A program made the translations under genes and the position numbers. A stretch of 45,042 nt of DNA from Alphaproteobacteria bacterium. Its GTDB lineage: Bacteria > Pseudomonadota > Alphaproteobacteria > Micropepsales > Micropepsaceae. Shown here one piece after another: positions 1-45,042 of the stretch. The stretch lies in NCBI GenBank assembly GCA_028865545.1, contig JAGWJY010000030.1:1-45042 (forward strand), given 5' to 3'. How positions within the stretch are numbered: the stretch's first letter is position 1; the number at the start of each line of letters is the position of its first letter. The notes beneath the pieces were generated by a model. It was not told where the DNA came from. It ran no database searches and saw nothing but the letters and a program-made list of their open reading frames with translations.

Positions 1-342
1 GAGCTCCTATATCTGGTAGGGCCGCTTGCGCAGTACTCTATATGTTGAGTTTCGTTTTCCGGGACCGGGCACAAACACCCGGGGGGAGAGGGGGCCGCAC
101 GGGGAGCCCGCCGACGCATCGTGCGTCTCTCTATGGATGTGGGCGCGGCCGCACACGGCTTCAACACCCTGCGACCTTCGGTAGCGGTCGGATGGAAATC
201 TCCGCCGGCAACAACCCGTCGTATTTCGCCATCCATACAATCGCCTGATGCCGCGCCTAGTTTGCGTCCATCCGCCTTGCGCGATGCCGGCTTCGCACAG
301 GGGCATGCCCTTTCACCGCCACCGCCATGTCATGGTGCGCAC
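1..342. other. Left-edge stretch without a supportable gene
   Basis: The open frames here on both strands are arginine- and proline-rich translations typical of non-coding GC-rich DNA, with no recognisable domain, no good ribosome binding site and no conserved-looking segment. It may hold the true start and promoter of the damaged membrane gene that follows. I see no repeat, RNA gene or mobile-element end in it. Confidence 0.4.
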
Positions 343-734
343 ATATTTGCGAAGGCCACGGACATCGAACCCTTACGCATTCGTTGCAGCTATGCCGCGA
401 TCGGCGTGCTGGCGCTCGGCGTCTATATCGAAGCCATGGAATGGATCGACCTCTATCCATGGAACAATATTCGCGGCGGCAACGGACAGGAGATGCTCGA
501 CTACATCATCGCCGGCGTCGTGGTTGCACTGGCCGCATGGCTTTGGCGCGGAGGCCGGATTCCCGCGCTGGTGTCCGCCGCTCTGACCGGCGCGTGGACC
601 TGGCTCCAGATTTCGACTTGGTGGCTTCCCTACATCGAGGGCGCGACGCCAATCACATCGTGCTTCAACTTCTGGCGCTCATCGCCTTTGCATTGTCCGT
701 AAGCGCCATTATCGGCGAGTTCCGGCGCCGCTAA
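343..734 (+). pseudogene. Small membrane protein gene interrupted by a frameshift
   Basis: From about 343 to 640 one frame encodes a protein with at least two clear hydrophobic segments (SYAAIGVLALGVYIEAME and YIIAGVVVALAAWLW) and a Trp-rich stretch (WTWLQISTWWLPYIEG). Near 642-646 the sensible protein leaves that frame and continues in another as NHIVLQLLALIAFALSVSAI, ending GEFRRR at a TAA (732-734). One missing base at about 643 would join the two into a single protein with three or more membrane spans. The frame has no ATG before the first hydrophobic segment, so the start is unknown and may itself be damaged. I do not recognise the family. A sequencing or assembly error is as likely as a true pseudogene, because the gene after it shows a second indel. 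Confidence 0.5.
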
Positions 735-782
735 TTCGCGATGGCCGCCTCCAGCAGCCGCATGAACTCCGCATTCTGCGCA

Positions 783-1517
783 TCAATAACTCTCCGACGG
801 CGGCTGCATGCCGGGGTAGATGGAGTTCGCGTCGGCGATGTCTTTCGCGGCCGCCTTCTCGTCACCCTTCTCGCGCTCGGCGAGGCCCAGCCGGTATTCG
901 ACATCGGCATTTTCGTAGGTGCGATAGCCTTTCGGCTCGAGCCGCAGCGCCTTCTTATAATCGGCGATGGCCAGCGCCGGCTTGTTGCCGCGGCGATAGA
1001 AATCGCCGCGCGCCGTGTAGACGCCCGGATCCTTGCGATTGTGGGCGACCATGGCGTCGTAAGCGGCCTGCGCCAGCTTGGTCTCGCCCAGATGCTCATA
1101 GCTCATGCCGAGCTGGACGTGCGGCCCTTCCTTGGGATCGAGGTCGGCCGCCTGCTTGAAATCCGCCGCGGAGTCGGCGTAGCGGCCGTCCTCGTAATAG
1201 AACTCGCCGCGGTTGATCAGCGCCGTGGGCGTAGGGTCGAGGGCGATGGACTGGCTAAGGTCGGCGATGGCCGGCGCCTTGAAGCTCTTGTCGATGGCCC
1301 CCTTCCAGATCTCCATGATGGCCCGGGCGAGATAGATTTTCGCCAGACGCGGCCCCGTCTCCTGCCCCGACGAAATGACCGTGGTGCAGACGGCGATCGT
1401 CTTGTCGAAATCCGTTCCGGTGGTGCAGGCCGTCCAATCGTCGCTGCCCTGCGCGACAGCGGTGCCGGCCGTGCCGAACGACAGCAAAGCGATCAAGGTC
1501 AAACGAAGCGATGTCAT
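783..1517 (-). CDS. Exported tetratricopeptide-repeat protein, probably frameshifted at the 3' end
   Basis: The 244-residue protein starts at an ATG followed by a classical signal peptide (residues 1-23, cleavage after TAVAQ). Degenerate TPR helix pairs run from about residue 70 to the end, with repeat cores such as PTALINRGEFYYEDGRYADS and PGVYTARGDFYRRGNKPALA, so a periplasmic scaffold or protein-interaction role is likely. It stops abruptly after PGMQPPSESY, while the next frame continues as VIDAQNAEFMRLLEAAIAN to a stop at 731. Removing one base near 787-790 would give a natural C-terminus of about 260 residues. It follows the acid phosphatase gene in the same direction, about 105 bp away. 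No specific function can be assigned. Confidence 0.7.
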   Translation of the reverse strand: MTSLRLTLIALLSFGTAGTAVAQGSDDWTACTTGTDFDKTIAVCTTVISSGQETGPRLAKIYLARAIMEIWKGAIDKSFKAPAIADLSQSIALDPTPTALINRGEFYYEDGRYADSAADFKQAADLDPKEGPHVQLGMSYEHLGETKLAQAAYDAMVAHNRKDPGVYTARGDFYRRGNKPALAIADYKKALRLEPKGYRTYENADVEYRLGLAEREKGDEKAAAKDIADANSIYPGMQPPSESY

Positions 1518-1621
1518 GATGCCCCGCAAGCATGTCACGCCGGCAGGGTACCATGTTTGCGACGTCTCTTCACCGCTCGTCTCGCCATGCGGGCCACGCG
1601 AGGAAAACGCTGCGTCAGGAT

Positions 1622-2329
1622 TCAGGGCGCGGTCACAACATGCGTGGCGCGCAGTTCGTCTTCGGCGGCGTCGAACTCTTCCTTGAAGCCCGGCGTCTGC
1701 AGCAGCTCGACGGCCACCGTGGTGCCGAGCACTTCGCCGGCGACGATGTCGCGGCGGTAATGCATGCCGCAGACCAGACGGTTCTCGGAATAGTCGGCGG
1801 CGCGGGCCATGATCGCCTGGCCTTTCTCGGGAGCGAGCGCCGCCAGAATCACGGCGGCGGAATACGCCATGGTGGCGTGGCCGCTGGGATAAGAGGATTG
1901 CGGCGCGTCGGTCTGGGCGCAACTCTTCAGCGACGGATCGACGATCCACGGCCGGTTGCGCCTGAAGAAATTCTTCGCCAGCTTGGCGGCGCTTTTCTCT
2001 TCCGCTTTGACGTCGGCAAAAAGTTGCGCCGTCTTGGGCAGCGCCGTCAGATCGAAACCCGGCCCCATGACACCGGCGAAGGCCGTGACGGTTTCGTCGT
2101 GATCGTCGGCCAGGGCGCGGGCGAATTCCTCGGGCGTGCGGTTCTTCTGGATGCGGTGCAACTCGTCCATCTCCGCCCTAGCCTCGGGCGAGCCGTCGGC
2201 GGGCGGCGGCGGCAGCAACAGCGCCGGATTGTAGAAAGAGTTGGAGAGAAAGACCGGATCGGCGGCGGCCGTGCCGGCGAACACACCACAGGCAAACAGG
2301 GCGGCGACAAGCAGAGTTGTGCGTTTCAT
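1622..2329 (-). CDS. Class A non-specific acid phosphatase (PhoN/PAP2 family)
   Basis: This 235-residue secreted protein has a signal peptide (residues 1-23) and the three active-site blocks of the PAP2/class A acid phosphatase family: K119-X6-R126-P127, P148-S-G-H151, and R184-X5-H190-X3-D194. The last block has Asn rather than the usual Ser before the Arg. H190 is expected to be the phospho-accepting nucleophile and H151 the acid/base. The family hydrolyses phosphomonoesters in the periplasm and shares its active-site fold with vanadium haloperoxidases, which explains inhibition by vanadate and related oxyanions. It lies directly downstream of the TonB-dependent receptor on the same strand, separated by a 9-bp hairpin. 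Its role may be release of phosphate from organic esters. Confidence 0.85.
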   Translation of the reverse strand: MKRTTLLVAALFACGVFAGTAAADPVFLSNSFYNPALLLPPPPADGSPEARAEMDELHRIQKNRTPEEFARALADDHDETVTAFAGVMGPGFDLTALPKTAQLFADVKAEEKSAAKLAKNFFRRNRPWIVDPSLKSCAQTDAPQSSYPSGHATMAYSAAVILAALAPEKGQAIMARAADYSENRLVCGMHYRRDIVAGEVLGTTVAVELLQTPGFKEEFDAAEDELRATHVVTAP

Positions 2330-2357
2330 CTTCGGTACTCGTGAGGTTGGAGAAGAC

Positions 2358-2379
2358 GGCGGCGCCCGAAGGCGCCGCC
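2358..2379 (-). terminator. GC-rich hairpin after the TonB receptor gene
   Basis: A perfect inverted repeat GGCGGCGCC / GGCGCCGCC (9-bp stem, 4-base loop) lies 13 bases after the receptor stop codon and 28 bases before the acid phosphatase start. There is no T-run after it on the minus strand, so it may be a weak terminator or a processing/stability stem separating receptor and phosphatase expression. Confidence 0.45.
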
Positions 2380-2392
2380 GCTCTGCCGTGTT

Positions 2393-4768
2393 TCAGAAAC
2401 GTGCCTTGAGCGTGATCTGGAAGCTGCGCTCGGGCTGGAAGAAGTATTGGTCGAGGCTGCCGCCGCGCAGCGACAGCTGCTGCGCCGAGGTGCCGCCGAT
2501 CGGCGTCGAGTCGTTTTCCGACAGGCTGACGATGTGGCGGCTGTCGAGGACGTTGTAGACGCCGCCGCCGATCTCCAGCCGGCCAATGGTGTAGCTGCCG
2601 GTGAAGTCCATGTTGTTGTAGGCGCCGAGCTTGTAGAACGTGCTGTCGGCGTTGTCGGAATATTGCTGGCCGACCAGCTTGTCGATCAGCGACAATTTCC
2701 AGTCATGCGCCTTGTAGATGAGGCCGCCGGCAGCGGTCCACATCGGCGCCTGTTTGACCCATTTGCCCTTCGACTTCGACGACATCAGCGAGCCGTTGAC
2801 GAAGATCGCCAGCCCGTCGAGCGCCCCGTCGAACACGTCGCCGTTGAAGGCGTAGGTGGTTTCGCCTTCGACGCCTTTGTACGTCGCATTGCCCGTGTTG
2901 ACGAAGCACAGATCGCCGGACGGTCCGCCGACCAGCGAGCAGTTCTCGCTCACATAATTGTTGTCGATGCCGATGTAGTAGACATCGCCGTCGATGGTGA
3001 AATTGTCGGCGTAGTAGACGCTGCCGAACTGGTAATTGGTGGTCAACTCGGCGGCCGGAAAGGCGTTGACGGGACTCTTCTGCTCGAAGACGCCGATGTC
3101 GGGAACGTAAATGCCTTGTGCGTACTGGGCGTAGACGCTCCAGGATTGCTCGATCTTGTAGTTGGCTTCGGCGAAGGGCAGCGTCTGGGTGGTGGTGAAC
3201 TTGCCCGAATAGGGCTGCAGCAGCTTGGGTTCCACCGGCGCGTTGGTCTCGTGCACCCAGTTGATGTATTTCACGCCGGGCGTCAGCGTCAGCCCGTCGA
3301 ACGGCTTGATGTCCACTTCGAGGAACGGTTCGTATTGCTGCCAGCCGGAGTGCTCGAGATATTCGGCATAGCCGTTATAGGCGGCGTTGCGCTGGTTGGT
3401 GAGCAGCACGGCCTTGCCCTTGGCGGCATTGGTCGAATCCCAGAATGCCGAATTGCCGCTGAACACGTTGCAGCCGGCGGCGAGGCATTTCGTCATATCG
3501 TAATCGAAGCGCGCCCGCTGGGTGTTGGAGACCTCCCACCACAGGCCGGCGCGCACCTCGCCCGAAATGCTGCCGACCTCGTAATCCTTCGAGACCCGCA
3601 GGATGTTGCCGTAAACGCGGTATTCGTTCAGCTTCTCATAACCCGGCACGTCGGTCTTGAATTTCACGCCGCCGACGGTGGTCCCCAGACCTTCCGTGAC
3701 GCCGTTCGCGATGTCGGCGCTCGTCTGCTCGATGTTGGTGGCGCTCGTGGTCTTGTTCACATAGGCGTACATATAGGCGGTGTCATCGACGGCGAAGCCG
3801 TCGCCTGCGGTGCCCTGCAGGCGCACATACTCCATGTCGGTGACCTTGTCGGTGTGGTTATAGCCGTTATAGGTCGCCAGGCTCTGGCTGGTCGTGTTCT
3901 GCATGGCATAGGCTTTGCCATAGGTCGTGACCTGCGCCGCCGTCGCGCCGTTGTTGTCGCTGAGGGCTTCATGCAGCGCGTTGACGGTGGCCAGCGCGGT
4001 GAGCGTCCAGCCCGGCGCGATTTCGTGTTCGACCTTCAGCAGTTCGTTGCTGTGCAGCGAGCTTTGATGCGTGAGGTAGCCCGCAGAGCCCGTCACCTGG
4101 AAATTCGCCAGAAGGCGGGTTTGACCGCCGAGGCCGTCGATGTCGCCGCTTTGCACATTGGTGTTGACGTTCCAGGTATTCCAGCTGCCGAGCGTGGCGG
4201 TCTGGCGGATACGCCTGTCATCCGTCAGCGTCTCGGAAAACATGTTGATCGTGCCGCCATAGGTGGCGGCGCCGAGCGTGCCGGCATTGCCGGGGCCGCG
4301 GTCCACTTCGATGCTGCCGATGGTCGAGCCGGGGAAATAGGATTCGGAGTGATGCGACGGGCCGTTGGTGTCGCCGAAGGGAATGCCGTCATAGGTCATG
4401 CCGAAATTGCCGTCGGGCAGGCCGCGCAGCGTGTTCTTGACGCTGCCTTCCGACATGCCCGGACCGTTGATGTCGGTGCCGGTGAGCGACGGCACGATCG
4501 CCAGCACCGTGACATAGTCGGACGTCGCGGGAACCGAATCCTCGATATAGGAGCGGTTGATGATGGTCTGCGGCTGCATTGTGTCGAGCGACGCTTTTGC
4601 CGGCGCGACATCCGGATTGAATTGCGTGCCCGTGACGACGACGGTTTCGATGTTGTCGGAGCTGTCGGCCACGGCCGGCTGCGCACCGAGCAGCAGACAG
4701 CTTGCGGTGAGCGCCAGTATGGAACTTGTTCCGGCCCATCTCATTTTTACGGAATTGTACGGAGACAT
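2393..4768 (-). CDS. TonB-dependent outer-membrane receptor
   Basis: The 791-residue protein begins at an ATG preceded by a GAGGGG-type ribosome site and has a signal peptide ending near residue 34. A TonB-box-like ETVVVTGT follows. The plug domain covers about residues 45-190, including the SIEVDRGPGNAGTLGAATYG stretch. The rest is a 22-strand-type beta barrel ending in a terminal Phe (ITLKARF), as outer-membrane proteins usually do. It imports a scarce ligand across the outer membrane using TonB/ExbBD energy; no TonB components are nearby. The substrate cannot be read from the sequence. The neighbours are an acid phosphatase downstream and an orphan ModA-like binding protein transcribed divergently, so phosphorylated compounds or oxyanions are candidates. 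The leader is unusually structured (see separate entry). Confidence 0.9.
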   Translation of the reverse strand: MSPYNSVKMRWAGTSSILALTASCLLLGAQPAVADSSDNIETVVVTGTQFNPDVAPAKASLDTMQPQTIINRSYIEDSVPATSDYVTVLAIVPSLTGTDINGPGMSEGSVKNTLRGLPDGNFGMTYDGIPFGDTNGPSHHSESYFPGSTIGSIEVDRGPGNAGTLGAATYGGTINMFSETLTDDRRIRQTATLGSWNTWNVNTNVQSGDIDGLGGQTRLLANFQVTGSAGYLTHQSSLHSNELLKVEHEIAPGWTLTALATVNALHEALSDNNGATAAQVTTYGKAYAMQNTTSQSLATYNGYNHTDKVTDMEYVRLQGTAGDGFAVDDTAYMYAYVNKTTSATNIEQTSADIANGVTEGLGTTVGGVKFKTDVPGYEKLNEYRVYGNILRVSKDYEVGSISGEVRAGLWWEVSNTQRARFDYDMTKCLAAGCNVFSGNSAFWDSTNAAKGKAVLLTNQRNAAYNGYAEYLEHSGWQQYEPFLEVDIKPFDGLTLTPGVKYINWVHETNAPVEPKLLQPYSGKFTTTQTLPFAEANYKIEQSWSVYAQYAQGIYVPDIGVFEQKSPVNAFPAAELTTNYQFGSVYYADNFTIDGDVYYIGIDNNYVSENCSLVGGPSGDLCFVNTGNATYKGVEGETTYAFNGDVFDGALDGLAIFVNGSLMSSKSKGKWVKQAPMWTAAGGLIYKAHDWKLSLIDKLVGQQYSDNADSTFYKLGAYNNMDFTGSYTIGRLEIGGGVYNVLDSRHIVSLSENDSTPIGGTSAQQLSLRGGSLDQYFFQPERSFQITLKARF

Positions 4769-4890
4769 CAGGCAACACCCCTCTAGCGGGGGCGGCTGCC
4801 CCCGTTTTTTTGCTTCGTCGATGAATGTTGGTAATCGGCCCGCCCCAGACGAACGCACCGCAGCCGATGTCGGCGCCTATCTTTTAGGCA
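4769..4890 (-). promoter_or_regulatory. Structured 5' leader of the TonB receptor gene
   Basis: Read on the minus strand, three hairpins precede the receptor: GCCTA/TAGGC (4875-4889), GCCGA/TCGGC (4863-4874) and CGGGGGC/GCCCCCG (4787-4804, perfect 7-bp stem, 4-base loop). The last is immediately followed by CTAGAGGGGTG, whose GGGG (4778-4781) is the likely ribosome site. The 3' arm of that stem (CCCC) can alternatively pair with this GGGG, so the two pairings exclude each other. Seen on the plus strand the same stem followed by seven T's (4805-4811) looks like an ideal intrinsic terminator, but no plus-strand gene ends there. A known riboswitch class was not recognised. Confidence 0.4.
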
Positions 4891-5045
4891 CATCCCGTTC
4901 GGCCGCTTTTGACGCTCGGCTTCCCACCAACTAGGAGATTAATTCGCATTTGAAGGTCACGGTTTTATTACACGAAGCTTACAGTTCCGCGTTTTGATAA
5001 GAATGTCTCCGCAGGTGCGCAGAAGTTTTGTATGGAGGATCAATC

Positions 5046-5813
5046 ATGTTCCGACAAATCCGCCGGGCGGCGGCTGCCCTATTTATTTTTCTGACAGCCT
5101 CGGCCGCGGCGCAGGCCGCGGACGTGACGGTGTTCGCCGCCGCTTCGCTGACCAACGCGCTGCAGCAGGTGGCCGCGGCGTACAAGCACGACACCGGACG
5201 CGATGTCGTACTGTCCTTTGCGGCGTCGTCGACGCTGGCGCGGCAGATCGAAAGCTCGAGCGGCGCGGACATGTTCATCTCCGCCGACACCAACTGGATG
5301 GATTATCTGCAGACGCGCGGGCTGATCGCGCCTGGGACGCGCGTCGATCTTCTGGGAAACAAGCTGGTGCTGATCGCGCCGACGTCCTCCAAGGCGACGC
5401 TTGTCATCGCACCGCATTTCGCTCTGGCCGAGGCGCTGGGAAGCGGAAAGCTGGCGCTGGCCGATCCGGCTTCGGTGCCGGCGGGGATCTACGCCAAGGC
5501 GGCGCTGACGAAACTCGGCGTCTGGGACGGCGTCGCCGCCAAGGTGGTGCCGGCCGAGAATGTGCGCGTGGCGCTGGCCTATGTGGCGCGCGGCGAGGCG
5601 CCGTTCGGCATCGTCTATGCGACCGATGCCAGGATCGAACCGCAGGTGCGCATCGTCGCGGCGTTTCCGGACAGCTCCTATCCGAAGATCGTCTATCCCG
5701 CGGCGCTGACCAAGGACGCCGGACCTGCAGCGCGCGACTTCCTGAAATATCTTTCGAGCGCGCCGGCGCGCGCCATCTTCCTGCGCTACGGCTTCACACC
5801 GCTGAGCGGATGA
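5046..5813 (+). CDS. modA: ModA-like periplasmic oxyanion-binding protein, orphan
   Basis: The ATG is preceded by GGAGG (5035-5039, 6 bases upstream). The 255-residue product has a signal peptide (about residues 1-25) and then the hallmark start of mature ModA proteins, DVTVFAAASLTNAL, followed by SFAASSTLARQIESSSGADM, where the conserved Ser residues contact the oxyanion. Length and layout fit the molybdate/tungstate-binding component of an ABC importer. The usual partners modB and modC do not follow: the next gene is on the opposite strand and overlaps the last 20 bases. It must use a permease encoded elsewhere or have another role. The divergent TonB receptor suggests an outer-membrane partner. 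The oxyanion bound cannot be told from the sequence. Confidence 0.85.
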   Translation: MFRQIRRAAAALFIFLTASAAAQAADVTVFAAASLTNALQQVAAAYKHDTGRDVVLSFAASSTLARQIESSSGADMFISADTNWMDYLQTRGLIAPGTRVDLLGNKLVLIAPTSSKATLVIAPHFALAEALGSGKLALADPASVPAGIYAKAALTKLGVWDGVAAKVVPAENVRVALAYVARGEAPFGIVYATDARIEPQVRIVAAFPDSSYPKIVYPAALTKDAGPAARDFLKYLSSAPARAIFLRYGFTPLSG

Positions 5814-6369
5814 AGCTCCGGCGGCGGCCCATCCACCAGGCGATGACCAGACCGGCGGCAAAGGCACCGACCAACTCGATGGTCATGGCGGCCAAGGTGT
5901 AGCTGAGCGGAAAGCCGTACCAGATCCAATAAGAGACGTCGGTTCCGAGCACGGCGAAGGCGCCGATCAGCGTGACGAAGAGAACGCGCTGGAAATAACC
6001 GGCGATGGCGACCATCGACAGCAGGAACGCGACGATCAGCGATTGCGCCAGCTCTTTGACGAATTCCTCGATCAGCATCGGCGTCATGCTCACCCTGGTG
6101 CCCGGCGGAGTGTAGATCAGCAAGCCGGCGGGATTGGTCTTCATCAACGCGGCGCTTTTCTCCATCATCTTGGGATCGTCCGGATCGACCCAGGGAAAGA
6201 AATACAGGCCCTGCGCCGCGCCGACGCCCTGTTTCATGGCGTTGAGCACCACGGCTTCGTTCTGCATCTTGCTGAAACCAGCGGTGGCGAGCGGTGTCGC
6301 CACATGGGCGATGGACGTCCACAGGAACATCGCCAGGGCGCCAAGTGCGCCCGCAATCAGAATGCGCAT
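5794..6369 (-). CDS. Unknown membrane protein with four predicted spans
   Basis: This 191-residue protein has an N-terminal hydrophobic segment (ILIAGALGALAMFLWTSIAH), a soluble region of about 80 residues containing FFPWVDPDDPKMMEK and IYTPPGTRVSMTPM, and three more hydrophobic segments toward the C-terminus (LIVAFLLSMVAIAGYF, VLFVTLIGAFAVLGTDVSYW, AAMTIELVGAFAAGLVIAWW). It ends in a short basic tail. Proteins of this layout are annotated as hypothetical in many proteobacteria; I assign no function. Its 3' end overlaps modA by 20 bases in a convergent arrangement. Confidence 0.8.
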   Translation of the reverse strand: MRILIAGALGALAMFLWTSIAHVATPLATAGFSKMQNEAVVLNAMKQGVGAAQGLYFFPWVDPDDPKMMEKSAALMKTNPAGLLIYTPPGTRVSMTPMLIEEFVKELAQSLIVAFLLSMVAIAGYFQRVLFVTLIGAFAVLGTDVSYWIWYGFPLSYTLAAMTIELVGAFAAGLVIAWWMGRRRSFIRSAV

Positions 6370-6426
6370 CTACTTCCCCCCAAAGCACCTGCACACGCCG
6401 CATGATAGACGAAGTCGCCGCCGGCG

Positions 6427-7320
6427 TCATTCCGCCGGCGCGCGCGATGCATCCCATTGTGCCTTCAGGGAATCCGTGGTCTCGCGGCTGCCGTCGGCGG
6501 ACCAGCCGGGCGGTGCGAAGACGTAACAGACGATCTCGCGCAGGCTTTTCGCGCGCCGCAGATCGGCGAGCAATCCCAACCATTCGTGGAAGGCGATCTT
6601 CAGGACGTTGAAGGTGGCAAGGTTGTGCACGATGCCATAGCGCGGCGGCTCGTCTTCGCGCTCGGCGACGAAACTGCCGAACAGCCTGTCCCAGACGATG
6701 AAGACGCCGGCATAGTTGGAATCGAGATAGGCGGGATTGGTGGCGTGATGCACGCGATGGTGCGAGGGCGTGTTCATCACCGCCTCGAAGGCCCGCGGCA
6801 GCTTGTCGATCGCTTCGGTGTGGATCCAGAATTGATAGACCAGATTGAGGCCGTGGACGAACAGGATCATCGGAACGGGGAAGCCGATCGCGACAAGCGG
6901 CATGAGGAAGAGGACGCCGGGCGTGAACTGCTCGCCCCAGGATTGGCGCAGCGCCGTCGACAGATTGTAGTGCTGGCTGGAATGATGGTTGACGTGGTTG
7001 GCCCACAGCCAGCGCATGCGGTGCGAAGCGCGGTGCCACCAGTAATAGATGAAGTCGTCGAGCACAAAGCAGACGGCGAAGACGGGCAGCGAGAAACCGA
7101 GATCGGCGAGACGATAGGGATGGAGCAGCCGGGCAAGATCGAGAAAGATGAAGGCGAACAAACCGGCGATGATGACGTTGCCGAATCCCATCAGCAGACT
7201 GGCCGCCGTGTCGCGCGGTTCGTAGCGCGCGCGGCCGGAGAGGCGCCCATAGACCATCTCCGCGACGACGAGCGCGATGAAGAAAGGCGTCGCCAGAACA
7301 ACCGGGTTGGCGAGATGCAT
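6427..7320 (-). CDS. Sterol desaturase / fatty acid hydroxylase superfamily protein
   Basis: The 297-residue integral membrane protein carries the histidine clusters of the di-iron fatty acid hydroxylase superfamily: H96-X3-H100, H109-X2-H112-H113 and H187-H188-X2-H191-H192. Several hydrophobic helices surround them. Such enzymes use O2 to hydroxylate or desaturate lipid substrates at the membrane; the substrate here is unknown, and sterols are not implied. The ATG at 7318-7320 overlaps the stop of the upstream 136-residue gene (TGATG), so the two are translationally coupled. A longer frame reading upstream to 7470 is only the shadow of that gene. Confidence 0.88.
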   Translation of the reverse strand: MHLANPVVLATPFFIALVVAEMVYGRLSGRARYEPRDTAASLLMGFGNVIIAGLFAFIFLDLARLLHPYRLADLGFSLPVFAVCFVLDDFIYYWWHRASHRMRWLWANHVNHHSSQHYNLSTALRQSWGEQFTPGVLFLMPLVAIGFPVPMILFVHGLNLVYQFWIHTEAIDKLPRAFEAVMNTPSHHRVHHATNPAYLDSNYAGVFIVWDRLFGSFVAEREDEPPRYGIVHNLATFNVLKIAFHEWLGLLADLRRAKSLREIVCYVFAPPGWSADGSRETTDSLKAQWDASRAPAE

Positions 7321-7730
7321 CAGCGGATCGCCTCCGAAAGCTTCTGCTGCCAGAGCGTCGCCGTTCCGGCGTCGCCGAGAACCAGGCGCGCAGCGGGCAG
7401 CGTGAGATCGGCAAGCCGCAGCGAGAGGCAATCGCCGTCGCACGCCACCGCGCGCAACAGCGGCTTGCAAAGTTTGCGCGTGACGAAGGCGTCACCGCAC
7501 ACCGTCACCAGATGAACGGCGCCATCGACATCGTTTTCCGCCAGCGCCGCTCTGTGACCGGCATCGAGCGATATGCTGCGGCCGCGAAAAGCAGGAAGGG
7601 TTTGCGCAAGGTAAGCTTCGACGCTTTGCGCGGTGGCGATCTTCGCCGCCTTGAATCCGAAGAGCATGACGTTGAGCGCGACCAGCAACGCCACACCGGC
7701 CAAAGAGAACAGCAGGTACTCAAGGTTCAT
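7320..7730 (-). CDS. Small membrane-anchored protein coupled to the hydroxylase
   Basis: The 136-residue protein starts with a single membrane segment (LEYLLFSLAGVALLVALNVMLFGF) followed by a soluble domain of about 105 residues with a short Cys pair (VACDGDC). I do not recognise the family. The stop overlaps the start of the hydroxylase gene, so the two are probably made together and may interact, for instance as an accessory subunit. The chosen ATG at 7728-7730 puts the hydrophobic segment at the N-terminus; an upstream extension to 7817 looks non-coding and would reach the divergent neighbour. Confidence 0.7.
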   Translation of the reverse strand: MNLEYLLFSLAGVALLVALNVMLFGFKAAKIATAQSVEAYLAQTLPAFRGRSISLDAGHRAALAENDVDGAVHLVTVCGDAFVTRKLCKPLLRAVACDGDCLSLRLADLTLPAARLVLGDAGTATLWQQKLSEAIR

Positions 7731-7806
7731 CACATGCCCCGCGCTTGGCGGCCCGACACTTATGCCGTAAGCATCGTGCAGTGAAAAGAATGCCGAGGGG
7801 GAAGGT

Positions 7807-8019
7807 ATGGCCGGCAAATCGCGCAGGCGGGCGCGCCTGTATCATCTTCTTCTGCTGCTGCCGCTCTTCTCTCTGTGGGTGCCGTTCTACAACCGCATCG
7901 ATCCGTCGCTGGCGGGCATTCCCTTCTTCTACTGGTTCCAGATGGCGTGGATCGCGGTCACCGTTCTGGTGCTGCTGATCGTCTATCGGCTGGAGCATCG
8001 CAGCGGAGACAAGCTGTGA
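7807..8019 (+). CDS. DUF3311 small membrane subunit of the symporter
   Basis: This 70-residue protein has two membrane spans (LYHLLLLLPLFSLWVPF and FFYWFQMAWIAVTVLVLLIV) and the conserved YNRIDPSLAGIPFFYWFQ core of DUF3311 proteins. These are encoded directly upstream of sodium:solute symporters, like the small subunits of YhdT/PanF-type or MctP-type carriers. A purine-rich ribosome site (GGGGGAAGG) precedes the ATG. Its stop overlaps the GTG start of the symporter (GTGA), which implies coupled translation and a shared complex in the inner membrane. Confidence 0.88.
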   Translation: MAGKSRRRARLYHLLLLLPLFSLWVPFYNRIDPSLAGIPFFYWFQMAWIAVTVLVLLIVYRLEHRSGDKL

Positions 8020-9575
8020 GCGGGCCGTTGGATCTCGTCGCGCTGGCGGTCTTCGTTGTTCTTTTCGGACTGGTCACCATCCTGGGATTCATCGCCGCGC
8101 GCTGGCGGCAGGGCGATCTCGATCAATTGCACGAATGGGGACTGGGCGGACGGCGCTTCGGCACGCTGATCAGCTGGTTCCTGCTCGGCGGCGATCTCTA
8201 CACCGCCTACACCTTCGTCGCGCTGCCGGCGCTGCTGTTCGGCGCCGGCGCCATGGGCTTTTTCGCCGTGCCCTATTCCATCGCCATCTGGCCGCTGCTC
8301 TTCGTGGTGTTCCCGAGGCTGTGGTCGGTGTCGCACCGCCACGGCTACGTCACCGCCGCCGATTTCGTGCGCGGCCGTTTCGGCAGCCGCACCCTGGCGC
8401 TGACCGTGGCGATCACCGGCATCGTCGCCACCATGCCCTATATCGCGCTGCAGCTGGTCGGCATCGAGGTGGTGATCGCGGCGCTCGGCCTGCATCTGTC
8501 GGTGACCATCGCCGGCCTCACCGTGCAGCTGCCGCTGCTGATCGCCTTCGTCATCCTCGCCGCCTACACCTACACCAGCGGTTTGCGCGCCCCGGCGATG
8601 ATCGCCGTGGTCAAGGACGTCTTGATCTACGGCACGGTTCTGGCCGTCATCATCTACATCCCCGTCAAGCTCGGCGGCTACGGACAGATCTTCGCCAGCG
8701 TCGATCCGTCGAAGCTGATCCTGCCGCCGCTGCCGAAAGGCGGTCTCGGCGCGCAGTCGGCCTATGCCACCCTGGCGCTGGGGTCGGCGTTGGCGCTGTT
8801 CCTCTATCCGCATTCGGTGACCGGCATCCTGTCATCGGCCGGCCGCGAAGTGGTCAAGCGCAACGCCATCGCCATGCCGCTCTACGCCATCGCCCTCGGA
8901 TTGATTTCGCTGATGGGCTACATGGCGATCGCCGCCGGGCTGAAATCCATGCCGGCCTATGCCGACGGCTTCAAGGCGTTCGGTTCCAACTTCGCGGTGC
9001 CGGCGCTGCTGCTGCACACTTTTCCGTCCTGGATGGTGGGTGTCGCCTTCGCCGCCATCGCCATCGGTGCGCTGGTGCCCGCCGCCATCATGTCGATCGC
9101 CAGCGCCAATCTGTTCACCCGCAACGTCTACAAGGAATACATCAACCCCAATTGCACCGACGCGCAGGAAAGCCAGATGGCCAAGGTGGTGTCGCTGATC
9201 GTCAAGGCGGGCGGCCTCATCTTCATCGTCGGCTTCCCGCAGACCTACGCCATCGTGCTGCAGCTGCTGGGCGGCATCTGGATCATCCAGACCCTGCCGG
9301 CGGTGATGCTGGGCCTGTACACGCGCTGGCTCCATCCCACAGCGCTGATCCTGGGATGGCTGACGGGCACCGCGGCCGGCACCTGGATGGCCTCGACGCT
9401 GTCGTTCAAGTCGGCGACCTATGTGCTGCACATCGCCGGCCTGGCCGTGCCCTGCTATGCGGCGGTCTCGGCGCTGCTGCTGAACCTGGCGGTCAGCGTG
9501 GTGCTGAGCGCGCTGTTCAACCTCGTGTCGCGCGGCCCGCGCCGCGACGCGACGGTGGCCGAGGACTATCTGTAA
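8016..9575 (+). CDS. mctP: Sodium:solute symporter, monocarboxylate (MctP) type
   Basis: The 519-residue protein starts at a GTG that overlaps the DUF3311 stop. It has about 13 hydrophobic helices and the SSS-family layout, with WGLGGRRFGTLISWFLLGGDLYTAYTF near the N-terminus and SGLRAPAMIAVVKDVLIY in the middle. Later it has YPHSVTGILSS and AIGALVPAAIMSIASANLFTRN, where the Ser/Ala-rich helix contributes to the sodium site. Together with a DUF3311 partner this matches MctP carriers, which take up lactate, pyruvate and related short carboxylates. The exact substrate is inference. The gene ends 3 bp from convergent pstB, with no terminator between. Confidence 0.82.
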   Translation: MSGPLDLVALAVFVVLFGLVTILGFIAARWRQGDLDQLHEWGLGGRRFGTLISWFLLGGDLYTAYTFVALPALLFGAGAMGFFAVPYSIAIWPLLFVVFPRLWSVSHRHGYVTAADFVRGRFGSRTLALTVAITGIVATMPYIALQLVGIEVVIAALGLHLSVTIAGLTVQLPLLIAFVILAAYTYTSGLRAPAMIAVVKDVLIYGTVLAVIIYIPVKLGGYGQIFASVDPSKLILPPLPKGGLGAQSAYATLALGSALALFLYPHSVTGILSSAGREVVKRNAIAMPLYAIALGLISLMGYMAIAAGLKSMPAYADGFKAFGSNFAVPALLLHTFPSWMVGVAFAAIAIGALVPAAIMSIASANLFTRNVYKEYINPNCTDAQESQMAKVVSLIVKAGGLIFIVGFPQTYAIVLQLLGGIWIIQTLPAVMLGLYTRWLHPTALILGWLTGTAAGTWMASTLSFKSATYVLHIAGLAVPCYAAVSALLLNLAVSVVLSALFNLVSRGPRRDATVAEDYL

Positions 9576-9578
9576 GGC

Positions 9579-10346
9579 TCAGCCGAAGCGTCCGGTGATG
9601 TATTGCTCGGTGCGCTTGTTGGTCGGGGCGGTGAATACTTTTTCGGTGTTGCCGAATTCGATCAGCTCGCCCAGATACATGAACGCCGTGTAGTCCGAGG
9701 TGCGCGAGGCCTGCTGCATGTTATGGGTGACGATGGCGATCGTGTAATCCTTGACCAACTCGTCGATCAGTTCTTCGATTTTCGCCGTCGAGATCGGATC
9801 GAGCGCCGAAGCCGGTTCGTCGAGCAGGATCACTTCCGGCTTGGTCGCCACGGTGCGCGCGATGCACAACCGCTGCTGCTGGCCGCCGGACAGGCTGAGG
9901 CCGGACTCGCGCAGCTTGTCCTTGACCTCGCCCCACAACGCCGCACGCTGCAGCGCATGCTCGATGCGCCCGTCGAGCTCGGAGCGCGGGATGCGTTCGT
10001 AGAGCTTAATGCCGAAGGCGATGTTGTCGTAGATCGTCATGGGGAACGGCGTGGGCTTCTGGAACACCATGCCGACGCGGGCCCGCAAGAGATTGGTGTC
10101 CTGCTTGGAGTGCAGGATGTCCTCGCCGTCGAGCCGCACTTCGCCTTCGGCGCGCTGGTTGGGATAAAGCTCGTAGATGCGGTTGAGGACGCGCAGCAGG
10201 GTGGACTTGCCGCAGCCCGACGGCCCGATGAACGCCGTCACCTTGCGGTCGTAGATCGGCAGGGTGATGTCCTTCAACGCCTGCGTCCCTCCATAGAAGA
10301 AGGAGAGGTTCTTGACGTCGATCTTTACCTTGTCCCGACCTTCCAT
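9579..10346 (-). CDS. pstB: Phosphate ABC transporter ATP-binding protein PstB
   Basis: The 255-residue ATPase has Walker [10 protein letters not shown] (residues 41-49), Q-loop [10 protein letters not shown] (95-104), signature LSGGQQQR (153-160) and Walker B VILLDE (173-178), followed by the switch His in VTHNMQQ. The [16 protein letters not shown] segment is diagnostic of PstB. It powers high-affinity inorganic phosphate uptake through PstC/PstA in the inner membrane. It is the last gene of pstC-pstA-pstB, 3 bp after pstA. No phoU follows, which is unusual because phoU often closes this operon. Confidence 0.97.
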
Positions 10347-10349
10347 GAC

Positions 10350-11195
10350 TCAGTTCCGTTTTGACGATTCGAGGATGCGGGCGATAATGCTCAAGCCAAG
10401 CACGGTGACGGTGATGAGCAGCGCGCCCGCCCAGGCGAGGTGGTGCCAGCCTTCATAGGGGCTCATGGCGAACTGGAAGATGACGACCGGCAGGTTCGCC
10501 ATCGGCTGATAGAGGTTGGTGCTCCAGAACTGGTTGTTCAGCGCCGTGAACAGCAGCGGCGCCGTCTCGCCGGAAATGCGCGCGATGGCGAGCAGCACGC
10601 CGGTGACGATCCCGGCGCGCGCCGCACGCCAGGTGACGGCACGGATGATGGCGCTGCGCGGCGCACCCAGCGCGGCGGCGGCTTCGCGCAGACCGTTCGG
10701 CACCAGCAGCAGCATGTTCTCGGTGGTGCGCACCACCACGGGCACGACGATCACCATCAGCGACGCCGCGCCGGCGATGGCGGAAAAGCTCTGCATCTTG
10801 ACGACGATGATTTCGTAGATGAACAGGCCGGTGACGATGGACGGCGCGCTGAGCAGGATGTCGTTGACGAAGCGCACGACAAAAGCCAGGCGCGTATAGC
10901 GGCCGTATTCGGCGAGATAGGTCCCGGCGAGCAGGCCAAGCGGCGTGCCGGCGAGGACCGCCAGCCCGTTCATGATTAGGCTGCCGACGATGGCATTCAG
11001 CAGCCCGCCTTCGACGCCGGGCGGCGGCGTCATCTCGGTGAAGGTGGCGGGCGTCAGGCCCGAAAAGCCTCTGTAGAAAAGCGATGTCAGAATGAGGCCG
11101 AGCCAGAGCAAGCCGAAGCCCGCCGCCAAAACCGACAGCGTCAGGAAAACCGCGTTGCCGCGGCGGCGCCGGCGATACAGGCGCATGTTCTTCAT
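10350..11195 (-). CDS. pstA: Phosphate ABC transporter permease PstA
   Basis: The 281-residue inner-membrane permease has six hydrophobic helices and the ABC permease EAA-type loop ([21 protein letters not shown]), which docks on PstB, followed by [15 protein letters not shown], typical of PstA. The N-terminus is strongly basic ([10 protein letters not shown]) before the first span. The ATG overlaps the pstC stop by 4 bases (ATGA), so pstC and pstA are translationally coupled. Confidence 0.96.
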
Positions 11196-12169
11196 GACGA
11201 CAGCCCTCCGGCCCGCCGTTCAAGCGCGCCGAGCATCAGCTGCGCGCTCGCCAGCACTACGAAGGTGATGAAGAACAGGATGAGGCCCATCTCGATCAGC
11301 GACGACAGATAGAGCGGGCCGACGGCTTCGGTGAACTCGTTGGCGATGGTGGCCGAGATCGTCGTGCCGGGCGCAAACAGCGAGGTCTGGATATGGTGCG
11401 CGTTGCCGATGACGAAGGTCACGGCCATGGTCTCGCCGAGAGCGCGGCCGAGCGCCAGCATCGCGCCGCCGACGACGCCGGTTCGCGCGAACGGCAGCGT
11501 GACGCGCCAGACCACTTCCGACGTCGTGCAGCCCATGGCATAGGCGGCTTCTTTCAACGTCGTCGGAACGGTCTCGAAGACATCGCGCGTCACCGCCGAG
11601 ATGAATGGCAGCACCATGACCGACAGGATCAGCGCCGCCGTGAAAATGCCGATGCCGTAGGGCGCGCCGCCCAGATAGTCCTGCAGCACCGGCACATTGG
11701 AGAACAAATCGATCAACCAGGGCTGCAGGCCGCTCTGAAACCACGGCGCAAAGACGAACAGACCCCAGATGCCGTAGATGATGCTGGGAATGCCGGCGAG
11801 GAGTTCGATGGCGATACCGATCGAGCGCCGCAACGGCCGCGGACAAATCTCCGTCAGGAAAATGGCGATGCCGATGCCGACGGGCACGGCAATCACCATC
11901 GCGATCAGCGACGTCACCAGTGTGCCGTAGATGGACGCCAGCGCGCCGAACTGGTCGGTCACCGGATTCCAAATCTCGGTGTAGAGGAACGGAAAGCCGA
12001 ACGCCTTGATCGCCGGCCAGGCGCCGATGCCCAGAGCCGCCATCACGCCGGCAAAGATGGCGACCACGCCCATGGACGCGAGCCAGGTCAGCAGGCGGAA
12101 GCGGACGTCGCGGTATCCGCTGCGCCGAACCGCCTCGGCTCGCTTTCTGGTGGGGGTGACTTTGCTCAA
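11192..12169 (-). CDS. pstC: Phosphate ABC transporter permease PstC
   Basis: The 325-residue permease has the PstC features [40 protein letters not shown], the docking loop [22 protein letters not shown] and [19 protein letters not shown]. It forms the phosphate channel with PstA. The chosen start is a TTG (12167-12169) that keeps a natural basic N-terminus before the first helix. Its only Shine-Dalgarno candidate (GGAG) is rather far upstream, so translation may be weak or the start slightly different. pstS, the periplasmic phosphate-binding protein usually at the head of this operon, is absent here. The leader of about 235 bp up to the Pho-box-like element is long. Confidence 0.93.
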
Positions 12170-12223
12170 GGCGATGTCGACCGTTGCTCCGTTAAGGCGT
12201 TTTCTAAACCGGATTCACACGTG

Positions 12224-12241
12224 GGCCGACCGCGGTCGGCC
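12224..12241. repeat. 18-bp perfect palindrome in the pstC leader
   Basis: GGCCGACCGCGGTCGGCC is fully self-complementary and lies 55 bp upstream of the pstC start. As DNA it could be an operator for a dimeric regulator. As RNA it would form a 7-bp stem with a CGCG loop. No T-run follows, so it is not a classical terminator. Confidence 0.55.
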
Positions 12242-12403
12242 AAGAATTCACAGCCCAGATCGCTCCAGCGGTTCCCGCCGCCGGCATCAGGACGTTGCCA
12301 CGCATACAAACCCCTTGCAAAATAAGCCCTTAGCGGATCACGCCGCCTGGACACCGCCCCGCCCCCATCGCAGGAGCGGCATCACGCCCAGCTTCCATGC
12401 AAC

Positions 12404-12436
12404 GTCCATCACAGTTCTGCGAAGGTTTTGTGACAG
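12404..12436 (-). promoter_or_regulatory. Pho-box-like element upstream of pstCAB
   Basis: On the minus strand three consecutive 11-bp units start CTGTCAC, CCTTCGC and CTGTGAT. The outer two are close to the PhoB half-site CTGTCAT and the middle one is degenerate; unit spacing is exactly 11 bp, as PhoB requires. The orientation points toward pstC. It is about 235 bp from the pstC start, so a long untranslated leader containing the palindrome is implied. It could also affect the divergent histidine kinase gene. Confidence 0.6.
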
Positions 12437-12660
12437 TCCCAGCCCGAATTGGCGGGAGAAGTACGTAATACGTTGATAATAAAGAAAAAATCTTATTGCC
12501 TGTGGCCTGCGGCGTGGTGGCGCGAACGGCCTTGCCACGGCGGTTCCCGAACTTGCCTCGGGCCACCGGATTTAATTTTCCCGTAGCAAACATTTCCGCG
12601 GCATTTAAACGATTTTCAATGGGGTGAGCGGTTACTTTCTGCGCTCTCACGGAGAACGAC

Positions 12661-14861
<2,201 letters not shown>

Positions 14862-14865
<4 letters not shown>

Positions 14866-16196
14866 GCAAAACGGTGCTCGGCGCGAAAAGGGGCTCGTCT
14901 TTCGCCGCCTATCTCCAGCCGCGCGTCCTGGTGATGCTCGCGCTCGGCTTTTCGTCGGGTCTTCCCTTCCTCTTGGTTGGCAATACCTTCGGCTACTGGC
15001 TGCGCGACGAGGGGACTTCGCTCGCCGCGATCGGATTCCTCTCTTGGGTCGGCATTGCCTATTCGCTGAAATTCCTCTGGGCGCCGGTGATCGACCGTAC
15101 CAATGCGCCGATCCTGGCGCGGTTGGGACGGCGACGCGGTTGGATGTTGCTGGCGCAGCTATGCGTCGCCGGCGGGTTGATTGCGATGGCGGTCGCCGGT
15201 GTCGGTCACGGCCTTGTCACGCTGGGCGTACTGGCGCTGGTGGTCGCGTTCTCGTCGGCCACGCAGGACATCGTGATCGACGCCTGGCGCATCGAGACCG
15301 CCAAGGATCCCGACGAGCTGGGGCTGCTCACCTCCGCCTACACGTTCGGTTACCGCGCCGCGCTACTCGCCAGCGAGGCGGTGATCCTGCTGATCGCCAC
15401 ACGCATCGGCTGGAACGCCACCTACATCCTTTACGGCGCGCTGATGGGGATCGGCGTGCTGGCATGCCTCATCGCGGCGGAGCCGGTGAAAGCCGACAGG
15501 GTGATGGAAGAAAAGGAAGCGGAGGCGCCGCTATGGACGCTGCGCGGATTTTACGACGCCGTCGCCGGACCGTTCATCGTCTTCTTCAAAGCGCACGGCG
15601 CGATGGCCATTCTGATGCTGACCGCCATCAGCCTTTTCCAACTGCCGAACTTCGTGATGGGGCCGATGGCCAATCCGCTTTATCACGATATCGGCATGTC
15701 CAAGGATCTGGTCGGCGAAGTGCGCGGCAGCTTCGGCCTCGTCGCTGTTTTCCTCGGCGTGGCGGCGGGCGGCTTCCTCTCGCTGCGTCTCGGTTTCATG
15801 CGCGCCTTGCTGGTGGGCGGCTCGGCGCAGATCCTCGGCACCATGGCCTATGCCGTGCTGCCTTATTCGCACGGTCCTGTGGTGTTCGCGGTGGTGATGG
15901 CCGTGGACAATTTCGGCATCTCGGTCGCGGGCATCACGCTCGTCGCCTATATGTCGAGCCTCACAAGTCTCGGCTACACCGCAACGCAATACGCACTTCT
16001 CAGTTCCACCTATGCGTGGGCGGGCAAAATTCTGAAGGGCTTCTCCGGGATCGTGGTGCAGAGCCTCGCCGCAGATCACGGTTTGATGACAGCCTATGCG
16101 ATCTTTTTCGTCGGCGCCGGTTTGATCGGCATTCCCGCTATTCTGCTGTTTTTCTGGCTTTCGACACGACATCGCGTCGCGCTCCCCGCGACCTGA
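14862..16196 (+). CDS. AmpG-family muropeptide MFS permease
   Basis: The 444-residue protein has about 12 hydrophobic helices and AmpG-type motifs: FSSGLPFLLVGNTFGYWLRD in helix 1, LKFLWAPVIDR after helix 2, and SSATQDIVIDAWRIE in the helix 4-5 region. The family imports anhydro-muropeptides from periplasm to cytoplasm for cell-wall recycling, although alphaproteobacteria hold several paralogues whose substrates are unproven. Translation is coupled to the hybrid kinase by a 4-base overlap, so the sensor and the transporter probably serve one pathway. Confidence 0.82.
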
Positions 16197-16226
16197 AATT
16201 CTGTTAATATTTGAGGCGGTTGCGAT

Positions 16227-16255
16227 TTGTTTTGTCAGCCGGCCTGGGGTAGAAT
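16227..16255 (+). promoter_or_regulatory. Candidate sigma-70 promoter of the olsB-type gene
   Basis: TTGTTT (16227-16232), a 17-bp spacer and TAGAAT (16250-16255) form a plausible -35/-10 pair in the gap after the permease gene. Transcription would begin near 16262, after the possible TTG start at 16256 and before the preferred GTG start at 16319. Confidence 0.4.
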
Positions 16256-16318
16256 TTGCTCTCGCGCAGAGGCTCAACCACGAAGGCAAAAGTCCTTCGC
16301 CCAAGGGAAGCGCAGCCA

Positions 16319-17161
16319 GTGGTCAATATTCACGAACCCGGGCCTCTTGAGGGTCGTCTGGCGCAATGGCCCGTTCTGGCGGTGTCCGGCGCGCTTGAAG
16401 TGCGTCTCGCCGAAACCGAAATGGAAGTTGAGGCGGCGCAGCGCCTGCGCTATCGCGTTTTCTACGAAGAGATGTCGGCCGTGCCGTCGCCGGATATGCG
16501 CGATGCGCGCCGCGACTTCGACCGCTTCGACGACGTCTGCGATCATCTGCTGGTGGTCGACCGCTCGCTGATCGACGACGACGGCCAGCCCGCCGTGGTG
16601 GGTACATATCGCCTGATGCGCGATGTCGACGCCAGCCGCGCGGGCGGTTTCTACACCTCCTCCGAATACGACATTTCGCAGATGCTGACCGGCACCTCTC
16701 CGGATACGCGTCTGCTGGAACTCGGCCGCTCCTGCGTGCTCAAGGCCTATCGCAGCAAGCCGGCGACGATGCAGCTGCTATGGCGCGGCGTCATGGCTTA
16801 TGTGGCGCGCTTCTCGATCGGCGTGATGTTCGGCTGCGCCTCCTTCTCGGGCACCGATCCGAAAGCCCTGGCTTTGCCGCTCGCCTACCTCCACCATTTC
16901 CACATGGTGCCGCCGGATATCCATGTGCGCGCCATCCCATCGCTTTATGTCGACATGAATCTCATGCCGAAAGACGCGATCGATCCCAAGGAAGCACTGC
17001 GTGCGCTGCCGCCGTTACTGAAAGGCTATGTGCGGGCCGGCGCCTGGATCGGCGACGGCGCGGTGATCGACCGGCAGTTCGGCACCACCGACGTCTTCAT
17101 CTATTTCCCGGTGTCGAAGATCGACGCGCGCTATCGCAGCCGCTTCGGATTGTCAGCTTAG
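16319..17161 (+). CDS. olsB: OlsB-type ornithine N-acyltransferase (GNAT fold)
   Basis: The 280-residue protein matches the GNAT-like acyltransferase family that makes lyso-ornithine lipid from ornithine and 3-hydroxyacyl-ACP. Supporting segments are [51 protein letters not shown] and [16 protein letters not shown]. Ornithine lipids replace phospholipids in many alphaproteobacteria, often under phosphate limitation. No olsA lies nearby. I chose the GTG at 16319 because an AAGGGA ribosome site sits 10 bases upstream and the candidate promoter lies before it; a TTG at 16256 would add 21 residues. It ends in a 4-base convergent overlap with gshB. Confidence 0.85.
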
Positions 17162-18108
17162 AGACGCGCCCTCAACCGGCGCTCGATGGCATCCCAGATC
17201 AGCTTGGCGCCGTCGGGGCCGCCGAAACGCTTCACTTCCTGGATGCCCGTCGGCGAAGTGACGTTGATCTCGGTGAGATAGTCGCCGATGACGTCGATGC
17301 CGGCGAAGACCAGCCCGCGCTTTTTGAGTTCCGGCCCGATGGCGGCGCAAATCTCCTGTTCGCGCACCGTCAGCGTCGTGGGCTCCGGCTTGCCGCCGAC
17401 ATGCATGTTGGAACGCGCCTCGCCTTCCGCCGGCACGCGGTTGAGAGCACCGGCATAGGCGCCGTCGATCAGGATGATGCGCTTGTCGCCCTTGCGCACC
17501 TGGGGAAGATAGCGCTGCACCATGATCGGCTCGCGATATTGCGCGGCGAACATCTCCAGCAAAGCGCCGAGATTCTCGTCGTCGGGCCTGAGGCGGAAGA
17601 CGCCCGCGCCGCCATTGCCGAACAGCGGCTTGAGGATGATGTCCTTGTGCAGGTCGCGAAAGGCGCGGATCTGCGCCGGATCGGAGGCGATCAGCGTCGG
17701 CGGCATCAGATCCTTGAACATGGTGACCAGAAGTTTTTCCGGCGCGTTGCGCACTTCGGCCGGGTCGTTGGTCACCAGCGTCTTGGGCTGTAGCCGCTCG
17801 AGCAGATGCGTGGTGGTGATATAGGCCATGTCGAAGGGCGGATCCTGGCGCAGCAGCACCACATCGGCCTGGGAAAGGTCGTATACGGACGGTTCGCCGA
17901 GACTGAAATGATCGCCGCTGACGGCGCGCACCCGCAACGGACGCACGGTCGCTCCCACCAGACCGTCGCGGAAAAACAGCTGACGGGGATTGTAGTACAG
18001 CAGCGCGTGGCCGCGGGCCTGTGCCTCGAGCGCCAGCGCGAAGGTCGAATCGGCGTCGATCTTGACGAGTTCGATCGGGTCCATCTGGATCGCGACGGTT
18101 AAGGCCAT
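17158..18108 (-). CDS. gshB: Glutathione synthetase
   Basis: The 316-residue ATP-grasp enzyme joins glycine to gamma-glutamylcysteine. It starts [22 protein letters not shown], a typical GshB N-terminus. It contains [34 protein letters not shown], the ATP-grasp loop [15 protein letters not shown] and the metal-binding [13 protein letters not shown]. Length is standard. The ATG follows a GGATGACAGC ribosome region; an upstream extension to 18168 looks non-coding. Its 3' end overlaps olsB by 4 bases. Confidence 0.97.
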
Positions 18109-18177
18109 GCTGTCATCCTCATCGGGCGGGCGTACCGGCAATAGATCGCCATTCCCCGCCGGTTCCACAAGGGCCGC

Positions 18178-18555
18178 TTACAAGGAATCCGCCCGCCAGG
18201 CGTCGCGCAGATGCCGCGGCAGCCGGCCCGGCACCACGGTCATCACGTCGAACCGCACGCCTTTCGGCGCCGGTTTGCGGGCCAGGAAGAGTTCGGCGGC
18301 GCGCACGATGCGGGCGCGCTGACGCGGCCCAACGGCTTCGGCGGCCAGACCTTCGTCGGGCCGCGCCTTGACCTCGATGAAACAAACGACGCCGGCGAGG
18401 TTCCGCGCCACCAGATCGATCTCGCCGGCATGGGTGCGCACGCGTTGGCCCAGAATACGATAACCTTTGCAGCGCAGCAGCAGCGCCGCCAGCAACTCGC
18501 TTTGGCGGCCGCGTTTCTCGGCGTCCTTGCGGACGCTATGACGTTCCTTCCCCAT
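18178..18555 (-). CDS. yraN: YraN/UPF0102 endonuclease-fold protein
   Basis: This 125-residue protein has the restriction-endonuclease-like core of the UPF0102 family: GRQSELLAALLL, then GEIDLVARN, then VCFIEVKARP, giving the E...D...E-X-K arrangement. The family is thought to act on DNA or RNA, but the substrate is unsettled. Its start overlaps the 3' end of rsmI by 20 bases on the same strand, the common arrangement in proteobacteria. Confidence 0.9.
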   Translation of the reverse strand: MGKERHSVRKDAEKRGRQSELLAALLLRCKGYRILGQRVRTHAGEIDLVARNLAGVVCFIEVKARPDEGLAAEAVGPRQRARIVRAAELFLARKPAPKGVRFDVMTVVPGRLPRHLRDAWRADSL

Positions 18556-19378
18556 CGTTCTTCTTCGCCAAGGCGCGCGCGTAAACCTCCCGGCGCGGCG
18601 CGGACAGCATCTCGGCCACCAGATCGACGGCGGCGCGTACCGGCATGAAGGCAAGCGCCCGATCGAGCGCGGAATCGACGCGTGAAAAATCGACTTCCTT
18701 TTCACCGGGCGGCCCCACCACCAGCGTGATCTCGCCCTTGGGCTGCGCTTCATCCGCATAGGCATGCGCCAAGGCCGCAAGATCGCCGCGGCGGGCTTCT
18801 TCGTGCAACTTGGTCAATTCGCGCGCCACGACCGCCGGACGGGCGCCGAAAATCGCCGCCATGTCGGTGAGACTTTCCGCCAGGCGCTGCGGCGCCTCGA
18901 AGAAAATCAGCGTCGTGCGCACGCTTTTCAGTTCCTCGAGAATGCTGCGCCGCTCGCCGGCCTTGGACGGCAGAAATCCGGCGAAGAAAAACCGGTCGGT
19001 CGGCAGACCGGCCAGGGCGAGCGCCGTCAGCGGCGCCGAGGCTCCGGGGATGGCGTGTACCGCGATCCCGGCGGCCAAGGCCTCGCGCACCAGTTTGAAT
19101 CCGGGGTCGGAGACCAGCGGCGTGCCGGCGTCGCTGACCAGGGCGATGCGGGCGCCATCCCGCAGCCGTCGCAGCAGCCTCGGCCGCTCCTGGGGGGCGT
19201 TGTGGTCGTTATAGGCGATGACCGGTTTGGCGATGGCGTAGATGGCCAGCAGCTTGGCGGTGACGCGGGTATCCTCGGCCGCGATCAGGTCGGCCCCTTC
19301 CAGAACGTCCAACGCCCGCAACGTCATATCGCGCGCATTGCCGATGGGGGTGGAGGTGACGTAAAGCCCTGGCGCCAT
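18536..19378 (-). CDS. rsmI: 16S rRNA (cytidine1402-2'-O)-methyltransferase RsmI
   Basis: The 280-residue SAM-dependent tetrapyrrole-methylase-fold enzyme methylates the ribose of C1402 in 16S rRNA. Key segments are LYVTSTPIGNARDMTLRALD, LIAAEDTRVT, YNDHN, LVSDAGTPLVSDPG and AIPGASAPLTALALAGL, all characteristic of RsmI. I chose the ATG at 19376-19378 because it begins just before the conserved APGLYV and avoids overlap with the divergent lipoprotein gene. A start at 19465 would add 29 residues and overlap that gene's first codons; N-terminal extensions do occur in alphaproteobacterial RsmI, so this is not settled. Confidence 0.93.
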   Translation of the reverse strand: MAPGLYVTSTPIGNARDMTLRALDVLEGADLIAAEDTRVTAKLLAIYAIAKPVIAYNDHNAPQERPRLLRRLRDGARIALVSDAGTPLVSDPGFKLVREALAAGIAVHAIPGASAPLTALALAGLPTDRFFFAGFLPSKAGERRSILEELKSVRTTLIFFEAPQRLAESLTDMAAIFGARPAVVARELTKLHEEARRGDLAALAHAYADEAQPKGEITLVVGPPGEKEVDFSRVDSALDRALAFMPVRAAVDLVAEMLSAPRREVYARALAKKNDGEGTS

Positions 19379-19443
19379 ATCGCCGGCGCCGGATTTACGC
19401 GGAGCTTGCGAGTGCTTAGGCTCGCCGCGCGAAGGAGCGTCCC

Positions 19444-20685
19444 ATGCCTGTGTCTGCCGCGTCATCCCGGTCCATCCTCCACCGCCTTTGTGCCATTGCC
19501 GGCACCCTTTCGATAGTCGCCCTTTGCGCCTGCACGACGACCAAGCCGGCCGCTCCGCCGCCGCCGCCCGTCGCCGTCCAGCCGCCCGCCCCGCATCAAC
19601 TGGCCGCCAACCAGCCGAACTTCTTCGCCCTGCCCAATATTCCCCAGGGGACCACGCCCGTCCGCGTCGGCGTCATCCTGCCGTTCTCGGATTCGTCACC
19701 GAATGTCCGCGCCCTTGCCGGCGCGATGCTGAAGGCCGCAGAGCTGGCGCTTTACGATTCGGGCAATCACGACATCCTGCTGATGACGGCCGACGACACC
19801 GGATCGGCGACGGACGCGGCAGCCGCGGCGCAGAAACTACTCGACCAAGGCGCAGAGGTCATCATCGGACCGCTGTTTTCCGGATCGGTCGCGGCGGTCG
19901 CCCCGCTGGCACGTGATCACGGCGTGCCTGTGCTCGCCTTTTCGACCGACCGCACGGTGGCGGGCAACGGCGTTTATCTGCTCAGCTTCCAGCCGCAGAG
20001 CGAAGTGAAGCGCGTCGTCGGCTACGCAGCCAGCCAAGGTCACAAGAACTTCGCGGCGATGATTCCGCAGACGCCGTATGGCGACGTGGTGGAACAAAGC
20101 TTCCGCGACTCCGTCACCGCAGCGGGCGCCAATGTCGTCGATGTGGAACGCTTCAACCCGGCCGTGGGAGACGTGATGGACCCGGCCGCCGCCATCGCAA
20201 AGAGCGACTGCGACGCGATCTTCATCGCCCAAGGCGGATCGCTCCTGCGCAACATCGCGCCGGCCCTGGCCTATGACGGCATCGATCACACCAAGGTGCA
20301 GTATCTCGGTACCGGATTGTGGGACGATCCCACCAACACCAAAGAGCCCCTTCTGTCGGGCGCCTGGTTCGCGGCGCCGCAGCCCAGCGCCGATGCCGAC
20401 TTCGTCGCGAAGTACCAGCAGACCTTCACGACAAATCCGCCGCAACTGGCAGCGCTCGCCTATGATGCGGTGTCGCTGGTGGCGCTTCTGGCGCCGGGCA
20501 CGCCCTATCACCGCTTCACCCAGGCAGCGCTGACCGATCCGAACGGCTTTGCCGGCGTCGACGGCGTGTTCCGCTTCCGGCCGGACGGCACCATCGAACG
20601 CGGCCTGGCAGTGCTGTCCGTTCAGCCGGACGGATTCTCCGTTGTCAGCCCGGCGCCGACGACGTTCCAGGCGAGCGGATCCTAG
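19444..20685 (+). CDS. LpoA/YraM-like penicillin-binding-protein activator lipoprotein
   Basis: The 413-residue protein has a lipoprotein signal with lipobox IVALCAC (acylated Cys about residue 29), a Pro-rich linker (PPPPPVAVQPPAP), and then a periplasmic-binding-protein type I fold. Supporting segments are VRVGVILPFSD, LALYDSG, LLMTADDTGSATDA, AEVIIGPLFSGSVAAVAPLA and VLAFSTDRTVAG. In Escherichia coli the homologous C-terminal domain of LpoA activates PBP1a from the outer membrane. This protein lacks the long N-terminal TPR domain of LpoA, as alphaproteobacterial versions do, so its partner is inferred. A GAAGGAG site lies 6 bases before the ATG. Confidence 0.85.
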   Translation: MPVSAASSRSILHRLCAIAGTLSIVALCACTTTKPAAPPPPPVAVQPPAPHQLAANQPNFFALPNIPQGTTPVRVGVILPFSDSSPNVRALAGAMLKAAELALYDSGNHDILLMTADDTGSATDAAAAAQKLLDQGAEVIIGPLFSGSVAAVAPLARDHGVPVLAFSTDRTVAGNGVYLLSFQPQSEVKRVVGYAASQGHKNFAAMIPQTPYGDVVEQSFRDSVTAAGANVVDVERFNPAVGDVMDPAAAIAKSDCDAIFIAQGGSLLRNIAPALAYDGIDHTKVQYLGTGLWDDPTNTKEPLLSGAWFAAPQPSADADFVAKYQQTFTTNPPQLAALAYDAVSLVALLAPGTPYHRFTQAALTDPNGFAGVDGVFRFRPDGTIERGLAVLSVQPDGFSVVSPAPTTFQASGS

Positions 20686-21824
20686 ACCGTCAACTCTTCG
20701 ATGACGCGGTTGAGCACGAGCATGCCTTGCGGCGTTGCCGAAAGCCGGTCGCCGTCCAGTTTAACAAGGCCCGCCTCTGCGAGCGCCGCGATCCGTTGCG
20801 GCGGCGGCGCCACACCCCAGCGCGCGTAATAGGCCGCGAGATCGAGGCCTTCGCCAAGCCGCATATTCATCAGCAGGTGTTCGCGCGCCGCGTCGGCCGC
20901 TTCGACTTCACTCATCTCAGCGAAGCCATGACCGTCGCTCATCACCTTCTGGCGCCAGCGCTCCGGCAAACGCTCGCCAACGGTGGCGAAACGCCTGCCG
21001 TTCAGATCGAGCCGGCCATGCGCACCGGGACCGACGCCGGCATAAGCCCCGTAACGCCAGTAGAGAAGATTGTGCCGCGACTCGCAGCCAGGCCGGGCAT
21101 GGTTCGAAACTTCGTAAGCCGGAAGGCCCGCCTTCGCAGTGATTTCTTGCGTCGCTTCGTAAAAAGCCGCGCCCAGATCATCTTCCGGAATGCGCAGCGT
21201 GCCTTGCCGATGCAATGTCGCGAAGGGCGTGCCCGGTTCAATGGTGAGCTGATACAGCGAAAGATGTTCCGTGCCGAAGGCCAGAGCTTCGGTAAGCTCG
21301 TCGCGCCAGGCGGCCACGCTCTGGTTCGGCCGCGCATAGATGAGATCGAAGGAGATGCGCGGAAAGGTTTGCTGCGCCAGCGCTACGGCCGCGCGGGCTT
21401 CGGCGACATTGTGCAGGCGGCCGAGGAATTTCAAATCCGCATCGTTCAGCGCCTGGACGCCGAGCGACAGGCGGCCCACCCCCGCCTTGGCATAATCCGC
21501 GAAGCGCGCCGCGTCGGCGCTCGCCGGATTGGCCTCCATGGTGATTTCGAGATCATTGGCGCCGCGCCACAGCCGCGCCGCCGCGTCGATGATGCGTCCG
21601 ACGGCGCGCCCGCTCATCAGCGACGGCGTGCCGCCGCCGAAGAAGATGGTCTGCAGGATCGGCCGGTCGTCGCTCTGCAGTTCGGCGACATAGGAAAGTT
21701 CCGCCAGAATGGCCGCCGTCCATCCGTCTTCGTCGATGCTGCTGCGCACATGCGAATTGAAGTCGCAATAGGGGCACTTCGCCGTGCAGAACGGCCAATG
21801 CACGTAAAGGCCGAAGCCGTTCAT
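20682..21824 (-). CDS. hemW: Heme chaperone HemW (radical SAM, HemN-like)
   Basis: The 380-residue protein has the radical SAM triad C13-X3-C17-X2-C20 in FCTAKCPYC, then [32 protein letters not shown] and YELTI-like [14 protein letters not shown], followed by the HemW C-terminal domain. Such proteins bind heme and deliver it to target proteins; they are often misnamed coproporphyrinogen oxidase. It starts four bases inside the end of rdgB and is followed in the convergent direction by the lipoprotein gene with a 4-base overlap. Confidence 0.95.
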
Positions 21825-22423
21825 GGCGCGAAGACGGCGCGGGCGAATTTCTCGAAAGCGCGGGCGCGATGGCTGATGGCGTGTTTCTGCGCGGGATCGA
21901 TTTCGCCGAAAGTTTGCGTCAGGCCCTCGGCGACGAAGATCGGGTCGTAGCCGAAACCTTTGCCGCCGCGCGGCGGAAAGACGAGCTGACCGTGCACCTC
22001 GCCTTCGAAGATTTCCACGTCGCCCTGGGGCGTGGCGAGCGCCAGAGCGCAGACGAATTTCGCCGAACGGTCTTGCACGACGCGTTCCTGCAGCTCGCGT
22101 TCGACACGCGCCATGGCGACGGAAAAATCCTTTTTCGGTCCGGCCCAGCGCGCCGAATAGATGCCCGGCGCGCCGTCGAGCGCCGCGACGCTGAGGCCGG
22201 AATCATCCGCCAAGGCCACAAGGCCGCTGGCCGCGGCGGCCGTGCGCGCCTTCAACGCCGCGTTCTCGGCGAAGGTCGTGCCCGTCTCTTCCGGTTCCTC
22301 AAGACCCAGTTCCGCGGCGCCGCGCACGCCGACGCCGTGCGGCGCCAAGAGCGCGGCGATCTCGCGCACCTTGCCCGGATTGTGACTGGCGACCAGCAAT
22401 GTGGAACCGTGCGCGAGTGTCAT
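21821..22423 (-). CDS. rdgB: dITP/XTP pyrophosphatase RdgB
   Basis: The 200-residue Ham1/RdgB enzyme removes non-canonical purine nucleoside triphosphates. It shows the substrate-binding [19 protein letters not shown], the catalytic [26 protein letters not shown] and the C-terminal FGYDPIFV and SHRARAF motifs. It overlaps both neighbours by 4 bases in the rph-rdgB-hemW operon order that is usual in alphaproteobacteria. Confidence 0.97.
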
Positions 22424-23136
22424 GCGCCGAGCACCGCCTTCTGCAAGGCGACGAGCTCACCGATGCCCTTGCGTGCGAAACGCAGCATCTGGGCGAATTG
22501 CTCGTCGCTGAAGGGCGCGCCTTCGGCCGTGCCCTGCAATTCGACCAGACCGCCTGAGCCGGTGAGCACGAAATTGGCGTCCGTTTCGGCGGTGGAATCT
22601 TCGCTATAATCCAGATCAAGCATGGCCTCGCCCTTGACGATGCCGCAGGACACCGCCGCGACATGATCCTTGATCACCGGCTTGGTCACCATGCCCGTCT
22701 TCTTCATGAAGGCAATGCAACCCGCCAGCGCTACGTAGCCGCCGGTGATGGAGGCCGTGCGGGTGCCGCCATCCGCCTGCAGCACGTCGCAATCGACGAC
22801 GATCTGGCGCTCGCCCAAGGCCGCCGGATCGATGACCGCGCGCAGGGAGCGGCCGATCAGGCGCTGAATTTCCTGGGTGCGGCCGGATTGTTTGCCGACA
22901 GCGGCCTCCCGGCGCATGCGCTCATGGGTGGAGCGCGGCAACATGCCATACTCCGCCGTTACCCAGCCCTTGCCCGAACCGCGCAGGAAGGACGGGGCGG
23001 TTTCCTCCAGGCTGGCGGTCACCAGCACATGGGTGTCGCCGAATTTGACCAAACAGGAGCCTTCGGCATGCTTGGCGACCCCTGGTTCCAGACTCACACT
23101 GCGCAATTGGTCGGCTGCGCGCGATTGATTGCGCAT
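22420..23136 (-). CDS. rph: Ribonuclease PH
   Basis: The 238-residue phosphorolytic 3'-5' exoribonuclease trims tRNA 3' ends. It contains [74 protein letters not shown] and [17 protein letters not shown], all classical RNase PH segments. It heads the leftward rph-rdgB-hemW operon. Its start faces hrcA across a 113-bp divergent promoter region. Confidence 0.98.
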
Positions 23137-23249
23137 AGAGTATCCCTTGAAGTTTGTGACATCCGTCGTTACCTAGCGGCTCCGGTCGGCTTTGTCCAAA
23201 GCGGGGTTGGCCGTCTTGGGAATATTATAACCGGTACAAAGGCTTGGGT

Positions 23250-24323
23250 ATGACTCCGTCCAGGACCGGCGCCGGCATTCTGGAAGACCGGCAGCGCGAG
23301 ATTTTCCGCCACCTGGTGGAAGCCTTTATCACGTCCGGAGAACCGGTCGGTTCGCGCACCCTTTCCCAGCTTTTGCCCATGGCCCTGTCGCCCGCCTCGA
23401 TCCGCAATGTCATGGCGGATCTGGAGACCATGGGGCTGCTCTATGCCCCCCATACCAGCGCCGGACGCGTACCGACGGAAAAGGGTCTGCGGCTGTTCGT
23501 CGACGGCTTGCTGCAGATCGGCGAGCTGGACCCCGCCGAACGCGCCGGCATCGAAGCGCGCATGAGCGGCAGCGGGCATGGCGTGGAAGAGGTGCTGACC
23601 CAGGCGACGACGCTGCTGTCGGGCCTGTCGCGCTGCGCCGGATTGGTGGTGGCCGCCAAACAGGATTCCGTGCTGAAACACGTGGAGTTCGTCAGCGTCG
23701 CACCGGGCAAGACGCTGGTCGTCATGGTTGCGGAAGACGGTCAGGTGGAAAACCGGCTGATCGACACGCCGATCGGTTTGCCCGCCTCGGCGCTGTCCGA
23801 AGCCTCGAACTATCTCAATGCGCGGCTGCGCGGACGCACGCTGGATGTCGCCCGCAGCGAAATCCTCGGCGAGCTCGAAGGCGAGCGCGCCGAACTCGAC
23901 GCCTTGACCGCCAAGATCGTGGCGGAGGGCCTGGCAACACTGGCCACCCATGCCAACAGCGAAGAGAAAGTGCTGATCGTGCGCGGCGCCTCGCATCTGC
24001 TCGAGACGATGGAGGCGCAAAGCGACCTGGAACGCGTCCGCACGCTGTTCGACGAGATCGAGCGCAAGAACGATCTCATCCGATTGCTCGAGCTGGCCAA
24101 GGAAGGCGACGGCGTGCGTATTTTCATCGGCTCGGAGAACAGGCTATTCGGTCTTTCCGGATCGTCGATCGTGGCGGCGCCCTATGCCAATGCCCAGGGA
24201 AAGATCGTCGGTGTCATAGGCGTTCTGGGACCGACACGGCTCAATTACGGCCGCATCATTCCGATGGTCGATCATACGGCGAAAGTGATCGGGCGTTTGC
24301 TCGGACAGGGATATCAGGTTTAA
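23250..24323 (+). CDS. hrcA: Heat-inducible transcription repressor HrcA
   Basis: The 357-residue protein has an N-terminal winged helix (about residues 10-85, RQREIFRHLVEAFITSGEPV, SIRNVMADLETMGLL, HTSAGRVPTEKGLRLFVD) and a C-terminal GAF-like HrcA domain ending YGRIIPMVDHTAKVIGRLL. HrcA represses chaperone genes through the CIRCE operator. No CIRCE inverted repeat was seen here, so the gene may not be self-regulated or may act on groESL elsewhere. The ATG at 23250 is preferred to a TTG two codons earlier. grpE follows after 9 bases. Confidence 0.97.
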   Translation: MTPSRTGAGILEDRQREIFRHLVEAFITSGEPVGSRTLSQLLPMALSPASIRNVMADLETMGLLYAPHTSAGRVPTEKGLRLFVDGLLQIGELDPAERAGIEARMSGSGHGVEEVLTQATTLLSGLSRCAGLVVAAKQDSVLKHVEFVSVAPGKTLVVMVAEDGQVENRLIDTPIGLPASALSEASNYLNARLRGRTLDVARSEILGELEGERAELDALTAKIVAEGLATLATHANSEEKVLIVRGASHLLETMEAQSDLERVRTLFDEIERKNDLIRLLELAKEGDGVRIFIGSENRLFGLSGSSIVAAPYANAQGKIVGVIGVLGPTRLNYGRIIPMVDHTAKVIGRLLGQGYQV

Positions 24324-24332
24324 GGAAGCATC

Positions 24333-24884
24333 ATGGTTGACGAAAACGAACAGGAAGCCGCGGAAACTGCCGCGCCCCAGCAGCAGAACGACGCCGAAGC
24401 ACAGCTCGCCGAAATGCGGGATCGCATGTTGCGCGCCCTGGCCGATGCCGAGAACACGCGCCGCCGCGCCGAGCGCGAGCGGCAGGAGGTCTCGCAATAT
24501 TCCATCGCCCGCTTCGCCCGCGACATGCTGCAGATCGCCGACAATTTCGGCCGCGCCCTTGCCGCTTGCCCGCCGGAGCTGCGTGACGCCGCCGACCCGC
24601 AGGTCAAGGCGGTGATCGACGGCGTGGAAGCCACCGAGCGCCAGTTGCTCGGCACGCTGGAACAGTACGGCGTCAAGATGATCGACACCGCGGATGGCAA
24701 GTTCGATCCCAACCGGCATCAGGCCATCGCCGAGGTGCCAGGCGAAGGAAAGCCGCCCGGAAGTATCGTCAATGTGGTGCAGACCGGATTTATGATCGGC
24801 GAACGCTTGCTGCGCCCGGCCATGGTGACGGTCGCCCGTAAGGAAAACGGTACTGTTCCCAGTGGCATCGACACCAAGGTCTGA
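24333..24884 (+). CDS. grpE: Nucleotide exchange factor GrpE
   Basis: The 183-residue co-chaperone releases ADP from DnaK. It has the usual acidic/Gln-rich N-terminus, a long coiled-coil helix (RMLRALADAENTRRRAERERQE) and a C-terminal beta domain with FDPNRHQAIAEVPGEG and VVQTGFMIGERLLRPAMVTVAR. An AAGGAAGC ribosome site lies before the ATG. It forms an operon with hrcA. dapB follows in the same direction after 37 bases and could be cotranscribed. Confidence 0.98.
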   Translation: MVDENEQEAAETAAPQQQNDAEAQLAEMRDRMLRALADAENTRRRAERERQEVSQYSIARFARDMLQIADNFGRALAACPPELRDAADPQVKAVIDGVEATERQLLGTLEQYGVKMIDTADGKFDPNRHQAIAEVPGEGKPPGSIVNVVQTGFMIGERLLRPAMVTVARKENGTVPSGIDTKV

Positions 24885-24921
24885 GGATGCGCCGTCGCGC
24901 GCGTCCCGCTAGGATGGCTTC

Positions 24922-25725
24922 ATGAGCGATGTCCGGATCGTGGTGGCGGGGGCCTCGGGGCGCATGGGGCGGGCGCTGGTGCGCGTTATCGCGGAAACCA
25001 AAAACTGCACGCTGGCAGGCGCTTTGGAGGCCAAGGGTCATCCCGATCTCGGCCAGGATGCCGGCGTCCTAGCGGGTCTTAAGCCGCTCGGCGTCATGCT
25101 TACGGACGACCCGGCCGTCGTGATGGCCAAAGCAAATGCCGTGGTGGATTTCACCACGCCGCGCGTCTCCGTGATGCTGGCGGCGCTGGCAGCGGAGGCC
25201 GGTGCGGCGCATGTCATCGGTACGACGGGATGCTCGGCCGAAGACGACCGGAAAATCGCCGACGCCGCGAAACACACTGTGATCGTCAAGTCCGGCAATA
25301 TGAGTCTGGGCGTCACGCTGCTCGCCGCACTGGTGAAGCAGGCCGCCAAGGCGCTTCCTGACTTCGACATCGAGATCGTCGAGATGCATCACAACAAGAA
25401 GGTCGATGCCCCTTCGGGTACGGCTTTGCTGCTCGGCGAAGCGGCGGCGCAAGGCCGCGGCATCACACTTTCGGATCATGCCATCCGCGCCCGCGACGGC
25501 CATACCGGTGCGCGCGCGGAAGGCGCCATTGGTTTCGCCAGCCTGCGCGGCGGCACGGTGGTGGGCGAGCACGAAGTCATCCTGGCCGGCACGGGCGAAC
25601 GTATCGCGCTGTCGCACAGTGCCGAGGACCGCGTAATCTTCGCGCGCGGTGCCGTGGCGGCCGCCCTGTGGGGACAAGGCAAAAAGCCCGGGCTCTACGC
25701 CATGAGCGACGTGCTCGGCCTCTGA
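24922..25725 (+). CDS. dapB: 4-hydroxy-tetrahydrodipicolinate reductase
   Basis: The 267-residue NAD(P)H-dependent reductase catalyses the second committed step of lysine/diaminopimelate synthesis. It has the Rossmann motif [26 protein letters not shown], the catalytic [16 protein letters not shown] segment (His pair and the substrate-binding Lys), and the C-terminal domain with [13 protein letters not shown]. Its last 31 bases overlap the convergent methyltransferase gene. Confidence 0.98.
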
Positions 25726-26576
25726 TCCTTTCGTGCGGCTTCCACCGCCAGCATAGCGCGTTTGCGCACGATGCCCCAATGGTAGCCGGTCAGCGCGCCA
25801 TTGCTGCCAAGCACGCGGTGACAGGGGATCAGCCAGGAGATCGGATTGCGTCCGACCGCCGTACCGACGGCGCGGCTTGCTTTCGGTGCCCGCAGCTTCT
25901 TGGCGATGGTGTGGTAGGTGACGAGCTTGCCGCTGGGAATCATCAGCAACGCTTCCCAGACCTTCATCTGCCATGGCGTGCCCATCAGATGTAACGGCAG
26001 ATTGCCCCCGTAACGCTTAGGATCGAAAATCTGCCGTGCGGATTTTTCGGTGCGGGCGGCGTTCTCGCAATAACCCGCCTTGGGCCAGCGCGCTTTCATG
26101 TCGGCGAGCATCTCTTCTTCCGCGCCTTCATCGCCGAAGCCCAGACCGCACACGCCTTTGCCGGTCGCCATCACCAGCGCAGTGCCGAACGGCGAAACAT
26201 GGAATCCATAATCGATCACCACGCCTTTGCCGCCTTTGGCGTAGTCGCCCGGCGTCATCGCTTCGATCTTCAGGCAGAGATCGTGCAGACGGGACGGCCC
26301 CGACAGGCCCGCATCGAGAGCTGCGTCCAGTACGCTGGCGCCTTGTGCCAGCTCTGCCTTGGCGTGGCCGAGCGTCAGATGACCGACGAAAGACTTCGGG
26401 CTGACACCGACATAGCGCGAGAATTCGCGCTGGAAATGGAACGGCGAGAGGCCGGCGACATCCGCCGCCTCTTCCAGCCGCGGCTGATCGAGATAGTGCT
26501 CGCTCAGAAAACGGATGGCACGGCCCATGCGCCGCCACTGCGCGGTGTCTTCACTGAGGGTCATTGTCTCGCTCAT
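25695..26576 (-). CDS. AraC-type regulator fused to O6-methylguanine-DNA methyltransferase
   Basis: The 293-residue protein has an AraC helix-turn-helix domain (about residues 18-112, [20 protein letters not shown]), a ribonuclease-like spacer, and a methyltransferase domain with acceptor C252 in IPCHRV and the helix-turn-helix [20 protein letters not shown]. It resembles Ada without the N-terminal zinc domain that senses methylphosphotriesters. It should repair O6-methylguanine by suicide methyl transfer. How its regulator part would be activated is unclear. It overlaps dapB by 31 bases. Confidence 0.92.
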
Positions 26577-26627
26577 GGGCTCAAGATGGTCGAAAACAAC
26601 GTCGGCTGCGACCCGTTTCTTGCGGCG

Positions 26628-27104
26628 TCACCACCGGTGGCGGGCATCCCACAACGCCGCGCGCAGCGCCTGGGCGAAAGACGCCCTTTCGGATGGCGCC
26701 AGGAAGGAGCCCAACCGGAACCCTTTGCCGTGGCTCCACAAAATCAGCTGGCTGTCATGCTCCGGCGGCTCGTCCATTTCCAGGCGCACCCAATAGGGAT
26801 TGAGGACGATGTTCTGGCGATGGCCATCCAGTTTCTTGCGCTCGATCCGCAGGCTTGAAGGGGTCACGGTGACGTGCTCTTCCCGCTCGGCGGCGATGAG
26901 ATTCCAGCGGAAAGCCCAGCCGAGCATCACCACACCGGCCGCCATGAACGGCAGGATCAGCCAGGCGCCGTGCAGGATGAAACTGGCGGCCAAAGTGAGG
27001 TTGGCACCGGCAAAAAGCCCGAGCACGAGCCAGAGGGTGCGCGGCTTGAGCGGCGGGCTCGGCCGCAACACACGGTCCAGCAAGACCTCGCGATCTTCGC
27101 TCAT
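26628..27104 (-). CDS. DUF2244 membrane protein
   Basis: The 158-residue protein has two adjacent membrane spans (LWLVLGLFAGANLTLAASFI and AWLILPFMAAGVVMLGWAF). The conserved DUF2244 C-terminal part follows: a beta-rich cytoplasmic domain with VTVTPSSLRIERKK, NPYWVRLEM, ILWSHGKGFRLGSFLAPSER. The family is common in alphaproteobacteria, often near nth, and has no proven function. It is transcribed divergently from nth. Confidence 0.88.
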   Translation of the reverse strand: MSEDREVLLDRVLRPSPPLKPRTLWLVLGLFAGANLTLAASFILHGAWLILPFMAAGVVMLGWAFRWNLIAAEREEHVTVTPSSLRIERKKLDGHRQNIVLNPYWVRLEMDEPPEHDSQLILWSHGKGFRLGSFLAPSERASFAQALRAALWDARHRW

Positions 27105-27206
27105 CCCTTAAAGATGGCGATCACACCCGGCGCTGGCAAGCCGTCTTGGAGAAGCAGGGATTTCCGGCCATTCTCCGCGGGTTTTCGCGCCCCTATGGAA
27201 GTTTTC

Positions 27207-27908
27207 ATGGCCAAGCCCTTCACGAAATCGGAAGCCGAAACCTTCTTTGCGCGGCTCAAGGCAGCCATGCCCGAGCCTAAGACCGAGCTCAATTACATCA
27301 ACCCCTACACGCTGCTGGTTGCCGTCGTGTTGTCGGCGCAGGCCACCGACAAAGGCGTCAACAAGGCGACGGCAAAACTGTTCGCGGTCGCCGATGCGCC
27401 GGCGAAGATGGTGGCGCTGGGGGAAGCGGGGTTGACGGCACACATCAAAACAATCGGCCTTTATCGCAACAAAGCGAAGAACGTCATCGCGCTGTCGAAA
27501 ACGCTGCTCGAACAATTCGGCGGCGCGGTGCCGCGCGACCGCGAGGCGCTGGAGTTATTGCCCGGCGTCGGGCGCAAGACCGCAAACGTCGTGCTCAATG
27601 TCGCCTTCGGCGAAAAAACGATTGCCGTCGACACGCATATCTTCCGCGTGGCCAACCGCACGGGCCTGGCGCCGGGCAAGACCCCGCGCGATGTCGAGGA
27701 CGGCTTGCTGCGGATCGTGCCCGACACGTATCTGCTCCATGCCCACCACTGGCTGATCCTGCACGGACGTTATGTCTGCGTGGCGCGCGGACCGAAATGT
27801 CCCGATTGCGTCGTGCGCGATCTCTGCCGCTTTGCCGACAAGACGAAGCCGGTCGCCGCCAAACCCGTCAGGAAACCGGTTGGTGATGCAAAGAAGCGAG
27901 GCAGGTAG
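27207..27908 (+). CDS. nth: Endonuclease III
   Basis: The 233-residue base-excision-repair glycosylase/AP lyase removes oxidised pyrimidines. It has the helix-hairpin-helix LPGVGRKTANVVL with catalytic K124, the catalytic D142 in VDTHIF, and the 4Fe-4S ligands C191-X6-C198-X2-C201-X5-C207. A basic tail follows the cluster. The ATG at 27207 has GGAAG 5 bases upstream; an in-frame ATG at 27195 is possible. Its 3' end overlaps the convergent lipoprotein gene by 41 bases. Confidence 0.97.
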   Translation: MAKPFTKSEAETFFARLKAAMPEPKTELNYINPYTLLVAVVLSAQATDKGVNKATAKLFAVADAPAKMVALGEAGLTAHIKTIGLYRNKAKNVIALSKTLLEQFGGAVPRDREALELLPGVGRKTANVVLNVAFGEKTIAVDTHIFRVANRTGLAPGKTPRDVEDGLLRIVPDTYLLHAHHWLILHGRYVCVARGPKCPDCVVRDLCRFADKTKPVAAKPVRKPVGDAKKRGR

Positions 27909-28221
27909 GATCCGCCGCGATATCGGTACCGCGCGGAATGGTCTCGACGTGGCGCACAACCTGGGATGCGCCTTTCGCATAGAGAAAGAAAAAGGCGCGG
28001 CAATCTTTTTCGTCATAGCGCCAAATCGCGCTGCCGTTCTCCTTGCGCACGAAAGTGGGCGAACCGAAGGCATTCAGCAGACCGCTCGCCGACATGCCGA
28101 TGAAACCGCGGGGCTCGCCGGCGGGCGGCTGCGACGGCAGCGGGATGGTCTGCGGCGCCGGCTCGCCGGCACAGGCGCAAAGCAGGGCGCAGAGAGAGAT
28201 GGCCAGAATTGGGCGGATCAT
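27868..28221 (-). CDS. Small lipoprotein of unknown function
   Basis: The 117-residue protein has a lipoprotein signal (LAISLCALLCACAGE, lipobox LCAC with acylated Cys about residue 17), a Pro-rich linker, and a compact domain with GLLNAFGSPTFVRKENGSAI, WRYDEKDCRAFFFLY. The pattern of a short Gly/Pro turn followed by an aromatic and a Cys pair resembles BamE/SmpA-like lipoproteins loosely, but I would not assign it. Its start overlaps the stop of the EI24-domain gene (ATGA), and its end overlaps nth by 41 bases. Confidence 0.8.
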   Translation of the reverse strand: MIRPILAISLCALLCACAGEPAPQTIPLPSQPPAGEPRGFIGMSASGLLNAFGSPTFVRKENGSAIWRYDEKDCRAFFFLYAKGASQVVRHVETIPRGTDIAADPTCLASLHHQPVS

Positions 28222-28892
28222 ACGGGACGTTCCTCATGCGTGTAGCGCTTGAACATGTGAACCATGAATGCCGCGCCGAATAAAGGCGCCATCAGATTGA
28301 CCAACGGCACAACCGTCAGGAGCGAAATGATGACTCCGGCCCAGAACACCCCGCCCCAATGTCGTCGTCGCAACGCATCCGCCGCGCTGCGCGACATGTG
28401 ACGCAGCGCTACGAGTTCGAAATATTCCCGTCCCAGCAGCCAGCCATTGACGAGGATCGTGGCAACCTCGGCGATACCCGGCACACTGATATCGACCGGC
28501 AGGAGCGCCAGATCGACCAAGATGACCATCGTCGCCAGGCGCAAACCGGCAAACAAGGTGGTGCCGAAGGACGCCCCCGATGCCCGGGGGTCGGCGGGGT
28601 AGTAGCGCGCCTCCACGGCCCTGGCGACATCTTCCAGAAAGAACGTCGCGAACAAAGCCGCGACCGGCGCGCCGAGAAAAAAGATCAGCAAAATCAGCAG
28701 CACCGGCGCCAGGAAATCGAGGATCGCGTTCACCCAAGGCGCGCCGAGCGTCGGCAGATGCTGCACCCCATATTCAACCGCAACAAACAGGACGGCGAAC
28801 AGCAAGATTGTGAGCAGCAGCGCGCGGATCACGACGCCCGACAAGGTGCGGTCGAACAGGAGATTTGCGGCCTTGCGCAGGCTTGCGAACAT
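28218..28892 (-). CDS. EI24/CysZ-like membrane protein
   Basis: The 224-residue protein has four or more hydrophobic segments and the EI24-domain layout seen in CysZ proteins, with FFLEDVARAVEARYYP, LLGREYFELVALRHM and the C-terminal MVHMFKRY. CysZ in enterobacteria is a sulfate permease. Alphaproteobacterial homologues lack evidence for that role, so the substrate is open. A GGAGG site sits 6 bases before the ATG. It is coupled to the small lipoprotein by a 4-base overlap. Confidence 0.85.
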   Translation of the reverse strand: MFASLRKAANLLFDRTLSGVVIRALLLTILLFAVLFVAVEYGVQHLPTLGAPWVNAILDFLAPVLLILLIFFLGAPVAALFATFFLEDVARAVEARYYPADPRASGASFGTTLFAGLRLATMVILVDLALLPVDISVPGIAEVATILVNGWLLGREYFELVALRHMSRSAADALRRRHWGGVFWAGVIISLLTVVPLVNLMAPLFGAAFMVHMFKRYTHEERPV

Positions 28893-28950
28893 GGCAGACC
28901 TCCTTATAAGGGGGCGGTTATCGGCGCAATCTCAACAGCTTGGAGCAGTC

Positions 28951-29943
28951 ATGGCGCGGAACTTCGATGTCATCGCGATGGGCAACGCCATTGTAGACGT
29001 TATCGCGCCCGTCGACGACGCTTTCCTGCTGACCCACAAGATCGCCAAGGGTGTGATGACCCTGATCGACGAGTTCCGTGCCAACCAACTCTACAACGCT
29101 TTCGAAGAACGGCGCGAAGCGGCGGGCGGATCGGCCGCCAACACAATGGCCGGACTGGCCTCGCTGGGCGCACGCGGAATCTTCGTCGGCAAGGTCAAGT
29201 CCGACCGTCTGGGCGAATCTTTTTCGGAGAGCATGCGGGATATCGGAGTCCGTTTCGCGACGGCGCCCGCCACGGACGGGCCTTCGACCGCCTGCTGCCT
29301 GATCGCCGTGGCAGACGACGGCCAGCGCAGCATGAGCACTTATCTGGGCGCCAGCCGCGAGCTCGGCGCCGCCGACATCAAGGTGGCCGAGATCGCCGCC
29401 GCGGACATCCTCTACATCGAAGGCTATCTCTGGGACACGGACTCGGCCAAAGCCGCGTCGCGCAAGGCCATCGAAATCGCCAAGGAAGCGGGAACCAAGA
29501 TCGCCTTCACGCTGTCCGATCCGTTCTGCGTCGGACGCTACCGCGAAGAATTTTTGGAGTTGTTGGAAAACGATCTCGATATTCTCTTCGCCAATGAGGA
29601 AGAAGCCAAGGCGCTGTTCGAGGTCGAGACCTTCGACGAAGTGCTGCAGCGAATCGAATCTTGGAACGGCATCGCCGCCCTGACGCGCTCCGCGAAAGGC
29701 TGCGTTGTGGCAAACGGCGGCGAGGTTCATGTCATCGATGCGGCGCCCGTCGCGCGCGTCGTCGACACCACAGGCGCGGGCGATGCCTTTGCGGCGGGAT
29801 TTCTCTTCGGCCTGGTGCGCGGAAAAGATCTCGGCGACAGCGGCCGACTGGGTGTGCTGGCGGCGGCAGAAATCATCTCGCATTACGGTGCGCGGCCGGA
29901 AGTGTCGCTTGAAGTCCTGGCGGGAGAAGCCGGACTGGTTTGA
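28951..29943 (+). CDS. PfkB-family sugar kinase, adenosine-kinase-like
   Basis: The 330-residue protein has the ribokinase/PfkB signatures: AMGNAIVDVIAPVDD at the N-terminus, GGSAANTMAGLASLGA (first signature), FANEEEAKALF and VVDTTGAGDAFAAGFLFGL with the catalytic base Asp (second signature). Homologues in alphaproteobacteria are usually named adenosine kinase; ribose-containing nucleosides are therefore a likely substrate, but other sugars cannot be excluded. GGAG lies 5 bases before the ATG. It is divergent from the EI24 gene and convergent with smr, 3 bases apart. Confidence 0.9.
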   Translation: MARNFDVIAMGNAIVDVIAPVDDAFLLTHKIAKGVMTLIDEFRANQLYNAFEERREAAGGSAANTMAGLASLGARGIFVGKVKSDRLGESFSESMRDIGVRFATAPATDGPSTACCLIAVADDGQRSMSTYLGASRELGAADIKVAEIAAADILYIEGYLWDTDSAKAASRKAIEIAKEAGTKIAFTLSDPFCVGRYREEFLELLENDLDILFANEEEAKALFEVETFDEVLQRIESWNGIAALTRSAKGCVVANGGEVHVIDAAPVARVVDTTGAGDAFAAGFLFGLVRGKDLGDSGRLGVLAAAEIISHYGARPEVSLEVLAGEAGLV

Positions 29944-29946
29944 CTG

Positions 29947-30459
29947 CTAGTTCTTCGTTTTGCGCAGATAGATATAGAGAGCACCTTCGCCGCCATGCCG
30001 GCGATGCGCGGCGCGTCTGTCGGCGATTAGCCGTGCCAGCGCCGGTTCGGCAAGCCAGCGCGGTACCATCGTTTTGAGCACACCGCGCGCGCGTCCCGCC
30101 AGTTCCATATCGAAGGGCGCATGGGGATCCGGCGCGCGCGCGCCCTTTCCCGTCACCACCAGCACCAGCCGGTCGCCGCGCTGAAAGGCCGCCTGCAGAA
30201 AGGCCGAAAGAACATGGTGTGCGACCTGTTCGGTCAAACCGTGCAGATCGAGCTTGGCGTCGGGCGAGACCGCGCCGCGCCGCAGCTTTTCGCTGGTCCG
30301 GCCGTCGACACCGCTGGGGACCGGCACCGCCGCTGCCTTTTTCGGCTTGACGGGCACGGCTTCGCTTGCAGGCGCTTTCGCCTTTTTGACCGGGGCCCGG
30401 CCGGAAATCACCGCGCGAAACAATTCGCGTTCGTCATCGGTCGTCGTCCGACGACTCAT
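29947..30459 (-). CDS. Smr-domain protein
   Basis: The 170-residue protein has a Lys/Ala/Pro-rich disordered N-terminal half and a C-terminal Smr domain with the LDLHG motif (residues 70-74) and VVTGKG (102-106). Smr domains act as nicking endonucleases on DNA or, as shown for related proteins, on mRNA at stalled ribosomes. The function here is not known. Its start overlaps the mltA stop by 4 bases, a conserved arrangement in alphaproteobacteria. Confidence 0.92.
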   Translation of the reverse strand: MSRRTTTDDERELFRAVISGRAPVKKAKAPASEAVPVKPKKAAAVPVPSGVDGRTSEKLRRGAVSPDAKLDLHGLTEQVAHHVLSAFLQAAFQRGDRLVLVVTGKGARAPDPHAPFDMELAGRARGVLKTMVPRWLAEPALARLIADRRAAHRRHGGEGALYIYLRKTKN

Positions 30460-31676
30460 GGCATGGTCGCCGGATAATCGGTTCTGGGCGCCAGACGTGC
30501 GGCGACCGATTTTGGCAGCAACACGTAAAGCCGACCACGCTGCTTCATCCCGCCCGCCAGCTGTTCCGCCGTCTTGCCAAAACCGAAGAAAATATCGGCG
30601 CGCACGGGACCGCGGATCGCGCCGCCGATATCCTGAGCGACGAACAATGATCGCAGTGGTTTGGAGTCCGGCAAAGCGGTCGCGATGTAATAGGGTGCGC
30701 CCAAGACGTGCAGGCGGGTATCGACGGCCACGCTTGCGCCGGGCGTCAAAGGAACTCCTTCTGCACCTTTGGCGCCGAGTTTGGCGTCACCGATCGTTTC
30801 TTCCTTGAAGAATATGTAGGAGGCGTCGGCTTCCATGATCGATCGTGCGGCCGCGGGATGTGCGAGCAGCCAAGCACGAATGCTCTGCATGGAAAGGTCT
30901 TGCCGGGTCAGCGCGCCGCGGTCGATCAAGACGCGGCCGATGGGCGTGTAAAGCTGTCCATTCTGCGCCGCGTAGCTGACGCGCTTCTCGGTTCCGTCCT
31001 CGAAGCGCACACGACCCGAGCCTTGGATATGCAGGAAGAACACCGCAACGGGATCGTCGGCGTAAAAGAGGATGGGCGCACTGGGCAGGCCATGGGCATC
31101 GATGTCGGCGCGCGTCGCATAAGGTACCAGACGGTTGCCATCGACGCGGCCGGCAATGTGTTCGCCGTGCAGGCTCGGCCGAAACGCACCCAGGTCGACG
31201 CTGATGAGATCGTCCGGCACGCCATACACAGGAGTTTGGAAACGGCCGTGGCGGCTACGGCTGGCCCGCAGCTGCGGTTCGTAATAGCCGGTGAACAGAC
31301 CGTTCTCGACGCGACCGGCGCTGATTTCGACTGGTACGAACCATTGCTGGAAAAATGCTCGTGCGGCGCCAGTCTTTTGGTTCTGCGCAGCCTGACAGGG
31401 TGCACGCCAATCCGCGGCGGTTCCGGCATAACCCGCGCCACCCATCGGCGTGGCAGCGGTTTCCTTTGTCAGCACGGCACAGGAGCGCAAAAAACTAGAA
31501 AGTGCGGCGCTTGGATCAGACGTGCTCCAACCCGGCAGAGCCGAGAATGAGGTCTTCGTCAAACGAAGAGGACCGGGTGTCGGCGGACGTAGAATCCACC
31601 ATATCCAGGCGGCGGCAAAGGCGAGTGCGAGAACACCAAGGAAAATCGCTGCGAGAAGACGCCACCGCGCGGTCAT
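30456..31676 (-). CDS. mltA: Membrane-bound lytic murein transglycosylase A
   Basis: The 406-residue protein has an N-terminal membrane anchor (LLAAIFLGVLALAFAAAWIWWIL) and no lipobox Cys, so it is probably held by the inner membrane rather than lipidated like Escherichia coli MltA. The MltA domain follows with FTGYYEPQLRASR, ILFYADDPVAVFFLHIQGSG, then a 3D domain with three-Asp-type segments (AVDTRLH, VRADIFFGFG) that supply the catalytic Asp. It cleaves peptidoglycan to 1,6-anhydro products, which the AmpG-like permease elsewhere in this window could import. It lies 7 bp after the Tim44-like gene. Confidence 0.95.
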   Translation of the reverse strand: MTARWRLLAAIFLGVLALAFAAAWIWWILRPPTPGPLRLTKTSFSALPGWSTSDPSAALSSFLRSCAVLTKETAATPMGGAGYAGTAADWRAPCQAAQNQKTGAARAFFQQWFVPVEISAGRVENGLFTGYYEPQLRASRSRHGRFQTPVYGVPDDLISVDLGAFRPSLHGEHIAGRVDGNRLVPYATRADIDAHGLPSAPILFYADDPVAVFFLHIQGSGRVRFEDGTEKRVSYAAQNGQLYTPIGRVLIDRGALTRQDLSMQSIRAWLLAHPAAARSIMEADASYIFFKEETIGDAKLGAKGAEGVPLTPGASVAVDTRLHVLGAPYYIATALPDSKPLRSLFVAQDIGGAIRGPVRADIFFGFGKTAEQLAGGMKQRGRLYVLLPKSVAARLAPRTDYPATMP

Positions 31677-31683
31677 GCAAGCT

Positions 31684-32361
31684 TCAAGGCAGATCGCCCG
31701 ACGTCGCGACCAGCGTCCAGTTGGGATCGCGCGCCCGCACGTCGCGTGAGAAGGTCCAGACGTCGGTCACTTCGCGAACCGTTTTCGTATCGCCTTCCAC
31801 GACCGTTCCGGTGGCATCGGTGGTGGCCGAAATGAACTGCGCGTTGAAAGACAGCGTGACCTCGGCCAAGCGCCCCTTGAGCGCGGCGGCGACGATTTTC
31901 ACATCCTTGAATCCGACAAAGGTGAACGACACCTTCTCCCCGCGCTGCTCGCGGCCGTGTATGGCCCCGTCGAACGCCGCATAGACTTCTTCGCTGAGCA
32001 GCGGCCGCAGGGTGGTCCGATCATTGCCGGCAAACGCCGTGACGATCATTTCGTAGGCCGCGCGCGCACCGGTTGCGAAATGGTCCTTGTCGAAGGCGCG
32101 GTCGGCCAGCTGGATATCAACCAAGCCGCTGGCCAATGGATCAGACGGTCGTTCTGCCAAGGCCGGGCGTGTCGCAGTTCTGCTCGGGTCCTTAGCGGCA
32201 TCGTCGCCGGTGCGGACCGGAGCGTTGCCGGAGAGCCGGTAATTCTCCTGCGGTGGGCGCTCGTGGCCTGTCCGACGACCCAGCACGGTGTACAGGCGGA
32301 ACAGGATGACGCCAGCCACCATGGCAATCAGAAGGATATCGAGCAATTGGGAATTCGCCAT
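31684..32361 (-). CDS. Tim44-like domain protein (TimA-type)
   Basis: The 225-residue protein has one N-terminal membrane helix (LLDILLIAMVAGVILFRLYTVLG), a charged linker beginning GRRTGHERPP, and a C-terminal Tim44/MbaA-like alpha-beta domain with AYEMIVTAFAGNDRTTLRPLL and TDVWTFSRD. Alphaproteobacterial relatives are membrane-anchored and regarded as the bacterial ancestors of mitochondrial Tim44. The ATG at 32361 has AGGTG 6 bases upstream; a GTG three codons earlier is less likely. It heads Tim44-like/mltA/smr and is divergent from secB. Confidence 0.9.
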   Translation of the reverse strand: MANSQLLDILLIAMVAGVILFRLYTVLGRRTGHERPPQENYRLSGNAPVRTGDDAAKDPSRTATRPALAERPSDPLASGLVDIQLADRAFDKDHFATGARAAYEMIVTAFAGNDRTTLRPLLSEEVYAAFDGAIHGREQRGEKVSFTFVGFKDVKIVAAALKGRLAEVTLSFNAQFISATTDATGTVVEGDTKTVREVTDVWTFSRDVRARDPNWTLVATSGDLP

Positions 32362-32551
32362 GTCGGGCACCTTTTCCGCCGCTACGCGGAAGAACGCAAT
32401 CTTACCGCCGCCTGTCTAGAGGGTCCAGTTAATATCCCGGCAAGGCGGATTTTGGGCAAACATGGTTGCCGCAGCGTTGCGGCCGTCCAATTGCTTGTCT
32501 TGGGCGAGCGTTCCGTGCTAGCGCCCGCGGGCGATTTTCCAAAGGTTTACA

Positions 32552-33049
32552 ATGAGCGGCGATATTCCGGCTGGTGGCAGTGAGAATGGCGTGGACGCGC
32601 AGGCGCCCCGCGTGCAGGTCGTAGGCCAATACATCAAGGATCTCTCGTTCGAGAATCCCGGCGCCCCGGCGAATTTGACCTTTCGCCCGCAGATCGAATT
32701 GAGTGTCGATCTACAGGCGCGGCAGATCGAGCGCGAGCACTTCGAGGTTGAGCTCAAGCTGCGCATTTCGGCCAAGAGCGAAGAGAAGCCGGCATTTCTG
32801 CTGGAATTGGTTTACGCCGGTCTCTTCCACTTGGAGAACATTCCCGACGAAGTCCGCCAGCAGGTGCTGCTGATCGAGGCCCCGCACATCATGTTCCCCT
32901 TCGCGCGGCGTATCGTCGCCGACGTGGTGCGCGATGGTGGCATGCCGCCGCTGATGATCGAGCCGATCGACTTCGCGGCGCTCTATCGCGCCAAGGCGCT
33001 GGAAATGCAGCAAATGCGCGGCGGCAACCCCGGGAAGATGGACGCCTAA
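32552..33049 (+). CDS. secB: Protein-export chaperone SecB
   Basis: The 165-residue chaperone keeps secretory proteins unfolded and passes them to SecA. It has the family segments VVGQYIKDLSFENPGAP, FEVELKLRISAK, FLLELVYAGLFHLENI, IEAPHIMFPFARRIVADVVRDGGMPPL and IDFAALY. An AAAGG ribosome site precedes the ATG. It is a lone plus-strand gene between leftward blocks, with 7 bp to the convergent dnaQ. Confidence 0.98.
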   Translation: MSGDIPAGGSENGVDAQAPRVQVVGQYIKDLSFENPGAPANLTFRPQIELSVDLQARQIEREHFEVELKLRISAKSEEKPAFLLELVYAGLFHLENIPDEVRQQVLLIEAPHIMFPFARRIVADVVRDGGMPPLMIEPIDFAALYRAKALEMQQMRGGNPGKMDA

Positions 33050-33056
33050 CGGGCGT

Positions 33057-33746
33057 TCAGCTCCAGTTCCACACAGCGCCGTCGCCGAGCTCTTTGCCGA
33101 CAAAGGCCGTGTGGGCTTCACGCTCGGCCGCCGTCAGCAGCGGCGGCAGCGGTGCGGGGCGTATCCGCGCCGGCCGGTTGTCGTCGACCGCAGTGGCGGC
33201 GGCATCGTCCGCTGGCGCCAGCAAAAGACGCTTCTGCCGGCCGCCGATCAGCTCCAGATAGACCTGCGCCGTCAGTTCGGCGTCGAGCAGCGCCCCATGC
33301 TTCTCGCGCGCCGACAGATCGATGCCGAACCGCTTGCACAACTCGTCAAGAGAATAGCGGACGCCGGGGAGCTTGTTCTTCGCCATTTCGATGGTGTCGA
33401 TGGCGCGGGCCGCCGGAATAGGTTTGCCGCCGATGCGGTCGAGCTCGGCGTTGACGAATTTCAAATCGAAACTGGCGTTGTGGATAACCAGCGGCGCATC
33501 GCCAATGAATTCTAGAAACGCTTCGGCGACTTCGGGGAAGCGCGGTTTGTCGGCGAGAAACGCGCCGGTGATGCCATGCACGCGCTCGGCTTCCACCGGC
33601 ATGTCGCGATCGGGATTGAGATAGCACTGATAAGTCTTGCCCGTCGGAAAATGGTCCAGCAGCTCGACGCAACCGATTTCGACGATGCGATGGCCGTCGG
33701 AGGGATCGAACCCGGTGGTTTCGGTGTCGAGCACGATCTCACGCAT
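33057..33746 (-). CDS. dnaQ: DNA polymerase III epsilon subunit (3'-5' proofreading exonuclease)
   Basis: The 229-residue protein has the DEDDh exonuclease motifs: Exo I LDTETTGFDP, Exo II VIHNASFDLKF and Exo III EKHGALLDAELTAQVYLEL with the catalytic His and Asp. The C-terminus (HTAFVGKELGDGAVWNW) is the usual end of alphaproteobacterial DnaQ and follows the clamp-binding region. It is the last gene of the ppsR-maf-aroE-coaE-dnaQ operon, one base from coaE. Confidence 0.97.
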   Translation of the reverse strand: MREIVLDTETTGFDPSDGHRIVEIGCVELLDHFPTGKTYQCYLNPDRDMPVEAERVHGITGAFLADKPRFPEVAEAFLEFIGDAPLVIHNASFDLKFVNAELDRIGGKPIPAARAIDTIEMAKNKLPGVRYSLDELCKRFGIDLSAREKHGALLDAELTAQVYLELIGGRQKRLLLAPADDAAATAVDDNRPARIRPAPLPPLLTAAEREAHTAFVGKELGDGAVWNWS

Positions 33747-33747
33747 G

Positions 33748-34368
33748 TTATTTCATCTCCGCGCGGCGCGCCTTCAATTCCGCCACGATCTTCTTGACTT
33801 GCGCAAAAGCGTGGTCGAGGCCTTCACCGGTTTCAACCACAAAATGCGCTTTTGCACGCTTTTCGGCGTCAGGCATCTGCCGCGCGAGGATGTGATCCAA
33901 CTTATCCGCCGTCATGCCCTCTCGCGACAGGACCCGCTCGCGTTGAACGTCCTGCGGAGCGGAGACCACCACAACAGCATCCATACGGACGTCGCCTCCG
34001 GTCTCGAACAGGAGAGGAATGTCCAGAACGACGAGGTCCATACCATCGGCATGTGCCTGTTCGACGAAGGCGCGTTGGGCCGTCGCCACCAACGGATGCA
34101 CAATCGCCTCGAGTCTGGCGAAGGCGGCGCTGTTGCCGCCAACCTGGCGCGCCAAGGCGTCCCGGTCGACACGACCATCCGTTACCGCACCAGGAAAAGC
34201 CACGGCGATTTTGGCAACGGCACCCCCACCTGCTTCGTACAAGGCGTGCACAGCAGCATCGGCGTCGTAGACCGGTACACCGAGCCTGGCGAACATCTTC
34301 GCCGTTTCGCTTTTGCCCATGCCGATCGAGCCGGTGAGGCCAATCAGGAACGGGCGGTCAGCGGCCAT
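33748..34368 (-). CDS. coaE: Dephospho-CoA kinase
   Basis: The 206-residue P-loop kinase makes the last step of coenzyme A synthesis. It shows the P-loop [51 protein letters not shown] and [19 protein letters not shown]. The ATG at 34368 matches the conserved N-terminus and overlaps the aroE 3' end by 11 bases; the frame extending to 34440 is a shadow of aroE. Confidence 0.97.
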
Positions 34369-35221
34369 GTTCCAGGGCCTCTTCCAACATGCTTCGGAGA
34401 GCGGCGGTGACTTCCGGCACGACGCCGTAGAAGGCCGCAAAGGCCTGCACCGCTTGATGCATCAGCATACCAAGGCCGTCGACCGTGTTGAGCCCGCGGG
34501 CCCTGGCCCGCGCCAAAAGCCCGGTTTCGAGCGGGCTGTAGACACCATCGACGACTGTCACGTCCTTTGGCAGCACATCGAGCGGCAGATCGAGCGAAGG
34601 CGTCGCGTTCATCCCAGCGCTGGTAGCGTGGACAAGCAGCCCGACATCCTTCCCGACGCTGGCCCAGTCATCGAACCCCATGACCACAAGTCTCGCTTTG
34701 ATCTTGGGCGCCACGGATGCCGCCAAGCTGCGCGCGCGCCCTACATTGCGGTTCAGGATGTAAATCTCGCTCACGCCAAGGTCGGACAGCGCACAGCACG
34801 CGGCGCGCGCCATGCCGCCGGCGCCCCAGATCGCCGCATTCCGGCCCTTGAGGTTGTTCGTCTCCATGCCCTCGCGCAGACTTGCGCTCAATCCCGCGGG
34901 ATCGGTGTTGCGCGCCTCGATGCCGTTTTCACCAAATAGAAGAAGATTCGCCGCGCCAGCGATTTCGGCCGCATGGTCGCAACGATCCGCGAGCGCAAAG
35001 GCGGCCTCTTTGTGGGGAATAGTGACGTTGACACCCTTGAATCCGGCCAGACGCAGCCCGTTCACGGCCTTAGCGAAATCCTCCTTGCGGATGGCAAGCG
35101 GCACATAGGCAGCATCGAGACTGTATTCGCGGATCCAATAGCCATGCAGCCGCGGCGACAGCGAGTGGGAGATGGGCCAGCCCACGACACCGGCAAGTTT
35201 CGCGGCTCCCGTGATATTCAT
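34358..35221 (-). CDS. aroE: Shikimate dehydrogenase
   Basis: The 287-residue NADP-dependent enzyme reduces dehydroshikimate in aromatic amino acid synthesis. It has the substrate-binding [17 protein letters not shown], the catalytic [11 protein letters not shown] with its Lys, the Rossmann [15 protein letters not shown] and the C-terminal [17 protein letters not shown]. Its start overlaps maf by 4 bases. Confidence 0.97.
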
Positions 35222-35814
35222 TTCTCAATGACCCCATGCTCGCGCAGCGCAGCCAGTAGCGGTATCAGCGGCAGGCCGAGCACTGCAAAATAGTCGCCTT
35301 GGACCTGTTCGAAAAGCTGCGCACCGCGACCTTCGAGATGATAGCAGCCGACGCTGCTCAGGATCGCCTCGCCTTCGGCCGACAGATAATCCTCGAGAAA
35401 TTTGTCGCCAAACGGCCGCATTCGCAAGGCGGCCTCTTCGCGCCGACGCCAGATCACCGATCCGCCCTTGGCCAAGACACAGGATGTGACGAGGACATGC
35501 TGTTTGCCGCGCAACCGCTGCAGCAAGGCGCGCGCCTCGATCAAATTCGGCGATTTGTCGACCACCTTGCCTTCGAATACGAGAACCTGATCGCAGCCCA
35601 GAACGAGTGTCTGCGGATGCTTCGTAGAGACGCGAACCGCTTTGAGTTCCGCCAATGCGTCAGCGATGGCGGCAGGCCCAGCCCCTTCGGCCAGCAGCGA
35701 TGTTTTGATCTCATCTTCATCGACACCGGCCGGACGCACTTCGAAAGGCACGCCAGCCTCACGAAGCAGGCGGGCGCGCACGGCGCTGGCAGAAGCCAAG
35801 ACCAATATGGTCAT
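35218..35814 (-). CDS. Maf/HAM1-type nucleotide pyrophosphatase
   Basis: The 198-residue protein has the Maf signature LASASAVRARLLREAGVPFE, the catalytic LGCDQVLVFEG, and VSSVGCYHLEGRGAQLFEQV-type C-terminal residues. The family hydrolyses modified or canonical nucleoside triphosphates in house cleaning. Its sequence groups with the second alphaproteobacterial Maf beside aroE. It overlaps ppsR and aroE by 4 bases each. Confidence 0.93.
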   Translation of the reverse strand: MTILVLASASAVRARLLREAGVPFEVRPAGVDEDEIKTSLLAEGAGPAAIADALAELKAVRVSTKHPQTLVLGCDQVLVFEGKVVDKSPNLIEARALLQRLRGKQHVLVTSCVLAKGGSVIWRRREEAALRMRPFGDKFLEDYLSAEGEAILSSVGCYHLEGRGAQLFEQVQGDYFAVLGLPLIPLLAALREHGVIEK

Positions 35815-36632
35815 GCCGGTGTGCCCCGGCGGTCGGCCATGTAATTCAGGATTGTGGCGGCTGTCTCCTCGACCGAGCGCCGGGTCACGTCGATCGACGG
35901 CCACCCTTGTTGCTCGTAGAGGCGTCTTGTCGTCATGACTTCGGCGCGAACTTTCTCGAGATCCACGTAATCGGTCACCATTTGCTCGCCGATGGTTGCT
36001 AGACGATTGCGCCGAATTTGGACGAGACGTTCCGGCGAGGCCCACAAACCAACGATGAGAGGCTTGGTATAGGCCAGCAATTGGGCCGGTGCCGGCATAC
36101 CGAGAACGAGAGGCACATTTGCGGCGCGCACGCCCCGCATCGCGAGATATACACAGGTCGGGGTCTTGGACGTGCGGCTGGCGCCCACCAGGATCGTGTC
36201 AGCGCCGCCGAGATCGTCAAGTGCCTGACCGTCGTCATGTTGGATCGTAAAGTTCAGTGCTTCGATACGCTGCAGATAGCGTTGGTCGACTTCGTGTTGT
36301 CCACCTGGCCTGTGCGTCTTTGGCGCGCCGAAGAAGCGCTGCATCAGACTGACCGGTCCTTCCATAAGGTCAAAGAACGGTGCGCTGATCAGCGTGCATT
36401 GGGCAACGAGCTCATTGCGCAGTTCCAGGTTCACGACTGTGAACAGTACCAAGCCGGGATGTTCGCGAATATAATCAACCGCTCGCAACAGCTGTCGTTC
36501 GCTGCGTACCAATGTGTAGGAGTGCTCCTGAACGATCACGCCTTCAAATTGGGCAAGCGCCGCTTTCGCAACGGCGTGTAGGGTCTCGCCCGTCGCATCC
36601 GAGATAAGATGGAGATGGAATTGCTCACTCAC
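35811..36632 (-). CDS. ppsR: Pyruvate, phosphate dikinase regulatory protein (bifunctional kinase/phosphorylase)
   Basis: The 273-residue DUF299 protein controls PPDK or PEP synthase by ADP-dependent phosphorylation and phosphate-dependent dephosphorylation. Visible are HLHLISDATGETLHAVAKAA, the P-loop VGASRTSKTPTCVYLAMRG and the C-terminal VTRRSVEETAATIL. It is the first gene of the leftward operon, transcribed away from the candidate origin. In alphaproteobacteria this gene is a frequent left neighbour of hemE. Confidence 0.95.
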   Translation of the reverse strand: MSEQFHLHLISDATGETLHAVAKAALAQFEGVIVQEHSYTLVRSERQLLRAVDYIREHPGLVLFTVVNLELRNELVAQCTLISAPFFDLMEGPVSLMQRFFGAPKTHRPGGQHEVDQRYLQRIEALNFTIQHDDGQALDDLGGADTILVGASRTSKTPTCVYLAMRGVRAANVPLVLGMPAPAQLLAYTKPLIVGLWASPERLVQIRRNRLATIGEQMVTDYVDLEKVRAEVMTTRRLYEQQGWPSIDVTRRSVEETAATILNYMADRRGTPA

Positions 36633-36886
36633 AGTTTTGCTCCTGATCCATCCACGTCATGCCTTCGACTATGCGCATAACTTGAACGGCCAACCAAGGT
36701 CGGTGCGTCTATGGGCGTAGAATCTCATGACCCGTCCTAACCCCGCACAACCACCCCTGTTACCCACATTTTCCGAAGCTCTTGAGTCTATTAATATTCC
36801 AGCCTACAGGAAGCCTGCGCCCACCGACCTCTCCACAATTCACAGGCCATACATCATCTTCAGAATCCTTTACTAGGAGTCTTGTT
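36633..36886. other. Candidate chromosome replication origin (oriC)
   Basis: This 254-bp gap separates leftward ppsR from rightward hemE. It contains TTACCCACA (36760-36768) and TGCGCATAA (36672-36680), each one mismatch from the DnaA box on either strand, plus weaker TGATCCATC (36644) and CTCTCCACA (36829). Four GANTC (CcrM-type) sites lie at 36720, 36784, 36863 and 36877. A short AT-rich tract (TCTATTAATATT, 36787-36798) could serve for unwinding. Composition falls to about 50% GC nearby. Position next to hemE and the divergence of gene direction match the Caulobacter origin. No full CtrA site was found. Promoters for both flanking genes must also lie here. Confidence 0.55.
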
Positions 36887-37921
36887 TTGGAGAAGAGAAA
36901 GAAGTTACTCGAAGCGCTCGAACGAAAAGTTGTCGTGCCGCCTCCGCTTTGGATGATGCGCCAAGCGGGCCGCTACCTTCCAGAATATCGGGAAACGAGA
37001 GCCAAGGCTGGATCTTTCTGGAAGATGTGTATGTCGCCGGAACTGGCGGCGGAAGTAACGGTACAGCCTATCGAGCGTTTTGGTTTTGATGCCGCAATCA
37101 TCTTCTCCGATATTCTGGTCGTGCCTGCGGCATTAGGTCTGCCGGTGGTGTTTGAAGAAGGTGTCGGACCTAGGCTCCCGGCGATCACTTCGGTGAGTGG
37201 TCTGCAACGAGATCAAGCCAAATGGTCACAGGCGCTTGAGCCTGTTTACGAGGCGTTGCATCTCGTTCGAGCCGAGCTGCCGACTTCAACAACCTTGCTT
37301 GGCTTCGCAGGCGCGCCATGGACCTTGGCGACATATCTGGCCGCAGGACGGGGTGGCGACGAACAGAAGGCCGCGAAGCTTTGGGCGTATCGCGATCCTA
37401 TCGGGTTCAAGGAGCTTGTGGATGTTCTGGTCGAATGTATCTCTCGACATCTCGTGGCACAGCTGAGAGCAGGCGCTGATGCCGTTCAGATCTTCGATAG
37501 CTGGGCATCCGGTTTGCCGCGGACGGCGTTTGTACCGTGGGTGGTTGAGCCCACCAAGGAGATCGTCGCCAGGGTTCGCGCTGAAATTCCCGGGGCCCGG
37601 ATTATCGGATTCCCAAGGGCGGCCACGCTCGATGGCTATGAACTCTACGCCAAGGAGACGGGTGTAGATGCGCTCTCGCTTGATACAGCCGTAGCAATGG
37701 AGCGGGCTGCCAGCACGCTGGGATCTCGCGTCGCGCTGCAAGGCAACCTTGACCCGATTGCTCTTATCGCGGGAGGCCGTGCTCTGGCTGAGGGTGTGGA
37801 CAATATCCTGGAAGCGACGCGTGGCGTTCCGTTCATTTTCAACCTGGGGCACGGCATCCTGCCTGAAACGCCCATCGCGCATGTCGAAGAGCTTGTTCGT
37901 CTGGTGCGGAGTGCGCGGTGA
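36887..37921 (+). CDS. hemE: Uroporphyrinogen decarboxylase
   Basis: The 344-residue enzyme converts uroporphyrinogen III to coproporphyrinogen III in heme synthesis. The family motif PPLWMMRQAGRYLPEYRETR is near the N-terminus, with FSDILVVPAALGL, GFAGAPWTLATYL, IFDSWASGLP, LQGNLDP and FNLGHGILPETP further on. The start is a TTG (36887-36889) because AGGAG (36875-36879) lies 7 bases before it and the protein would then begin MEKRKKLLEALER; upstream sequence in frame looks non-coding. Base composition (about 50-57% GC in sampled segments) is clearly below that of hemH and rho (about 70% in sampled segments). It overlaps hemH by GTGA. Confidence 0.96.
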   Translation: MEKRKKLLEALERKVVVPPPLWMMRQAGRYLPEYRETRAKAGSFWKMCMSPELAAEVTVQPIERFGFDAAIIFSDILVVPAALGLPVVFEEGVGPRLPAITSVSGLQRDQAKWSQALEPVYEALHLVRAELPTSTTLLGFAGAPWTLATYLAAGRGGDEQKAAKLWAYRDPIGFKELVDVLVECISRHLVAQLRAGADAVQIFDSWASGLPRTAFVPWVVEPTKEIVARVRAEIPGARIIGFPRAATLDGYELYAKETGVDALSLDTAVAMERAASTLGSRVALQGNLDPIALIAGGRALAEGVDNILEATRGVPFIFNLGHGILPETPIAHVEELVRLVRSAR

Positions 37922-38943
37922 AGCTTGCCATCGTTTTGTTCAATCTTGGCGGACCGGATTCTCCGGACGCGGTTGAGCCGTTCCTGCGCAATCTGTTCAG
38001 CGATCCGGCGATCCTAACGCTACCGTCCTTCATTCGCATACCGCTCGCAAAGTTCATTGCCGGGCGCCGGGCGCCGGTGGCGCGCGACATCTACGCCAAG
38101 ATCGGGGGAAGCTCGCCGATTCTGGAGGAAACGGAGGCGCAGGCCCGCGCCCTGGAGTCTGTGTTGTCGGCACACGAGACGCGTGCCTTTATCGCCATGC
38201 GATGCTGGAAACCGTTCAGCGATGACGCAGCCCGCGAAATCGCGGCCTGGTCCCCGGATCACATCATGCTCCTGCCGCTTTATCCGCAGTTTTCCACGAC
38301 CACCACGGGGTCGTCACTGGCGGACTGGAACAGGGCGTCCAAGGCCGCTGGCATCGTGGCACCACAATCGCGTGTGTGCTGTTATCCGCGCGCGCCGGGA
38401 TTTATCGAGGCGTTGGCCGCCTTGACGCGCGAGATGATGTCCAAGACGCGGCCGGATATTTCCTACCGTGTGCTGCTGTCGGCGCACGGTTTGCCGCAGC
38501 GTGTGATCGCCAAAGGCGACCCCTATCAGTGGCAGGTCGAACAATCGGCGGCGGCCCTTGTGGAACGTTTGGGGGTAACCGACTGGACGGTCTGTTATCA
38601 GAGCAGGGTCGGACCGCTGAAATGGATCGGGCCGTCGACCGATGCCGAAATCCGTCGGGCTGGCGCCGACGGCAAAGGGGTGATCGTGGTGCCGATGGCG
38701 TTTGTTTCGGAGCACTCCGAGACATTGGTCGAACTTGACATGGAATATGCAAAACTGGCGGGCGAGGCCGGGGTTCGCGATTATCTGCGGGTGCCGACGG
38801 TAAGCGCACATCCGGCGTTCATTGACGGGCTCGCGGAATTGGTGCTGCGGAGTCTTTCGCAGGCGGAACCGGTGACTTATGAGGGCGGCCGGATTTGCCC
38901 CGCCGAATGCGGGGCCTGTGGCTATTCGCAGGGGACGAGATGA
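37918..38943 (+). CDS. hemH: Ferrochelatase
   Basis: The 341-residue enzyme inserts iron into protoporphyrin. It has VLFNLGGPDSPDAVEPFL, the catalytic LLSAHGLPQRVI His motif, CYQSRVGPLKWIGPSTD and PMAFVSEHSETLVELD with the second conserved His. The C-terminus has C327-X3-C331-X2-C334, consistent with the 2Fe-2S cluster known from some bacterial ferrochelatases, including Caulobacter. It starts at a GTG overlapping the hemE stop and its own stop overlaps hemJ (ATGA). Confidence 0.96.
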   Translation: MKLAIVLFNLGGPDSPDAVEPFLRNLFSDPAILTLPSFIRIPLAKFIAGRRAPVARDIYAKIGGSSPILEETEAQARALESVLSAHETRAFIAMRCWKPFSDDAAREIAAWSPDHIMLLPLYPQFSTTTTGSSLADWNRASKAAGIVAPQSRVCCYPRAPGFIEALAALTREMMSKTRPDISYRVLLSAHGLPQRVIAKGDPYQWQVEQSAAALVERLGVTDWTVCYQSRVGPLKWIGPSTDAEIRRAGADGKGVIVVPMAFVSEHSETLVELDMEYAKLAGEAGVRDYLRVPTVSAHPAFIDGLAELVLRSLSQAEPVTYEGGRICPAECGACGYSQGTR

Positions 38944-39386
38944 AAGAATTTCTCATCGACAATTATCTGGTCATCAAGGCGCTGCATGTGATCGCGGTAA
39001 TCGCCTGGATGAGCGGCATGTTCTATCTGCCGAGATTGTTCGTCTATCACACCGAAACCACACCGGGGGCGGCCGACTATCAGCGGTTCGTGACCATGGA
39101 GCGCAAGCTTCTGAAGATCATCATGAACCCGGCGATGATCACAGTGTGGGTGCTGGGCCTGACAATGGCCTGGCTGATGGACTACTGGCCGCTCCACTGG
39201 TTTCAGGCAAAGCTGGCGCTGGTTGCGGCAATGACCTGGACGCACCACTCCTACGCGATCTGGGCCAAGGACTTCGCACGGGAACGTAACGTCCGGACGG
39301 CGCGCTTTTTCCGGATTTGGAACGAGGTTCCCACCTTGTTGATGATGGGGATTGTCATCCTTGTGGTCATTAAGCCGGCATTTTAG
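38940..39386 (+). CDS. hemJ: Protoporphyrinogen oxidase HemJ
   Basis: The 148-residue four-helix membrane protein oxidises protoporphyrinogen IX and is the usual form in alphaproteobacteria that lack HemG and HemY. It has the conserved KALHVIAVIAWMSGMFYLPRLFVYH with the His residues that bind heme, KLLKIIMNPAM and WNEVPTLLMMGIVILVVIKP. Start overlaps hemH (ATGA), so hemE-hemH-hemJ are read as one coupled unit, giving three late heme steps together. Confidence 0.96.
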   Translation: MKEFLIDNYLVIKALHVIAVIAWMSGMFYLPRLFVYHTETTPGAADYQRFVTMERKLLKIIMNPAMITVWVLGLTMAWLMDYWPLHWFQAKLALVAAMTWTHHSYAIWAKDFARERNVRTARFFRIWNEVPTLLMMGIVILVVIKPAF

Positions 39387-39417
39387 CCGCCGGAGAGCGA
39401 AAATCGGCGACGGGCCG

Positions 39418-39446
39418 TTTGCAACGCCGCCAAATCGCGGTATAAA
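39418..39446 (+). promoter_or_regulatory. Candidate sigma-70 promoter of rho
   Basis: TTTGCA (39418-39423), a 17-bp spacer and TATAAA (39441-39446) form a good -35/-10 pair. Transcription would start near 39453, giving a rho leader of about 175 bases. Such leaders are where Rho often attenuates its own synthesis, so autoregulation is plausible. Confidence 0.45.
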
Positions 39447-39627
39447 GCAGGAAGTTCCCCATTGAAGCTCGTAGCGGTACGCGCCGGTCAAGCGCGAAGG
39501 CCAAGAATGGCCGCAGACGCGGCGGGCGGACCGATCTATCTCCACCAATGAACTCGCAAGGCCATGCATTAAGGCGGGGCTTGCGGGCAGCGGACCATCA
39601 CAAGCGTTTGTTTCAGGTGTATCTCCC

Positions 39628-40911
39628 ATGACAGTGCAATCCGGCCTGCAGGCCATGAAGCTGCAGGATCTCAAGTCCAAAACCCCCACCGATCTTCTCG
39701 CCTTCGCCGAAGAACTGGAGATCGAGAACGCCTCGTCCATGCGCAAGCAGGACATGATGTTCGCGATCCTCAAGGAGCTCGCCGATCGCAATGTCGAGAT
39801 CACCGGCATGGGCGTCCTCGAAACCTTGCAGGATGGCTTTGGCTTCCTGCGCTCGCCGGAATCCAACTATCTGGCCGGACCGGACGACATCTACGTGTCG
39901 CCTTCGCAGATCCGCCGCTTCGGGCTGCGCACCGGCGATACGGTGGAAGGCCCGATCCGGTCGCCCAAGGACGGCGAGCGTTATTTCGCACTGCTGAAGG
40001 TGTCGACGATCAATTTCGAAGACCCGGAAAAGATCAAGCACAAGGTCCATTTCGACAATCTGACGCCGCTCTATCCGACGCGCTGGCTCAGCATGGAGCT
40101 CAACGATCCGACGCTGAAGGACAAGACGGGACGGGTGATCGACATCGTCGCGCCCCAGGGCATGGGCCAGCGTGCGCTGATTACCGCGCAGCCGCGCACC
40201 GGCAAGACGGTCATCCTGCAGAACATCGCCCGCGCCATCTCAGCCAATCATCCCGAATGCTATCTGATCGTGCTGCTGATCGACGAGCGGCCGGAAGAAG
40301 TCACCGACATGCAGCGTTCGGTGAAGGGCGAGGTTATCTCCTCGACCTTCGACGAGCCGGCCAGCCGTCACGTCCAGGTCGCCGAGATGGTGATCGAGAA
40401 AGCCAAGCGGCTTGTGGAGCACAAGCGCGACGTGGTGATCCTGCTCGATTCCATCACCCGCCTCGGCCGCGCCTACAACACCGTCGTGCCCTCTTCGGGC
40501 AAGGTGCTGACCGGCGGCGTCGACGCCAACGCCCTGCAGCGGCCGAAGCGCTTCTTCGGCGCGGCGCGCAATATCGAGGAAGGTGGTTCGCTGACCATCA
40601 TCGCCACGGCGCTGATCGATACCGGCAGCCGCATGGACGAGGTTATCTTCGAAGAGTTCAAGGGGACCGGCAATTCGGAAATCATCCTGGACCGTAAGGT
40701 TGCCGACAAGCGCATCTTCCCGGCGATCGACATTCTCAAGTCCGGCACCCGCAAGGATGAGCTGCTGCTCGACAAATCCACCTTGGCAAAAACCTATGTG
40801 TTGCGCCGCATTTTGGCGCCGATGGGCACGGTGGATGCCATCGAGTTCCTGCTCGACAAGCTGCGTTCATCGAAGAACAACGCGGACTTCTTCGAGAGCA
40901 TGAATACCTAA
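39628..40911 (+). CDS. rho: Transcription termination factor Rho
   Basis: The 427-residue hexameric RNA helicase has the Rho N-terminal domain ([20 protein letters not shown]), the cold-shock-like RNA-binding domain ([20 protein letters not shown]), Walker [10 protein letters not shown], Walker [12 protein letters not shown], and the Q/R loops near [22 protein letters not shown]. The start at 39628 adds a short leader before the conserved MKLQDLK, which itself begins 10 codons later; either could be used. In many alphaproteobacteria rho follows hemJ near the origin. It is separated by only 2 bases from the convergent quinone oxidoreductase gene. Confidence 0.98.
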
Positions 40912-40913
40912 GA

Positions 40914-41885
40914 CTAGGGGATCAGCACCGTCGCGCCCGTGGTCTTGCGCGAATGCAGGGCCTCGTGCGCGGCGCGCGCGTCCTTCAGCGCGAAGCGCTG
41001 ATTGACGGCGATCTTAACGGCGCCCGAGGCGATTACTGCGAAGAGGTCCGCGGCGGTCTCCTGCAGTTCCTGTGACGTGCGCACGTAGTGGAACAATGTC
41101 GGCCGCGTCAGATAGAGCGAACCTTTGGCGCTCAAAACGCCCGGTTCGACGGCCGGCACGGCGCCGGACGAATTGCCGAAGCTGACCATCATGCCGCGCG
41201 GCGCCAGACAATCGAGCGAACCCATGAAGGTATCCTTGCCGACGGAATCGTAGACCACCGGCACACCTTCACCCTTGGTCGTCTCCCGGACGTAAGCCAC
41301 CCAGTCATCTTTCTGCAGATTGAGAACCTGGTCGTAGCCGTGCGCCTTGGCGAGGGCGATCTTGTCGTCGGAACCGACGGTGCCGATCACGGTGGCGCCG
41401 AGGTGCTTGGCCCATTGGCCGGCGATCAATCCGACGCCGCCGGCGGCGGAGTGGAAGACGATGGTCTGACCGCGCTGGACCGGGAAGGTGCGCTTCAGAA
41501 GATATTGCGCCGTCATGCCTTTCAGCATCGCCGCGGCGGCGGTTTCGTCGCTCACGCTGGCGGGCAGTTTCACCACACGGTCGGCGGGCACGTTGTTGGC
41601 TTCGGCATAGGCACCGACGGGACCGGTGCAATAACCGACGCGGTCGCCGGCTTTCAGACTGGTTACACCCTGGCCAACCGCCTCGACGAGGCCCGCCGCT
41701 TCGGAGCCGAGCCCGGACGGCAGCGGCAGCTTGTAGAGGCCGGAGCGTTGATAAGTGTCGATGAAATTGACGCCGATCACGGTGTGCTTCACACGGACCT
41801 GGCCGGGCGCGGGCGGTGCCAGCGCGATGTCCTCATAGGAAAGAACGTCGGGGCCGCCGGTCCTGGCGAAACGAATGGCTTTCAT
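40914..41885 (-). CDS. Quinone oxidoreductase (zeta-crystallin type, MDR superfamily)
   Basis: The 323-residue NADPH-dependent enzyme has GLGSEAAGLVEAVG, DRVGYCTGPVGAYAE, VFHSAAGGVGLIAGQWAKHLG (nucleotide-binding site) and YDSVGKDTFMGSLDCLAPRGM, all typical of the QOR branch without catalytic zinc. It reduces quinones by one electron and may serve in detoxification. The start ATG follows a GGAACTCGCG region. It is a lone gene, and the 170-bp gap to the dienelactone hydrolase gene holds nothing recognisable. Confidence 0.92.
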   Translation of the reverse strand: MKAIRFARTGGPDVLSYEDIALAPPAPGQVRVKHTVIGVNFIDTYQRSGLYKLPLPSGLGSEAAGLVEAVGQGVTSLKAGDRVGYCTGPVGAYAEANNVPADRVVKLPASVSDETAAAAMLKGMTAQYLLKRTFPVQRGQTIVFHSAAGGVGLIAGQWAKHLGATVIGTVGSDDKIALAKAHGYDQVLNLQKDDWVAYVRETTKGEGVPVVYDSVGKDTFMGSLDCLAPRGMMVSFGNSSGAVPAVEPGVLSAKGSLYLTRPTLFHYVRTSQELQETAADLFAVIASGAVKIAVNQRFALKDARAAHEALHSRKTTGATVLIP

Positions 41886-42055
41886 CGCGAGTTCCTAACT
41901 GGTTGTTCTGGCGCGCAAAATGGCGACACCTATTTGAAGCTCGAAAATCGAGAGGCGTATTCCCTCCATAAGCCACACGACCCCGCGGCGGTTCTTCGCC
42001 ACGGATGGAACTTGGTGCGTCGGCGGCGATGTTCAATGCCGCTTAGGACCGCAGG

Positions 42056-42754
42056 TCAACTCAAATGCTGGCGGAAGAACGTCGCGGTGCGGCTGTTGGC
42101 AAGTCCGGCATTGGCCTGGTCGTAATGCTTGCCGCCAGGCCGCGCAAAGGCATGGTTCATTCCCGGATACTGATGGATGGTGATCCGCGTGTTGCCCGCG
42201 AGTCCCTCGACGATTTTCTTCTGCGCTTCGGGCGGGACATATTCATCTTTGCCCGCGATGTGCAGCATCAGCGGATTTTTGATGGCGGCCGCCTCGCCCA
42301 GGAAATTCTGGATGTTCACGCCGTAGTAGCCCACCGTCGCTTCGGAGTCGGTACGCGCGGCGGTGAGATAGGCGAGCAACCCGCCCAGGCAATAACCGAC
42401 CGCTCCCACCCTGCCCGTGCAGACGCCGCGCAGATGCCGGATGGTGGTCTGGATGTCCTTGACGCCCAGATTTGCATCGAAGCTGTTCATCAGCCCAAAG
42501 GCGCGTTGCCATTCCGCATCCGTCTTGTCGGTGAGCTGGACGCCGGGCTCGAGCCGCCAGAACAGATCCGGCGCGAGCGCGAAGAATCCGCTGGCCGCCA
42601 GCTCGTCGGCGACGGCGCGAACCACGGCGTTGACGCCGAAGATTTCCTGGATGACGACGACGCCCGGGCCCCGGCCGGCGGCGGGGCTGGCCAGATAGCC
42701 GGCGAAGGAGCCGTCCGGCCCGTTGATGGTTATTTCTTGTCCTGACATCGGCAT
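42056..42754 (-). CDS. Dienelactone hydrolase family protein
   Basis: The 232-residue alpha/beta hydrolase has the DLH triad C122 in GYCLGG, D170 in AGKDEYVPP and H201 in GMNHAF, with E37 in QEIFG, the usual activating Glu. Enzymes of this family open dienelactones in chlorocatechol breakdown, but most genomic copies, as here with no catechol genes nearby, have unknown natural substrates. The ribosome site GGAG is buried in an 11-bp stem directly upstream (see separate entry). An ATG two codons in is possible. Confidence 0.93.
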   Translation of the reverse strand: MPMSGQEITINGPDGSFAGYLASPAAGRGPGVVVIQEIFGVNAVVRAVADELAASGFFALAPDLFWRLEPGVQLTDKTDAEWQRAFGLMNSFDANLGVKDIQTTIRHLRGVCTGRVGAVGYCLGGLLAYLTAARTDSEATVGYYGVNIQNFLGEAAAIKNPLMLHIAGKDEYVPPEAQKKIVEGLAGNTRITIHQYPGMNHAFARPGGKHYDQANAGLANSRTATFFRQHLS

Positions 42755-42758
42755 GCCG

Positions 42759-42791
42759 CTCCGTCTAACCCCGCAGAGAGGTTAGACGGAG
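42759..42791 (-). promoter_or_regulatory. Hairpin overlapping the ribosome site of the dienelactone hydrolase gene
   Basis: On the minus strand CTCCGTCTAAC pairs perfectly with GTTAGACGGAG (11 bp, loop of 11 bases). The 3' arm ends in GGAG, four bases before the first ATG, so the stem would hide the Shine-Dalgarno sequence. It lies 67 bp after the upstream YyaL-type gene and could also terminate that transcript, although no T-run follows. An operator for a dimeric regulator is another reading. Confidence 0.55.
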
Positions 42792-42821
42792 TAACGGCGA
42801 CAGGCGAGTCTCGGATATTTC

Positions 42822-44873
42822 CTATTGCGGACGGGTACCCTGCGGCGGCCGCGGCGGCAGCTGCAGAACCTGACTGAGGGTCACCGCATTGGCGATGGGC
42901 GCCGAACAATTCTGATGCTGGCAGACATAGGCGGTGGGCTGTCCGTTCTCCATCTTCTTGCCGAAGGCCGGATGGGTTTCGGGCAGAACCTCGTCCGGCT
43001 CGACCACCATGACGAGGCGGTTGGGCAGGCTGCGGCCATAGACCGCGTTCACCAGCTCGACGGTTTTGGAACTGTTCTTCGGGCCGACGATGACGATCTG
43101 CAATCCGGCCAACACCGTCTCCAGACTGTTCAGATAGGTGCCCATGGCGAGGAAGGAGCGGCCGACTTCGCCGGCGAAGGCGTTGATGATGGCGTTGGAG
43201 CGATCGCGATAGCTCTGTTCGCCGGTGGCGAGATAGAGCTTGGCGAGCACGGCGATCATCGTGGCGTTGGCGCTCTGCGCCGACTGATCGTAGATCGTCA
43301 GAACGCGATGCAGCAACGGCGTGTCGTCGATGGCGGTCTGGAAATAGGCTGCGGTCTTTGCGTCGGCGAAGAACTCGTTCAGCACCAAGGTCCAGTGCTT
43401 GGCGTGATCGAGATAGCGCTTTTCGGAGGTTGCTTCCCACAAGGCGAGCGCAGCACGCGCCATCTGCGCATAGTCGTCGGCGAAGCCCATATGGCCGCGC
43501 TTTCCGTCGCGCCAGGAGTGATAGAGACGGTTGCCGTCGCCCATCGCCTTGACGACGAAGTCGAAGGCGCGCGCCGCGACGCCGACCCAGCCCGGATTGT
43601 TGAAGGCACGGCCGGCATTGGCGAAGGCGCAAATCATCATGCCGTTCCAGTCGGCGAGCACCTTGTCGTCGCGTAGCGGCGCCGTGCGCGTCTGGCTGCG
43701 GGCGGCGAGCAGCAACTCGCGCTGGCGCTTGAGCAGCGCTTCATCCGCTTCGGGCAGCGGGTAAGGCAGGTTGCCCAGGCGATGAATGATGTTGCGGCCC
43801 ATGAAGGCGCCTTCTTTGCGGATGTTGTAAACATCCTTGAAGCGCTGGGCGAAGGTGCCCATCAACGTGGCGTCGATTTCCGCTTCGCTCCAAATGTAAT
43901 AGGAACCTTCTTCGCCATTGACGTCGGCGTCGATGCTGGCGGCGAATCCGTCGCCCACCATCATCTCCCGCTGCACCCAACCGAGCGTCTCGTCGATGCG
44001 CGTGAGGTAGAGCGGCACGCGGTTGTGTTGGCCAACCAGCGTCAGCGTGTCGACGAGCAGCGCGTTGTCGTACAGCATCTTTTCGAAGTGCGGGACCATC
44101 CAGCGTTCGTCGACTGTGTAGCGATGGAAGCCGCCGCCGACATGGTCGTAGAACCCGGATAGACACATGGCGTCGAGCGCCGTCTGCACGAGCTGCGGGA
44201 ATTGCGCTGCGCCGCTGCGCAGATAGGAACGCCAGAGAAGTTCGACGAGGGGCGCGTTGGGAAATTTCGGCGCCCCGCTGAGGCCGCCATAGAATATGTC
44301 GAAGCGCTGCGCCACATGCACGGACAGAACGTCAAGTAGACGCGGATCGAGCGGACCGCGCATATCGCGCGACCACATGGCGGACAGCGCCTCCGAAACC
44401 TTGCCGGCATTGGCGGTGACGGTGTCGGCCTGCTCGCGGTACAGACGGGAGACGTCGGCGAGCACGGTCTTGAACGGCGGCTGGCCGTAGCGGTCTTCGT
44501 TGGGGAAATAGCCGCCGACGAAGAACGGTTCGCCGCGCGGATTGAGAAATACAGTGAGCGGCCAGCCGCCTTGATAGCCCATGGTCTGCGCCGCGGCCTG
44601 GTAGAGCTGATCGATGTCGGGGCGTTCCTCGCGGTCGACCTTCACGTTGATGAAGCTGTCGTTCATCACGGCGGCGGTGTCCGCGTCGGCGAAGCTCTCG
44701 TGGTTCATCACATGGCACCAATGGCAGGCGGTGTAGCCGATCGACAGAAGGATCGGCTTGCCGCTGGCTTCGGCTTCCTGAAAAGCGTCGGCGCCCCAGG
44801 GACGCCAATGAACCGGGTTGTCCTTATGAAGGATCAGGTATGGGCTTGTTTCCTCTGCGAGGCGGTTGCTCAT
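42822..44873 (-). CDS. YyaL/SSP411-type thioredoxin-domain protein (DUF255)
   Basis: The 683-residue protein begins with the DUF255 thioredoxin-like domain (about residues 1-165): NRLAEETSPYLILHKDNPVH, WRPWGADAF and the CxxC at C50-HW-C53 in YTACHWCHVMNHESF. An (alpha/alpha)6 glycosidase-like barrel covers the rest (GGFHRYTVDERWMVPHFEKM, SYYIWSEAEI, ADWNGMMICAFANAG, MGFADDYAQMARAAL). The family is widespread, with related proteins in eukaryotes (SPATA20). It has no settled biochemical role. The ATG at 44873 fits the conserved N-terminus. Confidence 0.93.
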   Translation of the reverse strand: MSNRLAEETSPYLILHKDNPVHWRPWGADAFQEAEASGKPILLSIGYTACHWCHVMNHESFADADTAAVMNDSFINVKVDREERPDIDQLYQAAAQTMGYQGGWPLTVFLNPRGEPFFVGGYFPNEDRYGQPPFKTVLADVSRLYREQADTVTANAGKVSEALSAMWSRDMRGPLDPRLLDVLSVHVAQRFDIFYGGLSGAPKFPNAPLVELLWRSYLRSGAAQFPQLVQTALDAMCLSGFYDHVGGGFHRYTVDERWMVPHFEKMLYDNALLVDTLTLVGQHNRVPLYLTRIDETLGWVQREMMVGDGFAASIDADVNGEEGSYYIWSEAEIDATLMGTFAQRFKDVYNIRKEGAFMGRNIIHRLGNLPYPLPEADEALLKRQRELLLAARSQTRTAPLRDDKVLADWNGMMICAFANAGRAFNNPGWVGVAARAFDFVVKAMGDGNRLYHSWRDGKRGHMGFADDYAQMARAALALWEATSEKRYLDHAKHWTLVLNEFFADAKTAAYFQTAIDDTPLLHRVLTIYDQSAQSANATMIAVLAKLYLATGEQSYRDRSNAIINAFAGEVGRSFLAMGTYLNSLETVLAGLQIVIVGPKNSSKTVELVNAVYGRSLPNRLVMVVEPDEVLPETHPAFGKKMENGQPTAYVCQHQNCSAPIANAVTLSQVLQLPPRPPQGTRPQ

Positions 44874-45004
44874 CTGTTTTTTTCCAATTGGCGCGCGCCT
44901 TGCGACCGGCAAGGGCCCCACGCGCGCATTGCGTTGAGGGACTGATCTAGACCAAGCTTCCTTTAGCGCGGGGACGCAAGCGCTCACAAGCTGGAAGGCG
45001 GTTG

Positions 45005-45042
45005 ATGGTGAAAGTGAACATCGAAATCGACATGACGGCCGA
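45005..45042 (+). CDS. Start of a further gene, cut by the window edge
   Basis: An ATG at 45005 preceded by GGAAGGCGG (SD-like) opens MVKVNIEIDMTA, running off the right edge. This N-terminus resembles the small DUF6489 proteins of alphaproteobacteria, which begin with a similar short beta-strand. With only 12 residues visible the identification is tentative. It is transcribed away from the YyaL-type gene across 131 bp. Confidence 0.4.
   Translation, partial: MVKVNIEIDMTA

Follow-up and report, generated by a model that had tools for sequence, protein, structure and literature searches.

The closest described relatives of the locus discussed here are the chromosome origins of Caulobacter (Cori) and Rickettsia prowazekii. 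Both are bounded by hemE on one side and by COG1806, a DUF299 gene, on the other, and both exceed their genomes in A+T content, as described in PMC1914354. For Cori, the literature further describes several GANTC sites and a hemE promoter that matters for replication (PMC1914354, PMC8959179, PMC3973325). The putative origin of Neorickettsia sennetsu likewise lies on the hemE side and is described as having neither consensus DnaA nor consensus CtrA boxes, but COG1806 is located apart from hemE there (PMC1914354). A further comparison is offered by the DnaA-trio basal unwinding system (BUS) of Bacillus subtilis type, for which a published DnaA-trio search rule takes a box with up to two mismatches, a spacer of 0–16 and three or more.A. 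units; as stated in the same work, its authors suspect that deviant trio motifs exist, for example without the middle adenine (PMC8287927). In B. subtilis DnaA, Asn187 is reported to contact the trio adenine, while Ile190 and Ile193 flank the third base (PMC10721633). A literature search, mostly within papers available without subscription, brought up nothing on DnaA trinucleotide unwinding at an alphaproteobacterial oriC, and we make no claim of novelty.

The window analyzed here, a stretch of 45,042 nucleotides, is contig C92 of a 3.4-Mb genome in 101 contigs (G000), which has alphaproteobacterial MAGs as its named near relatives. Within it, a gap of 254 bp (36633–36886) separates ppsR (35811–36632, minus strand; PF03618, Kinase-PPPase, 286 bits; NF003742) from hemE (36887–37921, plus strand; PF01208, 354 bits; TIGR01464, 368 bits). 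The probable start codon of hemE is a TTG, judging from homologues and from the AGGAG ahead of it. We take PF03618 to be today's name for DUF299, the COG1806 of the literature. A preliminary description had proposed an origin in this gap on account of a split in gene direction, a dip in composition and the hemE-side position known from Caulobacter and Rickettsia, and all three observations hold. Pfam and NCBIfam assignments place ppsR, maf, aroE, coaE and dnaQ leftward (maf to dnaQ at 33057–36045, minus strand) and hemE, hemH, hemJ and rho rightward (hemH to rho at 37918–40911, plus strand; positions compared in relatives), and the gap has 49.6% A+T compared to 36.9% for the window. Beyond hemE, the second boundary gene matches the published layout as well (PMC1914354); the window thus keeps the ancestral pair that is separated in N. 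sennetsu. The positions of dnaQ and ppsR are maintained in relatives, ppsR being present in 47 of the 61 genomes searched, and gaps within the genus measure 205–310 bp.

The partitioning site parS also bears on the location. In all six relatives that carry both features on one contig, parS is found 6–16 kb from ppsR: the nearest exact site lies at 12.1 kb in G027, 14.6 kb in G028, 15.5 kb in G002 and 13.5 kb in G044, and the nearest inexact one at 14.7 kb in G049 (one mismatch) and 6.3 kb in G047 (two mismatches), to be read knowing that G028 has further two-mismatch matches elsewhere (contig C2), as does G044 (3.09 Mb), and that a control pattern matched in G044, too. The parS pair of the window's own genome is on contig C24, and the gene order of relatives, rho-ADH-orf-DUF255-mnmE-mnmG, suggests that this contig follows that of the window. 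In G027 one 16S gene was found, and it is oriented away from ppsR, which is what an origin at ppsR would predict. A search for a dif-like site gave none in the seven genomes searched, with the one pattern used.

Skew favors this location in a genome from one other family; within the genus it ranges from undecided to adverse. In G044, a one-contig genome from that other family, skew is positive in the stretches sampled from 0 to 1.5 Mb and negative in those from 1.7 to 3.55 Mb. Its local minimum within the 228 kb read closely is at 3,616,825, about 11 kb from a gap at approximately 3,605,160–3,605,840 that holds six DnaA boxes and adjoins the ppsR start at 3,605,837. In G047, ppsR lies at 2.21 Mb, and skew turns positive ahead of it, somewhere from 1.69 to 2.18 Mb; the 40 kb around the gene show no switch. 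The one-contig congener G027 shows a weak, scrambled raw skew with a local maximum near ppsR (40 evenly spaced 20-kb stretches), and much the same local maximum is seen in the raw cumulative GC skew of G028. When GC3 skew is corrected for gene direction, the best origin fit in G027 falls at 3.13 Mb, with 3.36 Mb nearly equal and ppsR at 3.52 Mb, a fit that is compatible with the gap and matched by 7 of 300 permutations; in G028, sampled on contig C1 alone (3.1 of about 4.7 Mb), the local maximum at ppsR persists. The correction carries little weight because it was applied after the raw skew had been seen and helps G027 but not G028. Coding-strand third-position skew is strongly negative in both congeners (−0.17 in G027, −0.10 in G028), and raw skew is weak in the genus.

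Taken together, the ppsR-hemE gap is very probably the chromosome origin (oriC) in its ancestral COG1806-hemE position, a prediction in which initiation itself is inferred from sequence. The location is well supported because boundary-gene layout, the nearby parS sites, and the boxes and skew switch of G044 all bear on it, most of this being evidence beyond that of the preliminary description. As an address for an origin it is ordinary; what is probably unusual is the wording.

This becomes apparent in the comparison with Cori and R. prowazekii. Unlike these, the gap spans only 254 bp and contains two DnaA boxes with one mismatch each, no box with zero mismatches and no CtrA site within one mismatch; the proposed scan of the gap for CtrA (TTAA-N7-TTAA) and IHF sites returned two-mismatch matches only, and in its paucity of consensus boxes the gap resembles the origin of N. 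sennetsu. The two boxes singled out at the outset, TTATGCGCA (36672–36680, minus strand) and TTACCCACA (36760–36768, plus strand), are present, but they do not stand as conserved features: identity to 28 relatives is 0.54 for the former and 0.23 for the latter, and 0.33 for the sequence between them (36681–36759). These and all other identity figures for parts of the gap refer to the 29 gaps, that of the window and those of the 28 relatives, in which the gap precedes hemE. When the gap was shuffled 2000 times with dinucleotides kept, 1.8% of the shuffles had two or more boxes. Across the window, boxes with up to one mismatch occur at chance (9 found, 9.3 expected), and genome-wide 620 were counted compared to 827 for a reversed-pattern control. 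In a set of 41 distinct genus gaps, with identical gaps counted once and L026 (a short contig with no hem gene after the gap) left out, 22 boxes were found versus 6.2 expected (sd 2.4). Gaps of other families are far richer. In G045 and G054 hemE lies outside the stretch and 450 nt were used; both belong to the set of ten other-family gaps scored for tracts, and only G054 to the set of nine used here. The mean number of boxes is 0.5 in 48 genus gaps versus 4.1 in the nine, for mean lengths of 267 and 475 bp, and three or more boxes are found in none of the 48 but in seven of the nine; the window gap, too, is devoid of a DnaA-box cluster.

The second element highlighted in the preliminary description, a crowding of GANTC sites, is borne out. 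Four exact sites begin at 36720, 36784, 36863 and 36877, within 162 bp; four or more occur in only 0.8% of 2000 dinucleotide shuffles, and the cluster stands out all the more because the motif is underrepresented in the window (82 copies for an expected 209), a depletion that has been reported for alphaproteobacterial genomes (PMC3973325). Over the 41 distinct genus gaps there are 117 sites for an expected 42.3 (sd 5.6), and the last 70 bp contain at least one in 47 of 48 genus gaps versus three of nine gaps from other families. The site at 36720–36724 (GAATC) is in the weakly conserved part of the gap. The suggested control by CcrM-type methylation is only half borne out: the genome does encode a RAMA-domain protein (CcrM-type) and GcrA, in line with the enrichment, but two of the four sites fall into promoter- or RBS-like elements of hemE. 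Moreover, Caulobacter cells without CcrM are reported to have a normal DNA content profile, and CcrM was found dispensable for initiation control there (PMC3973325). For this reason we read the sites first as control of the hem promoter and second as control of the origin.

What is conserved in the gap is its hemE-proximal core, rather than the two boxes described initially. It starts with CTTGAGTC (36781–36788, plus strand; identity 0.85), which contains the GANTC at 36784–36788 and resembles a −35 element of a putative hemE promoter, with GCCTACAG (36802–36809, plus strand) as the −10-like counterpart. A sigma-70 scan listed one match, inside the core at 36839–36866 (9 of 12), and did not list the proposed −35-like element. 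Further downstream comes a weak pair of DnaA-box-like sequences, CTCTCCACA and CAATTCACA followed by a G (36829–36845, plus strand; two mismatches each, identity 0.76); the core sequence TCCACANNTCACAG occurs once in the genome. A short spacer (36846–36852, plus strand) leads to a period-3 tract of the (CAN) type, ATCATCTTCAGAATCCTT (36853–36870, plus strand; identity 0.77), the candidate DnaA-trio unwinding tract, inside which lies an exact GANTC (GAATC, 36863–36867). The gap ends with TACTAGGAGTCTTGTT (36871–36886, plus strand; identity 0.71), where an RBS-like AGGAG overlaps the GANTC at 36877–36881.

Not all members of the genus have hemE in its usual place. It does not adjoin ppsR in 13 of 48 gaps, namely 12 among the 41 distinct ones (L010, L011, L012, L013, L024, L030, L042, L044, L046, L047, L049 and L050) and that of G009, and a similar core, with promoter-like element and leader retained, then precedes hemH. 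Just ahead of hemH in L011, L013 and L042, an inverted repeat AGAATCTTAGAATCTAAGATTCT with three GANTC sites replaces the AGGAGTC gap end.

With a weak box pair separated by 8 (or 15) bp from a trinucleotide tract, the core is reminiscent of the B. subtilis-type BUS, and the window sequence, read by hand, fits the published rule with three trios (PMC8287927). Genus-wide, however, the middle-adenine rule has no strand specificity (NTN runs of 4.71 on one strand and 4.77 on the other), and trios of the GAT/AAT kind (YTA triplets) are not enriched in the 48 gaps (1.50 versus 1.38 in shuffles, highest shuffle mean 1.54). A different pattern emerges with CAN and CNA triplets, both picked after inspection of the sequences and counted, for the genus, in 48 non-independent gaps from related genomes. 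At least four of six triplets are CAN in 26 of these gaps, where 5.4 would be expected, and the mean best CAN run is 3.62 versus 2.83 in shuffles. In ten gaps from other families it is the best CNA run that is raised, to 3.90 of 6 versus 2.62. Comparing the two patterns gap by gap, CAN scores higher than CNA in 26 genus gaps, lower in none and equal in 22; in the other families it is higher in none, lower in five and equal in five. The separation is not absolute: CAN slightly exceeds its shuffles in the other families as well (3.30 versus 2.78, level with the highest shuffle mean), as does CNA in the genus (2.79 versus 2.53, highest shuffle mean 2.77). Column counts over 46 of the 48 genus tracts (L007 was too short and L014 scored too low, while L012 is included despite a misplaced anchor) show near-invariant C and A steps and a freer third base. 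By eye, a C/A-rich period-3 tract can be recognized in G037, G042, G050, G051, G053, G044 and G054, where it follows a site of the TCCAC or TCCCC type and precedes an A+T-rich stretch. The scored best CNA run falls at this place in G037, G042, G050, G051 and G053, and in G049 as well, but not in G044 and G054.

Could the conserved part be something other than an origin? The most serious alternative holds that it is just the promoter and 5' leader of hemE and hemH, perhaps regulated by GcrA/CcrM, with the origin elsewhere or in the non-conserved half of the gap. The period-3 tract could then be an mRNA leader. This accords with the presence of CTTGANTC in 31 of 48 genus gaps and of a GANTC in the last 30 bp of 40 of them, with a leader that is retained ahead of hemH where hemE is missing, the expected result if hemE had simply been deleted, and with a genus skew that lends the gap no support as origin, either raw (G027, G028) or corrected (G028). 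Yet in several other families comparable box-like sites, together with a period-3 tract and A+T-rich sequence, can be made out by eye, and their distance to the extrapolated start of hemE varies between tens of bases and roughly 250 (G050); moreover, the core is unique in the genome and gave no match in an Rfam search of 36400–37100. We consider this alternative unlikely, though by no means negligible.

Two further proposals would move the origin away from hemE altogether. One places it beside parB in the genus, in a box-bearing parB-hisA gap, since exact or near boxes follow directly on the parB stop in G000 (C24:5994; L130, 5961–6009), G027, G028, G002 and G010. That gap is merely 8–70 bp long in the 12 genomes measured (parB of G007 lies outside the stretch), however, and boxes are missing in several others: G013, G022 and G020 have none in the region that reaches from 250 bp upstream to 200 bp downstream of the parB stop, and G014, G015, G021, G025 and G030 have none past the stop. 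We rejected it on these grounds as highly improbable. The other, an origin beside dnaA as in many bacteria, has in its favor that the deposited sequences of G044 and G047 begin at dnaA, but we regard it as barely credible and rejected it as well: in the six genomes with both genes on one contig (G027, G028, G044, G047, G049 and G050), the distance between dnaA and ppsR on the circular map is 135 kb to 2.0 Mb; in G044, where dnaA is 135 kb from the ppsR-hemE gap, skew switches near ppsR and not near dnaA; and the 12 kb surrounding dnaA in G027 are free of boxes with up to one mismatch.

With the ppsR-hemE gap as the favored origin, the initiator itself deserves attention, as the AAA+ (single-strand-binding) domain of DnaA has strongly diverged in the genus. 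The PF00308 score is 126–146 bits in all ten congeners tested, 231–242 in nine other families and 181 in G047. Identity of the AAA+ domain is 0.40 between the genus and the others compared to 0.77 among the others, and 0.33 (genus) compared to 0.51 (others) relative to B. subtilis. Domain IV diverged as well, with 0.58 versus 0.73 in the first comparison and 0.45 versus 0.49 in the second, while the box-binding motif GGRDHTTV is intact in all ten congeners. At the B. subtilis positions 187/190/193/202/222/228/264, all ten read RLLKSER, whereas the nine other families read Y-[IV]-[LIM]-KKER and G047 reads FVVKKER. Residue 187 is accordingly Arg in the genus and Tyr in the nine other families, and there are 32 fixed changes in total, including 187 Tyr to Arg and 222 Lys to Ser. 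By analogy to the trio contact of Asn187 in B. subtilis, Arg at this position may read a different base.

How might such an origin work? DnaA would bind the weak box pair at 36829–36845 and then spread on one strand of the adjoining trinucleotide tract (36853–36870), upon which the end beside hemE is predicted to melt; transcription of hemE would begin upstream and cross the core. That the tract acts as a DnaA unwinding element in this way is a proposition we place just short of even. The genus origin would then be small, without the box cluster common to most other families examined, and equipped with a (CAN)-type tract. Compared to the B. subtilis BUS, the units on its trio strand are 3'-GTN-5' instead of 3'-GAT-5', and they would meet an Arg instead of Asn or Tyr at residue 187. 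Only tentatively do we suggest a joint change of the tract and the DnaA pocket. Spelled out in full, the genus may have rewritten the single-strand code of its origin from 3'-GNT-5' trios, which include GAT, to 3'-GTN-5', with the AAA+ domain changing in step, GGRDHTTV kept and the box cluster lost, a scenario that we hold to be rather doubtful. It is weakened because the fixed changes in DnaA number 32 and extend well beyond residue 187, and because domain IV diverged, too. If true, a conserved non-GAT tract paired with a different single-strand pocket would let nature itself test the way in which DnaA reads single-stranded DNA. It could also be the reason that some origins are overlooked by finders based on box clusters or GAT trios.

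A last observation concerns DnaA boxes elsewhere in the genome. Two of them, one exact (TTATCCACA), are located at G000:C55:58729–58812 (L138), a few hundred bases upstream of gcrA (C55:57979–58401, minus strand). DnaA controls gcrA in Caulobacter, and these upstream boxes fit such a control here.
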